Assembly (NCBI GenBank): GCA_021813585.1
Contig: JAKAJV010000121.1
Location: 1 to 64,000, forward strand
Source: Bacteroidota bacterium
Lineage (GTDB): Bacteria; Bacteroidota; Ignavibacteria; Ignavibacteriales; Ignavibacteriaceae
Reading direction: 5' to 3'
DNA: 64,000 nt
Within the stretch, counting starts at the first letter, position 1, and each line of letters begins with the position of its first letter. The position numbers and the translations under genes were made by a program. The notes below the pieces were generated by a model. That model searched no databases, had not been told where the DNA came from, and saw only the letters and a program-made list of their open reading frames with translations. Below are positions 1 through 64,000 of the stretch, piece by piece.

Positions 1-32
1 TTTGATCGAATAATCCATCGCTTGGCTGTTAA

Positions 33-2972
33 TTGCAGAAGAAGAATTTCATTCTATATTTTATTTCGGCATTCTTGATTTTATCTTTTCAGGCAAGACC
101 CCAATCCAAGTGGTACGAAAAGGACATCGAGCATTTTAAAATAATTTACAGGGCTTCCCAGGCTTTCTTAGTTCCCCGCATAATAAAATCTGCCGAGACG
201 GCACTTAATTCCCTGATGAAAATTTTTAATTACACTCCAAGTGAAAAAATAGTTATCAGTCTATACGATGCAAGCGACTACGGCTTTGCATCGGCAACTA
301 CCGTCCCGGAAAATTTTATACGTCTTGAGATAGAGCCCTTTGAATATGCATATGAAAACATCCCTTACAACGAAAGGTTCCAGTGGGTATTGAGCCATGA
401 GCTTGTCCATGTTGTGGTAGATGACCATGCCTCTGATATAGAAGCGGCAACTAGGTCTATATTCTCCAAAGTAGCTCCGGAAAAAATAGAGCCGCTTTCA
501 ATTTTTTACAGCCTGCTAACCAACTACAGCAGGTACACTCCGCGCTGGCATCAGGAAGGCATAGCGGTATTTTTGGAAACCTGGCTTAGCGGCGGCTTCG
601 GCCGCGTACTTGGAAACTTTGATGAGATGTATTTCCGGACTATGGTAGCGGATTCAATGAAGTTCCCTTCGTACAACAAACTGGACGCAAAAAGCTCGCT
701 GACAAACTTTTTACTGGGAACTCTATATTATCTTTACGGACAGAGGTTTTGCACTTACCTCTCTATAAAGTACGGCTCTGATAGATTGATCGAATGGTTT
801 AAAGAAGAGCCTAATGATTTTTACGAAGGCTTTAAAAACAAATTTTATAAGGTTTACGGCATCGATATAGATGATGCATGGAATAATTTTATTGCTTATG
901 AAAAATCATTCCAAGAAGAAAATATAAAGAGGCTGTCGTCATCTAAATTAACTTCAATTAGAAAGCTGACAGATAAGCCCATCGGCTGGGTAACGGAGCC
1001 TTATTGGAACCCCGCAAACTCTTCGGTTATATTCGGGTACGACGGCCCGGATTATCTGGCTGGGATAAGGCGTTTAAAAATCTCCAATTCTGTTTCCGAA
1101 GAACTAGGTACACTGCCAACGCCAAGCCTCATCCGTGTAGCTTCTACCGCGTATGATGAAAAGCTCGGCTTGTTTTTTTACACTACCAAGAACAACGAAC
1201 TATACCGCGACATCAGGGTGATGGATGACTCTACCAGAGAATCTAAAATGCTTTTCGAAAATTGCAGGGTGGGAGATTTAACCGTCTCCCCGGTTAACCA
1301 CGATCTTTGGGGAGTTCTTCATTCGGATGCAGAAGCTTCGCTTGTTGTTTCCCCTTACCCGTACCGCAACCTTTTTCCTCTAATTAAGTTTAATGTTGAC
1401 GATGAAATTTTCGACCTGTCTATAAGTCCCGACGGAAAAAATTTAGCCGCCGTTCTGCACAGGTCGTCCGGGCAGCAGTTATTAATTTTAGTAAATGCTG
1501 ACAGCCTGAAAAAAGGCGGCTCATTTAAATATGAAACCGTTACCGACAAAGGCTCGCCTGAAAACCCGTCGTGGAGCCCCGACGGCAAATTCCTTTACTG
1601 GGATGCTTACGTGAACGGAGTTTCCAATATTTACAGGAGAGGCTTTACAGGCACAGATATTGAGCCCATGAGCAACACAATTAACGGATTGTTTATGCCG
1701 CTTTATATCAGCGCCGATTCTCTTTTTGCGTTTGAGTTTACGGCAGACGGATTTGTGCCCGTACTTATTCCTAATAAAACCGCCAGCTATTTGCCGGCGA
1801 TTCATTATCTGGGCGAAAGAATTGTTGAAAAGAATCCCGAAGTAACAAAATTAGCTCTGCCAGATCCGCCTCCAATCGAAGATTCAACAAAGGTTATAGG
1901 AAAAGATTATAACTCGCTCGCAAACCTAAAAGTACTAACCTTCATCCCGATTATTACCGGATTTCAGGATCAGAAGGTAATAGGCTTGTATACCCATATT
2001 TCCGATCCTCTTATCGTAAACGATCTTACTCTCGAACTTGGGTTTACTCCCTCCAGATCCAACAAGGAGATGCCGAGATACCACGTTAAAGCAAAGTACG
2101 AGTATAAAAAGAGACTGACTCTGGCAGTGAATTATAATGCGCCGGATTTTTACGATTTATTCAATACAAGAAAAAGAGGAATGATAGGTACCAAGCTTAC
2201 GCTCGGCTATACAAATTATTGGCTGTACGATAATCCGTTAAAGATTATGCAAACAGCCTCGCTTGATTATTACACCGGCGTCGAATACATTAACGATAAT
2301 CTTGTCCACGTTACGGTGCCCGATTTCTCGGTGCTTCAAACCACCTTCAATATAAAAAATTTAAGGAGAAGCATCGGCAGCATAGATATTGAAGAGGGTA
2401 ATGAATTCAATACGACGGCTATGGTCTTTGGCGCGGAAATGCCCAAGTGGAACGCAGCCGGACAAGTTTACGGCGAGTGGGATAACTATTCTACCTGGCT
2501 GTTCCCGCACAATATTTTCCATTTTAAAATAGCTTCCGGCTTTAGCGTGCGCACCAATATTTTAAACCAGGCCAAATTCTACTTTGGCGGTTTCGGCAAC
2601 AGGCAGGTAGAAGACATTGATGTGAACCAGTACAGAAGCGTGTTTCGTTTGCCCGGCATACCAATCTACAGTTTAAGCGCCGAGGATTTTGGAAAGCTTA
2701 TGCTGGAAAATGTGCTGCCGCCCTTAAGGTTTAGCGATGCCGTTATAGGTCAACATTATTTGAGCCACATTAGCATGTCTTTTTATTCGGAAGGGCTGCT
2801 GCTGCATTCGTCTCAGCAGAAAGAATGGGTTGATATCGGCAGCCAATTGAATCTTGTTTTCAGGCATTGGTATAATCTTGAATCCACATTATCTGCCGGT
2901 ATTGCCAAGGCATGGTATAAAGGTGGTAATTCATGGGAATGGTTCATTTCGTACAAGCTGTTAAGAAATTGA
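33..2972 (+). CDS. Secreted HExxH metalloprotease with PD40 propeller and C-terminal barrel
   Basis: Predicted surface zinc metallopeptidase of 979 residues. Residues 1-23 form a signal peptide. The zinc-binding motif HELVH is at 122-126, and a Glu in HQEGIA (E175) probably supplies the third ligand, as in gluzincins. Residues ~310-620 carry TolB/PD40-like propeller blades (ISPDGK, WSPDGK). The C-terminal third alternates aromatic beta-strands like an outer-membrane barrel and ends in a strand (FISYKLLRN). The start is TTG because an in-frame TAA lies immediately upstream (30-32); the upstream gene, outside the window, may end there. Family membership is from motifs; the substrate is unknown. 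The barrel assignment is inference from strand pattern. Confidence 0.75.
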   Translation: MQKKNFILYFISAFLILSFQARPQSKWYEKDIEHFKIIYRASQAFLVPRIIKSAETALNSLMKIFNYTPSEKIVISLYDASDYGFASATTVPENFIRLEIEPFEYAYENIPYNERFQWVLSHELVHVVVDDHASDIEAATRSIFSKVAPEKIEPLSIFYSLLTNYSRYTPRWHQEGIAVFLETWLSGGFGRVLGNFDEMYFRTMVADSMKFPSYNKLDAKSSLTNFLLGTLYYLYGQRFCTYLSIKYGSDRLIEWFKEEPNDFYEGFKNKFYKVYGIDIDDAWNNFIAYEKSFQEENIKRLSSSKLTSIRKLTDKPIGWVTEPYWNPANSSVIFGYDGPDYLAGIRRLKISNSVSEELGTLPTPSLIRVASTAYDEKLGLFFYTTKNNELYRDIRVMDDSTRESKMLFENCRVGDLTVSPVNHDLWGVLHSDAEASLVVSPYPYRNLFPLIKFNVDDEIFDLSISPDGKNLAAVLHRSSGQQLLILVNADSLKKGGSFKYETVTDKGSPENPSWSPDGKFLYWDAYVNGVSNIYRRGFTGTDIEPMSNTINGLFMPLYISADSLFAFEFTADGFVPVLIPNKTASYLPAIHYLGERIVEKNPEVTKLALPDPPPIEDSTKVIGKDYNSLANLKVLTFIPIITGFQDQKVIGLYTHISDPLIVNDLTLELGFTPSRSNKEMPRYHVKAKYEYKKRLTLAVNYNAPDFYDLFNTRKRGMIGTKLTLGYTNYWLYDNPLKIMQTASLDYYTGVEYINDNLVHVTVPDFSVLQTTFNIKNLRRSIGSIDIEEGNEFNTTAMVFGAEMPKWNAAGQVYGEWDNYSTWLFPHNIFHFKIASGFSVRTNILNQAKFYFGGFGNRQVEDIDVNQYRSVFRLPGIPIYSLSAEDFGKLMLENVLPPLRFSDAVIGQHYLSHISMSFYSEGLLLHSSQQKEWVDIGSQLNLVFRHWYNLESTLSAGIAKAWYKGGNSWEWFISYKLLRN

Positions 2973-3224
2973 AAAATGAAGCCTTTAAAAATATTTTTTC
3001 TGTTAGACGATTGATTTTTTGATATTTTTAGACTTATTTAAGTAAGGCTTTATTAAAGTTTCCTGTCTTTTTTGCAAATAGTAGTTGTTCCGGAAAAGTT
3101 CAAGTTATGCTGGCAGCGGATAAGTGGTCATAATAAATTTGTTTTCAAGAGGGTTATATCGCAGATCATAGCAACCAAAACTAGATAAAATTAAGTTAGA
3201 AGAATAAAAACAATCGATATTCTT

Positions 3225-4466
3225 TTGTCGGACATTACATTAGATATTATACAGAGGATCTTAGTTAATTACTTCGATAAGTCGCAGATAACGGAATTTA
3301 AAGAAGTATTAAAGAGAGCCTCGCAATCTGCCAAAAAAACTCCGCGCTCAATTGCTTCCCCCGAAAAAGAACAGCTAAATACAAAACTGATTGGCGATGA
3401 TGTTTTCCTTTCGCAAGTTGACTTGCTTATTACCTTTGCCAACGAGAGGCTGCAGAGCTCCAAGCTGATTGAATTCCTTTTGTTCCTGGGAGAAACTTGC
3501 ATTGCTCACGGCGAGCTTAACGTATCGTGCAGAATATATGATAACATACTTTCGATTGTTAATAAAGACAAAGCGCTGGAAAATATTGCTGCTCACTCCC
3601 TGCTGGCTTTAGGCGAAATTTACAGCCGGCAGGCGCTGTGGGAAAAAAGTATAGATCATATTAACAGCGCCAAGAGGTTGTTTAACAGGCAAAAAGATTT
3701 AAGAGGAATAGCTAAATGCAACAACCTGCTGGGCACAATATACGGAGACAGAGGCAATATTAGAAAGGCGCAGAGCTGCTTTGAGAACAGCTTAACTTTT
3801 CTCGACCTTAAAAAAGATATCGCACTGATCGGGATGGTAGAGACCAATCTCGGCATCCTGAATAATATTCAGGGCAACCACAACGAAGCACACACCTTCT
3901 ACCAGAGAGCACTTGTAAAGTACAGCCAGTTAAAAGACTCTAGAAGGATTTGCCAGTTAAGGCACAACATGGGGATGCTTCAAACTCAGAAAGGAGAATT
4001 TGAATCAGCACTTGCAGAGTTCGATGCCAGCATTGCGATTGCAATTAAGGCCAGCTATCTACCCGACCTGGCTTTATCTTATTTAAGCAAAGCATATATT
4101 TACGCCCAGATGAACGACTTCCCGCTCGCCATGGCCTTTGCAGACAAATCGATGGACATATGTCATAAGATTAACGACAGGCTTTCGATTGCCGACCTTT
4201 ATAAAATTAAAGGCATCGTGGAAAGAAAGCTTAAGCATTATGATCTGGCCAAAAGCTACTTACTTACCAGTTTAAGGATTAATATCGAACTGGAAAATCC
4301 CCTCAATCAAGCCGAGAGTTTGTATGAAATGGGTATTCTTAACCTGGAGACTGACATGAAAGAAGAAGCAGCCGAAAATCTTCAGTCCGCCCTTGTTTAT
4401 TTTAAAAAGATGAGAGCAAACTTTATGGTAGAAAAAGTAAAAGAACTGCTTTCCGGGATTTCTTAA
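3225..4466 (+). CDS. Tetratricopeptide-repeat protein
   Basis: A 413-residue soluble protein built mainly of TPR helices from about residue 120 to 410, at least seven repeats (for example NNLLGTIYGDRGNIRKAQSC, then LGILNNIQGNHNEA). The N-terminal ~110 residues are less regular and have no recognisable domain. There is no signal peptide, so it is probably cytoplasmic and acts as a protein-binding scaffold. The TTG start is the only reasonable one near the beginning of the coding frame. It lies 226 bases upstream of two sensor kinases on the same strand, which suggests, without proving, that it takes part in the same signalling pathway. Confidence 0.75.
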   Translation: MSDITLDIIQRILVNYFDKSQITEFKEVLKRASQSAKKTPRSIASPEKEQLNTKLIGDDVFLSQVDLLITFANERLQSSKLIEFLLFLGETCIAHGELNVSCRIYDNILSIVNKDKALENIAAHSLLALGEIYSRQALWEKSIDHINSAKRLFNRQKDLRGIAKCNNLLGTIYGDRGNIRKAQSCFENSLTFLDLKKDIALIGMVETNLGILNNIQGNHNEAHTFYQRALVKYSQLKDSRRICQLRHNMGMLQTQKGEFESALAEFDASIAIAIKASYLPDLALSYLSKAYIYAQMNDFPLAMAFADKSMDICHKINDRLSIADLYKIKGIVERKLKHYDLAKSYLLTSLRINIELENPLNQAESLYEMGILNLETDMKEEAAENLQSALVYFKKMRANFMVEKVKELLSGIS

Positions 4467-4692
4467 ATATTTTTTTACGGTTCAAGCAAATTAAAGCCCG
4501 GCGGAATTCTTTTGTTGCATTTGTCTCTTGGGAAAAAAGAATTAACCCTGTTTTCTTTTTGACAACACGATTGAAAAAAAACTAAAAAATATTGGACTAA
4601 ATGCCGCAGTAATCATTTTGAATTAAAGCTTAATATCTTATATTGTTCGTAGTAGCTTTAATGTTTTTTTATATGTGTAAAGAGCCCGGCAG

Positions 4693-6000
4693 ATGAAGTT
4701 TTCCGAATTCAAGAAAAATATAGATAACCTGGACAAAGAGCTTCTGGCTGCGGAAGCTTCCAGCGAGAAGGTACGCAACCTAGAGGTTATTCTAGGCATT
4801 GTTAAAAGTATTAATAGCACCTTAATACTTGAAGATGTTCTGGAGCTTGTTCTGAAGAATGCAATTAAAATTACCAATTCAGAGCGCGGATTCATCGTAT
4901 TAAGAGATTCTTACGACAAGCTGGAATATAAGCTGGGCCTTAGCTACAACGGCGAACAATTATCCGAAGAAATGTTTAACATAAGCACTACCGTTGTGCA
5001 CGACGTGTTTAGAACCGGCCAGTCAAAATTTATAGAAGGCGCCCAGAGCGATACCGATAACGACCCCAGCAAAAGCATTTTAAAACTGGAATTGCAAACC
5101 ATCCTTTGCTCTCCTCTTATTACCGAAGATAAAAAGATAGGTGTTGTATATGTGGACAGCAGGCACCTCCACAGGATTAAAGAGCGGGAGATAACCGATA
5201 CTTTTGAAATTCTTGCCGGCCAGGCCGCTACCGCCATTAGGAACGCACAACTGTACAACGGACAGATTAGCGCCTACAACGCTTTGAACGAAGCCAACAT
5301 TCAGCTTATTCAATCCGAAAGAAAGGCTCTCAAGTCCAGCATCGATTCTGAGATCGGCCAGTCGCTGCAGGGGCTGGTTCATCTGGCTCTTCTGGAAACC
5401 GAAAGCTTAATGCGCACGATTGAAAAGACCCAAAGGGAAAACGAAGATACCGGAACAAATAATAATCTAATCCTCTTCGATAGGCTTAAATTAAAAACTA
5501 AAGTTACCGTAGACAGCATCAGGAATATCCAGAAATACGCGCAGGTGTTAATCGAAACTTCCATTATGAATCTTAATAAGGATACCGGAGATTTAAACAG
5601 AACGATTCAATCGGTAATAAAATATTTATCTCCGATGCGGAAGTTTTACCGGATTGTCTTTAAAACCGAATTTAACGCCATCCCGCTGTGCAATTACGAC
5701 TCCGAGCAAATCCAGCATCTGCTCGTTCATCTTTTTAATAATTCTGCCGAAGCCAGGAACGACGCAACGATAATTATCCGGTCGTTCTATAAAGATAATT
5801 ATATTTTCGTCCAGGTTGAAGATAACGGCCCGGGCTTTCCGCTGGGCAAAATAAATCCTTTTTACGAAGTTATATCCGAGGGCAAGACCAGTTACGGCTT
5901 ATATTTATGTAAGAGCATTATCGACCGGCATAACGGGCAAATAGAAATTATGGATAAAAGGCCGGGCGCCACTATTCAATTTTCACTACCGGTAAATTAG
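4693..6000 (+). CDS. GAF-domain sensor histidine-kinase-like protein, atypical H-box
   Basis: Cytoplasmic 435-residue sensor. A GAF domain spans about 35-190 (ERGFIVLRD, then VVYVDS near 151-156). A helical linker (200-310) sits where the dimerisation domain should be, but it has no standard H-E/H-D phospho-acceptor motif; H230 in LVHLALLE is the only attractive candidate. The ATPase domain is recognisable: N-box HLFNNSAEA at 346-354, G1 box DNGPGF at 377-382, and G2-like TSYGLYLC at 399-406. The next gene, a hybrid kinase, begins 4 bases after this stop, so the two are almost certainly co-transcribed. It could be a kinase with a divergent phospho-site or an ATPase partner of the neighbouring kinase. 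Confidence 0.75.
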   Translation: MKFSEFKKNIDNLDKELLAAEASSEKVRNLEVILGIVKSINSTLILEDVLELVLKNAIKITNSERGFIVLRDSYDKLEYKLGLSYNGEQLSEEMFNISTTVVHDVFRTGQSKFIEGAQSDTDNDPSKSILKLELQTILCSPLITEDKKIGVVYVDSRHLHRIKEREITDTFEILAGQAATAIRNAQLYNGQISAYNALNEANIQLIQSERKALKSSIDSEIGQSLQGLVHLALLETESLMRTIEKTQRENEDTGTNNNLILFDRLKLKTKVTVDSIRNIQKYAQVLIETSIMNLNKDTGDLNRTIQSVIKYLSPMRKFYRIVFKTEFNAIPLCNYDSEQIQHLLVHLFNNSAEARNDATIIIRSFYKDNYIFVQVEDNGPGFPLGKINPFYEVISEGKTSYGLYLCKSIIDRHNGQIEIMDKRPGATIQFSLPVN

Positions 6001-6004
6001 GTGT

Positions 6005-7531
6005 ATGTCAGAATCGATTATTAAATATTTTAGACTGCTTTACGACCAGATACCTTTCCCTGTTCAGGTAATTAACGAAGAGGGAAGGATAGTTTATGTT
6101 AATCAGGTATTTACTGCGCAGTGGGGATATAACATATCCGAGCTGAACGAATATAAAATTTTTAACGATATAGAACTTAAGAGAAGCGGTGCCCATGCAA
6201 TGATTCTGGAAGCCTTTGAAAAAGGCAGCCAGAAGTCCTTCAACAATTACGCAGACTCTTTGTTGAAAAGCAAAGAGGTTACTCTCCCGGTGTTCAAAAC
6301 AAAAATTTTCCCAGTTAAGTTTGAAGGCAGGGCATTCGTCGTCCTATTTCACGAAGACCAGACGGAAATAGTTCTGTCGGAAGAAGAAGTTAAGAAGGCC
6401 AGGGACGGCAACAAGGAAGCCGAGCGCCTTAAGGATACTTTCCTTACAGTGCTTTCTCATGAGCTCCGCACGCCGCTCAATATCGTTCTCGGCTACTCCT
6501 CGATAATTAAGGAAAGCATGAAGGATAAAATCAGCTCCGAGGATAGGATATATATAGACAACCTTTACAGCGGCAGTGAGCGCTTATATAAAAGCATAAC
6601 TCAAATGCTGGAGTTCGCCCAGATTGAAGCGGGCAAGTACGTGCTTAACCTTGAGCCGACGGATATCGTCTCGGTTATTAAAACATGCATCGATATAAAT
6701 AAAAAGAACGCCGAGGATAAGAAGCTCGATCTTAAAACCAAGTTCCCCGGCAAAAAGGTTTATGTAGATGCAGACCCGCAGAGCCTTGAGAGCGCGGTTA
6801 ACAACCTTTTAAACAATGCCGTTAAGTTTACACGACAGGGCTTTGTTGAAATTGAAATTGATGTTCTTAAGGACAGGGATCTTGCAATATGCAGAATAAA
6901 AGATTCCGGAGTAGGCATATCGCCGGAATATCTCGATCATCTGTTCAGTCCGTTCAGCCAGGAAGATTTGAATATCGGCAGGAACTTTGAGGGCAACGGT
7001 CTCGGGCTGGCGCTATCCAAAAGATATATTGAAAAGATGGGCGGCTCTCTGCTTGTAGACAGCATTAAGGGCGTCGGCTCAACGTTTTCCTTCACCCTTC
7101 CGCTTTCGGCAGGCTCAACTAAAAAAGGCAGAAGCACCGGCGGCGATAAAAAGGAAGACCTGTCGGGAATATTAATGATCGACGATCTAAGCGAATCGTT
7201 CGACTTGCTGTCGGCATTTCTTAAGAACAGCTATTCTTTAATAAACCATAATTTGAAGTCGTTTAATCTCGGGATACTGGACAGCAGCAATTTTAATTTT
7301 GTTATTATAGATGTTAATCAAAGCCAATGGGACCAGTGCCTAAAGCTTACAAAAGAAATAAAGCAGCACGATCCTTTGAAGAGGCCGATAATAATTATTT
7401 CCAACGAATATGTCGATGATAAGATTAAGCAATTCTACGACACCGGGATTTCCAAGTTCATCGTCAAGCCTTTTTCGAAAAATATTTTGTTAAGGGCTTT
7501 TGAAGAAATAAAATCCGGTAAATCTATTTAA
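6005..7531 (+). CDS. PAS-domain hybrid sensor histidine kinase with C-terminal receiver
   Basis: A 508-residue soluble hybrid kinase. A PAS domain occupies ~8-120 (GRIVYVNQVF). The HisKA H-box is SHELRTPLN with phospho-acceptor H152. The HATPase domain has N-box NNLLNNAVKF (264-274), D300 in DSGVG and the G2 box GNGLGLAL (330-337). A short linker leads to a divergent receiver (388-505): acidic pair D393/D394, likely phospho-acceptor D436 in VIID, S466 and invariant-type K488 in VKPF. No membrane segments are present, so it senses an intracellular signal. It starts 4 bases after the GAF-kinase gene, indicating an operon and possibly a kinase pair. Confidence 0.85.
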   Translation: MSESIIKYFRLLYDQIPFPVQVINEEGRIVYVNQVFTAQWGYNISELNEYKIFNDIELKRSGAHAMILEAFEKGSQKSFNNYADSLLKSKEVTLPVFKTKIFPVKFEGRAFVVLFHEDQTEIVLSEEEVKKARDGNKEAERLKDTFLTVLSHELRTPLNIVLGYSSIIKESMKDKISSEDRIYIDNLYSGSERLYKSITQMLEFAQIEAGKYVLNLEPTDIVSVIKTCIDINKKNAEDKKLDLKTKFPGKKVYVDADPQSLESAVNNLLNNAVKFTRQGFVEIEIDVLKDRDLAICRIKDSGVGISPEYLDHLFSPFSQEDLNIGRNFEGNGLGLALSKRYIEKMGGSLLVDSIKGVGSTFSFTLPLSAGSTKKGRSTGGDKKEDLSGILMIDDLSESFDLLSAFLKNSYSLINHNLKSFNLGILDSSNFNFVIIDVNQSQWDQCLKLTKEIKQHDPLKRPIIIISNEYVDDKIKQFYDTGISKFIVKPFSKNILLRAFEEIKSGKSI

Positions 7532-7633
7532 ACGCCTATTTTGGAACTTGCCAAGCTTCTTAAAATTTTTATTATGAATATGCGGTTATTTAATTTTAAG
7601 TAAAGACTCAAAAAAATAAATCAAGGTTCTGCT

Positions 7634-9316
7634 ATGCCTTATTTGAATGACTTAAAAAACAAGGTTCAAAGCGCCTACCAGGAATGGGAGAAAAACAGCT
7701 ACCAAAAGTCGCTTAAAGATAATCCCGAAAGGCAAAAGCATTTTACAACCTCGTCGTTCAAGGAAGTTAATGCGCTCTATTCTCCGATGGATGTTAGCCT
7801 CGGCGATTATCTAGCCAAGCTTAATTTTCCAGGAAGGTATCCTTATACGCGCGGCATTCAGCCGACTATGTACCGCGGAAGACTGTGGACTATGCGGCAG
7901 TACGCAGGCTTCGGCACGGCGAAAGAATCTAACGAAAGATACAGGTATTTGCTTTCTCACGGCACATCGGGCCTGTCGGTAGCGTTCGATCTGCCGACAC
8001 AAATTGGCTACGACAGCGACGACCCGGCTGCGCTTGGAGAAGTAGGCAAGGTTGGAGTTGCGATAGATACCCTTGCCGATATGGAAATTCTTTTTGATAA
8101 GATCCCGCTGGAAAAAATTTCAACTTCGATGACGATAAATGCATCTGCCCCGGTGCTGCTGGCAATGTATATTGCCGTTGCCGAAAAGCAAGGAATAGGT
8201 AAAAGCCGGATAAGCGGAACTATACAGAACGATATTTTAAAAGAGTACATTGCGCGCGGTACGTATATTTACCCGCCCAAAGCTTCGATGAGATTAATAA
8301 CAAACGTGTTCGAGTACTGCTCAAAGGAAGTTCCCAGGTGGAATTCAATCTCCATCTCCGGATATCATATAAGAGAAGCAGGCTCTACCGCCTCGCAGGA
8401 AGTAGGCTTTACTCTTGCCAACGGCATTGCATATGTTCAGGCTGCTTTAAACGCTGGCCTGGATGTGGATGATTTTGCCGGGCAGCTTTCATTTTTCTTT
8501 AACTCGCACAGCGATCTGTTCGAGGAAGTTGCAAAGTTTAGGGCTGCCAGAAGGCTTTGGGCAAAAATTATGAAGGAGCGGTTCGGCGCCAGGAAAGACA
8601 GGTCCATGATGCTCAGGTTCCACTCGCAGACTGCCGGCTCAACCTTAACAGCCCAGCAGGCAGACAACAATATCGTTCGCGTTGCGGTTCAAGCTTTGGC
8701 AGCCGTTCTGGGCGGTGCGCAGAGCCTTCATACCAATTCTAAAGATGAAGCGCTGGCATTGCCTACGGAAAATTCGGTAATGACTGCATTAAGGACGCAG
8801 CAGATTATAGCATACGAGAGCGGCGTTGCAAATACGATCGATCCTTTAGCCGGCTCTTACTATGTGGAATCTATGACCGACCGGATAGAGAGCGAAGCCG
8901 AAGAATACATCCGGAAGATAGACTCGTTGGGCGGAATGGTTCAGGCCATTGAGTCCGGCTTCGTTCAGAAGGAAATACAGGATGCGGCATACAAATACGA
9001 AAGAGAGATTGAAGCCGGCCAGAGAGTAATCGTCGGTGTAAACAAATTCCAGATTGAAGAAGATAGGAAGCCTGATTTGTTAAAGATTGACGAGAAGGTT
9101 CAGGAAGAACAGATAAGTTTTCTAAAAAAAGTCCGTGCCGGAAGAGATAACAAAAAAGTGAAGGAAGCATTAAAAGCGCTGGGCAGCGCAGCCGCGGGCG
9201 ATGAAAATTTGATACCGTTCATTCTTGATGCAGTTAAGGCATATGCAAGCGTAGGAGAGGTTTGCGATTCAATGCGCGAAGTCTTCGGCGAGTACAGGGA
9301 GCGTGTTGTACTTTAA
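7634..9316 (+). CDS. mcmA1: Methylmalonyl-CoA mutase catalytic (N-terminal) subunit
   Basis: 560-residue catalytic domain of methylmalonyl-CoA mutase, which interconverts succinyl-CoA and (R)-methylmalonyl-CoA. The substrate-binding signature [19 protein letters not shown] is at 72-90, followed by [17 protein letters not shown], and the active-site Tyr-His pair is Y244-H245 in [11 protein letters not shown]. The polypeptide ends before any cobalamin-binding (DxHxxG) domain, so this is the split form whose B12 subunit is encoded elsewhere. A methylmalonyl-CoA epimerase follows 31 bases downstream, matching a propionate/methylmalonyl pathway operon. A related acyl-CoA mutase specificity cannot be excluded by eye. 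Confidence 0.9.
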
Positions 9317-9347
9317 TTTTTGAAAATAATTTTAGTGCAGGTGTTAA

Positions 9348-9752
9348 ATGCAAGTTACACACATTGAGCATATCGGTATTGCCGTAAAAAGCCTGGAAGA
9401 CTCGATAAAGTTTTACGAAGAAGTGCTGGGCTTAAAATGCTACTCTATTGAGGAAGTGAAAGATCAAAAGGTAAGGACCGCATTTTTTTTGATCGGGAAA
9501 ACAAAAATTGAATTGCTCGAATCTACGGAAGAGGGTGGGCCGGTAGACAAGTTTATAGAAAAGAAAGGCGAGGGGATTCATCACCTTGCGTTTGCAGTTG
9601 ATGATTTGAAAAAAGCATTAATGGAAGCCGAAGAGAAAGGGGTGCAATTAATTGATAATAGGCCCCGGAAAGGCGCCGAGGGTCTGGATATTGTCTTCAT
9701 CCATCCTAAATCTGCATTCGGAGTATTAACCGAACTTTGTGAAAAGAAATAG
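9348..9752 (+). CDS. mce: Methylmalonyl-CoA epimerase
   Basis: 134-residue glyoxalase/VOC-fold protein that interconverts the (R) and (S) forms of methylmalonyl-CoA and so supplies the mutase encoded upstream. Two beta-alpha-beta-beta-beta halves are visible. Metal ligands expected for the family appear in THIEHIGIAV (His near residue 7), HHLAF (His ~83) and the C-terminal LTELCEK Glu (~131). The length is normal for bacterial epimerases. The 31-base gap to the mutase and the 6-base gap to the following membrane gene indicate one transcript. Confidence 0.9.
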   Translation: MQVTHIEHIGIAVKSLEDSIKFYEEVLGLKCYSIEEVKDQKVRTAFFLIGKTKIELLESTEEGGPVDKFIEKKGEGIHHLAFAVDDLKKALMEAEEKGVQLIDNRPRKGAEGLDIVFIHPKSAFGVLTELCEKK

Positions 9753-9758
9753 AAAGTT

Positions 9759-10394
9759 ATGAGCTGGAGTGAATTTTTACGGAATAAAAAATTACGATTG
9801 GAAATGATTGTTACGCTTATCCTCATTTCAGCTGCCTTGCTTGCATTAACTCATTTTCTAAATTATGTAGAGGCGCGGAATGGAGTGGTGCTGCCCGACC
9901 CGGTGCTTGCCCTGTTTAAGCCTGTAGACCTGACGTGGCTTATATTCGGGCTGATTTATTGTTCGCTAATTTTAGCAGTAGTTATGCTTGCGCGGCGCCC
10001 CGAAGTTTTAATGCTTGCAATGCAAACATATACTTTGTTTGTAATTGTAAGAATTGCCGCCATGTATTTGGTGCCTGTAAATCCCCCTCGGCAGATGATA
10101 CGCCTGGACGATCCGTTTGTCCAATTCTTCGGTACGGGTCAGTTGTTAACAAAGGACCTGTTCTTTTCCGGGCATACGGCAACTTTGTTTCTTCTTTTCC
10201 TTGTTGCCCCGAACAGAATTGTTAAGCTCTTGTTCCTTGTCTTTACTTTTATCGTCGGCATATCGCTTCTGCTTCAGCATGTGCATTATACTATAGATGT
10301 TTTTGCGGCGCCCTTTTTTACTTATACATGCTATAAGATGGTTCTATTATTTAATGAAAGAATGGTAGGAATTAAATTCCGGTTATCGGCATAA
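9759..10394 (+). CDS. PAP2-superfamily membrane protein, sphingomyelin-synthase-like
   Basis: 211-residue integral membrane protein with about five or six hydrophobic segments. Two motifs match the catalytic triad of the sphingomyelin-synthase-like PAP2_C family: FFSGHTATLF with H139, and HVHYTIDVF with H176 and D180. These enzymes transfer phospho-head groups between lipids; the actual substrate here is unknown and could be a phosphatidic-acid-type phosphatase reaction. It begins 6 bases after mce, so it is probably co-transcribed, although no pathway link to methylmalonyl-CoA is obvious. Confidence 0.7.
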   Translation: MSWSEFLRNKKLRLEMIVTLILISAALLALTHFLNYVEARNGVVLPDPVLALFKPVDLTWLIFGLIYCSLILAVVMLARRPEVLMLAMQTYTLFVIVRIAAMYLVPVNPPRQMIRLDDPFVQFFGTGQLLTKDLFFSGHTATLFLLFLVAPNRIVKLLFLVFTFIVGISLLLQHVHYTIDVFAAPFFTYTCYKMVLLFNERMVGIKFRLSA

Positions 10395-10475
10395 GCAATT
10401 ATTAGTTCCCGGATAAAGAGAGTATGCAATTAAGAATGCCGCACAGAATTTTTTATAACATAATTTTATACTAAG

Positions 10476-10811
10476 ATGAATAAAGAAGATATAAATTTAA
10501 ACGAGCTTGCCAGCGGTGTTTCCAAGCTGTTCGAGCTCAAGGGTATCGGTTCGATAACAAGGACTGATGACTTAACAACTTTGGCCGAGTTCAAAAAATA
10601 TTTATCAAAAAAACTTGCCGACCTTATGGACAACAATTTTAATCTGCTGATAAATACCCTGTACAGGATAGATATAGATGAAGAGAAGCTTAAGAATATT
10701 TTTTCGAACGGCAGCCGGGAATACATTCCCGATGCACTTGCCGGGCTTATTATTGAAAGACAGATTCAAAAAATATACTGGCGCAACAAATACAAGCTTG
10801 GCGATATTTAA
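10476..10811 (+). CDS. Conserved small helical protein, function unknown
   Basis: 111-residue soluble protein, predicted mainly alpha-helical. The central segment NLLINTLYRIDIDEEKLKNI and the end LIIERQIQKIYWRNKY resemble a short family I recall from other Bacteroidota/Ignavibacteria genomes that has no assigned role. There is no signal peptide, no metal-binding motif and no membrane segment. It stands between the PAP2-like gene (81 bases upstream) and the PBP4 gene (61 bases downstream), all on the same strand. Confidence 0.65.
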   Translation: MNKEDINLNELASGVSKLFELKGIGSITRTDDLTTLAEFKKYLSKKLADLMDNNFNLLINTLYRIDIDEEKLKNIFSNGSREYIPDALAGLIIERQIQKIYWRNKYKLGDI

Positions 10812-10872
10812 CTTTTGCTGCTGCCGCCTGTTACGGTTAAGAAATATTTATTATTAATCCGGAATAAACAAA

Positions 10873-12342
10873 ATGAAAAAACAACTGCTGCTTTTATTTA
10901 TAATCATAGCCACGGTTTTCGTTTCTTATCCTCAAAGCGTTTCTAAAATTAAAAGAGATATTTTCAAATTTAAAAATTCCAAAGAGCTTAAGCATGCTCA
11001 GTGGAGCGTTTCCGCTGCATTTGTAAAAACCGGCAGGGCCATCATTTCCTACCGCAGCAACGAGAGCCTTGCACCGGCTTCCAATTTAAAATTGTTTACT
11101 ACTTCCGTCGCCCTTAATCTGCTGGGCGAAAACTACAGGTTTAAAACAAGTATGTATTACGACGGATTTATTACTGATGACGGCGTATTGAAAGGCAACA
11201 TCTATATTGCCGGCGGCGGCGATCCAACCCTTGGCTCAAATACTGTGGAAGGATCACTGCCGCTGGACAGCTTAATGTGGACGTGGACTAATGCTGTTAT
11301 TAAGCTCGGGATAAAAAAAATTGAAGGTAAGATTGTGGCCGATGCGTCGCTGTTTACCGGCAACAGCGTACCGGACGACTGGAACTGGGTTGACATTGGG
11401 AATTATTACGGAGCCGGAACCAGCGCGCTGACTATAAACGATAATCTTTATTACCTGTACTTTCATCCCTCGGTTGTTGTGGGCGAGCCTGCAGAAGTAA
11501 TCCGTACCGTCCCCGAAATTCCCGGATTAAAATTTATCAATCATATTAAAACCGGGCCGGAAGGCTCCGGAGACAACGGCTACATTTACTGCGCGCCGGG
11601 GCAATTTACGGCTACGCTTAGAGGTACGGTCCCTGCCGGTGTGTCTGCATTTTCAATTAAAGGCTCTATTCCCGATCCTCCTTTGTTTGCCGCGCAGTAT
11701 TTAAGCCGCTTTCTGCAGCACTACAGGATAACTGTAACCGAAGATGCATCCGAAATTCATACGCCTGTTAAATACGATGAATCGAAGCTTATAGCCACAA
11801 CACTTTCTCCGGAGCTGAAAGACATCGTGTACATGATAAATAAACGAAGCATTAATCTTTATACCGAACAGCTGTTAAATACTATCGCTCTTAAAGAAAA
11901 AGGAATTGGTGATACTGAAACCGGAATAGAAGTTATAAAGTCCTTCCTGGATTCCGTCGGCATCGATACAGGCGGAATGCAGCTTTACGACGGCTGCGGG
12001 CTTTCTAGAACCGATATGATTACTACCGGCATGATGGTAAAGCTTTTAACTTTTATGTCAAAGCAGAAAGTATTCGGAGCCTTTTACAATTCGCTTTCCG
12101 TTGCAGGCAGGGCAGGCGACCCCGGTGACTTTTCTAAATTCGGAGTTAACACCTTATTGGCCGGTAATGCAAGAATCAAATCCGGCTTGATTACCGGGGT
12201 AAGGAGCTTTTCCGGCTACCTGAAGGATAAAAGAGGAAGGCTGATTGCATTCAGTCTGATTGCAAATAATTACTCCGGGCAGAGGAAACGAATAGACGAA
12301 ATTCATAAACAGATATTGATTGATCTGGCAAAGCTTAGATGA
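10873..12342 (+). CDS. dacB: D-alanyl-D-alanine carboxypeptidase/endopeptidase (PBP4 family)
   Basis: 489-residue periplasmic peptidase S13 that trims or cleaves peptidoglycan cross-links. Residues 1-20 form a signal peptide. The serine-enzyme motifs are S70-N-L-K73 (nucleophile and general base), S326-I-N328 within KRSINLY, and K436-S-G438 in place of the usual KTG. The family signature DG[S]GLSR reads DGCGLSR at 373-379. The large insertion between the first two motifs is normal for PBP4. The substitutions are conservative, so activity is expected. Confidence 0.88.
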   Translation: MKKQLLLLFIIIATVFVSYPQSVSKIKRDIFKFKNSKELKHAQWSVSAAFVKTGRAIISYRSNESLAPASNLKLFTTSVALNLLGENYRFKTSMYYDGFITDDGVLKGNIYIAGGGDPTLGSNTVEGSLPLDSLMWTWTNAVIKLGIKKIEGKIVADASLFTGNSVPDDWNWVDIGNYYGAGTSALTINDNLYYLYFHPSVVVGEPAEVIRTVPEIPGLKFINHIKTGPEGSGDNGYIYCAPGQFTATLRGTVPAGVSAFSIKGSIPDPPLFAAQYLSRFLQHYRITVTEDASEIHTPVKYDESKLIATTLSPELKDIVYMINKRSINLYTEQLLNTIALKEKGIGDTETGIEVIKSFLDSVGIDTGGMQLYDGCGLSRTDMITTGMMVKLLTFMSKQKVFGAFYNSLSVAGRAGDPGDFSKFGVNTLLAGNARIKSGLITGVRSFSGYLKDKRGRLIAFSLIANNYSGQRKRIDEIHKQILIDLAKLR

Positions 12343-12532
12343 CTGCGCTGCAGTCTTTTTAAGAATTGATTTTATCAGCAGCTCATCCGGCAATTTTTTC
12401 TTATACCGGCCTTTCGTGTTGTACTATCATTCTAAAAAGATTGAAAATTACATAACTAATAGCTATGTTCGGTTGCAATAAAGTTAGAGTTCGGCTTAGA
12501 ATTGTATTTACAAATTTCGGGAGCTTAAATAA

Positions 12533-14572
12533 ATGGCAATATTTAAATCCAAAGAGGTTGATCTGCTCAGGGCTGAGAACGAAGAGCTAAAGACCAAATT
12601 TCACTTTATGTATGAGAGGGAGGAGAACGCAAAAAAGCTGGAAGAGGTTTTAAAGAGATTAAGATCCGAAGTGTTCCAGTTGAATGAAAAAAAATCCGCA
12701 ATCAGCCGGGAGATTGACAACCTTCAGCAGGAAGAAGTACGAAAGAAGGAGCAGGTAGCGGAGCTGGATCAGAAGATAGCAACTCTTAAGGAGATGAAGG
12801 ACGATCTTCAGAACACCGTTCTGTCTTATTCCAACCGGATTCAGGAAATAGAAAGCACAATTCAACAGCAGAGCGAGCAGAAGCAATTAGCGAGCGATGA
12901 TAACAAGAATGCGGTAGAGGAATTGCCGGCAGAGCTTTTTGAACATAAGACAGAACTTGAAGAGAACCTTGAAAATGCAAAGCAAAAGATTGAAGAGCTT
13001 GGCCTGGAAGAGAATTCTTTAAGAGAAAGAATAAATTTTAAGCGTGATGAAATAAGCGATATTGAGGACCAGGGATTAAAGCTGCTGGAGAAGCAGGACA
13101 AAATTGCAAAGAAGCTGGAAGATTCCGAAAAGAAAATTGCAGAGCTGGAAAATAGGAAAGCAAAGCTCGTAGATGAAATTGAAGCTAAGAAAAGAGAGAT
13201 ACTGCATTATTCGGAAAAGCTGAACTCGCTTGAGAAAGAATATGCTTCCCTGGAATCCGGCATTTCCGTGCTTAGGGAAAACGAGAAAGTTATTAAAGCC
13301 AAGATCGAGAAGCTTTCCGCCGAAGAGAAAGAAAAAAGCGCGCTGGTAAAGGAACTGGAGGCAATCCAAAAAGACCTGGTGGAAAAGAAGAACGAGCTTG
13401 AAAACAATCTGGGCGTAAGAAAAAACGAGCTTGAACAGGCAATCGAGGAAAACAACAGGAAGCTTGAAAGCGTAGAGCAGAATTTCAGGAAGATTATTGA
13501 GGACGCAAACTTCAAGGGAAAAGAGCTTTATGCAATCGATCAGTCTCTCAACATCAAATCGAACAGGCTTACCAAGCTTAACATGGAGCTGCTGGAACTG
13601 GAAAAGAAATCAGGCGAATACAAAGAAGAGATGCAGAAATACGAAAACTTAAAAGAAGAACTGCACCAAAAGTTTAACGAGGAGAGAGAAGCCGTTAACA
13701 AGCTGAACGAGCAGTATATGAAGCTTAAGGAGCTTATTCCTCTGCTGGAGAAAAGGAAGAAGGAAATTGAGCAGAGCAACATGGAGCTAGAGCTAAGGTT
13801 TACGGATATGTTCCAGAAATTTAACAGGGAGTTGAATGAAATAAACAACAAAAGGAATGTACTTGAGCAGATAATTCTGAAGAAAGAAAAAGATATAGAT
13901 GAGAAAGACCAGCTTCTGTACGAGAAGATTGCCGCGCTTGAAGAAAGCGAAAGAGTGTTAAACGCCCGGCAGACCGAGATCGATTCCTTTGAGGTCACAG
14001 TTAAATCTTTAACGGAACAGAAAGAATTGCTGCAGAACGATCTTCTTAAAATAGATGAGAACATTGCAGAGCACAAATCTTATAACACCGATCTTAAAAT
14101 GGAAACCGATCTATTAATTAAAAAGAGATCGGTAGTTGAAAAGAGCCTGCAGGAAATCCTGAGAATGATGAGTGATAATTTTGTTAAAGCTGAAACCAGG
14201 AAGCTGAGACTTGCCGATGACCTTAAGCAGTACGATGAAAATTTGCTGGACTACCAGGATAAAATAAGCAGCTCTGCAAAAGAACTATCTGCAATCCAGG
14301 ATTCCGTGGGAAAGATTAAAATAGAGCATGAAGAATACAAGGGTAATATAACCAAGCTGATATCGATGAAGAAGAGACTTCAGGAAGAAATATTAAGGCA
14401 GCAGGCTGCACTTCAAAAATTCCAGAAGATTAGAGAGAAGCTGAAAATTGAACAGACGGTGGTTAAGAACAAGCAAGTCGGCGGGCCTTATATGGGGGAT
14501 GGGGTGGATGCTGCGGCAAAAAGCGCTCAGAATGCGGAAGCTACGAAAAATCCCCAAATATTTAAGCTATAG
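12533..14572 (+). CDS. Large coiled-coil protein, function unknown
   Basis: 679-residue protein that is almost entirely long coiled coil, rich in Glu, Lys and Leu in heptads, from about residue 8 to 655. It lacks the globular head domains of SMC/Rad50 proteins (no Walker A motif), a signal peptide and membrane segments. The last ~25 residues are Gly/Ala/Asn-rich and probably disordered. It is likely a filamentous scaffold or spacer. Coiled-coil bias makes sequence similarity searches unreliable, so I assign no function. It is flanked by intergenic spaces of 190 and 211 bases and appears monocistronic. Confidence 0.8.
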   Translation: MAIFKSKEVDLLRAENEELKTKFHFMYEREENAKKLEEVLKRLRSEVFQLNEKKSAISREIDNLQQEEVRKKEQVAELDQKIATLKEMKDDLQNTVLSYSNRIQEIESTIQQQSEQKQLASDDNKNAVEELPAELFEHKTELEENLENAKQKIEELGLEENSLRERINFKRDEISDIEDQGLKLLEKQDKIAKKLEDSEKKIAELENRKAKLVDEIEAKKREILHYSEKLNSLEKEYASLESGISVLRENEKVIKAKIEKLSAEEKEKSALVKELEAIQKDLVEKKNELENNLGVRKNELEQAIEENNRKLESVEQNFRKIIEDANFKGKELYAIDQSLNIKSNRLTKLNMELLELEKKSGEYKEEMQKYENLKEELHQKFNEEREAVNKLNEQYMKLKELIPLLEKRKKEIEQSNMELELRFTDMFQKFNRELNEINNKRNVLEQIILKKEKDIDEKDQLLYEKIAALEESERVLNARQTEIDSFEVTVKSLTEQKELLQNDLLKIDENIAEHKSYNTDLKMETDLLIKKRSVVEKSLQEILRMMSDNFVKAETRKLRLADDLKQYDENLLDYQDKISSSAKELSAIQDSVGKIKIEHEEYKGNITKLISMKKRLQEEILRQQAALQKFQKIREKLKIEQTVVKNKQVGGPYMGDGVDAAAKSAQNAEATKNPQIFKL

Positions 14573-14783
14573 CAGATTTTTGCACGGCAGCTAAAATTAT
14601 TTTTATTTTTCTTAATAGTACGCTCACTCTAAAAGCTACCCATTAATGTGTGTAAAAATTCCGGTACTATATGATTCTTTCTCTTTACTGGTTAAATTTT
14701 AATTGTAGAATCCGGAAATGTTTGTTCGGCAAATCTGATAATAAAAACGGGTTAAAACTTTAACACATCATCAAAAGGAAGAA

Positions 14784-16178
14784 ATGATGCGGGAAAATTT
14801 TTTTGCGAATAATTTTGAAACAACAAAATATATTTTTGTGCTGGCATCGGTCTTGGCATTTACATTCGGGATTACGCCCAGAACATTTTCGCAGCCGGCT
14901 GAAAGCATGCTGCAGCATCCTTCGTGGAGCTATAACAAGACTATCTACGAAGTTAATCTAAGGCAGTATTCCAAAAGCGGAACCTTTAAAGGCTTCGAAA
15001 AGCATTTGCCCGAACTGAAAGAAATGGGTGTGGGGATACTATGGTTTATGCCGATAAACCCGATTGGCGTAAAGAACAGGAAAGGGGAACTCGGCAGCTA
15101 TTATTCGGTTCAAAATTATTTAACGGTAGACCCGGAATACGGAACGATGGACGATTTTAAGGAGCTGGTGAAAAAGATCCATTCTATGGGCATGTATGTA
15201 ATACTTGACTGGGTAGCCGATCATACTTCGTGGGATAATGTTTGGACGAAGGAACACCCCGACTTTTATAAAAAGGATGCGAAGGGAAATTTTGTACCGC
15301 CGGTTAAAGATTGGACCGACGTAATCGCGCTCGATTATTCGAATAAAAAATTGTGGGACTACATGACAAACGCCATGGAGTTCTGGGTTAAAGACTGCGA
15401 TGTTGACGGATTCAGGTGCGATGTTGCCGATATGGTTCCAACTCCATTCTGGGTTCAAGCGAGAGCAAAGCTGGATAAGATTAAGCCGGTCTTCATGCTT
15501 GCGGAAGCCGAAAAGCCGGAGCTTCAGGTTAATGCCTTTGATATGACTTACTCGTGGAAGCTGTTTAACCTGCTTAAAGATATTGCGAAGGGCAAAAAAA
15601 ATGCAAAGAACATGGTTAATTACTTCAAGTGGGAAAACAGAACTTACCCGGCAAACGATTTTAGGATGCGCTTTACCACGAACCATGATGAAAACAGCTG
15701 GAACGGCACGGTAAAGGAAATGTTCGGCGATGCGGCGCCGGAATTTGCCGCCTTTACTTTTGCGATTAGCGGCATGCCGCTTATTTACAGCGGCCAGGAG
15801 GCGGGCTTAGATAAGCGATTGAAATTTTTTGAGAGAGATCCTATCGACTGGAAGCCCTCCCAGTACAGGCAGCTTTACACAAAGCTGGTTCATCTTAAAT
15901 TAAAAAACAAGGCTCTGTGGTGCGGCACCGAAGGCGGAAAAATGACGATGATTCCCTCTTCAAATAAAAAATCAATCTTTGCGTTCGTAAGAGAAAAAGG
16001 CAGCGATAAAGTTTTTGTTGTCTTTAATCTTTCGGCTAAACCGGTAAATGTTAAGCTCAGCTCGGACTTGATGAAAGGAAATTATATCGACCTGTTCTCC
16101 GGAAAAAAAGTTACTATATCCGGCACCGAGAGCTTTGATCTTAAACCGTGGGAATATTTCTTTTACGTTAAGGAATAA
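14784..16178 (+). CDS. Secreted alpha-amylase family glycosidase (GH13)
   Basis: 464-residue glycoside hydrolase. A signal-peptide-like hydrophobic stretch is at ~16-36 (ending FSQP). The GH13 regions are VILDWVADHTS (139-149), GFRCDVAD with nucleophile D213, FMLAEAE with acid/base E241, and TTNHDEN with transition-state stabiliser D302. A small C-terminal beta domain (VFNLSAKPV onward) follows the barrel. It should hydrolyse alpha-glucans at the cell surface or in the periplasm; exact specificity cannot be read by eye. ATG 14784 is preceded by AAAGGAAG; the second ATG, 3 bases later, is equally possible. Confidence 0.88.
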   Translation: MMRENFFANNFETTKYIFVLASVLAFTFGITPRTFSQPAESMLQHPSWSYNKTIYEVNLRQYSKSGTFKGFEKHLPELKEMGVGILWFMPINPIGVKNRKGELGSYYSVQNYLTVDPEYGTMDDFKELVKKIHSMGMYVILDWVADHTSWDNVWTKEHPDFYKKDAKGNFVPPVKDWTDVIALDYSNKKLWDYMTNAMEFWVKDCDVDGFRCDVADMVPTPFWVQARAKLDKIKPVFMLAEAEKPELQVNAFDMTYSWKLFNLLKDIAKGKKNAKNMVNYFKWENRTYPANDFRMRFTTNHDENSWNGTVKEMFGDAAPEFAAFTFAISGMPLIYSGQEAGLDKRLKFFERDPIDWKPSQYRQLYTKLVHLKLKNKALWCGTEGGKMTMIPSSNKKSIFAFVREKGSDKVFVVFNLSAKPVNVKLSSDLMKGNYIDLFSGKKVTISGTESFDLKPWEYFFYVKE

Positions 16179-16352
16179 ATTTATCAACTCGGTCTGCACT
16201 GCAGTTGAAAGGCCTGAAAATTAGAGTCAGGAATTTAAAAGACTTTCAGTCCGAACAGGTTAATCTTTTAGCGTAGTATACTTTTTTAATCCGGGCTCAT
16301 TTATATTTACGCTAAGCTATTTTCAATTTATTTATAAAGCGGGAGACGTAAG

Positions 16353-17072
16353 ATGCGATTAAAATTCCTAAGTATCGGATTATTATTCATTCTGTTTTTC
16401 ATCCCGGAAATTTGTTTTGCACAGTCGCTGGGCGGCAGCTTAACCTTGGGCTTTCCGATGGATGAATTTAAAGAGAATGTGAAGCGAACGGGAATTGGCG
16501 GCAGTATTCAGTTTTTGTTTTGGAACCCGGCTCCTCGAATGCCGTATTCGTTCGGCATAAACGCAGGCTATATAAATTACGGCAGCGAATCTAGAAGAGA
16601 GCCTTTTAGCCTTACAATTCCCGATGTAACTGTGGATGTTGACAGAACAAATAATATTGTGAACTTCCATTTGATGGGACAGATTATATTACCGTCGGGG
16701 CCGCTTAGACCGTACCTGGAGTTCTTGGTTGGCGGCTCATACATTTTTACCGAGACTCGTATAACAAGCAGCGGCTCGGAAGAAGTTGCCAGCTCTACAA
16801 ATTTTGACGACTGGGCCTGGAGCTATGGCGGCGGCGGCGGGTTTTTGATCCGGCTTATGCCGAATACGAATTTGGGAGAAAAAGTTGGATCAATTTTTCT
16901 CGATTTAAAAGTAAGATATCTTTACGGAACCGAAGCCCAATATTTGAAGGAAGGCTCGGTGATAGTAAATAGAGGCAGCGTATTTTACGATGTTTCAAAA
17001 TCTAAAACGGATTTATTGACAGCACATTTGGGCGTAGTTGTTTATTTCGGTAATTTATTTGCCGGCGATTGA
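16353..17072 (+). CDS. Outer-membrane beta-barrel protein
   Basis: 239-residue exported protein. The signal peptide (1-23) ends CFAQS. The mature part has alternating amphipathic strands rich in Gly and aromatic residues (SFGINAGYINYG, WSYGGGGGFLIR) and ends in a strand LGVVVYFGNLFAGD, which fits a small barrel of the OmpW/porin-like type. The cargo or function is unknown. It is preceded by GGGAGACGTAAG, a good ribosome binding site, and converges on the membrane gene ending at 17128. Confidence 0.65.
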   Translation: MRLKFLSIGLLFILFFIPEICFAQSLGGSLTLGFPMDEFKENVKRTGIGGSIQFLFWNPAPRMPYSFGINAGYINYGSESRREPFSLTIPDVTVDVDRTNNIVNFHLMGQIILPSGPLRPYLEFLVGGSYIFTETRITSSGSEEVASSTNFDDWAWSYGGGGGFLIRLMPNTNLGEKVGSIFLDLKVRYLYGTEAQYLKEGSVIVNRGSVFYDVSKSKTDLLTAHLGVVVYFGNLFAGD

Positions 17073-17127
17073 AACAGCCGGTATTGCACATCAATTCAAA
17101 AATCCGTCTTAACTTTACTAAACAAAG

Positions 17128-18087
17128 CTAAGGCGTCTGAGGATTTTGTAGAAGTTCCCGGCCGTCGTTATTTAACTTAGCGTCGTGCTCTGCGTGTCTT
17201 TCTCCGGGAAACACTTCCATTGCAGGGAACATTTTATACAACGATAACTCGCTGCCTGTAAACCAGATCTTATTCCAGCTTCTTGCCAGTACAAATATCT
17301 GCTGGATTATAAACATAATAAAAATGGTCGATGCAGAAACCATTCCCACAGCATTATCAAGATAAAAATAAATTAATAGTAACAATGCCGGCGCAATAAG
17401 AAGTATTAAATATAAAAAGTACGCGCTGAAGAAATGCTTAATAACAAACCTGGCAGCCAGCCAAACAGACTTAAGCGATTTCCTAGAGTCGTTCATAAAG
17501 AGAATTATCTTAGCATAATCCCCGATGGTAAAACCCAGTACTAAGAGGAGCAGATAAACAATTATCCCTGTAAGCACGATATAAAAAATAGTAGCTTCAT
17601 TTTGGGCAGTATCCGCTGCAGCCGCAGCTATTATACTCACAGGAATAAATACTATGAATGCAAAAATCAACTGGAGAATGATGAAGTAAATTGCGAGTCT
17701 TAAATAGCGGAAAAAATATTCGGCGCAGCCTTCAAAGAAAGCGCCGGCCGAAAATTTCCGGTTACCGCTGTTTAATATTTTCAGAACTCCGCCTGCAAAG
17801 AATATGGTGAATATGAGATAAAATATTCCAGACCAAATCACTGCCGAAATAAATGGTTCGATTGCGTGGCCGGCAGATCTAAGGAAATCTGTATAGGTTG
17901 TAAAGTCAAATCCTTTAATCATTGAATTGATTGCCATTGAATTGCCGGCGGTCTGTTTCAACATCCCACGGAACGGGAGAGCAAGAGTAAGAGCAAATAA
18001 AAATGTTATCAGGTAAATTACTAAAGCAGTCTTTTTCGATTTGCCCGCTGCTTTGAACCCCTGCGAATATGCTTTAAATATTTTCAT
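17128..18087 (-). CDS. Six-helix integral membrane protein, function unknown
   Basis: 319-residue inner-membrane protein with about six long hydrophobic segments (for example ALVIYLITFLFALTLALPF, then a long loop, and a final helix followed by NKIWFTGSELSLY). The topology resembles uncharacterised membrane proteins of the glycerophosphoryl-diester-phosphodiesterase membrane-domain type, but no catalytic residues are recognisable. The N-terminus has a cytoplasmic basic patch (KAAGKSKKT). It starts 18 bases downstream of the M1 peptidase stop, so the two form an operon. Confidence 0.65.
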   Translation of the reverse strand: MKIFKAYSQGFKAAGKSKKTALVIYLITFLFALTLALPFRGMLKQTAGNSMAINSMIKGFDFTTYTDFLRSAGHAIEPFISAVIWSGIFYLIFTIFFAGGVLKILNSGNRKFSAGAFFEGCAEYFFRYLRLAIYFIILQLIFAFIVFIPVSIIAAAAADTAQNEATIFYIVLTGIIVYLLLLVLGFTIGDYAKIILFMNDSRKSLKSVWLAARFVIKHFFSAYFLYLILLIAPALLLLIYFYLDNAVGMVSASTIFIMFIIQQIFVLARSWNKIWFTGSELSLYKMFPAMEVFPGERHAEHDAKLNNDGRELLQNPQTP

Positions 18088-18105
18088 ATTTTCATTCTTT
18101 ATCGG

Positions 18106-20184
18106 CTAAAAAAGCGTTCCAAACGCCTGCATTGCATTCTCCACCCAGAAGATGAATTTGACGGCGTACTTGGTAATTGAAGTTGTTTCAGGTTCGGTTG
18201 TATAGCTGTTGTTTATCAGGTTTACATCCAAAGGAATTTTGTCGTAAGGGTCTACCTTGGCCCAGATTACTTTGTCGGGGCTTTCGTAAATAAGGTCGTG
18301 TGTTCTGTCCTTGCCGTTCCAGTTCTCTAGAATTTCTTTTCCGCTATTAAAATGAACGAGTATTTCTTCGGGCATAACAACGCCTCCCAATCGGGAGGCA
18401 ACAACCTTAGAGCGGTACACCGTGCTGCCATTACGGCCCCATTCAAGCTTATAGAATTTTTTAACCCCCGCGCTGTCGTAAGCGCCCGTCGGCTGTTGTA
18501 CTCTTGTTATCTTAATCCCGGAAATCGAATAATCGCAGATGTCCGAGCCGTATAGAACTTCATTGAAGAACCAAGCCATGTTATCGCCCAGCTTATCGCC
18601 TAGTCTTTTCTTAACTACTTCATTTACAACCGCAATAAAATCTCTGCCGCAGGGATGCTTAAACTTCCACCGCTCGAAATAAGTTTTCATTATCTCATCC
18701 ATTACACCTCGTCCCACCAGCCGCTCCAGTGTGAACATCCACGTAGAAGTCTTGTCGTAAGTTATCGGGCCGTAGCCGCCGTCCTGGAACTGCCACGAGT
18801 ACCTGGAATCCTCGGCAATTTTCGGGTTGCGCATTCCGGCATAACCTTCCCTCTGGAACTCAAAGTCTCCGAAGTGAAATCCGAGCAGATCGAAGAAAGA
18901 TTTTTTCATGCCGTAGTAGCTATCCATAATTCTCGCTTCGTAGTATGAGTTGAAGCCTTCGTCCATCCACGCCTCTTCGAATTCGTTTGTTGCCAGCATC
19001 CCCATAAAATAATTATGCCCGAATTCATGTATAACTACATTCTCCGTAAACTTAATTCCTCGGGGAATGCCCCACAGGCAGCCAGCAGTAAAGAAGGTCG
19101 GATATTCCATTCCAGCTGCGCCCAGCCCGCGGAAGGGCGGATCGACAATGGTAAGATTAGGATACGGATACTTGCCAAGATACTTATTAAAATATTCAAG
19201 CGCATCTTTCACGGCATTTATATGCCTGTCGGCTTGATCGAGATGCTGGGGCTGCAGAAGTACTCTTATCTTAACATTCTTCCATACTGCATTAACAACT
19301 TTAAATTCCGGGCAGGCCGTCCACGCAAAATCTATTACATCTTCGGCATGAAAGAATAAAGTTTTTGTCCCGTCGTTGTTTTGCTTTTCGTTTTGTAAAA
19401 CGCCTACAGCACCTACAACATAATTTTTAGGTACAGTAATATGAACGTTATATTCGCCGAAGTCTGCGTAGAATTCAGAGTTTGCATGGTACTGATGGCA
19501 GTTCCACTGTCCCTTCACCGCATATCTTTCACCGGCTTTTTCATAAACACCGATTTTGGGGAACCACTGCCCTGCCATAAAAAAGTCATCGCTGAAGCCG
19601 CTTCTTGCAAAAACTTTGGGCAGCTTGGATTCAAACTTAATATTCAGAATTATTTCTTTACCGGGAAGGACAGGCTTATCGAGCGGTACGCTTATTACTG
19701 TACGGTCGTCCTTGTTATTATCGTCCGGGTGTATGAACTTTATTTTATGTGTAAGGTCTTCGCCGTCTTTTCCCGAAGGGATGTCCGAAGGACTCCTTTC
19801 GGAGGATTCCCATACCTTCATTGATAAAATATCTTCCCAGCCCCAGTTTAAATCGGACTGCATATCGAGCCTGTCGCCGCGCAGCTGCCCGCCCGATTCT
19901 TTTATGAAAGTTGATTTCGAATTTTTAAATGCGTTAAGGTAAAGGTGAAACCGGAGCTCGTTTATCTTATCGGATGAAGTATTCTTCCAGTAAAGCGTCT
20001 CTTCTCCGGTAATTAATTTTTTAACCGGATTTAATTTTACGTACATATCGTAGCTGGCAATTCTATCGCTTAACGGCTTGATAAAGATTGTCTGCTGGGG
20101 AAAAGAAAAATTAAGAGGATTGCAGATTGACAAATAAATAGCCCCAATAAATATCTGCAGTACCCTGTTGCGGCCGTGTTTCAT
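18106..20184 (-). CDS. Secreted M1-family zinc metallopeptidase
   Basis: 692-residue gluzincin. An N-terminal hydrophobic stretch (8-30) serves as signal peptide, and residues ~40-300 form the aminopeptidase-type beta domain. The catalytic domain has a GAMEN-like exopeptidase loop GAAGMEYP (355-362), the zinc motif H386-E-F-G-H390 and the third ligand E409 in WMDEGF, exactly the HExxH-x18-E spacing of family M1. It is likely an envelope-associated or secreted aminopeptidase. It is first in a two-gene operon with the membrane protein and diverges from transketolase across a 327-base spacer. Confidence 0.88.
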   Translation of the reverse strand: MKHGRNRVLQIFIGAIYLSICNPLNFSFPQQTIFIKPLSDRIASYDMYVKLNPVKKLITGEETLYWKNTSSDKINELRFHLYLNAFKNSKSTFIKESGGQLRGDRLDMQSDLNWGWEDILSMKVWESSERSPSDIPSGKDGEDLTHKIKFIHPDDNNKDDRTVISVPLDKPVLPGKEIILNIKFESKLPKVFARSGFSDDFFMAGQWFPKIGVYEKAGERYAVKGQWNCHQYHANSEFYADFGEYNVHITVPKNYVVGAVGVLQNEKQNNDGTKTLFFHAEDVIDFAWTACPEFKVVNAVWKNVKIRVLLQPQHLDQADRHINAVKDALEYFNKYLGKYPYPNLTIVDPPFRGLGAAGMEYPTFFTAGCLWGIPRGIKFTENVVIHEFGHNYFMGMLATNEFEEAWMDEGFNSYYEARIMDSYYGMKKSFFDLLGFHFGDFEFQREGYAGMRNPKIAEDSRYSWQFQDGGYGPITYDKTSTWMFTLERLVGRGVMDEIMKTYFERWKFKHPCGRDFIAVVNEVVKKRLGDKLGDNMAWFFNEVLYGSDICDYSISGIKITRVQQPTGAYDSAGVKKFYKLEWGRNGSTVYRSKVVASRLGGVVMPEEILVHFNSGKEILENWNGKDRTHDLIYESPDKVIWAKVDPYDKIPLDVNLINNSYTTEPETTSITKYAVKFIFWVENAMQAFGTLF

Positions 20185-20511
20185 ATTCCGAGTCGCTTTA
20201 TGTTTTTGGATATTTGTAAGACACTAATTTTTTTTTGAACCGGTATCAAATAGAAAATAGGAGAATATCGAAATAATCTTTTGCTAAAATATTGAGAAAT
20301 TAAAATTGATTTGCAATCACCCGTTAGCAATATAATAATTTTTTGCTTGGGCCAAAGCAAATACTCATCGCCCTTAATGTTAAATGAATATTAAATATAT
20401 TCGGCAGAATAAAATGTTTTATTAGAATCCGCAATAATCAATAAAATTGAAATGACTTTTTAATATATTTGCACAATTATTTTAAAACCCTTTCATGTAA
20501 AAAGGAGACGA
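20185..20511. other. Divergent intergenic region (M1 peptidase / tkt)
   Basis: 327 bases, AT-rich, between divergently transcribed genes; no ORF or RNA gene is visible. It holds a short dyad TTTGCTT/AAGCAAA at 20342-20348 and 20355-20361 (six-base loop), which could be an operator, and the putative tkt promoter nearer the gene. The tkt ribosome site AAAGGAGACG lies just before its ATG. Confidence 0.5.
20464..20471 (+). promoter_or_regulatory. Possible -7 promoter element of tkt
   Basis: TATATTTG matches the Bacteroidota-type -7 consensus TAnnTTTG and lies about 40 bases before the tkt start codon. A convincing -33 TTTG at the right spacing was not found, so the call is weak. Confidence 0.25.
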
Positions 20512-22527
20512 ATGATGGCAATGATCGAAGATAAAATTAATGAGCTATGTATTAACACAATCAGATTCCTTGCTGTAGACGGAGTTCAAAAAGCAAACTC
20601 CGGGCACCCCGGCATGCCGATGGGCTGCGCTCCGATAGCATTTACTCTTTACACAAAATATATGAAGCACAATCCCGCAAACCCAAAGTGGCTGAACAGG
20701 GATAGATTTGTTTTATCTGCCGGGCACGGAAGTATGCTGCTGTACGGCACGCTTCACCTTTGCGGCTATAACATTCCAATGGAACAGCTTAAGCAGTTCA
20801 GGCAGTTCGGAAGCATTACACCCGGCCATCCAGAGTACGGGCTTACTTCAGGTGTCGAAACCACCACTGGTCCTCTTGGGCAGGGCTTCACAAACGCCGT
20901 GGGCATGGCTATAGCACAGGAATTCCTTTCTACTAAATTTAATAAAGACGATATAAAAATTCTCGATCATTTTATTTACGGTATTTGCAGCGACGGTGAT
21001 TTGATGGAAGGCGTATCCCACGAAGCAGCCGCACTCGCCGGGCATTTGAAACTTGGAAAAATAATTTTCTTTTACGATAACAATCATATTACTATTGACG
21101 GCCCTACTTCGCTTGCTTACTCAGACGATGTTCCCAAACGCTTCGAGGCCTACCACTGGCATGTTCAGGTAGTGGATGACGTGAACGACCTTAATGCGGT
21201 TGAAGCCGCACTTAGGAATGCGCAGAATGTAACGGACAAGCCCTCGATTATTATTACGACTACCCACATAGGCTACGGCAGCCCGAACAAGCATGATACT
21301 TCACACGCTCACGGCTCTCCTTTAGGACCCGAGGAAGTTAAGCTGACGAAAGAGAACCTCGGCTGGCCTGCAGAACCCGACTTCTTAATCCCCGGTGAAG
21401 TATCTGAGTTCTTTAAGAATGTTGGCATAAACGGAAAGGAAGAAGAAGATAAATGGAATGCGCTGTTTGCAAAGTATGAGGAAAAATATCCGGCAGATGC
21501 AAAATTGTTTAAAGAAGTAATGAGCGGAAATTTCGGAGATGAATGGAAAGAAAAGCTGCCGCTATTTAAAGATGACGGAAAGAAGCTTGCGACAAGAGCA
21601 GCCAGCGGTAAAGTTCTAAACGCTATAGTTTCATCGCTGCCCACATTAATTGGCGGCTCTGCCGATCTTGAACCTTCGAACAATACTTATTTGAAAGATT
21701 ATAAAAATTTCTCTGCCGAAAACCGTGACGGACGAAATTTTCACTTCGGGATACGCGAACACGGAATGGCAAGTATATTGAACGGTATGGCTTATTACGG
21801 CGGAGTTATTTCTTACGGCGGCACCTTCTTAATCTTCTCCGATTATCTCCGTCCGGCAATTCGTCTTGCTGCTCTTTCCAAAATAAAACCGATTTTTATC
21901 TTTACACACGACAGCATCGGGCTGGGTGAAGACGGACCCACACATCAGCCGGTAGAACATATGTCGGCTCTTAGGGCAATTCCCAACACCGTTGTTATAC
22001 GTCCTGCCGACGCAAACGAGACTGCCTATGCATGGCAGACTGCTCTTGAGCATAAAGGGGGTCCGGCTGCATTGCTGTTAACAAGGCAAGGCCTGCCGGT
22101 AATAGACCAGGAAAAATTTTCCTCGGCAAAAAACCTTGCAAAAGGCGCTTACATATTAAAAGACTGCAGCGGTACACCGGAGTTGATAATTCTTGCATCC
22201 GGCTCGGAAGTAAGCATATCTTTAGCTGCGGCAGAAATGCTGGAAGCGGAAGGCAGTAAAGTTAGAGTAGTAAGCTTTCCTAGCTGGGAGCTGTTTGAAC
22301 AGCAGCCGAAAGAATACCGCAACTCGGTAATTCCGCCGGATGTTAAGGCCCGCATCTCTGTTGAGGCGGGGACAAAACAAGGCTGGGAAAAATACATTGG
22401 CGATTACGGGGAAGCAGTAAGCATAGAAAAATTCGGTGCGTCGGCTCCTCTGAATGTTGTGATGGATAAATACGGCTTCACGCCGCAGAATATTGTTGAG
22501 ACGGCTAAGCGCGTTATGAAGAGATGA
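20512..22527 (+). CDS. tkt: Transketolase
   Basis: 671-residue thiamine-diphosphate enzyme of the non-oxidative pentose phosphate pathway, transferring two-carbon ketol units between sugar phosphates. N-terminal signatures SGHPGMPMGCAP and GHPEYG are followed by the ThDP/metal motif GDGDLMEGVSHEA-type sequence (read here as SDGDLMEGVS), KIIFFYDNNHITIDG, and the pyrimidine/C-terminal domain signature FTHDSIGLGEDGPTHQPVEH. The length is typical. It is preceded by a strong AAAGGAGACG site; the first of three nearby ATGs was chosen. A partial duplicate of its last ~35 codons lies at 23117-23221. Confidence 0.96.
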   Translation: MMAMIEDKINELCINTIRFLAVDGVQKANSGHPGMPMGCAPIAFTLYTKYMKHNPANPKWLNRDRFVLSAGHGSMLLYGTLHLCGYNIPMEQLKQFRQFGSITPGHPEYGLTSGVETTTGPLGQGFTNAVGMAIAQEFLSTKFNKDDIKILDHFIYGICSDGDLMEGVSHEAAALAGHLKLGKIIFFYDNNHITIDGPTSLAYSDDVPKRFEAYHWHVQVVDDVNDLNAVEAALRNAQNVTDKPSIIITTTHIGYGSPNKHDTSHAHGSPLGPEEVKLTKENLGWPAEPDFLIPGEVSEFFKNVGINGKEEEDKWNALFAKYEEKYPADAKLFKEVMSGNFGDEWKEKLPLFKDDGKKLATRAASGKVLNAIVSSLPTLIGGSADLEPSNNTYLKDYKNFSAENRDGRNFHFGIREHGMASILNGMAYYGGVISYGGTFLIFSDYLRPAIRLAALSKIKPIFIFTHDSIGLGEDGPTHQPVEHMSALRAIPNTVVIRPADANETAYAWQTALEHKGGPAALLLTRQGLPVIDQEKFSSAKNLAKGAYILKDCSGTPELIILASGSEVSISLAAAEMLEAEGSKVRVVSFPSWELFEQQPKEYRNSVIPPDVKARISVEAGTKQGWEKYIGDYGEAVSIEKFGASAPLNVVMDKYGFTPQNIVETAKRVMKR

Positions 22528-22541
22528 TTGTTGCAGATGTT

Positions 22542-22573
22542 AAACTTTACTAAACCCTTAAGGTTTAGTAAAG
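22542..22573. terminator. Hairpin shared by tkt and the convergent coiled-coil gene
   Basis: Inverted repeat CTTTACTAAACC / GGTTTAGTAAAG with a five-base loop, 15 bases after the tkt stop. It overlaps the last codons of the convergent minus-strand gene, so it can act as a bidirectional terminator. No long U-tract follows, so the strength is uncertain. A second copy exists at 23236-23270. Confidence 0.55.
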
Positions 22574-22989
22574 CTTGCTTGTTCCTCAAGTTTTACAATA
22601 CGCTTCTCATGGTTTTCAATTTTTTCCGTATTTTGAACATGCCCGCTGTAAAAATTCTCCAGCATTTTCATTATTCCCTTTTCTGTCATGTCGAGTTTCT
22701 TAAATATACTTTGCTTTAAGTCATTCAGTTTTAAGTCAAGTTGATTAAAGCGGCTGTCGGTATAGTCTTTCATAGACTGAACAGCAGCATCAACTTTTGA
22801 TTCTATTTTTGCATCTAAGCGCTGCTCAACCGCATCTATTTTTGCATCTAAGCGCTGCTCAACTGCATCTATTTTTGCATCAAGACGGTTTGTCACATCG
22901 TCTATTTTTACATCAAGACTGTTTATCTCCTTTTTAAGGAAATCTTTTGTAACATACTTTGGCTTCGAAGTTTTTTTAGCAGGCATCAT
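22558..22989 (-). CDS. Hendecad-repeat coiled-coil protein (copy 1)
   Basis: 143-residue soluble protein. The N-terminus is basic (PAKKTSKPKYVTKDFLKKE). Residues ~25-66 consist of 11-residue hendecads (LDAKIDAVEQR) that form a right-handed or straight coiled coil, followed by KVDAAVQSMKDYTDSRFNQL and a heptad C-terminal part ending EEQASFTKP. Paralogue of the protein at 23252-23821, which has more hendecads. There is no signal peptide; a structural or adaptor role is likely, but the function is unknown. The stop codon lies inside the terminator hairpin. Confidence 0.75.
   Translation of the reverse strand: MMPAKKTSKPKYVTKDFLKKEINSLDVKIDDVTNRLDAKIDAVEQRLDAKIDAVEQRLDAKIESKVDAAVQSMKDYTDSRFNQLDLKLNDLKQSIFKKLDMTEKGIMKMLENFYSGHVQNTEKIENHEKRIVKLEEQASFTKP
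22805..22903 (-). repeat. 33-bp tandem repeat, three units, in coiled-coil copy 1
   Basis: Three consecutive 33-base units (22805-22837, 22838-22870, 22871-22903), the first two nearly identical, with a diverged fourth beginning at 22904. Each unit encodes one hendecad (LDAKIDAVEQR type). Confidence 0.75.
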
Positions 22990-23116
22990 AAACCTTTATT
23001 TAATTATATTGAAAAAATGAGGATACGCATTAAGGAAATTACCTTTCTAACTTAAACGAGAATATAGTGAATAGCAAGAAAAATTCTTTTTAGCTACTAT
23101 GCTGCAAATAGGTAAT

Positions 23117-23221
23117 TTAAAAAGATACTGTTCTTCCCCACCAGTCAGCGTGGTTATGGAGAAGTACGGATTTACTTCTGATAATATCGTTGAGACTGCA
23201 AAGCGAGTATTGAAGAGATAA
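23117..23221 (+). pseudogene. Decayed duplicate of the transketolase 3' end
   Basis: Translating the plus strand gives LKRYCSSPPVS then VVMEKYGFTSDNIVETAK and RVLKR-stop. This aligns residue for residue with the real tkt C-terminus (VVMDKYGFTPQNIVETAK, RVMKR-stop). Similarity fades upstream of ~23117, and no start or upstream coding sequence is present, so it is a non-functional fragment. The following bases (TAAACTTTACTAAACC) also repeat the sequence after tkt. Confidence 0.85.
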
Positions 23222-23235
23222 TAGTTGTAGATGTT

Positions 23236-23270
23236 AAACTTTACTAAACCTTTAAAGTTTAGTAAAGTTT
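23236..23270. terminator. Second copy of the tkt/coiled-coil hairpin
   Basis: Perfect 14-base inverted repeat AAACTTTACTAAAC / GTTTAGTAAAGTTT with a seven-base loop. It overlaps the 3' end of the coiled-coil gene ending at 23252 and is a duplicate of the hairpin at 22542-22573. In the minus direction it probably terminates the coiled-coil gene. Confidence 0.5.
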
Positions 23271-23821
23271 GCTTGTTCCTCAAGTTTTACAATACGTTGT
23301 TCATGATCTTCTAATTGTTCTTTCATCTTTATCTGGTTGCTGTAAATATTCTCGAGCATAACCATTATCCCGTGCTCTGCCATATCCAGTTTTTTAGCAA
23401 ACATATCCATCTTCTGGTCTAACTGATTAAAGCGGCTGTCTGTATAATCTTTCATAGATTGGACGGCGGAATCAACTTTACTCTCAATCTTAGCATCAAG
23501 ACGTTTTTCTACTGCGTCTATCTTAGCATCAAGGCGTTTTTCAACTGCATCAATCTTAGCATCAAGGCGTTTTTCAACCGCATCAATCTTAGCATCAAGG
23601 CGTTTTTCAACTGCATCAATCTTAGCATTAAGGCGTTTTTCTACCTTATCGATCTTCGCATTAAGGCTCACATTAACTTTGTCAGTCTTTGCATCAAGGG
23701 CTTTTAAAGAGTTGTCTAACTTTTTGTCACCTTGTTTTATCAGTTTTTCAAGGCGGCTGGTCTCTTTCTTCAAATCTTCTTTAGTAAGATAGCCTGTCGA
23801 TAAGCCTCTTTTTGCAGGCAT
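23252..23821 (-). CDS. Hendecad-repeat coiled-coil protein (copy 2)
   Basis: 189-residue paralogue of the 22558-22989 protein, with the same architecture: basic N-terminus (PAKRGLSTGYLTKEDLKKE), a hendecad array (about six 11-residue units, LDAKIDAVEKR) at ~45-115, the shared block SKVDSAVQSMKDYTDSRFNQ, and a heptad tail ending EEQANFTKL. It is longer because it has extra hendecads. It probably forms an extended homo-oligomer; the function is unknown. Gene, terminator and upstream tkt fragment form one duplicated unit. Confidence 0.75.
   Translation of the reverse strand: MPAKRGLSTGYLTKEDLKKETSRLEKLIKQGDKKLDNSLKALDAKTDKVNVSLNAKIDKVEKRLNAKIDAVEKRLDAKIDAVEKRLDAKIDAVEKRLDAKIDAVEKRLDAKIESKVDSAVQSMKDYTDSRFNQLDQKMDMFAKKLDMAEHGIMVMLENIYSNQIKMKEQLEDHEQRIVKLEEQANFTKL
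23487..23684 (-). repeat. 33-bp tandem repeat, six units, in coiled-coil copy 2
   Basis: Six 33-base units starting at 23487, 23520, 23553, 23586, 23619 and 23652. Units 2-4 are nearly identical and the outer units diverge. Each encodes one hendecad. The central homogeneity suggests recent unit duplication. Confidence 0.8.
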
Positions 23822-24061
23822 TTTATTCCTTTTAATTATTGAATAATAAAAATATGATTCAACATAATAGCTGAATCAAACTTAATCATGAGATAAATAA
23901 ATAGCAATAAAAATTCTTTTTCGGCAGCCGGTACTACAAACCGGTAATATCACGATAAGTACGAAGCAAACATAAAAGTTATTCCGCCAGGCGTTCGTTA
24001 TAACAAGAATGACGATGGCAACAGCTAGCCGCCTGCTGGTGGAAGTACACCGCAGTAGTAA

Positions 24062-25021
24062 TTAAAGAAATAAAATATGCCCAACATCTCTGCCTGCGGG
24101 TAGGCAGATTAGAGACATTGGGTATCCGGATGGTACAGTAACTGTACCTGTTAATGAAATATTTCCACACCAGTAAGTATCTGAAGTAAGAGTACCGGAA
24201 GTGATAAACGTGTTTGGAACGTTACCTATTTTAATTGGAATAGAAGCAGTATGATGAACGCCGTCATTATCGGTTCCTCCGGTACTAAGAGTACCTATAA
24301 CATAACCATTTACATCTCTTTCCCATAAATATCCGTCAGGCAAATTTTGTAACACAAAGTCACCACTTGAGCCGCCATATAATTGAACCTCGCCGCAGCC
24401 GTAAGATGCTGTTATCTTCCAATTATCCCAGCTAACTATATAATCTCCAATTGGGCTTACATCAACAAAATTTCTATGGATATATCCCACATAAGTATGA
24501 TTTACATCGTAATGGTCTAAATCTTCTGTTAGAGTAATATAATCTTCGATACCTTGTATGTTTCCGTAAATATATTTAATACCATCTTTATCATCTTGTG
24601 TTAAATATCTATGTGTAACATCGCCATCGGCTAAGTATTTATACATGACATTGGGGGAACACGATGAACTAGTTTCATCGCCGAGATACAGCCAATGCCC
24701 AAATTCATGGCAAGCAGTACTCCATATATCTAATTGGTCGCTGGTTGGATTAGCCGAGAAGATATAGTTTTGGTTAAAATATGTTTCTACCTTTGTGATA
24801 TTAACACCATCTGGGTGATCAACCACCGTGATCGCATGGTTCGGAGTATTGTTCTCAAAATACCATGCAACTTGATAGATCCCATCTGGTTCATTTCCCT
24901 TATTATAACTTACATCGGATCCCTGGCTAAATTGAAAATATGCACCAGCGTTATTCCATTGTGATGCGGCTGATTGAATAGCTGTCTCATAGTCTTGTTG
25001 CGATGCGTACGAAGTATTCAT
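24062..25021 (-). CDS. Matrixin-like secreted metalloprotease (5' end frameshifted, 3' end altered)
   Basis: The open frame encodes 319 residues. The zinc motif is CHEFGHWLYLGD (HExxHxxxxxD, Asp as third ligand), followed by NVMYKYL, which resembles a Met-turn, and QDDKDGIKYIYG; this is the pattern of M10-type metzincins. Upstream helices (AIQSAASQWNNAGAYF) also match. The C-terminal ~190 residues are beta-rich. The ATG at 25021 is not the natural start: coding sequence continues upstream in this frame to 25120, where a T9 run breaks it from a signal peptide and ribosome site (see 25022-25166). The end is also odd, as the last ~20 codons run through a palindrome. Probably an exported protease; whether it is expressed is unclear. 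Confidence 0.7.
   Translation of the reverse strand: MNTSYASQQDYETAIQSAASQWNNAGAYFQFSQGSDVSYNKGNEPDGIYQVAWYFENNTPNHAITVVDHPDGVNITKVETYFNQNYIFSANPTSDQLDIWSTACHEFGHWLYLGDETSSSCSPNVMYKYLADGDVTHRYLTQDDKDGIKYIYGNIQGIEDYITLTEDLDHYDVNHTYVGYIHRNFVDVSPIGDYIVSWDNWKITASYGCGEVQLYGGSSGDFVLQNLPDGYLWERDVNGYVIGTLSTGGTDNDGVHHTASIPIKIGNVPNTFITSGTLTSDTYWCGNISLTGTVTVPSGYPMSLICLPAGRDVGHILFL
24080..24122. repeat. 43-bp imperfect palindrome at the protease 3' end
   Basis: Outer arms CCCAACATCTCT and AGAGACATTGGG (10 of 12 pair) enclose an inner stem CTGCCT/AGGCAG (24090-24095, 24102-24107). It lies inside the last codons of the protease and reads as LICLPAGRDV. It could be a terminator stem or a REP-like insertion. 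Confidence 0.55.
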
Positions 25022-25166
25022 ATTGCTATTTATATGATATATTATCGAATTGGATGACCAACTCCATCCATCAGTAGCATCATAGCATTGTGCAAGTATA
25101 TTTTTTCCCTGAAAATTTGCAAAAAAAAATTAATATTAAAACAATTTTTAAAAAGCGCAAATTCAT
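25022..25166 (-). pseudogene. Out-of-frame signal-peptide segment of the matrixin-like protease
   Basis: On the minus strand an AGGAGG site precedes ATG (25166), which reads MNLRFLKIVLILIFF and then enters nine Ts (A9 at 25121-25129 on the plus strand). As sequenced this frame stops soon after, at TGCACAATGCTATGA. Removing one T continues as ANFQGKNILAQ, CYDATDGWSW and on in frame into the protease ORF with no stop, giving a textbook signal peptide ending ILAQ. So the gene is split by a single-base homopolymer change, either a sequencing error, a null allele or a slippage switch. Confidence 0.75.
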
Positions 25167-25192
25167 AATATAATTCCTCCTAAAATTTAGTC

Positions 25193-25918
25193 CTATTTAT
25201 TTATAGATAAATTACGATGAATTGTTGTGAGTACTGTTTTAATATCATCGCTCACATTGGCTAAGTCTTTTGCTCTATTATGGGAGATTACTTTTCCAGA
25301 ACTTATGTCAAATTTTGCAATAATTTCAAAATTTATTTTTGAATCATTTATCAACTTATTGAATAGATTGTGCAAATCATTATTTGCTGCAAATCTGATC
25401 AGTGAATTAGCGCTAAGGAAAAGCAAACCATGTTCTCCGATTCCTAATGTGTCTTCGCCAACAAGTGTCCTTGTTGGACTCGAAACAATCATAATTGGTA
25501 GTTGACCTAAATGAATATTGTAATCATTTCTAAGAAACTTTTCTACCTGGACATATGCTACAGAATGAAACCATTGTAATCCTTCTGGGTGTTCGATTTT
25601 TGAAACTTTGCCAATAATAATACAATCCGAAATTGCTGCCAATATTTTTGCATTCCAGGGTACAGATGCTTTTTGTAAACTTAAAAGATCTACTCCGATT
25701 TTTTGAAGGTTTGTAATGATTGTGTCATTATAGCCCATACTAATAAGTGATTCTTCATTTAATTGTGAGGATGATAATTTTGTTTTACCATTTTCTATAT
25801 GCGAAGACCATCCCCGCTGCCTCATTATTTTATACACAGGGTTTATTTGTGCTTCAGCAGTCGAAAAAATCAGCGTCATTAGTATAAATGCAACAAAAGA
25901 TTTACATAAGTAATACAT
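25193..25918 (-). CDS. Secreted protein of unknown function beside the matrixin
   Basis: 241 residues; signal peptide 1-23 ends STAEAQ. The mature protein has a beta-rich core (CIIIGKVSKIEH, VAYVQVEKFLRND, GEHGLLFLS) resembling secreted proteins whose core pattern is a hydrophobic strand, then a conserved LRN/LKG element and a GE..LFLS strand. No catalytic motif is visible. It is 27 bases upstream of the corrected start of the matrixin-like protease, so the two likely form an operon and may work together, for example as protease and partner or inhibitor; that is inference. Confidence 0.6.
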   Translation of the reverse strand: MYYLCKSFVAFILMTLIFSTAEAQINPVYKIMRQRGWSSHIENGKTKLSSSQLNEESLISMGYNDTIITNLQKIGVDLLSLQKASVPWNAKILAAISDCIIIGKVSKIEHPEGLQWFHSVAYVQVEKFLRNDYNIHLGQLPIMIVSSPTRTLVGEDTLGIGEHGLLFLSANSLIRFAANNDLHNLFNKLINDSKINFEIIAKFDISSGKVISHNRAKDLANVSDDIKTVLTTIHRNLSINK

Positions 25919-26169
25919 AATGCACTATCCTCCTAATAATTATTAATACAGAACAGGTTTATTAAAATTTAAGTATACAGGCATTCTCCATACTTATTAT
26001 TATAACAATGAATAAATGAAACGCCATAATTTCAAGTTCAACTAAGAATAAATTTGAATTTGTGCAATCAATAATTGCAGGTAAACTAATTATTTAATAT
26101 TGTTTTGTAAATAGTAAAACTTTCCTATTTTTATAGTAAAATTTTATAGGAAAGGATGCGATGAAATTA

Positions 26170-27432
26170 TTACATTAACATTTCTCTTAACTCTTTTATG
26201 CCCTTTACACCAAGCTTATCCTTTATATTCTCAATGTGCTTATTAACGGTGCTGTTAGCCCTGTTAATATGCTGCGCTATTTCCTTATAGCTCAATCCTT
26301 CCTGCAAGTAATTTAAAATTTCCTTTTCACGCTGGGTTAATATTGTATCGTACTTTGTACCGGCGTAAAGTATATCGAGTGTTCTCTCGCGGTAGTATTT
26401 TTCTCCGCCCGCAACTTTAATAACAGCATCCTTCAATTTAACTTCTTCAGAAAATTTGCTAACTATTCCTTCAGCACCAGTATTAATTAGCTTTTTTATA
26501 TGGCCAGGTTCAAGCCTGTCTGTATATATTATCTTTTGGGGTTTAGATATTTTATTAAACGATTGAAAACCGCCGTTCTTATTTAGGGGCGGTATATTTA
26601 ACACAGGAATTTGTCCTGCTGAAATATTACTATCGTCATATATTATTACATCATAATTAACACTCTCTTTTTTTTGTTCTTCGTTTATATTAAAGTATTT
26701 TTTTGTGTCGAGGCTTATTAAGGCATCATCTGAAAACAGTGAAATTATTCCGGTTATTATTACAGGTTCGGCAGATACAAATAAGGCTTTAATTTTTTTC
26801 TCTTTCAATACTAGTTCTTTTATTTTTTTATTTGTATTAGGCTCATACGGCAAAGCTTTACCTTGGCCAAAAGAATATCTTTCTAGAATGGCTTTAGCCA
26901 CGGTATTATCCAATGCCCATTTATCTCTTCTAGATAAAACATTGCGGACCACACCATCATAGAAGAATATACCGTTCTTTGCCATTTTTACTGCTTCAAT
27001 TAATACCTTGCCCGCTTGTTCCCTAGCCTGTGTATTGATTATTTCCCTGGTGAAAAAATTTTTAAGATTTGTTGTTCTATCATGGAGTATACAGTTTACG
27101 TTAAATATCAGGAGCTCATTTAAATATCCGGCATCAAGGCTGTCGGTGTATACTATTGTTTTAATTCCGTCACGTTTAAAGCCTGAATTATAATTTTTAA
27201 GGAAGTTAACTGTTTGTATTTTATTTGAGGAAAGATCATCAATAAAAATTACACCTTTATTTTGAAGAGAAGATTTTCTATTGCTTAGAAAATGCTTCAA
27301 TGCAGAATCAAAGCTATAATAACAACCGGAAAGCCGGATTTCACTTTCCATTTTAAGGAGGTTTTTTATACCTTCTAATAAAGAGGCGTTTCCTGAAACA
27401 GCATAAAAAATAATTTTTGTATGCATCCCCAA
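26170..27432 (-). CDS. LuxR-type regulator with two divergent receiver-like domains
   Basis: 420 residues. The C-terminal ~60 residues are a LuxR/FixJ HTH (LTQREKEILNYLQEGLSYKE, then ANSTVNKHIENIKDKLG). Upstream are two consecutive CheY-like segments: residues ~5-125 (GVIFIDDLSS, TIVYTDSLDAG, NCILHDRT) and ~210-335 (VIIYDDSN, KIIYTDRLEPGHIKKL, GAEGIVSKFSE, then the characteristic GGEKYYRE linker). Both lack a clean set of phospho-acceptor and Lys residues, so phosphorylation is doubtful. Sequence is very AT-rich (the line 26641-26700 is 18% G+C), unlike the metabolic genes. Confidence 0.7.
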   Translation of the reverse strand: MGMHTKIIFYAVSGNASLLEGIKNLLKMESEIRLSGCYYSFDSALKHFLSNRKSSLQNKGVIFIDDLSSNKIQTVNFLKNYNSGFKRDGIKTIVYTDSLDAGYLNELLIFNVNCILHDRTTNLKNFFTREIINTQAREQAGKVLIEAVKMAKNGIFFYDGVVRNVLSRRDKWALDNTVAKAILERYSFGQGKALPYEPNTNKKIKELVLKEKKIKALFVSAEPVIITGIISLFSDDALISLDTKKYFNINEEQKKESVNYDVIIYDDSNISAGQIPVLNIPPLNKNGGFQSFNKISKPQKIIYTDRLEPGHIKKLINTGAEGIVSKFSEEVKLKDAVIKVAGGEKYYRERTLDILYAGTKYDTILTQREKEILNYLQEGLSYKEIAQHINRANSTVNKHIENIKDKLGVKGIKELREMLM

Positions 27433-27585
27433 TTCTCTCCCTGGGTATTAAAACCTACCTGCCGTGAGTGTTGCACAACTCAGAAATTATTATTTAGAAG
27501 TAGTCCTCGACTCTGCTGATAGGCAAGTTGTTAAAGAAACAAAACTCGGTAAAGAAGAATAAATTTTATATGATAAAATATAATT

Positions 27586-27595
27586 GGGGGGGGGG
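27586..27595. repeat. G10 homopolymer in the intergenic region
   Basis: Ten consecutive G residues in an otherwise AT-rich 206-base spacer, 154-163 bases upstream of the LuxR-like regulator start. Such tracts are prone to length change; no function is demonstrated. Confidence 0.5.
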
Positions 27596-27638
27596 TAAAT
27601 GTCAATGAATAAGTTTCTTTAAGAATTAATAATTGAAA

Positions 27639-28196
27639 CTAAAGCGGGTAGTCAATCGCTTCCCTAATTTTTTCTTTGGCTTCTTTGCCTGCCCATTTTT
27701 CGCAGAGGTAAAGCCCCAAATCTATAGAAGAAGTAACCGCCCCGGAAGTAATAACATCCTGGTCTTCAACAATTCTGTCTTTTAAAACTTCTGAGCAGTA
27801 TTGTTTAAGCGACTCGTATTCGTTATGGTTTGTAGTTGCTTTTTTTCCTTTAAGGAAGCCTGCGGCTCCGAGAATAAGGCTGCCGGTGCATACTGAAATT
27901 TTATGCTGGACATTTTGAGCGGTTTTAATCCAATCGATAAACTCACTGTCGTTCTGCAGACTTCTAGTTCCCATACCGCCGGGAATAATAACCGCATCGT
28001 ACTTGCCCAAATTGTTTCTTACTTTATCCGGAATTATCTTAAAACCGTGCTTGTCTCTTACCATTTCGGTTAATGCGCAAATATCCCACGACAAATTGTT
28101 TTTAAACTTCATCGTTTTCAGCCTGGTTATCGTATCGTACACTCCTGCAAAATCCAGAAGTGTCAAATCGTTGAACACGATAAATGCTACTTTCAA
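27639..28196 (-). CDS. DJ-1/PfpI family protein
   Basis: 185-residue class-I glutamine-amidotransferase-like protein. It starts with MKVAFIVFNDLTLLDFAG, the typical beginning of the transcriptional-regulator-type DJ-1/PfpI group, has VIIPGGMGTR, and the nucleophile-elbow Cys in VCTGSLILGAAG followed by ATTNH. I placed the start at TTG 28196, because the longer frame to 28250 would add ~18 residues absent from the family and overlap mfd; a GAGG site precedes this TTG. Possibly a hydrolase, chaperone-like or isocyanide-hydratase-like protein; the function is not determined. Confidence 0.75.
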   Translation of the reverse strand: MKVAFIVFNDLTLLDFAGVYDTITRLKTMKFKNNLSWDICALTEMVRDKHGFKIIPDKVRNNLGKYDAVIIPGGMGTRSLQNDSEFIDWIKTAQNVQHKISVCTGSLILGAAGFLKGKKATTNHNEYESLKQYCSEVLKDRIVEDQDVITSGAVTSSIDLGLYLCEKWAGKEAKEKIREAIDYPL

Positions 28197-28230
28197 AACC
28201 AACCTCAATTTATTAATTAGACACTTAAAT

Positions 28231-31200
28231 TTACGCAAAATTATCTTCAAGAACAGAATCTTTTCGCGTATCGGTCAATTCTGAAATTTCCACGCCGAAC
28301 AGCTTAATTACTTTTTTACAGAAGCCGGTAACAAATTCCATCAGCTTCTCCGGCGATTCGAAATTATTAATTATAACCAGCTTCATTATATCTTTTCCTT
28401 TTGCGCCGGCAGTCCTCTGCTGCTCAAACTTAATAGTGCTGTAATATTCCTTCATAATAAAGTGCATCAGCTCGAGGAATTTGTGCTTGTAATAATCTTC
28501 CTTCTGGCTGTCAGGCAGTATAACAAAAATATTTTTTCTTTGAATAATAATTCTATCGAACAGGGCATACGAGGCGAAAAGCTTTAATGTGGCCGCATCA
28601 ATCAATCTTTTTACCAGCAAAGGCAGCGGCCCAAATCTATCGGCCATCTCTTCCTTTAATTCATCAATCTCGGAAGCGGTCTTAATTGAATATAGGGCAG
28701 TATAGAAATTCAGCCTGTCCATCTGGTCGGGCATGTAAGTCGGTGGTATGCCGATTTCGTAATAAGTATCTATTGTCGGCTCGGTGCGCTCTTCAGTCTT
28801 GGGCATATTTTTAAAGACGTCTTTGAATTCCTGGTACTTTAACTCTTCAACAGCCTCATTAATTAATTTTACATAGAGGTCGAAGCCTACGTCGTTAATA
28901 AAGCCGGTCTGCTCTGTTCCCAACAAGTTTCCCGCACCGCGTATTTCAAGGTCGCGCATAGATATGTTGAAACCTGAGCCTACTTCGGTAAACTCTTCTA
29001 TTGCCTGCAGGCGGCGCAGTGCTTTTTTGCTTATGCCGTTTAAGGAAGGGACTATAAAGTAAGCGTAGGCCTGCCTGTTGGACCTTCCCACTCTTCCTCT
29101 CAGCTGGTGAAGCTCGGCCAGGCCGAAGCGGTCTGCACGGTTTACGATTATAGTGTTTACATTCGGAATATCTATCCCGGACTCGATTATTTTCGTTGAG
29201 ATTAATACATCGAACTCTCTGTTCAAAAAGCCGTGAATAACCTTTTCTAGCTGTGCAGGCTTCATTTGACCGTGAGCCACGGCTAATTTAACATCTGGTA
29301 GGTACCTGCGTATATATCCGGCAAGCTTATCTATTGATTGCACTCTATCGTGAACAAGATATACCTGGCCGTTCCTTCTCAGTTCATTTAAAACCCATTC
29401 CTTAATTTTGAAAACATCGAATACGGAGACGTGTGTATAAATTGGCTGCCTGTTTGGCGGCGGTGTTGCGATGATAGATAAATCCCTCGCGCCCAGCAGC
29501 GAAAGATTTAACGTCCTGGGTATTGGTGTGGCGGTTAAAGTCAGAGTGTCAACGTTCAGTTTTAACGACCGCAGCTTTTCCTTTGCCATTACTCCGAAGC
29601 GGTGCTCTTCATCTATAATTAATAAGCCTAGTTCTTTAAACTTGATATCCTTTGATAATAATCTATGGGTTCCCACAATAATATCTATATTGCCGGAGAT
29701 CAACTCTTCCAGTATTTCCGTCTGACTCTTCTTGGATTGAAATCTTGAGAGCACCGCCGTCTTAACCGGGAATTGAGAAAGCCTGTCTGTAAATGTATTG
29801 TAATGCTGTTCGGCTAAGATTGTAGTAGGTACAAGAACTGCGGTCTGCTTGCCGTCCTGGGCAGCTTTGAATGCGGCTCTAACGGCAATCTCCGTTTTAC
29901 CGAAACCCACATCGCCGCAGACAAGCCTATCCATTGGGTTGCCGGCTTCCATATCTTCTTTAACTTCTTTTGTAACTTTTTCCTGGTCGGGCGTATCTTC
30001 ATAAAAGAAGGAAGCCTCCAGCTCTTTCTGCCAAACAGTATCGGAATTAAAATTGTATCCCTTGGTAGCTTTTCGTTTTGCATAAAGTACGATTAGTTCT
30101 CTTGCGGCCTCCTTAATTTTTTTCTTTGTCTTATGCTTCGTGTTCGTCCAGTCTGAAGTGCCCAGGGTGGACAGCGTGGGTACCAGGTTTTCGTTGGAGG
30201 AATATTTTTTAACGAGAGTTAGATAATTTAAATTAACGTAAACAACTCCCCCTTCATTATAAATTATTTTCATGGATTCCTGGTCAACGTCGCCAATCTT
30301 TATTGTCTCCAGCCCTATATACTTTCCTATCCCGTAATCTTCGTGAACAACGTAGTCGCCTTTTTTTACTGAAGCGAAGGCTTTCGATTTTGATTTTTTA
30401 AACCTGCGTGAAGAAGAAATTTTTGTTCTGTAGGGCTTGTTGAAAATTTGGTAGTCGGTAAGAACCAAAATCTTTTCCTCCCTGGCCAGAAATCCTTTCT
30501 TTATAGCTAGTGTCTCAATCTTCACTTTTCCCGATTCGATGAGGCCGGCCAGTTCTTCTTTAAATTCCCCCAGCACGTCTTTCAGCCTTGCAGACTGCAG
30601 CTCGTTTTCGGAAGTTATTATTATGCTAAAGCTATTTTCAGCATAGTTCTTTAGAACCGAAAACAGCACTTCGTAATTAGAATTAATGGAGGGAGCTTCA
30701 ACAAATCCGAGATCAATATGATTTTCCGAGGAGGGTAATTCTTCTTCAATAATCCATCTGGCCGTTTGTACGGCAGAATAATTATAACCGGGTCTTTCAT
30801 CGGGAACTATTTTTTCTTTTATTACTTCCGCCTCGTCCGGGAATTCATCTTCCTCAAGATCTATTTCCAGCGGAATCGGCTTTATGTCGTGATGCAGCAG
30901 TTCGCCAAATAAATTTATCTTGCTTGTTTTTAAATTTGCCAGCGCATACGATGAAGCAATAACAACCGGGTTATCCAGATAATCGAAAATATCCGCGTAG
31001 CTGTTAGGTGAGTTATTACTTCCGGGGCTTAGGGCGGCGGCAAGAGTAATGCTTTCTATTGGTTCTACGGATCGCTGGCTGTCGGGGTCGAAGTATCTTA
31101 AAGACTCAAGAAAGTCGCCGTCAAATTCAAGCCGCACCGGATTCTTTTCACTGTAGGACCAGAAATCAATTATCGCGCCGCGCTGTGAATAGTAACCGGG

Positions 31201-31683
31201 AGCTTCGACAAATTTATCCTTTTGATAATTCAGCAGATTAAGATACTCTACCAGATCGTTATATGTAAGATCTCCGCCTACCTGTATCCTTGTAGTTTTT
31301 TGTTCAATCTGGTTTTTGGGCGGTACGGCGCAGTTCAACAGATCGTAACCGGCGGCAAGTATAAATTTTTCCTTCCTGGTAATTTCCGTAAGTTTTTCCT
31401 GGAGCGATTCCGATTTTAATTCGTTAAGCGCAAGAACGTATTTTCCTATACCCAGCACATTAAGCTCAACATTAAACTCGTCCACTGTTTGAGCGTCCGG
31501 CAGCAGTACGACAATTTGTTTTTCCTTTTTAATAAGATAAGAAACTAGAAAACTTTTTAAAGAACCGTACAAAGGAGAAATTAGAACCGGATTATTTGCC
31601 TGTAATTTTTTTAAGAGATCACGAACGGGAACTTTAGCGCTAAAATAGTGCTCAACTATATTTATTACGGAATTATCTGTCAT
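28231..31683 (-). CDS. mfd: Transcription-repair coupling factor
   Basis: 1150-residue DNA translocase that removes stalled RNA polymerase and recruits UvrA. The N-terminal UvrB-homology region is followed by the CarD-like RNA-polymerase interaction domain near 440-500 (KKGDYVVHEDYGIGKYIG), a superfamily 2 helicase core with Walker A GDVGFGKTEIA (~residue 590) and DEEH box (~690), TATPIPRTLN, and the translocation motif region LAELHQLRGRVGRS; the C-terminal TRCF domain begins near 1000. Length and order are normal. It lies 34 bases upstream of the DJ-1 gene. Confidence 0.97.
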   Translation of the reverse strand: MTDNSVINIVEHYFSAKVPVRDLLKKLQANNPVLISPLYGSLKSFLVSYLIKKEKQIVVLLPDAQTVDEFNVELNVLGIGKYVLALNELKSESLQEKLTEITRKEKFILAAGYDLLNCAVPPKNQIEQKTTRIQVGGDLTYNDLVEYLNLLNYQKDKFVEAPGYYSQRGAIIDFWSYSEKNPVRLEFDGDFLESLRYFDPDSQRSVEPIESITLAAALSPGSNNSPNSYADIFDYLDNPVVIASSYALANLKTSKINLFGELLHHDIKPIPLEIDLEEDEFPDEAEVIKEKIVPDERPGYNYSAVQTARWIIEEELPSSENHIDLGFVEAPSINSNYEVLFSVLKNYAENSFSIIITSENELQSARLKDVLGEFKEELAGLIESGKVKIETLAIKKGFLAREEKILVLTDYQIFNKPYRTKISSSRRFKKSKSKAFASVKKGDYVVHEDYGIGKYIGLETIKIGDVDQESMKIIYNEGGVVYVNLNYLTLVKKYSSNENLVPTLSTLGTSDWTNTKHKTKKKIKEAARELIVLYAKRKATKGYNFNSDTVWQKELEASFFYEDTPDQEKVTKEVKEDMEAGNPMDRLVCGDVGFGKTEIAVRAAFKAAQDGKQTAVLVPTTILAEQHYNTFTDRLSQFPVKTAVLSRFQSKKSQTEILEELISGNIDIIVGTHRLLSKDIKFKELGLLIIDEEHRFGVMAKEKLRSLKLNVDTLTLTATPIPRTLNLSLLGARDLSIIATPPPNRQPIYTHVSVFDVFKIKEWVLNELRRNGQVYLVHDRVQSIDKLAGYIRRYLPDVKLAVAHGQMKPAQLEKVIHGFLNREFDVLISTKIIESGIDIPNVNTIIVNRADRFGLAELHQLRGRVGRSNRQAYAYFIVPSLNGISKKALRRLQAIEEFTEVGSGFNISMRDLEIRGAGNLLGTEQTGFINDVGFDLYVKLINEAVEELKYQEFKDVFKNMPKTEERTEPTIDTYYEIGIPPTYMPDQMDRLNFYTALYSIKTASEIDELKEEMADRFGPLPLLVKRLIDAATLKLFASYALFDRIIIQRKNIFVILPDSQKEDYYKHKFLELMHFIMKEYYSTIKFEQQRTAGAKGKDIMKLVIINNFESPEKLMEFVTGFCKKVIKLFGVEISELTDTRKDSVLEDNFA

Positions 31684-31865
31684 ATTTTTTTAACATTTCA
31701 TAAAAGAAATTTCAATATATGCAACTAAAATTTTTGATTTTTTTTATTCTTGTAAGATCTGCCTTCAATGAATAGTTTTAGCTATGTTATTGTAAACAGA
31801 AACGTTTGATTTTATAATATAAAAATAAATAAAAAGTATAGAATATTAATTGATCTAAAGAAGCA

Positions 31866-33488
31866 ATGAATATGAAGAAATTTTTTCTGTTGATTTGGGT
31901 TGCATTTTTAACATTTAATTTAAAAGCACAAATTTCCGTTGGATACATAAACGGGTATTACGACAGCTACCCGGCTTCGGCGATAAATTATAATGATCTT
32001 TCATACATCGTCATGTCTTTTGTCTATCCGCAGGCGGATGGAAGCATAAGCGTTGATTATTGGTTTTTAAACCCGCAGCTTGTTCAAACTGCTCACGAAC
32101 ACGGTGTAAAAGTTACAGTTGGGGTCGGCGGCTACGGCGGTTCTGGAGGATTTAGTCGCATGGCAGCTGATACTGCTGCACGTAACAAGTTCGTAAATAA
32201 TCTGGTAAAGTTCTGCCTTCAAAATAACTTTGATGGTGCGGACCTAGACTGGGAATATCCTACAGCCGCAGATAAGGCAAACTTTACCGCATTGGTTTCC
32301 CAGATTCGTAAGGCTTTTAATGATGCGAATATTTCGACTCTGAGCGCCGCATTGCCGTCGCAAGACTGGAATAATGCATACGATATAGCCCAGTTGAAAA
32401 ATAATCTTGATTGGTTCGGAATAATGACGTATGATTTTTACGGACCATGGGAATCTACATCCGGGCATGATGCAGCTCTTTATTCTTCAACTAAACAGTA
32501 CAGCTCGGCAGATAACAGCGTTAAATATTATCTTGGCAGGGGGATGCCGAAAAATAAACTTTGTATTGGCATGCCTTTCGGCGGCTATATTTTAAACAGC
32601 AAAGCGTTGTTCTCATCTAATTCCGGCGGTGCTACAATTTCTTATCTTGATGCTGATGCAAAAAAGAATGAGGGCTGGGAATATAATTGGGACGATGTAT
32701 GCAAGCAGCCGTATCTTCAAAATCAGGCACATACACAATTGATAACATATGACGATACGAATTCAATAAAATTGAAGTGTGAGTACGTTCGTAAGAATAA
32801 TCTGGAAGGAACGATTATTTGGAAAATAGGAAGAGACTATAATGGAAATAGCACTCCGCTGCTTTCGATGCTGGGGAAATATTTAATAAATTATCCGGCG
32901 GAAGTTCCGGAAGCACCTGCTTTAACGTCGCCTGCAAATAATGAAAAAGATGACTCAACAGCTTTATTAATGAATTGGGTCCCGGTCGATTCGGCAACAT
33001 CGTATCAACTGCAAATTTCTACAGCAAGCGACTTTAGTTCTTTAACTATAAACAAGACGGATATAAGTTTAAATTATTTTTACGTTACCGGTCTTAAGAG
33101 CAGCACAATATATTATTGGCGAGTGCGAGCAGTAAATTTAAATGGCGCAGGAAGCTGGTCAGATGTATGGGAATTTACAACAAAAGAATTAACATCTGCG
33201 GAGGAGAAAAATTTTTATTTGGTTCCCAGAAGCTTTAGCATTGAAAATTATCCGGATCCTTTCAATCCATCAACAACAATCCGTTATTCAATTCCCCGTG
33301 AAGGCCAGGTAACTATTTCGATATATAATATTCTGGGAATGAAGATTAAAACACTTTTAAATAAACATCAGGCTGCCGGAACCTACGAAATAAAATTTAT
33401 CGGAGAAAATTTGTCAAGCGGTATTTATTTGTGCGAAATACAATCCGGGGGTTACCGCAAAATAAAAAAGATGGAATTGATAAAATAA
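31866..33488 (+). CDS. Secreted GH18 chitinase with Fn3 and T9SS sorting domain
   Basis: 540 residues. The signal peptide (1-21) ends LKAQ. The GH18 barrel has the catalytic DxxDxDxE motif D123-G-A-D126-L-D128-W-E130, followed by YP. Residues ~365-445 form a fibronectin type III domain (SATSYQLQISTASDF, STIYYWRVRAV). The last ~80 residues are the type IX secretion A-type sorting domain (ENYPDPFNPSTTIRYSIP ... SGIYLCEI). The enzyme should be exported and either surface-attached or released, degrading chitin or related N-acetylglucosamine polymers. ATG 31866 was chosen; the internal ATG two codons later is also possible. Confidence 0.9.
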   Translation: MNMKKFFLLIWVAFLTFNLKAQISVGYINGYYDSYPASAINYNDLSYIVMSFVYPQADGSISVDYWFLNPQLVQTAHEHGVKVTVGVGGYGGSGGFSRMAADTAARNKFVNNLVKFCLQNNFDGADLDWEYPTAADKANFTALVSQIRKAFNDANISTLSAALPSQDWNNAYDIAQLKNNLDWFGIMTYDFYGPWESTSGHDAALYSSTKQYSSADNSVKYYLGRGMPKNKLCIGMPFGGYILNSKALFSSNSGGATISYLDADAKKNEGWEYNWDDVCKQPYLQNQAHTQLITYDDTNSIKLKCEYVRKNNLEGTIIWKIGRDYNGNSTPLLSMLGKYLINYPAEVPEAPALTSPANNEKDDSTALLMNWVPVDSATSYQLQISTASDFSSLTINKTDISLNYFYVTGLKSSTIYYWRVRAVNLNGAGSWSDVWEFTTKELTSAEEKNFYLVPRSFSIENYPDPFNPSTTIRYSIPREGQVTISIYNILGMKIKTLLNKHQAAGTYEIKFIGENLSSGIYLCEIQSGGYRKIKKMELIK

Positions 33489-33501
33489 TCTTTCTGTTAA
33501 A

Positions 33502-34293
33502 TTAAAAAGAAAAAGATACTCCGAGAGAATTCGGTGAAAAATAAAATGAGAAATTTTTGTTGCCGGATTCATTTATAGTATTCGGGCTGCTGACAAAATC
33601 TCCAACAAAGTGACCTATTAACCCCCCTGCAATTACATCCGAGAACCAATGGGCATTATGGTATATTCTTGCGCCTGCCACAGTAAAGGCTGCAGTATAA
33701 CATAGTATTTTTAGAATTGTATTATCCGTGTTATTTGCCAGTACGGTAGAAACAGCAAAGACCACAGTAGAATGACCGGAAGGGAATGAAGTATAAGCGG
33801 CATGCATGTTAAAAGGCCTGAACCTTGATTTGCCTTCGTTGGTATATGGCCTGCTTCTGCCGATTATAGATTTTAGAGTTAGAGTAACGAGACCTGCATA
33901 ACCAACCGCCTCAATAGTTTGCAGACCGATTTTTCTAACGGCGGCATTATTAAATAATAATCCGTAGCCGTATAACCCCCCTATACCTATTAAGGTGTAC
34001 CCGCTTCCGTAAACTTTATCAACTGAAAATAAATTATTGTTAAAATCAGAGTGATTTCTTCCGGCAAGATTTTTCAGATTATAATCAACCGTGTACCCTG
34101 CAGAAATAAAAAAAACAGAGCCTGCAGTATTAAGCACGGTTGATTTATCAAAACTGAAATAGTTTGAAAATAAATTTCCGCCGGCGTTTAAAAAACTATT
34201 GAAGTCAGTTTCAATGTTATCGACTATTTGTGCATTAGTTAACGGAAAATAAATAACTACAAATAGTAAGAGAAATGCCGAATTAAATTTCAC
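33502..34293 (-). CDS. PAP2-family phosphatase, exported
   Basis: 263 residues with signal peptide (1-21, ending NAQI). The three PAP2 phosphatase motifs are intact: K141-x6-R148-P149, PSGH (171-174), and R209-x5-H215-x3-D219. The membrane-associated C-terminal part fits periplasmic lipid or undecaprenyl-phosphate phosphatases, although the N-terminal ~120 residues are atypical and glycine-rich. It converges on the chitinase gene (14-base gap). The substrate is unknown. Confidence 0.8.
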   Translation of the reverse strand: MKFNSAFLLLFVVIYFPLTNAQIVDNIETDFNSFLNAGGNLFSNYFSFDKSTVLNTAGSVFFISAGYTVDYNLKNLAGRNHSDFNNNLFSVDKVYGSGYTLIGIGGLYGYGLLFNNAAVRKIGLQTIEAVGYAGLVTLTLKSIIGRSRPYTNEGKSRFRPFNMHAAYTSFPSGHSTVVFAVSTVLANNTDNTILKILCYTAAFTVAGARIYHNAHWFSDVIAGGLIGHFVGDFVSSPNTINESGNKNFSFYFSPNSLGVSFSF

Positions 34294-34326
34294 TTAACTT
34301 AGAGATTATAAAATGTGATTAAAAAA

Positions 34327-35262
34327 TTAAAATTTCCCCTCAATAGCTTTCCGCACAAAGCCATCTGATTTATTTAGTCTATCTTTTGCTTCATCAGCAT
34401 CAACGCCTGCTTTAATCATAACAAGAGCAGTCTTAACATGCCCTCCCGCTTTAATTAAATAATGCGTTGCTTCATCGTAAGAAATTCCGGTAATCGTCAT
34501 AACTATTCTTTTAGATCTTTCAACCAATTTTTTATTCGTCATCTGGAGGTCGATCATCATATTTTCATAAACCTTTCCCATACGAATCATTGCAGTTGTA
34601 GTCAGCATATTTAAAACAAGTTTTTGAGCAGTGCCGCTTTTCATTCTTGTTGAACCCATAATTACTTCCGGACCAACGTAAGGACAAATAGCCACATCAA
34701 CTTCTTTTATATTAAAATTTTCGCGCGGATTGCAAGTAATAAAAAGAGTTTTTGCGCCTAATTCTTTTGCTTTCTTAACGGCGCCAACTACATAAGGAGT
34801 TCTTCTGCTTGCAGCAATACCGCATACAACATCTTTATCATTCACTTCGGCTGCAAGTACATCCTTCGCCCCATTCTCCTCATAATCCTCCGCCCCTTCC
34901 TGCGCCCGGAACATGGCCTCCCTGCCGCCGGCAATATAGCCTTCTATTAACCCATAAGGAGTTCCAAATGTAGGAGGGCATTCGGATGCATCGACAATGC
35001 CTAATCGCCCGCTAGTGCCCGCACCAAAATATAAAAGTCTTCCTCCATTCTTTAATGCTTTAACAACTATCTCAACCGCTTCTTCAATGTAAGGAAGTTC
35101 TTTCTCAACAGCTAAAGGAACAGTTTTGTCTTCTTCATTAATTATTTTTAAAATTTCCTTTGTAGAACGAGCATCGATATCCATGGATTTTGGATTTCTC
35201 TGTTCGGTAGAAAGTTTGCTAATTTCGGAAAAAAGAGCCTTGGTTTCGGCAGAAGAATTCAT
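34327..35262 (-). CDS. murQ: N-acetylmuramic acid 6-phosphate etherase
   Basis: 311-residue SIS-domain enzyme that cleaves the lactyl ether of MurNAc-6-phosphate to GlcNAc-6-phosphate in cell-wall recycling. The family pattern is clear: ERNPKSMDID (start region), GGRLLYFGAGTSGRLGIVDASECPPTF, IAGGREAMFRAQEGAEDYEE, and VIMGSTRMKSGTAQKLVLNM. The end matches the usual helical tail. It overlaps rsmG by ATGA (translational coupling), so cell-wall recycling is transcribed with the tRNA/rRNA-modification block. Confidence 0.95.
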   Translation of the reverse strand: MNSSAETKALFSEISKLSTEQRNPKSMDIDARSTKEILKIINEEDKTVPLAVEKELPYIEEAVEIVVKALKNGGRLLYFGAGTSGRLGIVDASECPPTFGTPYGLIEGYIAGGREAMFRAQEGAEDYEENGAKDVLAAEVNDKDVVCGIAASRRTPYVVGAVKKAKELGAKTLFITCNPRENFNIKEVDVAICPYVGPEVIMGSTRMKSGTAQKLVLNMLTTTAMIRMGKVYENMMIDLQMTNKKLVERSKRIVMTITGISYDEATHYLIKAGGHVKTALVMIKAGVDADEAKDRLNKSDGFVRKAIEGKF

Positions 35263-35942
35263 TTTTGGAGCTCCAGCAATACGAGTTTTTTCCCCTTCTG
35301 ATTTCTAATGTTGGAAGGTTTATAAAACAATTCAAAAATAGTAGATTTTTTAATATATGCTTTGTATTTTAATTCTGCCTTCTGATATTCCTCGGTTAAA
35401 TCGCCGCCTTTAATTGCGGCTAAATAAGCTTTATCTTTTATCAGAGGCAAGGCATATCGCAATAAAATAATCAGTGGCACAGTTGCTCTGCTTACTATAA
35501 GGTCGAAAGTATCAGAATATTCCGAAATAAATTCGGGACTTTCAACCCGTTCGTTAACAACTGTAAGGTTGCTAAGTTTTAATTTATCAACAAATTCTCT
35601 AACAGCATCGGTTTTTTTACCTGTAGAATCCGCAAGAATTCCTTTCATTTCCGGACGGATAATAGCCAACGGGATACCCGGAAATCCTCCTCCTGTTCCA
35701 ATATCTAAAAATCTTGTGCATTTTTCAGGAAGATATTTGGCGATATATGAAGAAAGAAATATATGATTTTCGATTATTGAATCTGCGTCTTTTCGAGATA
35801 TTAGGTTTAATTTCTCGTTTTTTTCAGTGATAAGATCTGCAAATAATGCAAGCCTTTCTACTTTCATTGGGTCCTGGTTAAAGTTATTTTCCCAAAAGAA
35901 AGTCTGCAATTCTTTGAGGTATTGTTCTTGTATATCGACCAT
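35259..35942 (-). CDS. rsmG: 16S rRNA (guanine-N7) methyltransferase RsmG (GidB)
   Basis: 227-residue SAM-dependent methyltransferase for G527 of 16S rRNA. Landmarks are NLISRKDADSIIENHIFLS, the SAM site FLDIGTGGGFPGIPLAI, LADSTGKKTDAVREFV, and SRATVPL. The length is normal. It sits 14 bases after mnmG and overlaps murQ by four bases. The order mnmE-mnmG-rsmG is common near bacterial replication origins; the parA-parB genes that often follow are absent here. Confidence 0.95.
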   Translation of the reverse strand: MVDIQEQYLKELQTFFWENNFNQDPMKVERLALFADLITEKNEKLNLISRKDADSIIENHIFLSSYIAKYLPEKCTRFLDIGTGGGFPGIPLAIIRPEMKGILADSTGKKTDAVREFVDKLKLSNLTVVNERVESPEFISEYSDTFDLIVSRATVPLIILLRYALPLIKDKAYLAAIKGGDLTEEYQKAELKYKAYIKKSTIFELFYKPSNIRNQKGKKLVLLELQK

Positions 35943-35956
35943 AAAACCCTCTAAAA

Positions 35957-37837
35957 TTAGTTCTTTAAATATACCAATAAAATAGAAATATCTGAAGGTG
36001 TTACCCCTGAGATTCTCGATGCTTGTCCTATGGAACGTGGTTTAACTCTATTTAGTTTTTCTCTCCCTTCTGTAGAAAGAGCCTTTAATATTAAATAATT
36101 AAATGTTAAAGGAATTTTTGTCGATTCGTATTTTTCTAAACGATCTACCATTTCGAATTGCCTTTTAATATAACCCTCGTATTTCAGTTCTATCTCTACC
36201 TGCTCAAGTGAGTCCTCATTAGCTAATAATTCTTTTACAATTTGATTATTTTTGATTCCATTTATATTTATTAATTCTTTTAGGGTAAGTTCAGGCCGTT
36301 TACATAATTTTGAGATCGATTCGGCCGAATCAATTTCGGTCAAATCTTTCTGCTTAAGAAATGAATTTATTTCTCTAGCGTGTAGTTTATAATTTTCGAA
36401 AAGCTCTTTACTAATATTAATTATCTTTTCTTTTTTTCTAACCTTTTCAAATAGATCATCAGGAATTAATCCCAATTGATGTCCATACGACATTAATCTT
36501 CTATCAGCATTGTTTTGCCTTAGCAACAGTCTATGCTCTGCTCTAGAAGTAAATATTCTGTAAGGTTCTTCGGTAGATTTTACAACCAGGTCGTCAATTA
36601 AAACGCCTATATATGCTTCACTTCTTTTTAATACAAAATCCGGTTTTCCCTGTATTTTACATGCAGCATTTATACCGGCTATAATTCCCTGCGCAGCAGC
36701 TTCTTCATATCCAGAAGTACCATTAATTTGTCCTGCAAAATATAATCCTTCAATGATTTTTGTTTCCAAGGTCAAATCAACTTGGTGGGGCGGAAAGAAA
36801 TCATATTCTACTGCGTAGCCAGGTCTAACCATTTCAACTTCTTCAAGACCTTTTATTTTATGCATAGCCTCAAGCTGTATTTCTGCTGGCAGCGATGAAG
36901 AAAATCCGTTCAAGTATATTTGATCACTATCCAGTCCTTCGGGTTCAAGAAAGAGTTGATGCTGTTTTTTATCAGCAAATCTAACTATTTTATCTTCAAT
37001 AGATGGGCAATATCGGGGCCCAATTCCTTTAATTCTACCTGTAAACATAGGTGATTCATTAAATCCTTTTTCAAGAATTTTATGTACTGCCTCGTCAGTA
37101 TGGGTAATATAACAACTTAGTTGAGGAAGATATGGGAATAAATCTTTATTAGTCTGATGAGAGAAAGGTTGCGGATTTTCATCGCCGGGCTGTTCCTCCA
37201 GGACAGACCAATTAATTGAAATTTTTTTTAGGCGAGGAGGAGTTCCGGTTTTCAGTCTGCTGTACTCAAAACCTAATTTTGCTAAGGATTGAGTAATGCC
37301 GAGTGCCGGCTTTTCTTCAAACCTTCCGCCAACCGTAGTTTTAAGCCCAGTATGCATCAGTCCGTTCAGAAAAGTTCCAGAAGAAAGAATCAATGCAGTG
37401 CATTTAATAAATTCACCTTCTTCTGTTTTAACGCCTAATATTTTTTTATTTTCAGAAATTACTTCGTTAACAGAAGCTTCAACTATTTCAAGATTAGGTG
37501 TATTGGAAACAACTCTTAGTGCTTCTTCTGAATATAGCTTTCTATCAGATTGACATCTCGGAGACCAAACTGCAGGTCCCTTAGACGTATTCAACATTCT
37601 AAATTGAATTCCAGTTCTGTCGGCAATTTTTCCCATCACTCCACCGAGTGCATCGATTTCTCTAACTAAATGTCCTTTAGCTGTTCCGCCAATTGCTGGA
37701 TTACAAGACATTCTGCCTATGGCATGTTTATCCATAGTAACTAAAGCCACAGAACAACCCATATTGGCACTAGCACAAGCGGCTTCTATTCCAGCATGTC
37801 CGCCGCCTATTACGATTATGTCATACAATCTGATCAT
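35957..37837 (-). CDS. mnmG: tRNA uridine-5-carboxymethylaminomethyl enzyme MnmG (GidA)
   Basis: 626-residue FAD protein that, with MnmE, modifies the wobble uridine of tRNAs. It starts at MIRLYDIIVIGGGHAGIEAA: I trimmed the longer frame (to 37891), because that extra 18-residue N-terminus is not part of the family and the parS site sits just upstream. The FAD motif, the GGTAKGHLVREIDALGG loop, and the C-terminal helical domain (RAEHRLLLRQNNADRRL) are present. Strikingly AT-rich: the sampled line 36361-36420 is 23% G+C. Confidence 0.96.
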   Translation of the reverse strand: MIRLYDIIVIGGGHAGIEAACASANMGCSVALVTMDKHAIGRMSCNPAIGGTAKGHLVREIDALGGVMGKIADRTGIQFRMLNTSKGPAVWSPRCQSDRKLYSEEALRVVSNTPNLEIVEASVNEVISENKKILGVKTEEGEFIKCTALILSSGTFLNGLMHTGLKTTVGGRFEEKPALGITQSLAKLGFEYSRLKTGTPPRLKKISINWSVLEEQPGDENPQPFSHQTNKDLFPYLPQLSCYITHTDEAVHKILEKGFNESPMFTGRIKGIGPRYCPSIEDKIVRFADKKQHQLFLEPEGLDSDQIYLNGFSSSLPAEIQLEAMHKIKGLEEVEMVRPGYAVEYDFFPPHQVDLTLETKIIEGLYFAGQINGTSGYEEAAAQGIIAGINAACKIQGKPDFVLKRSEAYIGVLIDDLVVKSTEEPYRIFTSRAEHRLLLRQNNADRRLMSYGHQLGLIPDDLFEKVRKKEKIINISKELFENYKLHAREINSFLKQKDLTEIDSAESISKLCKRPELTLKELININGIKNNQIVKELLANEDSLEQVEIELKYEGYIKRQFEMVDRLEKYESTKIPLTFNYLILKALSTEGREKLNRVKPRSIGQASRISGVTPSDISILLVYLKN

Positions 37838-37901
37838 AAAAAATATATTTCTGAAAACATTACTAAAAATATTAAATTTGAATAATAACATATAATCAAC
37901 C

Positions 37902-37915
37902 GTTTCACGTGGAAC
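37902..37915. promoter_or_regulatory. parS-like ParB binding site (1)
   Basis: GTTTCACGTGGAAC is the 14-base core of the classical parS (the strand-complement of the B. subtilis spo0J parS, TGTTCCACGTGAAACA). Flanks C/C give 14 of 16 matches. It lies 65 bases upstream of the mnmG start. Confidence 0.75.
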
Positions 37916-37960
37916 CCAACTCCCCTAAATAAATAATAAGCGGGCAGACTTATATTAAAA

Positions 37961-37974
37961 GTTTCACGTGGAAC
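37961..37974. promoter_or_regulatory. parS-like ParB binding site (2)
   Basis: The same 14-base core GTTTCACGTGGAAC, with a following A giving 15 of 16 matches to the canonical 16-mer. It sits 6 bases beyond the mnmE stop and 59 bases from the first site. Confidence 0.8.
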
Positions 37975-37979
37975 ATAAA

Positions 37980-39365
37980 TTACTTACCAATACAAAACTT
38001 AGAAAAAATATTATTCAGGATATCATCTGTTGTTACAACACCAATAATTTCGCCCAAACAATTTTCGGTATTTCTTAAGTCTACGGCTATAAATTCTCCA
38101 CTAAGTCTATTCTCAACAGATTCTTTTGCGTTTAATAAATATTTTTTTGCCTGAGTAAGTAAATTAAAATGACGAACATTTGATACAATAGCAGATTTTT
38201 CACTATAATTTGAATTTATCACTGTCTTTTCTTTCAATTTTTTTAACAAAATATCCATACCAAATCCTGTTAATGCTGAAATATGAACATCTGCAGCAAA
38301 GTTAGCTTTGTGGGGTATATCGACCTTATTTATAACAGAAATTACCTTTTCCTCATCAGTTAATTTTCCTATTTCATCTTTTAAGTCCTCGGCAATATTT
38401 TGTTCTACATCGTTTATAAAAAGTACAATATCAGCATTTTTAATAGCATTTTTACTTCTTATTATGCCTTCTTTTTCAATTAAATCTTCTGAAGTCCTTA
38501 TACCTGCTGTATCAAACAGCTTGAATAAAATTCCATCAATTGAAACTTCTTCTCTAATTACATCTCTTGTTGTGCCGGGAATATGACTTATTATTGCTCG
38601 CGATTCTTTTAATAAATAATTTAATATTGAAGATTTACCAACATTTGGCTTACCCACTAAAGCAACATTTACACCATCCTTAATAATTCTTCCAAAGGAA
38701 TAGGAATTTAAAAGTGAATCTATTTCTTTTTCAATAACTTCAATCCTTTTTAATAACCCAGAGTGACCAATAAATTCAATATTTTCCTCAGCAAAATCTA
38801 GCTCGAGTTCTACAAACGAAGAGGCATTAAGAAGCATCGAACGCAGCTCATCAACTTTCTTTGATAAAAATCCATCAAGCTGATTTCGGGCTCCTCTAAG
38901 AGAGGCTTCGGTTCTAGAGCTTATTACATCAGCAACGGCTTCAGCTTGTGCTAGGTCTATTTTATTATTTAAAAAAGCTCTCTTTGTAAACTCGCCTGGT
39001 TCTGCAAGTCTAATATTTTTGTTAAATTTTAATAATAATTCAATTATCTTTTGAGTAATTAAAATACTGCCGTGAGTACTTATTTCTATACTGTCTTCTC
39101 CAGTGTATGAATTTGGTTTTTTAAAGACGGATATCATAACATCGTCAATTAACAATCTGTCAAAATCATAAATTTTACCGTAATGAATTGTATGAGAAGG
39201 TACTTGGGAAATGGGCTTTTTTCCCTTAAAAATTGAATCTATTACTTCAAAGGATTTTGGTCCGCTAACTCTGATAACTGAAATTGCACCCGTTCCGGAA
39301 GGCGTAGCCAGGGCAACAATAGTGTCTTCTGAAAATGAGTTAAACTCATTAATTTTATGTAACAT
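37980..39365 (-). CDS. mnmE: tRNA modification GTPase MnmE (TrmE)
   Basis: 461-residue GTPase partner of MnmG. It starts MLHKINEFNSFSEDTIVALATP; I moved the start from the longer frame (39416) to this ATG. G-domain motifs are GKPNVGKSSILNYLL, DTAGIR and NKVD. The C-terminal Cys motif FCIGK, essential in the family, is intact. Sampled composition (line 38221-38280) is 27% G+C. A parS pair lies between it and mnmG. Confidence 0.96.
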   Translation of the reverse strand: MLHKINEFNSFSEDTIVALATPSGTGAISVIRVSGPKSFEVIDSIFKGKKPISQVPSHTIHYGKIYDFDRLLIDDVMISVFKKPNSYTGEDSIEISTHGSILITQKIIELLLKFNKNIRLAEPGEFTKRAFLNNKIDLAQAEAVADVISSRTEASLRGARNQLDGFLSKKVDELRSMLLNASSFVELELDFAEENIEFIGHSGLLKRIEVIEKEIDSLLNSYSFGRIIKDGVNVALVGKPNVGKSSILNYLLKESRAIISHIPGTTRDVIREEVSIDGILFKLFDTAGIRTSEDLIEKEGIIRSKNAIKNADIVLFINDVEQNIAEDLKDEIGKLTDEEKVISVINKVDIPHKANFAADVHISALTGFGMDILLKKLKEKTVINSNYSEKSAIVSNVRHFNLLTQAKKYLLNAKESVENRLSGEFIAVDLRNTENCLGEIIGVVTTDDILNNIFSKFCIGK

Positions 39366-39741
39366 AAAATTTATATTAAAGGTTGCAAAAATAAATAAAT
39401 AATATTCCAACCACAATCCCCTTTTAATTTACATGTTTTAATAATTATTAACGATAATTGCCTAGCGAGTTTGTGAATGAAAATAAAAATTTTAAATACT
39501 GACAAAATTTCTAAATAAATTGACAGACTTCTTTTTTATTTGATTATTCGACAATTTATACGCCATTATGGCAAGTGCTTTTATCAGTTTGCGGTTGCCT
39601 ATAATTTATTATATTAAAATAAGTTACGGGGATGTGTGTTGTTGGCATATTCCTTGAAGTCGAAATATTGTATAATTAATTAAAAAATTCTTTCTAACAA
39701 ATTTTATTTAGTAATAAAATACAAAAGAAGGAGATGATAAC
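39366..39741. other. Intergenic region mnmE / hsp20
   Basis: 376 bases between divergent genes (the mnmE start was trimmed to 39365). AT-rich, with no ORF, RNA gene or DnaA-box cluster found by eye. The 3' part holds the presumed hsp20 promoter. Confidence 0.4.
39642..39676 (+). promoter_or_regulatory. Candidate hsp20 promoter (type unresolved)
   Basis: The stretch contains TTGGCATATTCCTTGAA, which resembles a sigma-54 element (GG 10 bases from TTG, but the usual C after TTG is A), and CTTGAA followed 12 bases later by TATAAT, which partly resembles a heat-shock or vegetative promoter. No CIRCE element was found. I cannot decide between them. Confidence 0.25.
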
Positions 39742-40203
39742 ATGGCAATAGTAAGATGGAATCCAGCTAGGGAGTTGTTAAACGTTGAACGTGAATTCAA
39801 CAAACTCTTTAATACTTTTTCAAGCCGATTTGGTTTTGCAGAAAGCGAAGATGACAGAGGATATGAAAACGCAGTGTGGATGCCTTTAACAGATGTTTCG
39901 GAAGACAATGATAATTTCATTTTAAAACTTGATCTACCAGGAGTAGCTAAAGAAGATGTTAAGATTTCATATTCGAATGGGCAATTGAATATTAGCGGTG
40001 AGCGCAAGCAAGAAAAAGAAACCAAAGAATCTAAGTTTCACAGAGTTGAAAGAATTTACGGGAAATATTTTAGATCGTTCACTCTTTCGTCAAAAATTAA
40101 AGAGGATAAGATTGACGCAGAATTTAGTAACGGCCAATTGATAATAACTGTTCCTAAAGCTGAAGAGGCGAAACCTAAAGAAATTGCTATCAAGGTAAAA
40201 TAA
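39742..40203 (+). CDS. Small heat-shock protein Hsp20
   Basis: 153-residue alpha-crystallin-family holdase that binds unfolding proteins. The N-terminal arm (MAIVRWNPARELLNVEREFN) is followed by the crystallin domain (~40-145) with WMPLTDVSE and KLDLPGVAKEDVKISY, and the C-terminal strand pattern LIITVPK and an I-x-I-like tail (IAIKV). A strong AAGGAGATGATAAC site precedes ATG. First gene of a chaperone cluster hsp20, dnaJ-like, htpG, clpB, with a strong terminator directly after it. Confidence 0.93.
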   Translation: MAIVRWNPARELLNVEREFNKLFNTFSSRFGFAESEDDRGYENAVWMPLTDVSEDNDNFILKLDLPGVAKEDVKISYSNGQLNISGERKQEKETKESKFHRVERIYGKYFRSFTLSSKIKEDKIDAEFSNGQLIITVPKAEEAKPKEIAIKVK

Positions 40204-40235
40204 TTTCTTTAGCCAAGATTAACATAAATAATTAT

Positions 40236-40279
40236 GAAAAGGGTAGCTTTTTAAGTTATCCTTTTCGTTTATTTTTTTT
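40236..40279 (+). terminator. Rho-independent terminator after hsp20
   Basis: Stem GAAAAGGGTAGC / GTTATCCTTTTC (12 pairs allowing G-U; 40236-40247 with 40255-40266), seven-base loop, then a T-rich tract (T8 at 40272-40279). It separates hsp20 from the dnaJ-like gene. Confidence 0.85.
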
Positions 40280-40313
40280 GATATTTTGTCTTCTAAAAGG
40301 ATCTTTAATCTAA

Positions 40314-41258
40314 ATGGAATATAAAGATTATTATAAAATACTTGGGGTTAGTAAGGACGCTACTACCGAGGAAATTAAAAAGTCTTACCGTAAGCTGGCA
40401 ATGAAATACCACCCTGACCGTAACCCGGGAGATAAAACAGCCGAGGAAAAATTTAAAGAAATAACTGAAGCCAACGAAGTTTTAAGCGATCCAGAAAAAC
40501 GTAAGAAGTATGACCAATTAGGTTCAAACTGGAAGCAGTATCAGTATGCTAACGCCAACGGTATGAATGATATCTTTTCTCAGTATAGCGGAGGAAAGCA
40601 GAGAAGTACATATAACTTTGAAGGAAACCTGGGCGACATTTGGGGAAATATCGGAGGCTTTTCAGACTTCTTTGAGAGCTTTTTCGGCGGAGCGCGTTCT
40701 GGCAGACAAAGAACTTCTAATCCGTTTTCTGCAGCTACTAAAGGAGCTGATTATGAAGCAAACCTTAACTTAACTCTTGAAGAAGCATATAACGGTGTAC
40801 AAAAACAATTTACAATTAACGGAAAAACAATAAAAGTGAATATAGAGCCAGGCACTAGAGCCGGTAAAAGACTTAGACTGCGGAGTATGGGAGCTCAGGG
40901 TAAATTCGGTGGAGAAAAAGGCGATTTATTCTTAAACATTCATGTTATCAACCACCCTTTCTTTGAGGTTAAGGATGATGATTTATACTACAACCTTGAT
41001 GTTGATTTGTATACGGCAGTATTAGGTGGAAATATTCAAATAAAGACGCTCGACAACAAAAAAATTAATATTGTAATTCCAAAAGAAACAGAAAACGGCA
41101 AGTTATTAAAACTTAAAAAAATGGGTTTGCCAAAAGATGGCAATTTAAATGAAAAAGGTGATTTATACGTTAGAGTATTAATACAGATCCCTAAGAAGCT
41201 TTCAAAGGAGGAAAGAAAATTATTTGAAACTCTAGCTGCTCTAAGGGATAAAAAATAA
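40314..41258 (+). CDS. DnaJ-class co-chaperone of CbpA type
   Basis: 314 residues. The N-terminal J domain (1-70) carries H33-P34-D35 in YHPDRNPGD, followed by a Gly/Phe-rich linker ([18 protein letters not shown]) and the substrate-binding C-terminal beta domain. There is no CxxCxGxG zinc finger, so it is CbpA/DjlA-type rather than DnaJ itself. It stimulates Hsp70 ATPase and delivers clients. ATG 40314 follows AAAAGGATCT. It starts 35 bases after the hsp20 terminator and is followed by htpG. Confidence 0.9.
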
Positions 41259-41303
41259 AACACATTTGAGATCTTTACAAAATAAATTTACGGAGTTAAC
41301 TAG

Positions 41304-43232
41304 ATGAGTGAAAAAACTGCAACTAAACAAAATGAAATACAAGCCGAAAAACATGAATTTAAAGCTGAAGTAAGACAGCTTCTCGATATTCTTGTTCATT
41401 CATTATATACAAGCAGAGAAATTTTTCTTAGGGAACTAATTTCGAATGCATCTGATGCGCTAGATAAAATAAGATTTGAATCCACAAAAGGAACTGAGAT
41501 TACAGATAACGATTTACCACTTGAAATAAAAATTGATTTTGACGAAAAGAAAAAAATTATTGCTGTCTCGGATACCGGCATCGGTATGACCAAAGAAGAA
41601 TTAATGGCGAACATCGGAACAATAGCAAAGTCAGGTTCGGCTGAATTTTTAAAACAGTTAAAGGAAAATAAATCCGATGCCAACAACATAATCGGAAAAT
41701 TCGGGGTCGGGTTTTATTCCGTATTTATGGTTGCAGAAGAGGTTGTTATTAAAACCAAGTCGTACAAAAAAGATGAACCGGCTGTCGAATGGAGGTCTAA
41801 TGGCTTGGGTGATTATGAGATATCTCAATTAAAAGAGGACATAAAGCGAGGCTCTACAATTGAAATTCATCTTAAAGAGGACGCTGAAGAATTTGCTCAA
41901 AAATATAGATTGGAAAACACAATTAAGAAGCATTCGAACTTTATTTCTTTCCCCATATACTTAGAAAAGGAAAAAGTCAACACGATTGCTGCGCTGTGGA
42001 GAGAACCGAAATCATCAATTAAAAAAGAACAATACAATGAGTTTTATAAATTTTTAACCTTTGATTCCGATGAGCCTGCCGACGTTATTCATGTTTCAAT
42101 AGATGCGCCGATACAATTTAATTCCTTGCTTTTTATTCCTAAAAAGAACTTCGATTTCTTTGGGTATAACCGGGAAGACTATGGCTTGGACCTTTATGTA
42201 AGAAGAGTTTTAATTCAACATAAGAATAAGGAACTGTTGCCCGAATACCTAGGGTTTGTAAAAGGTGTGGTAGATTCCGAAGATTTGCCGCTCAATATCT
42301 CGAGAGAAACTTTGCAGGAAAATATTATCTTCACTAAGATTGCTCAAAATATTACCGGCCAAATCCTATCATATCTAATTAAAAAAGCGAAGGACGAGCC
42401 GGAAAAATATGCCGAGTTCTGGAAAGAACACTCCAGGATTTTTAAACTAGGTTATTCCGATTTTACAAACCTGGAAAAATTTAATCTGCTTCTTAGATTC
42501 AATTCTTCGAATTGTGAAAGCGCAGAAAAACTTATTTCACTGGAAGAATATGTTTCGAGATTCAAAGACGGGCAGAAAGAAATTTATTATGCCTTCGGAA
42601 GCAGCCGCGATGCAATCGACCAGGATCCACATCTGGAAATATTTAAGAACAAGGGACTCGAAGTCCTTTATCTCTATGATCCGATCGACGAATTTGTATT
42701 AAGCTCAATTAGAAAATTCAAAGACTATGAATTTAAATCCGTCGACACAGTCGATCTAAAGAGCGTGGATAAATTTAAGGATGCGGAAAACAAACAAGCG
42801 GAGAATGAAAAGCTGAGCAAGGACGACGAAAAACATTTCGATAGTCTGTTATCGAAAATAAAAGACATACTGGGAGACCGGGTGGTGGATGTTAAAGAAT
42901 CGAAACGGCTGACCGGAAGCCCCGCGCTACTGGTTAATCCTGATGATTCTATGTCGTCGACAATGCAGAAGATATTAAGATTAACTAACAAAGAACTGGA
43001 AATTCAGAAAAAAGTGTTTGAGGTGAATAAGGACAGTAAATTAATCCGCAACTTGTTAAAAATATTTAAAACGGATTCAAACGATGAGTATATCAAAAAC
43101 GTCGTCGAAGAATTATTCGAGTCTGCACTGCTTTTGGACGGAAGCTTAACGGACCCGCACAGGCTAGTTACAAGGCTAAATAAAATGCTTGAACAATCTA
43201 GCGACTGGTATACGGAAATAAAGAAAATGTAA
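41304..43232 (+). CDS. htpG: Hsp90-family chaperone HtpG
   Basis: 642-residue ATP-dependent chaperone. The N-terminal GHKL ATPase motif is LRELISNASDALDKIR (Asn/Asp residues) with VSDTGIGMTKEEL and GKFGVGFYSVFM; the middle domain has NISRETLQ and the C-terminal dimer domain follows. The length fits bacterial HtpG. G+C rises along the gene (about 30% in line 41461-41520, 55% in line 42901-42960). Confidence 0.96.
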   Translation: MSEKTATKQNEIQAEKHEFKAEVRQLLDILVHSLYTSREIFLRELISNASDALDKIRFESTKGTEITDNDLPLEIKIDFDEKKKIIAVSDTGIGMTKEELMANIGTIAKSGSAEFLKQLKENKSDANNIIGKFGVGFYSVFMVAEEVVIKTKSYKKDEPAVEWRSNGLGDYEISQLKEDIKRGSTIEIHLKEDAEEFAQKYRLENTIKKHSNFISFPIYLEKEKVNTIAALWREPKSSIKKEQYNEFYKFLTFDSDEPADVIHVSIDAPIQFNSLLFIPKKNFDFFGYNREDYGLDLYVRRVLIQHKNKELLPEYLGFVKGVVDSEDLPLNISRETLQENIIFTKIAQNITGQILSYLIKKAKDEPEKYAEFWKEHSRIFKLGYSDFTNLEKFNLLLRFNSSNCESAEKLISLEEYVSRFKDGQKEIYYAFGSSRDAIDQDPHLEIFKNKGLEVLYLYDPIDEFVLSSIRKFKDYEFKSVDTVDLKSVDKFKDAENKQAENEKLSKDDEKHFDSLLSKIKDILGDRVVDVKESKRLTGSPALLVNPDDSMSSTMQKILRLTNKELEIQKKVFEVNKDSKLIRNLLKIFKTDSNDEYIKNVVEELFESALLLDGSLTDPHRLVTRLNKMLEQSSDWYTEIKKM

Positions 43233-43301
43233 AACGCTGCGCTTATTATAATGACAAAGATAATGAAAGTAAGATTTAGTAATAAAAGGATGTGAACTTT
43301 T

Positions 43302-45926
43302 ATGGCATTTAACTTTAGCAGATTAACGGTAAAGGCTCAGGATGCGGTACAGAGCGCACTGGAGATAGCGCAAAGCTACAACAATCAAATTCTAGAGCCC
43401 GAACATTTATTAGCCGCACTAATTCAGGAAAGCGGAAATATTGCCGATACGATTCTTCAAAAGACCGGCGGCAATGTAAACAGGCTTAAGCTTAAGACGA
43501 ATGAGCTTCTTGAGCACCTTCCCAAAATAAGTACGGCCGGAGGCATTGGAAATCAGCAGATGTCTAACCAAACTGCAAAGTTGTTCGATGCTGCCGCAGA
43601 AGAAGCGCGCAATCTAAAGGATGAGTATGTTGCAACAGAACATCTTCTGCTCGCTCTTACTGCTCTTGATAGCAAAGCCGGACAGCTGTTAAGGGATAAC
43701 GGCATTTCGCACGATGCGGTTTTGACTGCGCTAAAAGATGTCCGTGGAAGTCAGAGAGTAACTACTCAAAATCCGGAGGATACATACCAGGCTTTAGCTA
43801 AGTTCGGCAGAGATTTAAATGAGCTTGCACGGGCAGGCAAGCTCGATCCCGTAATCGGAAGAGATTATGAAATACGCAGGGTGTTGCAGGTGCTTTCCAG
43901 AAGGACAAAGAATAATCCTGTTTTAATAGGCGAGCCGGGCGTAGGTAAAACGGCTATTGCAGAAGGTATAGCACATAGAATAATTGCAGGCGATGTTCCG
44001 GAGAATTTAAAAACCAAAAGGATTGTTGCTCTGGATATGGGGGCACTAATAGCCGGCACACAATTCCGTGGTCAGTTTGAAGAGCGAATGAAAGCGGTCT
44101 TAAAAGAAGTCCAGGATTCCAACGGCGAAATAATTCTGTTTATAGATGAGCTTCACACACTTGTCGGCGCCGGGTCTGTACAAGGTTCAATGGATGCGGC
44201 TAACATACTTAAGCCGGCTCTTGCACGCGGAGAGCTTCATGCAATAGGCGCCACTACTCTTGATGAATATAAAAAGCATATCGAGAAAGATGCTGCACTA
44301 GAGAGAAGGTTTCAGCCGGTTTTGGTAAGCGAGCCCTCGGAAGAAGATACCATCTCAATTCTCCGGGGATTGAAAGAGCGATACGAAGTTCACCACGGAG
44401 TAAGGATTACCGACGGGGCTATAGTTGCGGCCGCTCAGCTTTCAAATAGATATATAACCGATAGGTTCTTGCCGGATAAAGCTATCGATCTGATTGACGA
44501 AGCGGCATCCAAAATAAGAATTGAAATCGATTCTATGCCGGAAGAATTGGATTCGATAGAAAGAAAAATAAAGCAGCTGGAAATTGAACGGGAAGCTTTA
44601 ATGAGAGAAAAAGACGAGGCTTCTGCAAGGCGGCTGGATGAGCTTAAGCTGGAGCTTAGCCAGTTGATCGAGGAAAGAAATAAAATTAAATTGCACTGGG
44701 GGCTTGAGAAAGAAAAGATTCAGAAAATCCGCTTGATGAAAAGCGAAATTGAAAATGCAAAATCCTTGGCGGAAAAATTCGAGCGAGAAGGCGATTTGGG
44801 AAAAGTTGCCGAATTAAGATACGGCAAAATAGTCAGCCTTGAAAAACAGCTTAAGGAAGAAAGCTTGCGCTTTGCAGAAATCCAGAAGGATCAGAAAATG
44901 CTGAAGGAGGAAGTTGATTCGGAAGACATAGCCGAGATAGTTTCCAAGTGGACAGGCATACCGGTGCAAAAAATGCTGGAGAGCGAAAGGAGTAAGCTGC
45001 TAAGGCTGGAGGATGAGCTTCACAAACGTATAGTGGGGCAGGACGAAGCGGTGTATGCGGTTGCAAATGCAATAAGACGCTCCCGCACCGGGCTTCAGGA
45101 TGTTAACCGTCCGCTTGGTTCGTTTATTTTTCTCGGTACTACTGGCGTTGGTAAAACGGAACTAGCGCGCGCACTTGCTGAGTTTCTATTCGACGATGAA
45201 CATGCAATGATTAGAATTGATATGTCTGAGTACATGGAAAAGTTTTCTGTATCCAGACTAATCGGTGCACCTCCCGGTTACGTGGGATATGAAGAAGGCG
45301 GGCAGTTAACAGAAGCGGTAAGAAGAAGGCCGTATTCAGTTGTCCTTCTAGATGAAATTGAAAAAGCTCACCCCGACGTCTTTAATGTTCTTCTCCAAGT
45401 GCTGGATGACGGAAGGCTGACCGATAACCAGGGTAGAACCGTTAATTTTAAGAACACGATTATTATTATGACCTCCAACATCGGCTCTCACTTAATTCAG
45501 GAAAAATTGGAGCAGGCAGGTGAGAGTGAAATAGAAAATGTCTTCGGGGAACTGAGGTATCAGCTTACCGATCTTTTAAGAAAAACTATTCGGCCCGAGT
45601 TCCTTAATAGAATTGATGAGATAGTTTTATTCAAGCCTTTAACCCGTGAAGAGATAAGAAAGATCGTGGACATCCAGATTCAGAATGTTCAGAAGATGCT
45701 GAGCGGTAAGGAAATAGTTCTTGATGTTGACGGCGAAGCAAAAGACTGGCTGACCAGGCTTGGTTACGATGTTACTTACGGTGCAAGACCTTTGAAGCGG
45801 ACTATTCAAAGGCACCTGACAAACCCTTTGTCCCAGGAACTGCTTGCCGGAAAGTTTGCAGATGGGGACAAGATTAAAGTCAGCCTTGGTTTTAAAGGCC
45901 AGCTGGAATTTAAAAAAGAATATTAA
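43302..45926 (+). CDS. clpB: ATP-dependent disaggregase ClpB
   Basis: 874-residue Hsp104-type disaggregase that works with DnaK/DnaJ and sHsps to resolubilise aggregates. Order: Clp-N repeats (1-145), AAA+1 with Walker [12 protein letters not shown] (~210), a long coiled middle domain (~405-530), AAA+2 with Walker [12 protein letters not shown] (~610), and the C-terminal D2-small domain. The middle domain distinguishes it from ClpA/ClpC. Good context with the upstream small HSP and co-chaperone. A palindromic repeat element lies 7 bases beyond the stop. Confidence 0.96.
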
Positions 45927-45932
45927 TAACAC

Positions 45933-46058
45933 ACCTTACGCAAACATTACTCATTGGAGTAATGGAATGTTGTTCGAAGGACTCCTCGGAGGAATATTGG
46001 AGTATATTGGTCAATTCCATTACTCCAACACTCCATTACTCCAGGGATTGCGTAAGGT
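45933..46058. mobile_element. 126-bp palindromic MITE-like element (TTACGCAAA ends)
   Basis: Perfect 11-base terminal inverted repeats ACCTTACGCAA (45933-45943) and TTGCGTAAGGT (46048-46058). A second, nested pair is TTGGAGTAATGGAAT (45954-45968) and its complement ATTCCATTACTCCAA (46014-46028). No ORF. It can fold into a long hairpin and may terminate clpB or pause transcription. An element with the same ends is at 60345-60489. Confidence 0.7.
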
Positions 46059-46156
46059 AACTTAATAAAATTAAAGCAGCGTAGAATTTTTAATCCGGGC
46101 AAATTTTGCTTCAATAATTAATTTTTAGTTCTGCGCTCTAAAAAATATTGTATCTA

Positions 46157-47569
46157 TTATTCCTTAGCTGCTTTAAAAACAGTCCAAGGTTCCGAAGGGC
46201 GGTCTTTAAGCAATCCTTTCATCCAATCATACTGGGTATGTTCATCAAGGAATTTTTTAGCATTAAATGCCGTGCCGCAGGCTGCGCCCCATCTGGCAAT
46301 AAAAGACATCTGCTTAGCCAATTTAGAATCGACCACCTTACCGTCAAGCGTCCCGCTTGGGTCGAATGGCTTATCGAGCCCGGAGTATTGAGGATCGAGG
46401 TCCCAATGTGCACACAACGTTCTGCAGCTGGGCTTATCTTTGTCCAAGTAAGTATCGTAATGATCGGCCTCAAATTTTTCAGCAAGTCTTGCATCAATCA
46501 TGCCGGCATATTTTTTCATCAGCTGTTTCCACCTTACACGCCGGGCAACCGAAGACTGCTTTATGTTCGTCTCGCTGCTTTTGGTCTCGAAGCGTAAAAT
46601 ATTTAAGTCCTCGGCAACATTCGATCCGATGAAATATCCGTCTTTCTTTTTTTCAAACCCAACGTATTTAAGGCCGAGTTCAAGACGTGCAATCTCGTTT
46701 GTATTTACATCGCCCAGCAGCCAGGCGTTGGCATAGCCGCCGTTGTTCCCTTTCTTCATCATGTCGCACCATTCGTCTATTGAAGAAGCATACTGGGTTG
46801 CATGACGCATTCTGGAAAATTCCGGTACGCCGTTGGGATTGAACGGATAGAATCCCCCAATTGTTGTTTCCGATCCGACGAGCCCGGCATCGGTTATAAA
46901 GAAATCTGTTCCGCTGTGAATAAAGCCTGCGTTAGACTGCATCATTATATGATGCCCATGTACAGGCACAATATCTAAAATAACGTTGCACGGAGGATGC
47001 CAGTAGTCGTCCATTGTATTATGCCCCAGTACAATTCCGCCGTCCGCCGTCATAGTGCCTGTGGCAATAAATGAGCTGCACGATTCTTTTTTCGGATCGG
47101 GAGAATTTATTTTTAACGAATCCTTTACAGACGGCCACCAGTACGATATAAGCTCGATATACCCGTTGTATGCAACAAGCTCATTTAAGCTTGTCGTATC
47201 GCCGGTAGCTTTCATGCCTTCTTCGATCCCCTTAATTTCGGAAATATTTTCAGAATCAACTTTCGGAACCAGAATTTCTCCGGCTTTACTTACAAGCCAC
47301 AACCAGTTTATTCCCGTTTGATATTTCCACCCGGTGCTTAATGTGCGGATAGATTCTCTAATTTGCTTTGCCAGCAAATAACCGTGCTGGAATCCTCTTT
47401 CTTCCGGCTTGCCCTCAATATGAAGATAGACCCAGCCGCTTTTCTCGTACTTGTATGCCCTGGAAAGCCAGGCTTTTTGCTCTTGTGTAAGTTGATTGGC
47501 CGTTTGTGCGCAAATAAGAAAATGGAAAAGAAAAAATAGTAAAGAAAAAAGTACAAGCCGGATTTTCAT
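46157..47569 (-). CDS. Secreted C45 / phospholipase-B-like NTN hydrolase
   Basis: 470 residues; signal peptide 1-21. The pattern of the C45 acyltransferase / phospholipase-B-like superfamily is visible: GFQHGYLLAKQI (59-70), a likely catalytic Cys C164 in ESCSSFIATG, NTMDDYWHP, GLVGSETTIGG and AWLLGDVNTNEIARLELGLK. Such proteins undergo autocleavage before the Cys and hydrolyse amide or ester bonds of acylated compounds; the substrate is unknown. It is flanked by the MITE-like element and a decayed permease copy. Confidence 0.75.
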   Translation of the reverse strand: MKIRLVLFSLLFFLFHFLICAQTANQLTQEQKAWLSRAYKYEKSGWVYLHIEGKPEERGFQHGYLLAKQIRESIRTLSTGWKYQTGINWLWLVSKAGEILVPKVDSENISEIKGIEEGMKATGDTTSLNELVAYNGYIELISYWWPSVKDSLKINSPDPKKESCSSFIATGTMTADGGIVLGHNTMDDYWHPPCNVILDIVPVHGHHIMMQSNAGFIHSGTDFFITDAGLVGSETTIGGFYPFNPNGVPEFSRMRHATQYASSIDEWCDMMKKGNNGGYANAWLLGDVNTNEIARLELGLKYVGFEKKKDGYFIGSNVAEDLNILRFETKSSETNIKQSSVARRVRWKQLMKKYAGMIDARLAEKFEADHYDTYLDKDKPSCRTLCAHWDLDPQYSGLDKPFDPSGTLDGKVVDSKLAKQMSFIARWGAACGTAFNAKKFLDEHTQYDWMKGLLKDRPSEPWTVFKAAKE

Positions 47570-47659
47570 AACAGTCTCCGTATAAATAAAAATAATATTT
47601 AGATCGAAGTTAAAATATGTTTGTAAAAAATACTATTTACTCAAAACAAAATTTCAATG

Positions 47660-47938
47660 TTAGTTATTGAACGGCCAGCTCTTTTGGTAATAAGACCGGA
47701 TAAAATAAACAACCGCTCCGGCAGACATTACCAAAACACCGCCCAGAGCAAAGTACATGCCGGTTGATAAAAATAATCCTATCCACATTAATATTGCGAC
47801 TAATGCAGGCAAGGGATAAAGCCACATTATGAACGGGAAGAAGAAGAATTCCTTCGGCTTGTTTTTTATAAGATAGTTATTCAAACATGAAATATGATAA
47901 ACAAAAAAATAGTCTATGTCCGAAACTAGGTTTCGCAT
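47660..47938 (-). pseudogene. Truncated duplicate of APC permease C-terminus
   Basis: The frame encodes 92 residues. From KPKEF onward (about 63 residues) it matches the C-terminal end of the intact permease at 48435-49781, roughly three quarters identical by eye (MWLYPLPAL, AILMWIGLF, GGVLVMS). The first ~25 residues do not match anything obvious. There is no N-terminal transporter core, so it is a fragment; a 6-base insertion (FFFF versus FF) also distinguishes it. It lies on the far side of hicBA from the intact permease. Confidence 0.8.
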
Positions 47939-48019
47939 TTACTTAAATTGAATAGTAAATTATTTTTTTTAGATATATATTGTTATCGATTACTTTAAAC
48001 AATAATCCGATGAATTAAA

Positions 48020-48211
48020 ATGGAAAAGAAAAAATTTATATATTGGCAAGATGAGGATATGTGGATTGGGTATCTGGTAGAATTTCCCGACTACATGACA
48101 CAAGGCGAGACCCTGGAAGATCTAAAAGAAAATTTAAAAGACATGCATAAGGAATTAACTGACGGCTCCCTTCCAAATGTTCGTCGTGTTGCCGAACTGG
48201 ACGTTGCATGA
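48020..48211 (+). CDS. hicB: HicB-type antitoxin
   Basis: 63-residue antitoxin of the HicAB system. The partial ribonuclease-H-like fold shows WIGYLVEFPDYMTQGETLED and LKENLKDMHKEL, the usual HicB core, but it is short and has no C-terminal DNA-binding extension. It overlaps hicA by ATGA, so synthesis is coupled. HicB normally sits after hicA in many genomes; here it comes first. It neutralises the HicA mRNA interferase. Confidence 0.85.
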   Translation: MEKKKFIYWQDEDMWIGYLVEFPDYMTQGETLEDLKENLKDMHKELTDGSLPNVRRVAELDVA

Positions 48212-48387
48212 AAAGAAAAGCTTTGATTAAAGAGGTGGAAAGAATAGGCGGTATTTTCATCCGACATGGTGGGAAACATGATTGGTATCAGAATCCGGCA
48301 ACCAAAGCGTTACAACCAATTCCAAGACATACTGAAATAAAAGACTACCTTGCTAAACATATATTAAAAATGTTGAGCAATAAGTAA
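48208..48387 (+). CDS. hicA: HicA-type mRNA interferase toxin
   Basis: 59-residue double-stranded-RNA-binding-like toxin (YcfA family). It begins MKRKALIKEVERIGGIFIR; the catalytic His lies in HGGKHDWYQNP, and the C-terminal part has PIPRHTEIKDYLAK. The ATG overlaps the hicB stop (ATGA). It cleaves mRNA in the cell when free of HicB. It is shorter than 60 residues but the family pattern is complete. Confidence 0.9.
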   Translation: MKRKALIKEVERIGGIFIRHGGKHDWYQNPATKALQPIPRHTEIKDYLAKHILKMLSNK

Positions 48388-48434
48388 TATAATAGTAGAA
48401 AATATTTTCTGGCAGATTAATTATATTTTATATC

Positions 48435-49781
48435 TCAATTAAACGGCCACTCTTTATTATAATAAGCACGCACTAAAAACACAATTGCACCGGTTGACAT
48501 TACAACCACTCCGCCGATGGCAAAATAAAAACCTGTAGAAACAAACAATCCGATCCACATCAAGATCGCGATCAATGCAGGCAAGGGATAAAGCCACATT
48601 TTGAACGGGAAGAATTCCGATGGCTTGTGCCTTCGCAAAAGCATTACGCCAACCGCTTGACCGATAAACTGCACCAGTATCCTCATTGCTAGAATTGCGC
48701 TGATAACTTCTTTTAACCTGAACAGCAAACTGAAGACAAGAGCAATAGCGCCGATTACTATGAGCGAAACATTAGGAAAATGTTTTCTCGGATGGACTTT
48801 TGCAAACGCCTTGAAAAACGTTCCGTCAACCGCCGCAGCATATGGAATTCTGGAATAACCCAGCGTAGCCGAAAATAATGATGAGAACGCTATCCATAAA
48901 ATTAAAACAGTGGCAATTACTGCAGCCTTCATGCCGAATATTCTTTCCACGAAATCGCTGACTATAAACCGGGACTTCATAGCTTCGCGCCAGGGAATTA
49001 CACCGAGTACGCTTAGCTGCATTAGGAGGTAAAGTACTGCTATGCCTGCAATTGAAATGAAGATACTCCTAGGAATATTTTTTTCCGGCTTCTTCAGCTC
49101 GCCGCCAAGGTTGCAGATATTGTAGTAGCCTAGGTAAGTGTAAATAGTTTGAACCGAAGCGCTGCCGAGTCCAGCAAAAAAGATAAATGAAAAATCGAAT
49201 GCACCCGGCGGGAAATCAAAAGCAATTTTAGGATTGAAGTGAGTAACGCCTCCGAATATAAGCCAGAGTATAGTTGCGATAACTCCTATCCAAAGGAATA
49301 AAGATATTTTTCCGACTGTCGAAATTTTCCTGTAAAGGAGAGCAACAATTAAAATTACCAGAAGCCCGGAAACAGCTTTCTGTTCAATCGCACCAAGAGG
49401 CATTAAGAAAGTAAAATATTGTGAAAAGCCGATTGCGCCGGATGCAATTACAAGCGGCGCCTGGAATATCGTCTGCCATATTAAAAGGAAAGAAAACAAT
49501 CTGCCCCAGCTTTTGGGTCCGTAAATTTCTTTTAGAAAAACATAGCTGCCGCCGGCTTCTGGCATAGCGGCGCCGAGCTCCGCCCAGATAAAGCCGTCCA
49601 TGAATGCGAGAAGCGCACCCAGCACCCACGCAATCAAACATTGCGGCCCGTTCATTTCTTGGATGACAATCGGCAGAACAATGAACGGACCTATCCCTAT
49701 CATATCAATCATATTCAGGGCGGTGGCTTCCTTAAGCCCCAGCCCGCGCTCAAGCTTATCGCCGGATTCGGTCTTTAACAT
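48435..49781 (-). CDS. APC-family amino-acid permease
   Basis: 448-residue inner-membrane transporter with about 12 hydrophobic helices. The first helix is IGIGPFIVLPIVI, after an LKEATALNMIDM entry typical of APC-superfamily permeases; AELGAAMPEAGGSYVFLKE is the conserved family loop. It probably transports an amino acid or amine; the substrate is unknown. Its last ~63 residues are duplicated as a fragment at 47660-47938. Followed 70 bases upstream (on the minus strand) by another permease, a possible shared operon. Confidence 0.85.
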   Translation of the reverse strand: MLKTESGDKLERGLGLKEATALNMIDMIGIGPFIVLPIVIQEMNGPQCLIAWVLGALLAFMDGFIWAELGAAMPEAGGSYVFLKEIYGPKSWGRLFSFLLIWQTIFQAPLVIASGAIGFSQYFTFLMPLGAIEQKAVSGLLVILIVALLYRKISTVGKISLFLWIGVIATILWLIFGGVTHFNPKIAFDFPPGAFDFSFIFFAGLGSASVQTIYTYLGYYNICNLGGELKKPEKNIPRSIFISIAGIAVLYLLMQLSVLGVIPWREAMKSRFIVSDFVERIFGMKAAVIATVLILWIAFSSLFSATLGYSRIPYAAAVDGTFFKAFAKVHPRKHFPNVSLIVIGAIALVFSLLFRLKEVISAILAMRILVQFIGQAVGVMLLRRHKPSEFFPFKMWLYPLPALIAILMWIGLFVSTGFYFAIGGVVVMSTGAIVFLVRAYYNKEWPFN

Positions 49782-49851
49782 AAATTATAAAAACAATTGA
49801 TCATACATTCATACAAATATGCGATTGAAAGAACCGCCTAACCGGAAACCG

Positions 49852-51351
49852 CTAACTTGCTTCTAGCTGCTTTCTTACTCTGCTGTGTCTGTAACCGTAC
49901 ATAAAGTAGACGACCAATCCGATGATAAGCCAGCCTGCAAACCTTATATAGGTAATCCACGGGAGACCGAGAATTAAATATAAGCAGGCAATAATGCCCA
50001 GCACCGGGATAAGAGGCACAAAAGGAGTTTTAAAAGGTCTGGGCTTATCAGGCTCCTTCTTCCGGAGAATAATGATACCTGCACAAACCAAAATAAACGC
50101 AAACAAGGTTCCTATATTTGTTAAATCCACCATCTCATCAATTGTTGTGAACATTGCAGTTACTCCTACCACAAGTCCCGTAACAATTGTAGTTACTGCG
50201 GGAGTTTTAAACCTCGGGTGAACCTTTGCAAATTTCTGGGGAAGCAGACCGTCTCTTGCCATCGAAAAAAATATTCTCGGCTGTCCAAGCTGGAATACAA
50301 GAAGTACGGCGGTATGCGCTATTACCGAACCGAATGCGATTATACCGATTATAAGATCGGCGTGCTTTCCTATTTTTGCATATTGCATAGCCAGAGTTAA
50401 GGGCTCGGATTGGCTTGTAGCAAGCGTGTGAATCAAGTCGTTGTAAGGTATAATGCCGGTGAATACAGCCGCAACAAGGATATAAATAATTGTGCAGATA
50501 ATAAGCGAGCCGATAATTCCGATCGGCATATCCCGCTTGGGATTCCTGACTTCCTCGGCTACGGTAGATACGGCATCGAACCCGATGTAGGCAAAAAATA
50601 CAACCGCAGCGCCGGCCTGAATTCCCTTCCAGCCGTTCGGGGCGAACGGCGTCCAGTTAGCCGGATTAACATGATAAAACCCTACCACTACAAACAGGCC
50701 AAGCACTAAAAGTTTAATGATGACCATTACCGTCGTGGTCCTCGAGCTTTCCTTAATGCCGATTACCAGCACTACTGTTATAAGTGCAACAATAGAAAAC
50801 GCAGGCAGATTAAACACTATAGGTATTCCCCAGATATGAGGTGCATTTTCAAGAAGCCCGGGAATTTTTGCAGCCGTTCGATAATCTATCGACATCCAAT
50901 CGGGAATTATTATACCGAATCCGGAAACAAGAGTTTTAAAATAATTTGCCCAGCTAATGGCAACGGCAACGTTTCCAACAGCATACTCGATTATCAAGTC
51001 CCAGCCGATAATCCACGCAACCAGCTCGCCCAGAGTACCGTAAGAATAAGTATAAGCGCTCCCAGAGATCGGCACCATAGAAGCGAACTCGGCATAGCAA
51101 AGAGCAGCAAACCCGCAGGCTACACCGGTTAAAACAAAGGAAAGCATAAGAGCAGGCCCGGCGCCCGGCCTGGCAGCATCGCCGGCTGCTGCGGTTCCTA
51201 TAGTTGCAAATATACCCGCACCGATTATCGCTCCTATCCCGAGCATTACAACATCAAAAGAACCGAGCACACGCTTTAGCTGATGTTCCGGTTCTTCCCC
51301 CTCGTGAACCAGTTCATCAAGACTCTTAGTTTTGAATAACTGCTTTAACAA
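49852..51351 (-). CDS. APC-family cationic amino-acid permease (CAT-like)
   Basis: 499-residue membrane transporter with ~12-14 helices. The N-terminal VMLGIGAIIGAGIFATIG is the classic APC helix-1 motif, with SGSAYTYSYGTLGELVAWIIGWDLIIEYA and AYIGFDAVSTVAEEVRNPKRDMP strongly resembling bacterial CAT-type permeases (cationic amino-acid transporters). Start ATG 51351 opens MLKQLFKTKSLDELV. Likely substrates are amino acids; a precise one is not evident. Located upstream of the second APC permease. Confidence 0.9.
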   Translation of the reverse strand: MLKQLFKTKSLDELVHEGEEPEHQLKRVLGSFDVVMLGIGAIIGAGIFATIGTAAAGDAARPGAGPALMLSFVLTGVACGFAALCYAEFASMVPISGSAYTYSYGTLGELVAWIIGWDLIIEYAVGNVAVAISWANYFKTLVSGFGIIIPDWMSIDYRTAAKIPGLLENAPHIWGIPIVFNLPAFSIVALITVVLVIGIKESSRTTTVMVIIKLLVLGLFVVVGFYHVNPANWTPFAPNGWKGIQAGAAVVFFAYIGFDAVSTVAEEVRNPKRDMPIGIIGSLIICTIIYILVAAVFTGIIPYNDLIHTLATSQSEPLTLAMQYAKIGKHADLIIGIIAFGSVIAHTAVLLVFQLGQPRIFFSMARDGLLPQKFAKVHPRFKTPAVTTIVTGLVVGVTAMFTTIDEMVDLTNIGTLFAFILVCAGIIILRKKEPDKPRPFKTPFVPLIPVLGIIACLYLILGLPWITYIRFAGWLIIGLVVYFMYGYRHSRVRKQLEAS

Positions 51352-51579
51352 TGATATTCTTCCTTAAAATAATTTAGTAATGTTTTGATATGCAAAGATT
51401 AGTAATATTTAGATTATGCGGACCCGTCTTTCCGGCATATTCAACCTTTCAAGGTATAGATCATTAAAAATTTAACCAGCGAAATGATTTAATTTTAATA
51501 TAAGTATTTTATCTCTTAAAGAGAAGGAAACGATTGCATAGTCTAAAATTAAGTTTTAGATAGATGATTTATTTCACTC

Positions 51580-52032
51580 CTAATAGATTCTTACCTTAAC
51601 AACAACTTTTAAAACTTTTTCAGGCCCGTTAATCTGAATTCCCGGCATATGCACATCATCCGGGAACAAGATTACAAAAGTATTTGCTCTTGCCGTAGCA
51701 AAGTTGCCGCTGCCTTCCATGAACTGAATGTCTTTTTCTTCATCGTGCTCTTTAATAACCCTTGTGCTTTCCGGGTTTGAATACCCGATGCTCTCGGCTC
51801 CGGCAGCGATAAACTGGACGTCGATGTACTTGCGGTGAGATTCCCAAACCCCCTTGCCGGGAGCTTTGGTTTCATAACGGCTTACCAGTGCAAAAATATT
51901 TTCGCCTTCTACCTCGTACCTGCCGTCTTCCATTTTAGTGAAATCGCTTTCCTTTAGGTATTTGAGTGCAAAGGCAATTCTGTTACCCAAACCCTTGTAC
52001 AACGAAATATTTTTTATGTTATCTATTATCAT
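51580..52032 (-). CDS. YhcH/YjgK/YiaL family protein
   Basis: 150-residue cupin-fold (beta-galactosidase-alpha-like DUF386) protein. The signature VSRYETKAPGKGVWESHRKYIDVQFI, then ESIGYSNPES, and the C-terminal VILFPDDVHMPGIQ with metal-binding His/Glu residues are typical. Homologues work with sugar or sialic-acid catabolism, but the reaction is not well defined. It follows the CocE-type hydrolase after four bases, so one operon. Confidence 0.85.
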   Translation of the reverse strand: MIIDNIKNISLYKGLGNRIAFALKYLKESDFTKMEDGRYEVEGENIFALVSRYETKAPGKGVWESHRKYIDVQFIAAGAESIGYSNPESTRVIKEHDEEKDIQFMEGSGNFATARANTFVILFPDDVHMPGIQINGPEKVLKVVVKVRIY

Positions 52033-52036
52033 ATCT

Positions 52037-53929
52037 TTATTGCAATACTAATACTTTAAGACTGGAAGGAAATTCTTTTGAATGATAAACTCTCTGCGTT
52101 GCCTTTTGAAAATCCGACTCTTTGGCAAAATAAATATTCTCAAACCTCTGCGGATTGCGGTCTGCAAGCGGGAACCAGCTGCTTTGCACCTGCACCATTA
52201 TTCTATGGCCTTTCTTAAACGAATGAAAAATATCCTGAAGCTGGAAGCTTACTTTGGTTATTTTTCCCGGCACGAACGGCTCTGGTTTTGAATAACTGTT
52301 CCTGTATTTGCCCCGCATTATGTCGCCTCGAACCATCATTTGGTATTCGCCCATTTTTACCTCGCAGGGATTTGGCGAAAAATCCTTCGCCGTATCCGGA
52401 AAGACGTCTATAAGCTTTACAACCCAGTCTGCATCGGTGCCGGACGTAGATACAAAAAGATTTACTTCAATGGGACCGGCGATAGCAACATCGCTGCTCA
52501 GAGGCTCGGTCTCATACACAAGCACATCATTTCTTCTCGAAGCAAAGCGCTGGTCTTCATCCATATACCTGCGTATCATATGCTCGGTAATATGCTGCGT
52601 GTACGGGACGGGATGATTGGGATCGCTTATGTACTGGTCGAACGATTTGCTTTTTGTCTTGGGTTCTTCAAATGAAAGCTTTTTGTCTTTGTGAAAGAAT
52701 AAGTTTTCTTCCTTCACGTTCTTAGGCGGCCAATAATCGAGCTTCCGCCATTGGTTAGAGCCTGTTTCAAAGACGTATGCTTCGGGAAGATTAGGATTGC
52801 CCTTTCCCTTTAAATAATAGTTGAAGAACGGCAGCTCGATGCTGTCCTGATAGAACTTGCTGGTGCTGCTGCCGAAATGAATATCTCCGAGTAAGTCTCC
52901 TTTCGATCTTTCCCATCCGCCGTGGAACCATGGACCCATTACTAGTGTGTTATGAATTGCCGGATTATTCCTTTCAATTGATTTATAAGTATTCAGCGCG
53001 CCGTAAAGATCTTCCGCATCAAACCAGCCGCCCACAGTCATTACTGCCGGCTTAATGTTTTTAAAATGAGGCAGAGTATTTCTCTTCTGCCAGAATTCAT
53101 CGTAGTTGGGATGAGCCATCATTGTATCCCAGAAAGGGATTTGGTGTTTGTAAAATTTATCGGTAGTGTTTTTAAATGAACCCATCTTTAAGAAGAAGTC
53201 GTAGCCGTCCGGATTATTTGAGGTAAATACCGGGGCGGGCCAGTCTTTAATTTGTCCCGGTCTCGGAATTCCGAATACCGTATAGAACCAGAAAGCATGC
53301 GGAAGCCAGAAGGCGCCGTTCCGGTGAAAATCATCGTCAACAAACCAATCGGCAATAGGCGCCTGCGGCGAAGCAGCCACCAGAGCTGGGTGGGCATCTA
53401 TCGTAGCCATAGCGGCGTAGAAGCCCGGATATGAAATCCCGTATATTCCTGCCTTTCCATTATTATGCGGAACATGCTTTATCAGCCAGTCGATTGTATC
53501 GTACGCATCGCTGCTTTCGTCAACATCATTTTTGCTTTTTTTATTTTCGATGTACGGCCGCATCTCTACAAAGGTTCCCTCCGACATAAATTTGCCGCGA
53601 ACATCCTGATAGACGAATATGTATTCTTCTTTTTCAAATTCAGCCGAAGGGCCGAGTTCGCTTCTGTAGTTATTCTCTCCGTACGGTCCTATACTGTAGG
53701 GCGTTCTATTTAAAAGAATAGGATAATTTGCCGAAGTATCCCTAGGTGAATATATCGCAGTAAACAGCTTAACTCCGTCGCGCATGGGAATCATGTATTC
53801 GTGCTTTATATAATGCTGGGTAATGTATAGAGAATCGGAATTGCCGGCTTTTGCAAGGCAAGGTAATGAGACTGAAAAAAGAACAGCTGCCAGGATTAAC
53901 TGCTTTCCGGAAAGTAAAAAAATTTTCAT
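52037..53929 (-). CDS. Secreted CocE/NonD-type hydrolase
   Basis: 630 residues; signal peptide 1-26 (ends CLAKA). An alpha/beta-hydrolase (X-Pro dipeptidyl-peptidase S15-type) domain has the nucleophile elbow G-I-S166-Y in GIYGISYPGF; the acid and His residues are expected further on. The C-terminal PepX_C jelly-roll domain (DADWVVKLIDVFPDTAKDF, then HSFKKGHRIMVQV) is present. Likely hydrolyses peptides or acyl esters outside the cell; the substrate is unknown. First gene of the operon with yhcH. Confidence 0.88.
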   Translation of the reverse strand: MKIFLLSGKQLILAAVLFSVSLPCLAKAGNSDSLYITQHYIKHEYMIPMRDGVKLFTAIYSPRDTSANYPILLNRTPYSIGPYGENNYRSELGPSAEFEKEEYIFVYQDVRGKFMSEGTFVEMRPYIENKKSKNDVDESSDAYDTIDWLIKHVPHNNGKAGIYGISYPGFYAAMATIDAHPALVAASPQAPIADWFVDDDFHRNGAFWLPHAFWFYTVFGIPRPGQIKDWPAPVFTSNNPDGYDFFLKMGSFKNTTDKFYKHQIPFWDTMMAHPNYDEFWQKRNTLPHFKNIKPAVMTVGGWFDAEDLYGALNTYKSIERNNPAIHNTLVMGPWFHGGWERSKGDLLGDIHFGSSTSKFYQDSIELPFFNYYLKGKGNPNLPEAYVFETGSNQWRKLDYWPPKNVKEENLFFHKDKKLSFEEPKTKSKSFDQYISDPNHPVPYTQHITEHMIRRYMDEDQRFASRRNDVLVYETEPLSSDVAIAGPIEVNLFVSTSGTDADWVVKLIDVFPDTAKDFSPNPCEVKMGEYQMMVRGDIMRGKYRNSYSKPEPFVPGKITKVSFQLQDIFHSFKKGHRIMVQVQSSWFPLADRNPQRFENIYFAKESDFQKATQRVYHSKEFPSSLKVLVLQ

Positions 53930-54271
53930 TCGCCTTCTCCTAATTAAAAATCGGTCTTAATGAACCAGAAAATCTTATCTTAAAAATCCGTATAAAAAAA
54001 TAAGAGTAATAATTTTAAGTTCAAAAAAACTTTTGGACGGCCCCACATACATATATCCAGATTATCCTTTTCTCTGCGAAATCTTTTTTTTCGGCAGGCA
54101 GGTAGTGTTGCTAACCCTGTTAAATTTTCTTTTTCAAAGATTTATTGCATCGGAAATAAAAGCGCATTGTAGTTTACTTTCTTGCCTGGCATCCTGCAGC
54201 TTTTTCTAATGAGGAGACTATCTTTTAGTCTCCCCATTTTTTTACAAGGATATTTATAGGCGTATGAGATT
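53930..54271. other. 342-bp intergenic region with orphan plus-strand terminator
   Basis: Lies between the start of the CocE gene and the end of yeiH, both on the minus strand. No ORF of note. It holds a plus-oriented terminator (54213-54243), and CAGGCA near 54105 could pair with TGCCTG near 54184, closing a ~90-base segment. This makes a plus-strand small RNA possible, but no promoter is certain. Confidence 0.35.
54213..54243 (+). terminator. Rho-independent terminator without an upstream plus-strand gene
   Basis: Perfect stem GGAGACTA / TAGTCTCC (54213-54220, 54226-54233), five-base loop TCTTT, followed by CCA and seven Ts. In the other orientation the hairpin is followed by TCATTAG, so only the plus direction has a U-tract. 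Confidence 0.75.
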
Positions 54272-55255
54272 CTAGTGCACCAGCCTGAGAATAATAAACA
54301 GCGAGCTGACGGAAATTATTCCCCATAAGATTACTCCCTGGATTAACGGCCTTACGCCAACCGTCTTTAGTACGTTTTTAGAAAGCCCCGCGCCGATAAG
54401 AAAAAGCGTTACAGTAAAACCGACCGTTGCCGCACCTACTATATGGCCGGAAATCTCCGCAACAGCAGGAATATACGTCCTAATAATCGAAGCAAGGATA
54501 AAAAGGAAGATAAAATACGGAATGGAAATTTTCGTCGACTTGTTCTTGAAGAAAAAAGAAGTCAGCAAAGCGACAGGCACAATCCAGAGTGCCCGTGCAA
54601 GCTTAACGGTGGTTGCAGTTTGCAGCGCGGCTTTGCCGTATCTGGCCGCGGCTCCCACAACAGAGCTGGTATCGTGTATTGCAATGCCTGCCCAAAACCC
54701 GAATTGAGTCTGTGTTAAGTGAAGTAAATGGCCGATAACAGGGAAGACGAATAAGGCAATAGAATTTAAAATGAATACGGTGCCTAGAGCAACGGACATC
54801 TCCTGTCCGTTCGCGTTAACAATAGGACCTACGGCAGCAATTGCGCTTCCGCCGCAGATTGCAGTTCCCGATGCAATTAGATGCGAGGTCTTTTTATGAA
54901 CGCTCAGCCACTTGCCGATGATAAAACCAAGCACCAGCGTGCCGAAGATTGAAATAATTGTAAACATAATTCCTTCTTTGCCAACCTGCATTACCTTGCC
55001 CAGGTTCATTCCGAATCCCAAACCTACAACCGAAGCCTGCAATAAAATCTTAGTAGCCTTATTATTCAAGTGAAGGTACGGATGCCCGATTGTAAGCGCA
55101 ATTACCAGGCCGACGGCTAGGGCAATGGGCGGGGAGGCAAACGGCGTTAGACAAAATATTAACGCCAGTATAAATACCGCCTCTCTAATTCCTATGTTTT
55201 TTCCGAAAGCTCTTTTTGAATCTGTTCCGTTTATTTCTCCGGGTAATGCGCTCAT
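54272..55255 (-). CDS. YeiH-family putative sulfate exporter
   Basis: 327-residue membrane protein of the YeiH (UPF0324) family with about 10 helices. The conserved LQASVVGLGFGMNLGKVM, SGTAICGGSAIAAVGPI and AIHDTSSVVGAAARYGK segments are clear. The start was moved from 55306 to ATG 55255, with AAAGGAAT ahead of it, because the upstream extension is not part of the family. It is proposed to export sulfate or related anions. The LysR-family gene 88 bases upstream on the same strand probably controls it. Confidence 0.88.
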   Translation of the reverse strand: MSALPGEINGTDSKRAFGKNIGIREAVFILALIFCLTPFASPPIALAVGLVIALTIGHPYLHLNNKATKILLQASVVGLGFGMNLGKVMQVGKEGIMFTIISIFGTLVLGFIIGKWLSVHKKTSHLIASGTAICGGSAIAAVGPIVNANGQEMSVALGTVFILNSIALFVFPVIGHLLHLTQTQFGFWAGIAIHDTSSVVGAAARYGKAALQTATTVKLARALWIVPVALLTSFFFKNKSTKISIPYFIFLFILASIIRTYIPAVAEISGHIVGAATVGFTVTLFLIGAGLSKNVLKTVGVRPLIQGVILWGIISVSSLFIILRLVH

Positions 55256-55343
55256 ATATATTCCTTTATTTTTTGTAATAAAAAGAAAGCGCAAAGCTAT
55301 CCGCATTATTACGGCTTATCAAATTCAAAAATGTAATAGGCTA

Positions 55344-56243
55344 TTACTTTTGGTTATGAAGATTCCGGGCGAACTTAATAAACTTTGCCGCGGCATTCGT
55401 GGGGTCGGAACCGTGGAGTGTTATAAAATTGAATGTCCTTTTTATATGGAAATCTTTTACCTTGATTATCTTAAGTGAATTGCCGTGCAGTTCTTTTTTT
55501 AATGCACGTATGGAAATAAATCCTATGCTGTCGTCGGTTTCTAGAAACAGCTTTATAGATTCAGTGCTTCCCAGGTACATAACAACATTTAATGAGGCGA
55601 GTTTTATTCCTTTGCTCTTAAAGGAATGTTCCAATACTTCGAGGGTGCCCGAGCCTCTTTCGCGAAGCACCAGAGGAAAGCCGGTCAATTCCTTAAGAGT
55701 TATCTCGTTCTTGTTTAATAAATTGCTTTTGGAGTTTGTAACCGCAGCCAGCTCATCGGTAATAAACTTAATATATTTGATGTCGCTGTTCTTAACCCTT
55801 CCTTCTACAATACCCAGGTCTATCTCGCCCTTTAGTAATGCGTCTATTACCTGTTCGCTGTTGCCAGTAAGCAGTGTAAGATAAATGCCCGGATATTTTC
55901 TATGGAACTTGGAAAGCACCGGGGGTATAACATACTGCGCAATAGTAGAGCTTGCACCCAGCCTTAGCGTCCCCGTTTTGCTTTCTTTAAAAATGTTTAG
56001 TTCGTCTTCAAGCTTTAGCTGCAAGGTGAACAGCTTGTCTGAATAATCAAGCAGTACCTTCCCCGCGGGAGTTAAAGTTATCCTGCTGCCCGTACGCATG
56101 AACAATCTTAAGCCCAAAGCTCTTTCAAGAGACTGGACGTGCTTTGTAACAGACGGCTGCGAAATGAACAGCTCACTAGCCGCCTTGGTAAAGCTTAAAT
56201 TACACGCAGCCGACCTGAATACTTTTAATCTGAAATTATCCAT
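55344..56243 (-). CDS. LysR-family transcriptional regulator
   Basis: 299-residue DNA-binding regulator. The N-terminal winged HTH (1-60) has NLSFTKAASELFISQPSVTK and ALGLRLFMR; the rest is the periplasmic-binding-protein-like co-inducer domain (~90-295), with the LRLGASSTIAQYVIPP beginning. Such regulators often sit next to the transporter they control; the neighbour is a YeiH-like exporter (compare CysB/YeiE). The ligand is unknown. Normal length. Confidence 0.92.
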   Translation of the reverse strand: MDNFRLKVFRSAACNLSFTKAASELFISQPSVTKHVQSLERALGLRLFMRTGSRITLTPAGKVLLDYSDKLFTLQLKLEDELNIFKESKTGTLRLGASSTIAQYVIPPVLSKFHRKYPGIYLTLLTGNSEQVIDALLKGEIDLGIVEGRVKNSDIKYIKFITDELAAVTNSKSNLLNKNEITLKELTGFPLVLRERGSGTLEVLEHSFKSKGIKLASLNVVMYLGSTESIKLFLETDDSIGFISIRALKKELHGNSLKIIKVKDFHIKRTFNFITLHGSDPTNAAAKFIKFARNLHNQK

Positions 56244-56363
56244 AAAAGAGTTCTGATAAATTTTTTGTTTATAAAAATATAATAAACATGATTAAGATAA
56301 CATCCTGGATTCTGCGGTCTTTAAATTTAATCTGTTTTTTTACTAACTTTAGATGTCTATCCA

Positions 56364-59300
56364 TTGGGTCTACATTTGAAACGAAAGATACTTACAATAT
56401 CAACGAGCTTGCTGTTCCTTTTGTTTGCGAAAACAATTTCGGGACAAATTTTACCGCTTCATAATTACACGATAAAAGACGGTTTAATCTCCGACAATAT
56501 AGAATCTATTTGTCAGGATTCGCTGGGCTTTATTTGGTTTGGGACAGGAGAAGGAATAAGTATTTTCGACAGCAGGGAATTCAGGAATCTTACTACAATC
56601 AATGGACTTTCATCAAACAAAATATCTTACGTAACTGCGGATAAAAGAATTCCCGGTGATGTTTGGATCGGCACAGTTGACGGCGGTATAAACAGATACC
56701 ACAATGGTAAATTTTTTGTTTATGGTTCGGGCCTGCCGGATCGAATGAAAGACATAAATTCTATCTTCGAAGATGACAGCAGCATTATTTGGTGCGGAAC
56801 CGACAGCGGATTTTATTTCATTCAAAATAATTTAATACGTTTGATTCCTTCGGAATTTAAAATTGGCTGGGTTAGTTCTTTTGCTCAAAGAAATCCTAAT
56901 GAAATTTTGATCGCCTCCGAAACAGGTATTTTCAGATATCTAATTAAACAAGGCAAGCTAGAAAAAATTAATTTGCCCGCCTGGAACGGCTCAACTTTCA
57001 TATCAATGCTGCACAGCAAAAATGGTTCTATTTATGCTGCAACCATTGATGGATATTTGTACAGAATTAATTATTCTAACGCTGCTGTCATAAAGCTGAA
57101 CGAAAGCCCAAGGACTATGGCGGAAGATGAGGATAATAATTTATGGATTGGGGCGGTCGGCGGATTACTTAAAATAAGTGAAGATTCCTTTTCAGCCGAT
57201 AAGATAATAGAATATAATGAAGGTAACGGTTTATTAGAAAACAACATTACTTCTTTGCTGTACGACAGAGAAAATATTCTTTGGATTGGTTTAAACGATA
57301 ACGGACTTTCAAAACTTACCTATCAAAACTTAATCAGATTTCAACTGCCTAAAAAATATATCGGCATAAACTGGGCGTCTTCGGTTTCTGATAATAATAA
57401 TCACTTTTGGTTAGCACTGAAAAAATATCTGCTGGAAATTTGGAAAGATAAAAACAATAACTGGCACGAATATCCCCACGCAGTTGAAAGCTACAATCCA
57501 AATGAGTTTTTACCATATCTTTTTGCAGGTAAGGATAACAAACTTTACGTGGAAAAATCTTCGGGTGAAATTTCCATTTATGAAATTAAAAAGGGAAATC
57601 AATCTTTTAATTCTCCATCCAATCTTAGGCTCATAGAAAAAATAATTGTCCCTCATAAAATTAAGTACACCGGGCTATTCAAATGCATTGTAGATAACAA
57701 AGGATATATTTGGTGCAGCGCAATAGACGCAGGCATTTTAGTTATTAATAATTCAAAGCCAAGAAACATTTTAAAAATTTACACTCAATCCGATGGATTA
57801 CCGGATAATTCAGTTAGAGAAATTTTTCAGGACAGCAAAGGAAATATTTGGTTTGGCGGTTATGACGGCGGGCTTTCGGTTTTTTCTTATGGGAAAATTT
57901 TAAAAGATCTTACAAATAAAAACGGGAAAGAAAAAATCTTTTCAAAACTTTTTACTACCGCAGACGGACTGCAGGATAACGGGATAAGATCAATTGAAGA
58001 AAATAGCGAAGGCGAAATAATAATCGGAACAAGATACGGCGGACTTGCAATCTACAATCCCGAAGCTGATTCGGATAAACAAAGCGGTAAGTCAATAAAG
58101 TCTATTACCCGCGAAGAAGGCTTATTCAGCAACGCAATTTGGAGTATAACAAAAACATCCGACGGTAAAATTTGGCTTGGAACTCAGTCCGGTGTTCAAG
58201 AGTTGACAAGAGAAGGAATTCCAAGCTTCAAATTATACGAAGAACTTCCGAAGGTTCCTTATTATTCAATTTGTTCGGCAGGCAACGGTGATCTTTGCTT
58301 TGCCAATCAATCCGATGTCTACATTTATGAACCGGCTGATGAAGTTGAGAAAAATCTTCCGCCGCCGGTTTATATAGATCATTTTTCGGTTAACGGACAA
58401 GAAGTAAAATTAAAAAATAATTTATCATTAGCGAGCTATCAAAATACAATTACAGTTGAATTTGTCGGAATCATAAATAGGGAAGAACGAAATACAATTT
58501 ACCAATATAGATTGCTTGATAACGATAAAGAGTGGAACACATTGAAAAACCGCAACTCGGTTACCTATGCTTCGCTGCGTCCGGGTAATTACATTTTTCA
58601 AGTTATAGCAATAAACGGAAAAAATATTAAGAGTAAAATTCCTGCGGAAATATCTTTTGTAATAGAAGCCCCTTTTTATATGCAATGGTGGTTTATAGTA
58701 TTGGTTTTGCTGCTTATAATTTCAAGTGCTGTTTTGTACTCGCGAATACGTTTTAAAAGGTTGATTGAAATTGAAAAAATCAGGACAAGAATTGCCGCAG
58801 ATCTTCATGATGAAATCGGTTCGGGACTTACGCGCATTGCTATTCTTTCTGAAAATGCTTTGCGTGAAGAATCGTCTAAGAAAATTTTAGAAGAAAGAAA
58901 CGACACTAATAACGGTAATGAAAAATATTCCAGGCACGGCTCCATTGAGCGTGTAGGAAAAATATCGAGAGACTTAGTTGACTCAATGATAGACGTAATT
59001 TGGTCTATCGATCCGAAATATGATTCGCTGCAGGATTTTATTTTCAATTTCAAAAATTTTGCAAACGAAGTTTGCGAGGCAAAGAATATTAAATTATCCA
59101 TAGAGACAAAAGATATAGAAAACGTAAAAGTGAATTCGCAGATTAAAAGGAGCCTGCAGCTTGTATCTAAGGAGGCCTTGAATAACGCGCTTAAATATTC
59201 CGGCTGTACGGAAATTAATTATTCGCTGGTGGTAAAGAATAAAGAAATAAACCTATTGATTGATGACAACGGTTCGGGTTTCGATTTGGAGAAAGCGAAG

Positions 59301-59429
59301 TATGGACGCGGCATCTTTAATATTGATAAGCATGCAAAGGAACTTTCCGGCAGCTTTAAGTGCGAGTCGGTACCGGGGAATGGGACAAAAATAATGATAA
59401 ACTTTCCCCTTCATAAATCGATGTTGTAA
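56364..59429 (+). CDS. Two-component sensor kinase with reg_prop propeller domain
   Basis: 1021-residue transmembrane sensor. Signal peptide 1-28. Residues ~30-680 hold many reg_prop propeller repeats (DSLGFIWFGTGEGIS, NNLWIGAVGGLLK, GNIWFGGYDGGLS). A Y_Y_Y-like beta domain (~690-760) precedes one membrane helix (~772-793). The cytoplasmic kinase is HisKA_3 type: H~816 in DLHDEIGSGLTR, N-box EALNNALKYS, DNGSGF and GRGIFNIDKHA. Start TTG 56364 was chosen for the signal peptide. The NarL-type response regulator follows 144 bases downstream. Confidence 0.9.
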   Translation: MGLHLKRKILTISTSLLFLLFAKTISGQILPLHNYTIKDGLISDNIESICQDSLGFIWFGTGEGISIFDSREFRNLTTINGLSSNKISYVTADKRIPGDVWIGTVDGGINRYHNGKFFVYGSGLPDRMKDINSIFEDDSSIIWCGTDSGFYFIQNNLIRLIPSEFKIGWVSSFAQRNPNEILIASETGIFRYLIKQGKLEKINLPAWNGSTFISMLHSKNGSIYAATIDGYLYRINYSNAAVIKLNESPRTMAEDEDNNLWIGAVGGLLKISEDSFSADKIIEYNEGNGLLENNITSLLYDRENILWIGLNDNGLSKLTYQNLIRFQLPKKYIGINWASSVSDNNNHFWLALKKYLLEIWKDKNNNWHEYPHAVESYNPNEFLPYLFAGKDNKLYVEKSSGEISIYEIKKGNQSFNSPSNLRLIEKIIVPHKIKYTGLFKCIVDNKGYIWCSAIDAGILVINNSKPRNILKIYTQSDGLPDNSVREIFQDSKGNIWFGGYDGGLSVFSYGKILKDLTNKNGKEKIFSKLFTTADGLQDNGIRSIEENSEGEIIIGTRYGGLAIYNPEADSDKQSGKSIKSITREEGLFSNAIWSITKTSDGKIWLGTQSGVQELTREGIPSFKLYEELPKVPYYSICSAGNGDLCFANQSDVYIYEPADEVEKNLPPPVYIDHFSVNGQEVKLKNNLSLASYQNTITVEFVGIINREERNTIYQYRLLDNDKEWNTLKNRNSVTYASLRPGNYIFQVIAINGKNIKSKIPAEISFVIEAPFYMQWWFIVLVLLLIISSAVLYSRIRFKRLIEIEKIRTRIAADLHDEIGSGLTRIAILSENALREESSKKILEERNDTNNGNEKYSRHGSIERVGKISRDLVDSMIDVIWSIDPKYDSLQDFIFNFKNFANEVCEAKNIKLSIETKDIENVKVNSQIKRSLQLVSKEALNNALKYSGCTEINYSLVVKNKEINLLIDDNGSGFDLEKAKYGRGIFNIDKHAKELSGSFKCESVPGNGTKIMINFPLHKSML

Positions 59430-59493
59430 TTGCAGGCAAAAGCAATGTCCGTCTTAATGAGCTTGTGGTGTAAAGCCTGTTGCAGTAAAATTA

Positions 59494-59515
59494 AAACTGC
59501 TCAAATGATTAGTTG
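59494..59515. promoter_or_regulatory. Dyad-symmetric site upstream of the response regulator
   Basis: 22-base site whose halves AACTGCTCAA and ATGATTAGTT form an inverted repeat. It is 21 of 22 bases identical to the site at 62308-62329, and both are flanked by AT-rich sequence. It lies 58 bases before the response-regulator start, a suitable position for autoregulation. Confidence 0.6.
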
Positions 59516-59573
59516 AAATTAGGCTTTACTTAGATTAAGATTTACTAACCGGCATATAAAAATTAATATAACT

Positions 59574-60218
59574 ATGAGGAATATATCTATAATAAGAGTT
59601 GCAATTCTAGATGATGACGAGGAATTCCGCGAAATCCTCTCGGTGCTTTTAAACAAATCGGACGGGTTTAAATGCGTGGCCACGTACGCGAGCTGTGATG
59701 AAGCGCTGAAGAAAATTGAGGAAGACCTGCCGGACATTCTTTTGCTTGATATTGAAATGCCCGGCAAATCGGGAATTGAAAGTTTAAAGGAAATTAAGAC
59801 TGCATTTCCTACGGTAGAGGTAATGATGCTGACGGTATACAGCGACAATGAAAAAATATTCCAATCGCTAAGAGGAGGTGCGGTTGGCTATCTTTTAAAG
59901 AAGAGCCCGGCAGACAAGCTGCTGGAGGCTATACGGGAGGCTTATGAAGGAGGTGCGCCATTCTCCGGCGAAGTTGCTCGCAAGGTGCTGCAATATTTTC
60001 AAACACCGGCCGGGCAGGTAAACCCTTCGCTTTTATCAGACCGCGAAAAAGAAGTGCTGGAATCTTTAATTGAAGGACACAGTACAAAGGCCATAGCAGA
60101 TAAGCTGTTCGTTTCCTTTCATACCGTTAGATTTCATCTTCATAATATTTATACTAAGCTCCACGTTAACTCCCGTTCCGAAGCGGTTGCAAAAGCTATT
60201 AAGAATAAGTTGGTATGA
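59574..60218 (+). CDS. NarL/FixJ-family response regulator
   Basis: 214 residues. Receiver: acidic pair at 13-15 (ILDDDEE), phospho-acceptor D59 ([10 protein letters not shown]), T87 (MLTVYS) and K109 (YLLKK). A LuxR-type HTH follows (~148-214: [20 protein letters not shown], then [16 protein letters not shown]). It should be phosphorylated by the HisKA_3 sensor encoded just upstream and then bind DNA as a dimer, which fits the palindromic sites nearby. A start at ATG 59574 gives a complete receiver. Confidence 0.93.
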
Positions 60219-60237
60219 TAGTTATCACCGGTTCATA

Positions 60238-60259
60238 AAACTAAACGAATAGTTAGTTG
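60238..60259. promoter_or_regulatory. Third, weaker dyad site
   Basis: 17 of 22 bases match the site at 62308-62329, with AACT and AGTT ends preserved. It starts 20 bases after the response-regulator stop codon and 311 bases before the T9SS gene. Confidence 0.4.
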
Positions 60260-60344
60260 TTCTTTTAAATTTCAAAACCTAAATTTTATCGAGTCATTCA
60301 TTGCGGATATCTTGTTCTTCATTTTTTACTGTTTTATCTAAATG

Positions 60345-60489
60345 ACTCATGTTACGCAAAATTATAAAGCTTGAGTGTCATACCCGCGAAAGCGGGTATC
60401 CAAGATGCGAAAATATGATAAAAAATGGATTCCCACTTTCGTGGGAATGACAATGCAGACATCAAAATGTATTCCTGCGTAACATGAGT
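60345..60489. mobile_element. 145-bp palindromic MITE-like element (TTACGCAAA ends)
   Basis: Perfect 14-base terminal inverted repeats ACTCATGTTACGCA (60345-60358) and TGCGTAACATGAGT (60476-60489). Inside are two hairpins, TACCCGC-gaaa-GCGGGTA (60381-60398) and TTCCCAC-tttc-GTGGGAA (60430-60447), which are themselves mutually inverted. The inner motif resembles the widespread bacterial GTCATTCCCGCGAAAGCGGG repeat. No ORF. Confidence 0.8.
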
Positions 60490-60569
60490 AAATGTGTAAT
60501 GCCTAATTCCTTTTATCAAGAATTAAAAACAGTCGGCATAAATATGAATTAAAATTATAGGAGCTAAAA

Positions 60570-61421
60570 ATGAGTTCAAAAATTTTTTACCGTTTTGTTA
60601 AAATGACTATAATTCTTTCGGTTGCAATGTCGTCTTTTGCATTGTGCCAGATTCCGAACGCCGGATTTGAGAACTGGACTAACGGAGCCCCGGATAACTG
60701 GACAGTGAACAGCACCTCTCAGTTCCAAACTATTATGCAATCCACAGATGCCCATTCTGGCTCATATTCGGTTGAGGGAACTGTGGTATCGTTCAGCGGA
60801 TTTTCTTTTGCGCCCGTTTTGACTACAGCGTTTCCATTTACTCAAAGACCCACAGCTTTATCCGGCTATTATAAATTCAACTCGGTAGGCAGCGACACAC
60901 TCCTAATCGTCTTTGCATCATACAAAAATGATAGCGGGATAGGTGGCGGCGCATTCATAACAGCGGTTTCCGCAGGCTCATATACTCAGTTCAATATCCC
61001 TATCACTTATATTTCAGGCGATACACCCGACTCAGTCGGCATATCCATTATGGTAAAGCCTGTTATATCCGCGCACAGTGGAACGACGTTCAACATTGAC
61101 GACCTTGCATTTACGAGCGGCCCAACCGCAGTAGAAGATCAACCAAATCAAACGCCGAAAAAATTTGAGCTTGAACAGAATTATCCTAACCCTTTCAATC
61201 CTTCTACAATAATTAGGTACGATATCCCGAAGTCGACCTTTGTAAGCCTGAAGATTTACAACATCCTTGGAAAAGAAATAACGTCATTAGTTAACGAAGA
61301 GAAAAAGCCGGGAGAGTATTCAATAACCTTTAATGCCGCCAATCTTCCGAGCGGAATTTATTTCTACATGCTAAATGCAGGGAGTTTTTCCGAAACTAAA
61401 AAATTTGTTTTGCTTAAATAA
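60570..61421 (+). CDS. T9SS-exported protein, PCMD-like N-terminal domain
   Basis: 283 residues. Signal peptide 1-26 (ends ALCQ). An N-terminal beta-sandwich-type domain (NAGFENWTNGAPDNW start, then SGYYKFNSVGSD) resembles PCMD/carbohydrate-binding domains in Bacteroidota surface proteins. The last ~80 residues are the A-type sorting domain (NYPNPFNPSTIIRYDIP, then SGIYFYML). Probably surface-attached or secreted; function unknown. Ribosome site is TATAGGAGCTAAAA before ATG. Confidence 0.85.
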   Translation: MSSKIFYRFVKMTIILSVAMSSFALCQIPNAGFENWTNGAPDNWTVNSTSQFQTIMQSTDAHSGSYSVEGTVVSFSGFSFAPVLTTAFPFTQRPTALSGYYKFNSVGSDTLLIVFASYKNDSGIGGGAFITAVSAGSYTQFNIPITYISGDTPDSVGISIMVKPVISAHSGTTFNIDDLAFTSGPTAVEDQPNQTPKKFELEQNYPNPFNPSTIIRYDIPKSTFVSLKIYNILGKEITSLVNEEKKPGEYSITFNAANLPSGIYFYMLNAGSFSETKKFVLLK

Positions 61422-61564
61422 TTATTCTATGGAGCTAAGCATAAAAGCTATTCACATATATAACTTTAAAAGTGCGGCTCGGAAAGGAGGTCTGTTGGTT
61501 AAATAGAAGAGCGATAGTAAAATTTAATTCCAATTTTTTCCAACAAACAAACGGAGGTTGATAA

Positions 61565-62095
61565 ATGAAACGAAACCTGTTACTATCTTTTTCTGCGGCG
61601 GTTATTGCTATAGTGCTGTTTACATCTACTGCAAGCGCGCAATATGAAGCCGGAAGAAATTACTTGGGACCTTCAATCGGATTTGCTTTCCTCGGTAGTA
61701 CTCCCGATTTCGGCGTAAACTATGAATACGGATTAGACCTTCAGAATTTCGGACTGGTAGGTATAGGCGGGCTGTTTAGATATTGGGGATACAGCGATGT
61801 ATATTGGAAATATTCTAATATATTAATTGGTGCTCAGGGAAATTACCATTTTATTATTCATGACAGCAAACTAGATCCTTATGTAGGACTAGTTTTAGCT
61901 TATGATGCAGGTTCCGTAAGCTGGAATGGACCCTACGGAGAACATTTTGCCACTCCTACCTACGGTGGTATGTGGCTGGCAGCTCAGGGTGGCGCAAGGT
62001 ATTGGGTCTCGCCCACAATAGCCATTACCGGAAGGATCGGCTTTGGTACTTTGGGATATTCCGGCTTAGATTTCGGAGTGGATTTTAAATTCTAG
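61565..62095 (+). CDS. Small outer-membrane beta-barrel protein
   Basis: 176 residues; signal peptide 1-25 (ends STASAQ). The mature protein is an amphipathic beta-rich chain with Gly and aromatic residues (GPSIGFAFLG, LDPYVGLVLAYD, ITGRIGFGTLGYSG) ending in DFGVDFKF, a terminal aromatic strand typical of outer-membrane barrels. Preceded by GGAGG 6 bases before ATG and followed by a terminator at 62132-62173. Function unknown. Confidence 0.7.
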   Translation: MKRNLLLSFSAAVIAIVLFTSTASAQYEAGRNYLGPSIGFAFLGSTPDFGVNYEYGLDLQNFGLVGIGGLFRYWGYSDVYWKYSNILIGAQGNYHFIIHDSKLDPYVGLVLAYDAGSVSWNGPYGEHFATPTYGGMWLAAQGGARYWVSPTIAITGRIGFGTLGYSGLDFGVDFKF

Positions 62096-62131
62096 CCCAC
62101 CCCATTAAATTTTTATATGATCGCTTATCCG

Positions 62132-62173
62132 GATTGCCTCCGTGCTGTTTAGGAGCGGGGGCGGTCTTTTTTT
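62132..62173 (+). terminator. Rho-independent terminator
   Basis: Stem GATTGCCTCCG / CGGGGGCGGTC (62132-62142, 62156-62166; 11 pairs counting G-U), 13-base loop, then seven Ts. It ends the beta-barrel gene at 61565-62095. Confidence 0.9.
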
Positions 62174-62307
62174 ATCTATCCGTAAAAAAGCCGGACGGCA
62201 TTCCCCTCAATCAGGCTTGCAATATTTTACTATAACTTTAAATATTTTTCTCAAATTCCATTTTACTGCGTACAAAGCCAGCCGGAGATTTAATTCACAA
62301 CAAATAT

Positions 62308-62329
62308 AAACTGATCAAATGATTAGTTG
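62308..62329. promoter_or_regulatory. Dyad-symmetric site upstream of the OmpA gene
   Basis: Half-sites AACTGATCAA and ATGATTAGTT; the second reverse-complements to AACTAATCAT, so 8 of 10 positions agree between halves. 21 of 22 bases match the site before the response regulator. It ends 75 bases before the ATG of the OmpA-family gene. Confidence 0.6.
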
Positions 62330-62404
62330 TTTGGGCTGAAGCGTGTTATTAACTTTCATCATCCTGTTAGACCAAAACAAATTATAAAAATACTGGAGGC
62401 AGTA

Positions 62405-63601
62405 ATGAAAAAATTACTCTTATTAACCGCAGCTATTTTTTCTTTTTGGGTAATTACCGCTAACGCTCAGTTTGATGATCTTGTAAATCACGTTAAGGAT
62501 AAGGCAAAAGAAAAAGTCGAACATGGCATTGATAAGACGATGGACAACGCAACCAGCGGTAAAAAGAAAGACGACAATTCAAATAACAATGCTGCAAACA
62601 ACAATTCAAACCACACAGCAGCCGACAATTCCAACCAGCAGCCGACTATAATATCTTACAAAAATTACGACTTCGTTCCCGGCGATACAATTATCTTCGA
62701 ATCCAATTTAGCGGACGAAGAGGTTGGCGAGATTCCATCTCAATTTAATTTAATACATGGGCAAATGGATGTCCAGGAAGAAGACGGACAAAATGTAATT
62801 CATATACCGAAAGGACCCGGCGCAACATTTACTCCGAGAATGACCACTAAAGATTATATGCCCGACCAGTTTACAGTTGAGTTCGATGTTAAAAATGAAA
62901 CCTTTGGTTTATGTCATGTAATGGTAGATTTTGGACATCGTGTTTATTATTCCGGCGGTGAGGGAATTACACCCGGAATGACATTCGATATAGATGATAT
63001 GACCTGGACTCTAGGCAGCGTTAATTATCCGGATGAACTTAAAAAAACGCTTGATAAGCCGATGGTCTGGCATCATATCGCGATTGCAATAAATAAAACA
63101 GTCGGTAAGGTATATGTCGATCAATTTAGAGTCGCTAATGTAAATAATCTTACAGGCAGTCCAAAAAATATTACGCTTGATATAAACGGCTATGAAAACT
63201 CTTTCATCAAAAATATTCGGATTGCTGCAGGCGGAATTAATATTTACAAAAAGATTACAACTCTAACAAAAATTGTAACACACGGAATTTTGTTTGATGT
63301 TGATAAAGCCACAATCAAACCGCAGTCGATGGGAACAATAAATGAAATTTATAATGTTCTTAAAAGAGACCCTTCGCTTAAATTTGAAATTGACGGACAC
63401 ACAGACAACACCGGCAATGCTGCTCATAACATGACTCTTTCACAGCAAAGAGCTGATGCAGTTAAAACCGAACTGGTAAGTCTCGGTATTGATGCCTCCA
63501 GGATGACTACCAAAGGCTTCGGCGATAGTAAGCCGATTGATTCAAATGATACTCCGGAAGGAAAAGCAAATAACCGTAGAGTTGAGTTTGTGAAAATATA
63601 A
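62405..63601 (+). CDS. OmpA-family outer-membrane protein
   Basis: 398 residues (start ATG 62405 with GGAGG 6 bases before; the longer frame to 62327 adds 26 unrelated residues). Signal peptide 1-22 (ends ANAQ). A low-complexity Asn-rich spacer (NNNAANNNSN region) is followed by a lectin-like domain and a C-terminal OmpA peptidoglycan-binding domain (~285-398) with EIDGHTDNTGNAAHN, LSQQRADAVK and RRVEF. It probably ties the outer membrane to the cell wall. It is preceded by the shared dyad site. Confidence 0.88.
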   Translation: MKKLLLLTAAIFSFWVITANAQFDDLVNHVKDKAKEKVEHGIDKTMDNATSGKKKDDNSNNNAANNNSNHTAADNSNQQPTIISYKNYDFVPGDTIIFESNLADEEVGEIPSQFNLIHGQMDVQEEDGQNVIHIPKGPGATFTPRMTTKDYMPDQFTVEFDVKNETFGLCHVMVDFGHRVYYSGGEGITPGMTFDIDDMTWTLGSVNYPDELKKTLDKPMVWHHIAIAINKTVGKVYVDQFRVANVNNLTGSPKNITLDINGYENSFIKNIRIAAGGINIYKKITTLTKIVTHGILFDVDKATIKPQSMGTINEIYNVLKRDPSLKFEIDGHTDNTGNAAHNMTLSQQRADAVKTELVSLGIDASRMTTKGFGDSKPIDSNDTPEGKANNRRVEFVKI

Positions 63602-63672
63602 TCAATCTCTATAACGCCTTTATTGAAAAAAGAACAAACTGAAAAATCTTTTTCAACCATTTAGGAGCGATA

Positions 63673-63780
63673 ATGGATAATTTTCAACAGCAATACATTG
63701 TTTCAATAAACGGACAGGAAAAAACAATGCCTTCTTTTGTAGTTCATGTACAGCATGGTTTAGGGGGTGGTCTCCGATGA
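63673..63780 (+). CDS. Short ORF (35 residues), translationally coupled
   Basis: 35 codons, MDNFQQQYIVSINGQEKTMP start, preceded by AGGAG and overlapping the next start codon by ATGA. It has no recognisable domain. It may be a real small protein or only a leader that couples translation; the overlap supports expression. Confidence 0.4.
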   Translation: MDNFQQQYIVSINGQEKTMPSFVVHVQHGLGGGLR

Positions 63781-64000
63781 TGAAATTAAGACTGAATATA
63801 ATTCTAAAGTCCACTCTAATCTTATGCACAATATTTTTATCAAACGCTTACGCGCAGGTAAATTTTTTCCAGTTTACTTTAAGCGGCCATGAATATGGGA
63901 AAGGCAAAACATTTACAATACCGGATAATCCAAACACACGGATGAACTGCAACGCGCAGCTTGTAGATGATAATACTAGAACAATAATAGACGGGTCAAT
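63777..64000 (+). CDS. Secreted protein, partial (runs off the window)
   Basis: The first ~74 residues of a longer gene. Signal peptide MMKLRLNIILKSTLILCTIF, then SNAYAQ. The mature sequence begins VNFFQFTLSGHEYGKGKTFT with no recognised family yet. The ATG overlaps the stop of the 35-codon ORF. No upstream start was preferred because only the ATGATG pair fits. Confidence 0.6.
   Translation, partial: MMKLRLNIILKSTLILCTIFLSNAYAQVNFFQFTLSGHEYGKGKTFTIPDNPNTRMNCNAQLVDDNTRTIIDGS

Follow-up and report, generated by a model that had tools for sequence, protein, structure and literature searches.

When DNA recombines over a stretch of partial homology, a native gene can end up with an incomplete second copy next to it, as in the merodiploid tandem duplications that arise during natural transformation. 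Homology-facilitated illegitimate recombination is described as a known process (PMC3784515). The Bdr proteins of Borrelia, as far as described in PMC3303823, carry 11-residue KID-type repeats and form a multigene family without assigned function, in which the number of repeats varies between strains. Here, we focus on a locus of an Ignavibacteriaceae genome (GCA_021813585.1) at which the tail of a transketolase gene and a coiled-coil gene stand in two tandem copies. The window is the whole analysed stretch of 64,000 nucleotides, positions 1 to 64,000 of contig JAKAJV010000121.1. In the open-licence literature on KID/Bdr proteins, illegitimate recombination, xenologous tandem fragments and Ignavibacteria, we found no description of the coil family or of the locus. 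When part of a gene's tail lies next to the intact gene, it is easily mistaken for a decayed local duplicate.

Layout of the Locus

A unit made of the tkt 3' end, a hairpin, a convergent coiled-coil gene and a promoter-like motif is present in two copies in direct orientation. The features are as follows:

20512..22527, + strand: intact tkt, named transketolase from its sequence, 671 aa; homologues in 55 of 59 genomes
about 22420-23110: unit A
22420..22527, + strand: tail of the intact tkt, its final 35 codons plus stop, forming the left of unit A
22517..22596: high-identity patch common to units A and B, 74 of 80 columns identical
22528..27638: interval between tkt and a DJ-1/PfpI-like gene, 5.1 kb (the corresponding gap measures 115 bp in both G001 and G007)
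22542..22576: hairpin A, reaching into the 3' end of coil gene A, with arms of 15 nt in the repeat search and 12 pairs in the terminator scan
22558..22989, - strand: coiled-coil gene A, 143 aa
23047..23077, - strand: promoter-like motif of coil A, TTG-N20-TAAGTTAG
about 23114-23945: unit B
23099-23221: 40-codon frame containing the tkt fragment
23114..23221, + strand: second tkt tail, 35 codons and stop, in frame, without the rest of the enzyme
23236..23270: hairpin B (repeat search, folding, terminator scan)
23252..23821, - strand: coiled-coil gene B, 189 aa, KID repeats
23877..23907, - strand: promoter-like motif of coil B, TTG-N20-TAAGTTTG

The earlier note on this DNA had described a unit present twice downstream of tkt, and the repeat search bears this out with three direct repeats: 22424-22702 / 23118-23396 (279 nt, 75%), 22735-22924 / 23417-23606 (190 nt, 73%) and 23046-23091 / 23876-23921 (46 nt, 76%). 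The locus consists of two abutting direct copies of one segment, as in a simple tandem duplication. That the second unit keeps about 35 tkt codons up to the stop also holds, with a start near 23114 rather than 23117 according to the codon alignment. Aligning the two halves shows that the tkt-like tail and the coil genes do share flanks, including the claimed common sequence upstream of the coil genes, where the 46-nt repeat carries the motif TTG-N20-TAAGTT(T/A)G in both copies. Both motifs resemble the Bacteroidota promoter consensus, and the coil genes are probably transcribed from these putative promoters of their own; a sigma-70-type promoter scan was uninformative, with 5 sites against 5.4 expected. 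GTAA can be read off the sequence at both joined ends of the duplication junction, four bases being little proof. Of 26 genomes searched, none but the own one matches a second gene-tail-like remnant that lies behind unit B.

In the congeners G001 and G007, tkt faces DJ-1/mfd across 115 bp. A coil-family match is found in 4 of 80 family genomes and 4 of 391 class genomes, the own genome included in both counts. Among the four matching family genomes, a coil gene beside tkt was seen only in the own genome, the loci of G007 and G726 being cut at contig ends. The coil gene of G019 is not adjacent to tkt, and that of G007 has only 241 bp of sequence past its 3' end, the tkt tail of G007 itself facing DJ-1. 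In G726, the contig ends inside the coil gene, so that any tkt tail on the 3' side is out of view. The class relative G507 has tandem diverged coil copies with duplicated hairpins of another sequence.

Divergence of the Second tkt Tail

The fragment reads NLKRYCSSPPVSVVMEKYGFTSDNIVETAKRVLKR-stop and the intact tail SIEKFGASAPLNVVMDKYGFTPQNIVETAKRVMKR-stop. An ungapped comparison of tails is misleading for tkt genes with C-terminal extensions, and a codon alignment and a tree were used instead. The two tails differ at 9, 4 and 21 first, second and third codon positions, respectively, a third-position excess with P = 0.0006. The first codons of the fragment match the intact tail poorly: the first 11 show 6/3/6 differences, with no constraint visible, and the last 24 show 3/1/15, a split chosen after the alignment had been seen. 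In these last 24 codons the conserved residues are intact despite saturated synonymous change. Within the GASAP stretch, two changes of the fragment, G to C and A to P, fall on conserved positions. A neutral model is weakly rejected over all 35 codons (log-likelihood -7.21 vs. -4.10); over the last 24 the values are -9.66 vs. -3.38, with the same split picked after data inspection.

Synonymous differences per site amount to 0.82 between tkt tail and fragment, and to 0.80, 0.76 and 0.76 between the own tkt and those of G003, G010 and G002. Judged by these counts, the divergence of the fragment is at the level of different species of the genus, with synonymous sites saturated. A tree was built from the 35-codon fragment and 14 tkt sequences, drawn from 30 tkt loci compared earlier. 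The fragment branch measures 0.165 at positions 1+2 and 1.83 at position 3, an 11-fold ratio; the corresponding values are 0.049 and 0.52 for the intact tkt of G003, and 0.042 and 0.99 for the own tkt. The tree places the fragment beside the own tkt with a support of 78, several nearby nodes being weak (24-51). Such a grouping would suit a paralogue, too.

Taken over its length, the fragment does not show the pattern of a sequence relieved of coding constraint since its duplication, which the first 11 of 35 codons alone would fit. Rather, it was probably part of a functional tkt during most of the time that the two tails evolved apart; the test of this rests on 35 codons, and a long-kept paralogue would pass it as well. 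The codon pattern suggests that the extra tail was part of a working transketolase, perhaps that of a sister species, until fairly recently. The earlier description of the fragment as decayed applies to a few changes in the first 11 codons at most, the remainder having diverged under coding constraint.

The Coiled-Coil Genes and Their Conserved 3' End

Both coil ORFs are open. Coil B matches PF02524 (KID repeats) in five stretches with 43.8 bits, above the Pfam cut-off of 20.8, and coil A scores 15.9 bits, below it. Structure prediction gives coil A as a single long helix spanning residues 15-140 (mean pLDDT 88.7, pTM 0.37). The coil protein falls in a family that is rare and patchily distributed; it has KID-type repeats and some likeness to Borrelia Bdr. 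NCBIfam searches of the coil proteins gave only matches below curated cut-offs. A phage origin of the coil gene was considered and is unsupported, though conceivable: tblastn with coil A gave no match in 50,697 phage records. Coil B has two weak matches in viral contigs (E 9e-7 and 3e-5), and PHROG matches are mostly to families without assigned function. The top PHROG match, in which 122 residues of coil B align with a 2105-position profile, is to a tape-measure family (E 5.9e-9); tape-measure profiles are easily matched by long coiled coils.

The patch is the best run of 80 columns between the units, and its identity was reached in 0 of 3000 column shuffles (shuffle maximum 71). It takes in the hairpin and the end of the coil gene, running about 20 bp past the main hairpin into coil codons. 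Synonymous differences between coils A and B are 0.11 in the last 15 codons vs. 0.87, a saturated value, over the remainder of the gene (Fisher's test with rounded counts, P = 8e-6). Such a dip at the coil 3' end is absent from the pairs A-C112, B-C112 and A-G007 (0.86, 0.86 and 0.82), and C112-G007 stands at 0.74. Milder dips occur in B-G019 (0.45 vs. 0.75) and in three of six G507 pairs (genes 3-4, 0.40 vs. 0.85; 2-3, 0.60 vs. 0.82; 1-3, 0.56 vs. 0.78), so that part of the patch may be ordinary conservation. The earlier view that the hairpin was preserved while the proteins diverged is right in that the hairpin is better kept than the proteins, but the preserved patch also covers the coil gene end.

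As a putative terminator, the hairpin would probably close transcripts where tkt and the coil gene meet. The four stretches that bear hairpins have better folds than shuffled sequence (z -1.75 to -2.93), and the terminator scan lists both hairpins on the + strand, with T-poor tails after the stems (5 sites in the region vs. 1.2 expected). Hairpin-like palindromes occur at three further places in the own genome (reversed control 0), and the two that were inspected lie just 3' of stop codons. A widespread repeat family was rejected, the hairpin occurring at five places in the own genome at ≤3 mismatches and its exact pattern in 0 of 25 other genomes.

Origin of the Tandem Units

With moderate confidence, we read the locus as a xenologous partial tandem duplication, the other partner being a sister lineage outside the genomes sampled. 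An ancestor would have gained a coil gene behind tkt, and sister-lineage DNA with the same arrangement would have recombined there. The conserved hairpin and coil 3' end might have served as homology, the other joint being made by chance or by very short homology. The intact tkt would have been left in place, the tkt tail of the other lineage placed behind coil A, and the patch homogenised by the same recombination. Consistent with this are the codon pattern, a branch ratio like that of G003, the placement of the fragment beside the own tkt, species-level divergence in both tkt tail and coil, the patch and the short gap in congeners; composition is similar in the parts of the window to the left and right of the locus. 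A donor lineage with a closer match was not found among 80 family genomes, four of which, the own included, have a coil-family match. Of the tandem duplication proposed earlier, the two copies of tail, hairpin, coil and flank stand; a plain local duplication with decay does not sit well with the third-position excess or with a synonymous divergence like that between species of the genus.

An old duplication of the whole tkt-hairpin-coil unit within the lineage, with both tkt genes functional for long and the second then deleted except for its last 35 codons, is possible if rather unlikely. It would account for the constraint on the fragment branch, the grouping with the own tkt and the order and orientation of the units, and some relatives, G001 and G007 among them, do have a second tkt copy. 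However, two near-equal tkt genes must then have persisted side by side until their synonymous sites were saturated, whereas the second full-length copies in relatives, among the matches listed, are distant (54% identity in G001, 53% in G007, 51% in G024), and the deletion must stop close to the upstream flank of coil A. Plain local tandem duplication, with the fragment decaying ever since and the hairpin alone kept by selection, is the simplest arrangement and draws on the first 11 codons, the two GASAP-region changes and the weak rejection of neutrality over all 35 codons. In-place duplication with ongoing decay nevertheless fits poorly because the fragment diverged under coding constraint to a saturated synonymous level, as seen in the third-position excess, the branch ratio and the conserved residues of the last 24 codons, and we regard it as improbable.

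The patch alone could be either a recombination footprint or the result of selection on the region. That selection keeps an RNA or terminator element there, which would fit whichever origin the units had, is a serious though less favoured possibility, to which the folding scores, the terminator-like hits at both copies, the palindromes elsewhere in the genome and the milder dips in other pairs lend weight. Against it stand the T-poor tails and the roughly 20 bp of coil codons beyond the hairpin, which change freely in A-C112, B-C112, A-G007 and C112-G007. An assembly chimera of two related species joined at tkt is very improbable. In its favour, the assembly is a draft in 142 contigs, the two sides of the locus differ in G+C (42.1% on the left, 39.1% on the right), and L006, another stretch of the own genome, lies nearer the right side (tetranucleotide distance 0.114) than the left (0.170). 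Yet the roughly 4 bp common at the junction are too short for a usual k-mer join, the left-right distance of 0.142 falls inside the within-side range (0.137 and 0.157), identities to G001 are 73% for mfd on the right and 76% for tkt on the left, and the contamination estimate is 0.64. Finally, the coil gene and its terminal hairpin might form a small cargo cassette, passed from lineage to lineage by recombination at its own conserved 3' end and hairpin and taking with it the tail of the gene that it follows, a conjecture that we hold to be doubtful. If it were true, tandem diverged copies with duplicated hairpins, as also in G507, would be a habit of the family.

The codon-position analysis points away from a decayed local duplicate, and therefore the locus, read as a xenologous partial duplication, offers a small testable example for partial xenologues, which inter-species recombination may leave next to housekeeping genes. 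It also draws attention to a patchily spread coiled-coil family with KID-type repeats.

Comparison With Known Systems

The likeness to merodiploid duplications and illegitimate recombination lies in the partial second copy beside the native one, read here from one fixed locus. With ordinary tandem gene duplications the locus shares direct orientation, the same order and abutting copies; it differs in that the tkt and coil copies have diverged to species level and the fragment shows coding constraint. The likeness to Borrelia Bdr (PF02524) lies in the 11-residue KID-type repeats, which score above the Pfam cut-off in coil B and below it in coil A, and tblastn with coil A matched 115 plasmid records, 114 of them from Borrelia or Borreliella, with at most 39.6% identity to coil A among the 15 matches listed. 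Bdr proteins have a C-terminal hydrophobic segment, whereas coils A and B show no obvious one and both end in charged sequence, as judged by eye. Unlike these plasmid matches, the coil genes lie on a contig with housekeeping genes, and their AVQSMKDYTDSRF core is invariant in the five closest members of the family.

Organization and neighbourhood of the duplicated unit

The earlier note described a unit present twice downstream of tkt, and its anatomy is borne out by three direct repeats and by alignment of the two halves, in which the tkt tail, the hairpin, the coiled-coil (coil) gene and the coil upstream flank are common to units A and B.

20512-22527, + strand: tkt, ending in the intact tail (22420-22527)
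22558-22989, - strand: coil A, 143 aa
23114-23221, + strand: tkt fragment, 35 codons and stop
23252-23821, - strand: coil B, 189 aa
22424-22702 and 23118-23396: direct repeat 1, joining unit A to unit B
22735-22924 and 23417-23606: direct repeat 2, joining unit A to unit B
23046-23091 and 23876-23921: direct repeat 3, joining unit A to unit B

Over 663 aligned columns the units are 65% identical, a low value that reflects weak conservation in the 5' part of the coil genes and over most of the flank. Both coil genes are on the minus strand, and around tkt and the coil genes lie an M10-type peptidase ORF, a LuxR-type regulator, a hypothetical ORF and what we take to be a DJ-1/PfpI-like ORF and mfd. 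Upstream of both coil genes stands TTG-N20-TAAGTT(T/A)G, which resembles the Bacteroidota promoter consensus. The strict form TTG-N19-21-TAnnTTTG occurs four times on the minus strand of the window and never on its plus strand; coil B carries it, and the coil A motif is one base off. A short frame 3' of unit B (23954-24055) resembles a further gene tail (YEANIKVIPPGVRYNKNDDGNS-stop-PPAGGSTPQ-stop) and is without a match in the other 25 of the 26 genomes searched.

Syntenic loci, to which the earlier note had looked for a date, bear on the age of the event. In the congeners G001 and G007, tkt faces DJ-1 and mfd across 115 bp, compared with 5.1 kb in the window; the units therefore arose after G001 and G007 had branched off, unless both have lost them. 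The neighbours downstream of tkt are different ones in seven other genus loci (G003, G010, G005, G006, G008, G009, G011); in G002 the sequence covered there is 35 bp long. The coil gene of G007 sits behind a presumed malQ, in a run (L055:957-5647) starting with a hydrolase gene, a relative of which follows tkt in G005, G006, G008, G009 and G011.

Origin of the tkt fragment

The twice-present unit is thus confirmed, and the earlier interpretation of its tkt fragment as decayed is corrected. The fragment's frame is open up to the stop, and its 35 codons differ from the intact tail at 9, 4 and 21 first, second and third positions (third-position excess, P = 0.0006). Had it been unconstrained since duplication, its branch should be about equal for positions 1+2 and position 3; the tkt tree (14 genes plus the fragment), which places it beside the genome's own tkt (support 78, with some other nodes at 24-51), gives 0.165 and 1.83, respectively. 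Simple local decay fits both results poorly, although over all 35 codons a neutral model is rejected only weakly (log-likelihood -7.21 vs -4.10). The constraint signal is confined to the last 24 codons (3/1/15) and absent from the first 11 (6/3/6). There, GASAP of the intact tail reads CSSPP; the 14 other rows of the alignment all retain the G and the second A of this motif. Such changes may stem from later decay or from a poor match at the left end. A longer frame of 40 codons (23099-23221), whose ATG stands upstream, contains the fragment, probably by chance.

Synonymous and non-synonymous differences per site are 0.82 and 0.18 between fragment and intact tail, and 0.87 and 0.20 between coils A and B without their last 15 codons. 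Synonymous values between the genome's intact tkt and those of G003, G010 and G002 are 0.80, 0.76 and 0.76. We hold a xenologous partial duplication to be about an even prospect. A truncated long-lived paralogue is rather unlikely. A plain decayed duplicate, to which the unconstrained first codons and the weak rejection of neutrality could be assigned, appears improbable given the third-position excess. The genome is a 142-contig, 4.54-Mb draft and the window part of contig C116, yet an assembly chimera seems very improbable indeed.

The high-identity patch and the hairpins

Units A and B share 74 identities in the best 80 columns (22517-22596), a value matched by none of 3000 column shuffles (maximum 71). 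The last 15 coil codons hold 1 synonymous difference in 9.3 sites, compared with 60.4 in 69.8 elsewhere (P = 8e-6, rounded counts). We read this patch as a product of recombination or conversion. Selection on the hairpin region is a tentative alternative. With a 14-codon end, 11 further coil pairs were tested, and milder dips, each measured on 6 to 12 sites and in favour of selection, appear in B-G019 (a family-mate; 0.45 vs 0.75 elsewhere) and in pairs of the class relative G507 (3-4, 0.40 vs 0.85; 2-3, 0.60 vs 0.82; 1-3, 0.56 vs 0.78). A clear dip is absent (0.71-0.92) from A-C112, B-C112, A-G007, C112-G007 and G507 2-4, 4-5 and 3-5, C112 being the contig with the genome's third coil gene.

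Folding of the hairpin stretches is more favourable than that of shuffled sequence (z -1.75 to -2.93). A terminator scan gives terminator-like hits at them on the plus strand, and their tails contain little T. Similar palindromes elsewhere in the genome (L083:3791-3815 and L090:3569-3593) follow the stop codons of unrelated ORFs by 13 and 3 bases, respectively, placed by sequence position as terminators would be.

The coil gene family

The third coil gene (C112:29858-30283, equal to L006:3859-4284) is without the hairpin and is flanked by what we take to be two ABC-transporter genes on one side and a yceD-plsX-fabH-like run on the other. AVQSMKDYTDSRF and an HE--I-KLEE end are common to the five closest family members. 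Own genome included, matches occur in 3 of 59 relatives, in 2 of the 13 genomes of the genus, in 4 of the 80 of the family and, with a core peptide, in 4 of the 391 of the class; at a strict threshold the own genome is the single match among 395 phylum genomes. Seven loci emerged when named genome records were scanned, namely those of G019 and G007 and five lower-scoring ones (Synergistaceae, Agathobacter, Bacillota, Clostridiales, Microbacterium), which may have only the repeats in common with the family. G507 carries five adjacent diverged coil genes (L082:6650-9360), the first flanked on both sides by a nearly perfect palindrome unlike the window hairpin in sequence.

Pfam places KID repeats in coil B (43.8 bits), and coil A does not exceed the cut-off. 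The coil A model, a single long helix, might at a guess suit a scaffold-like role. The tblastn matches of coil A to plasmid records number 115, of which 114 are from Borrelia or Borreliella, with identity of at most 39.6% among the best 15 of the 115.
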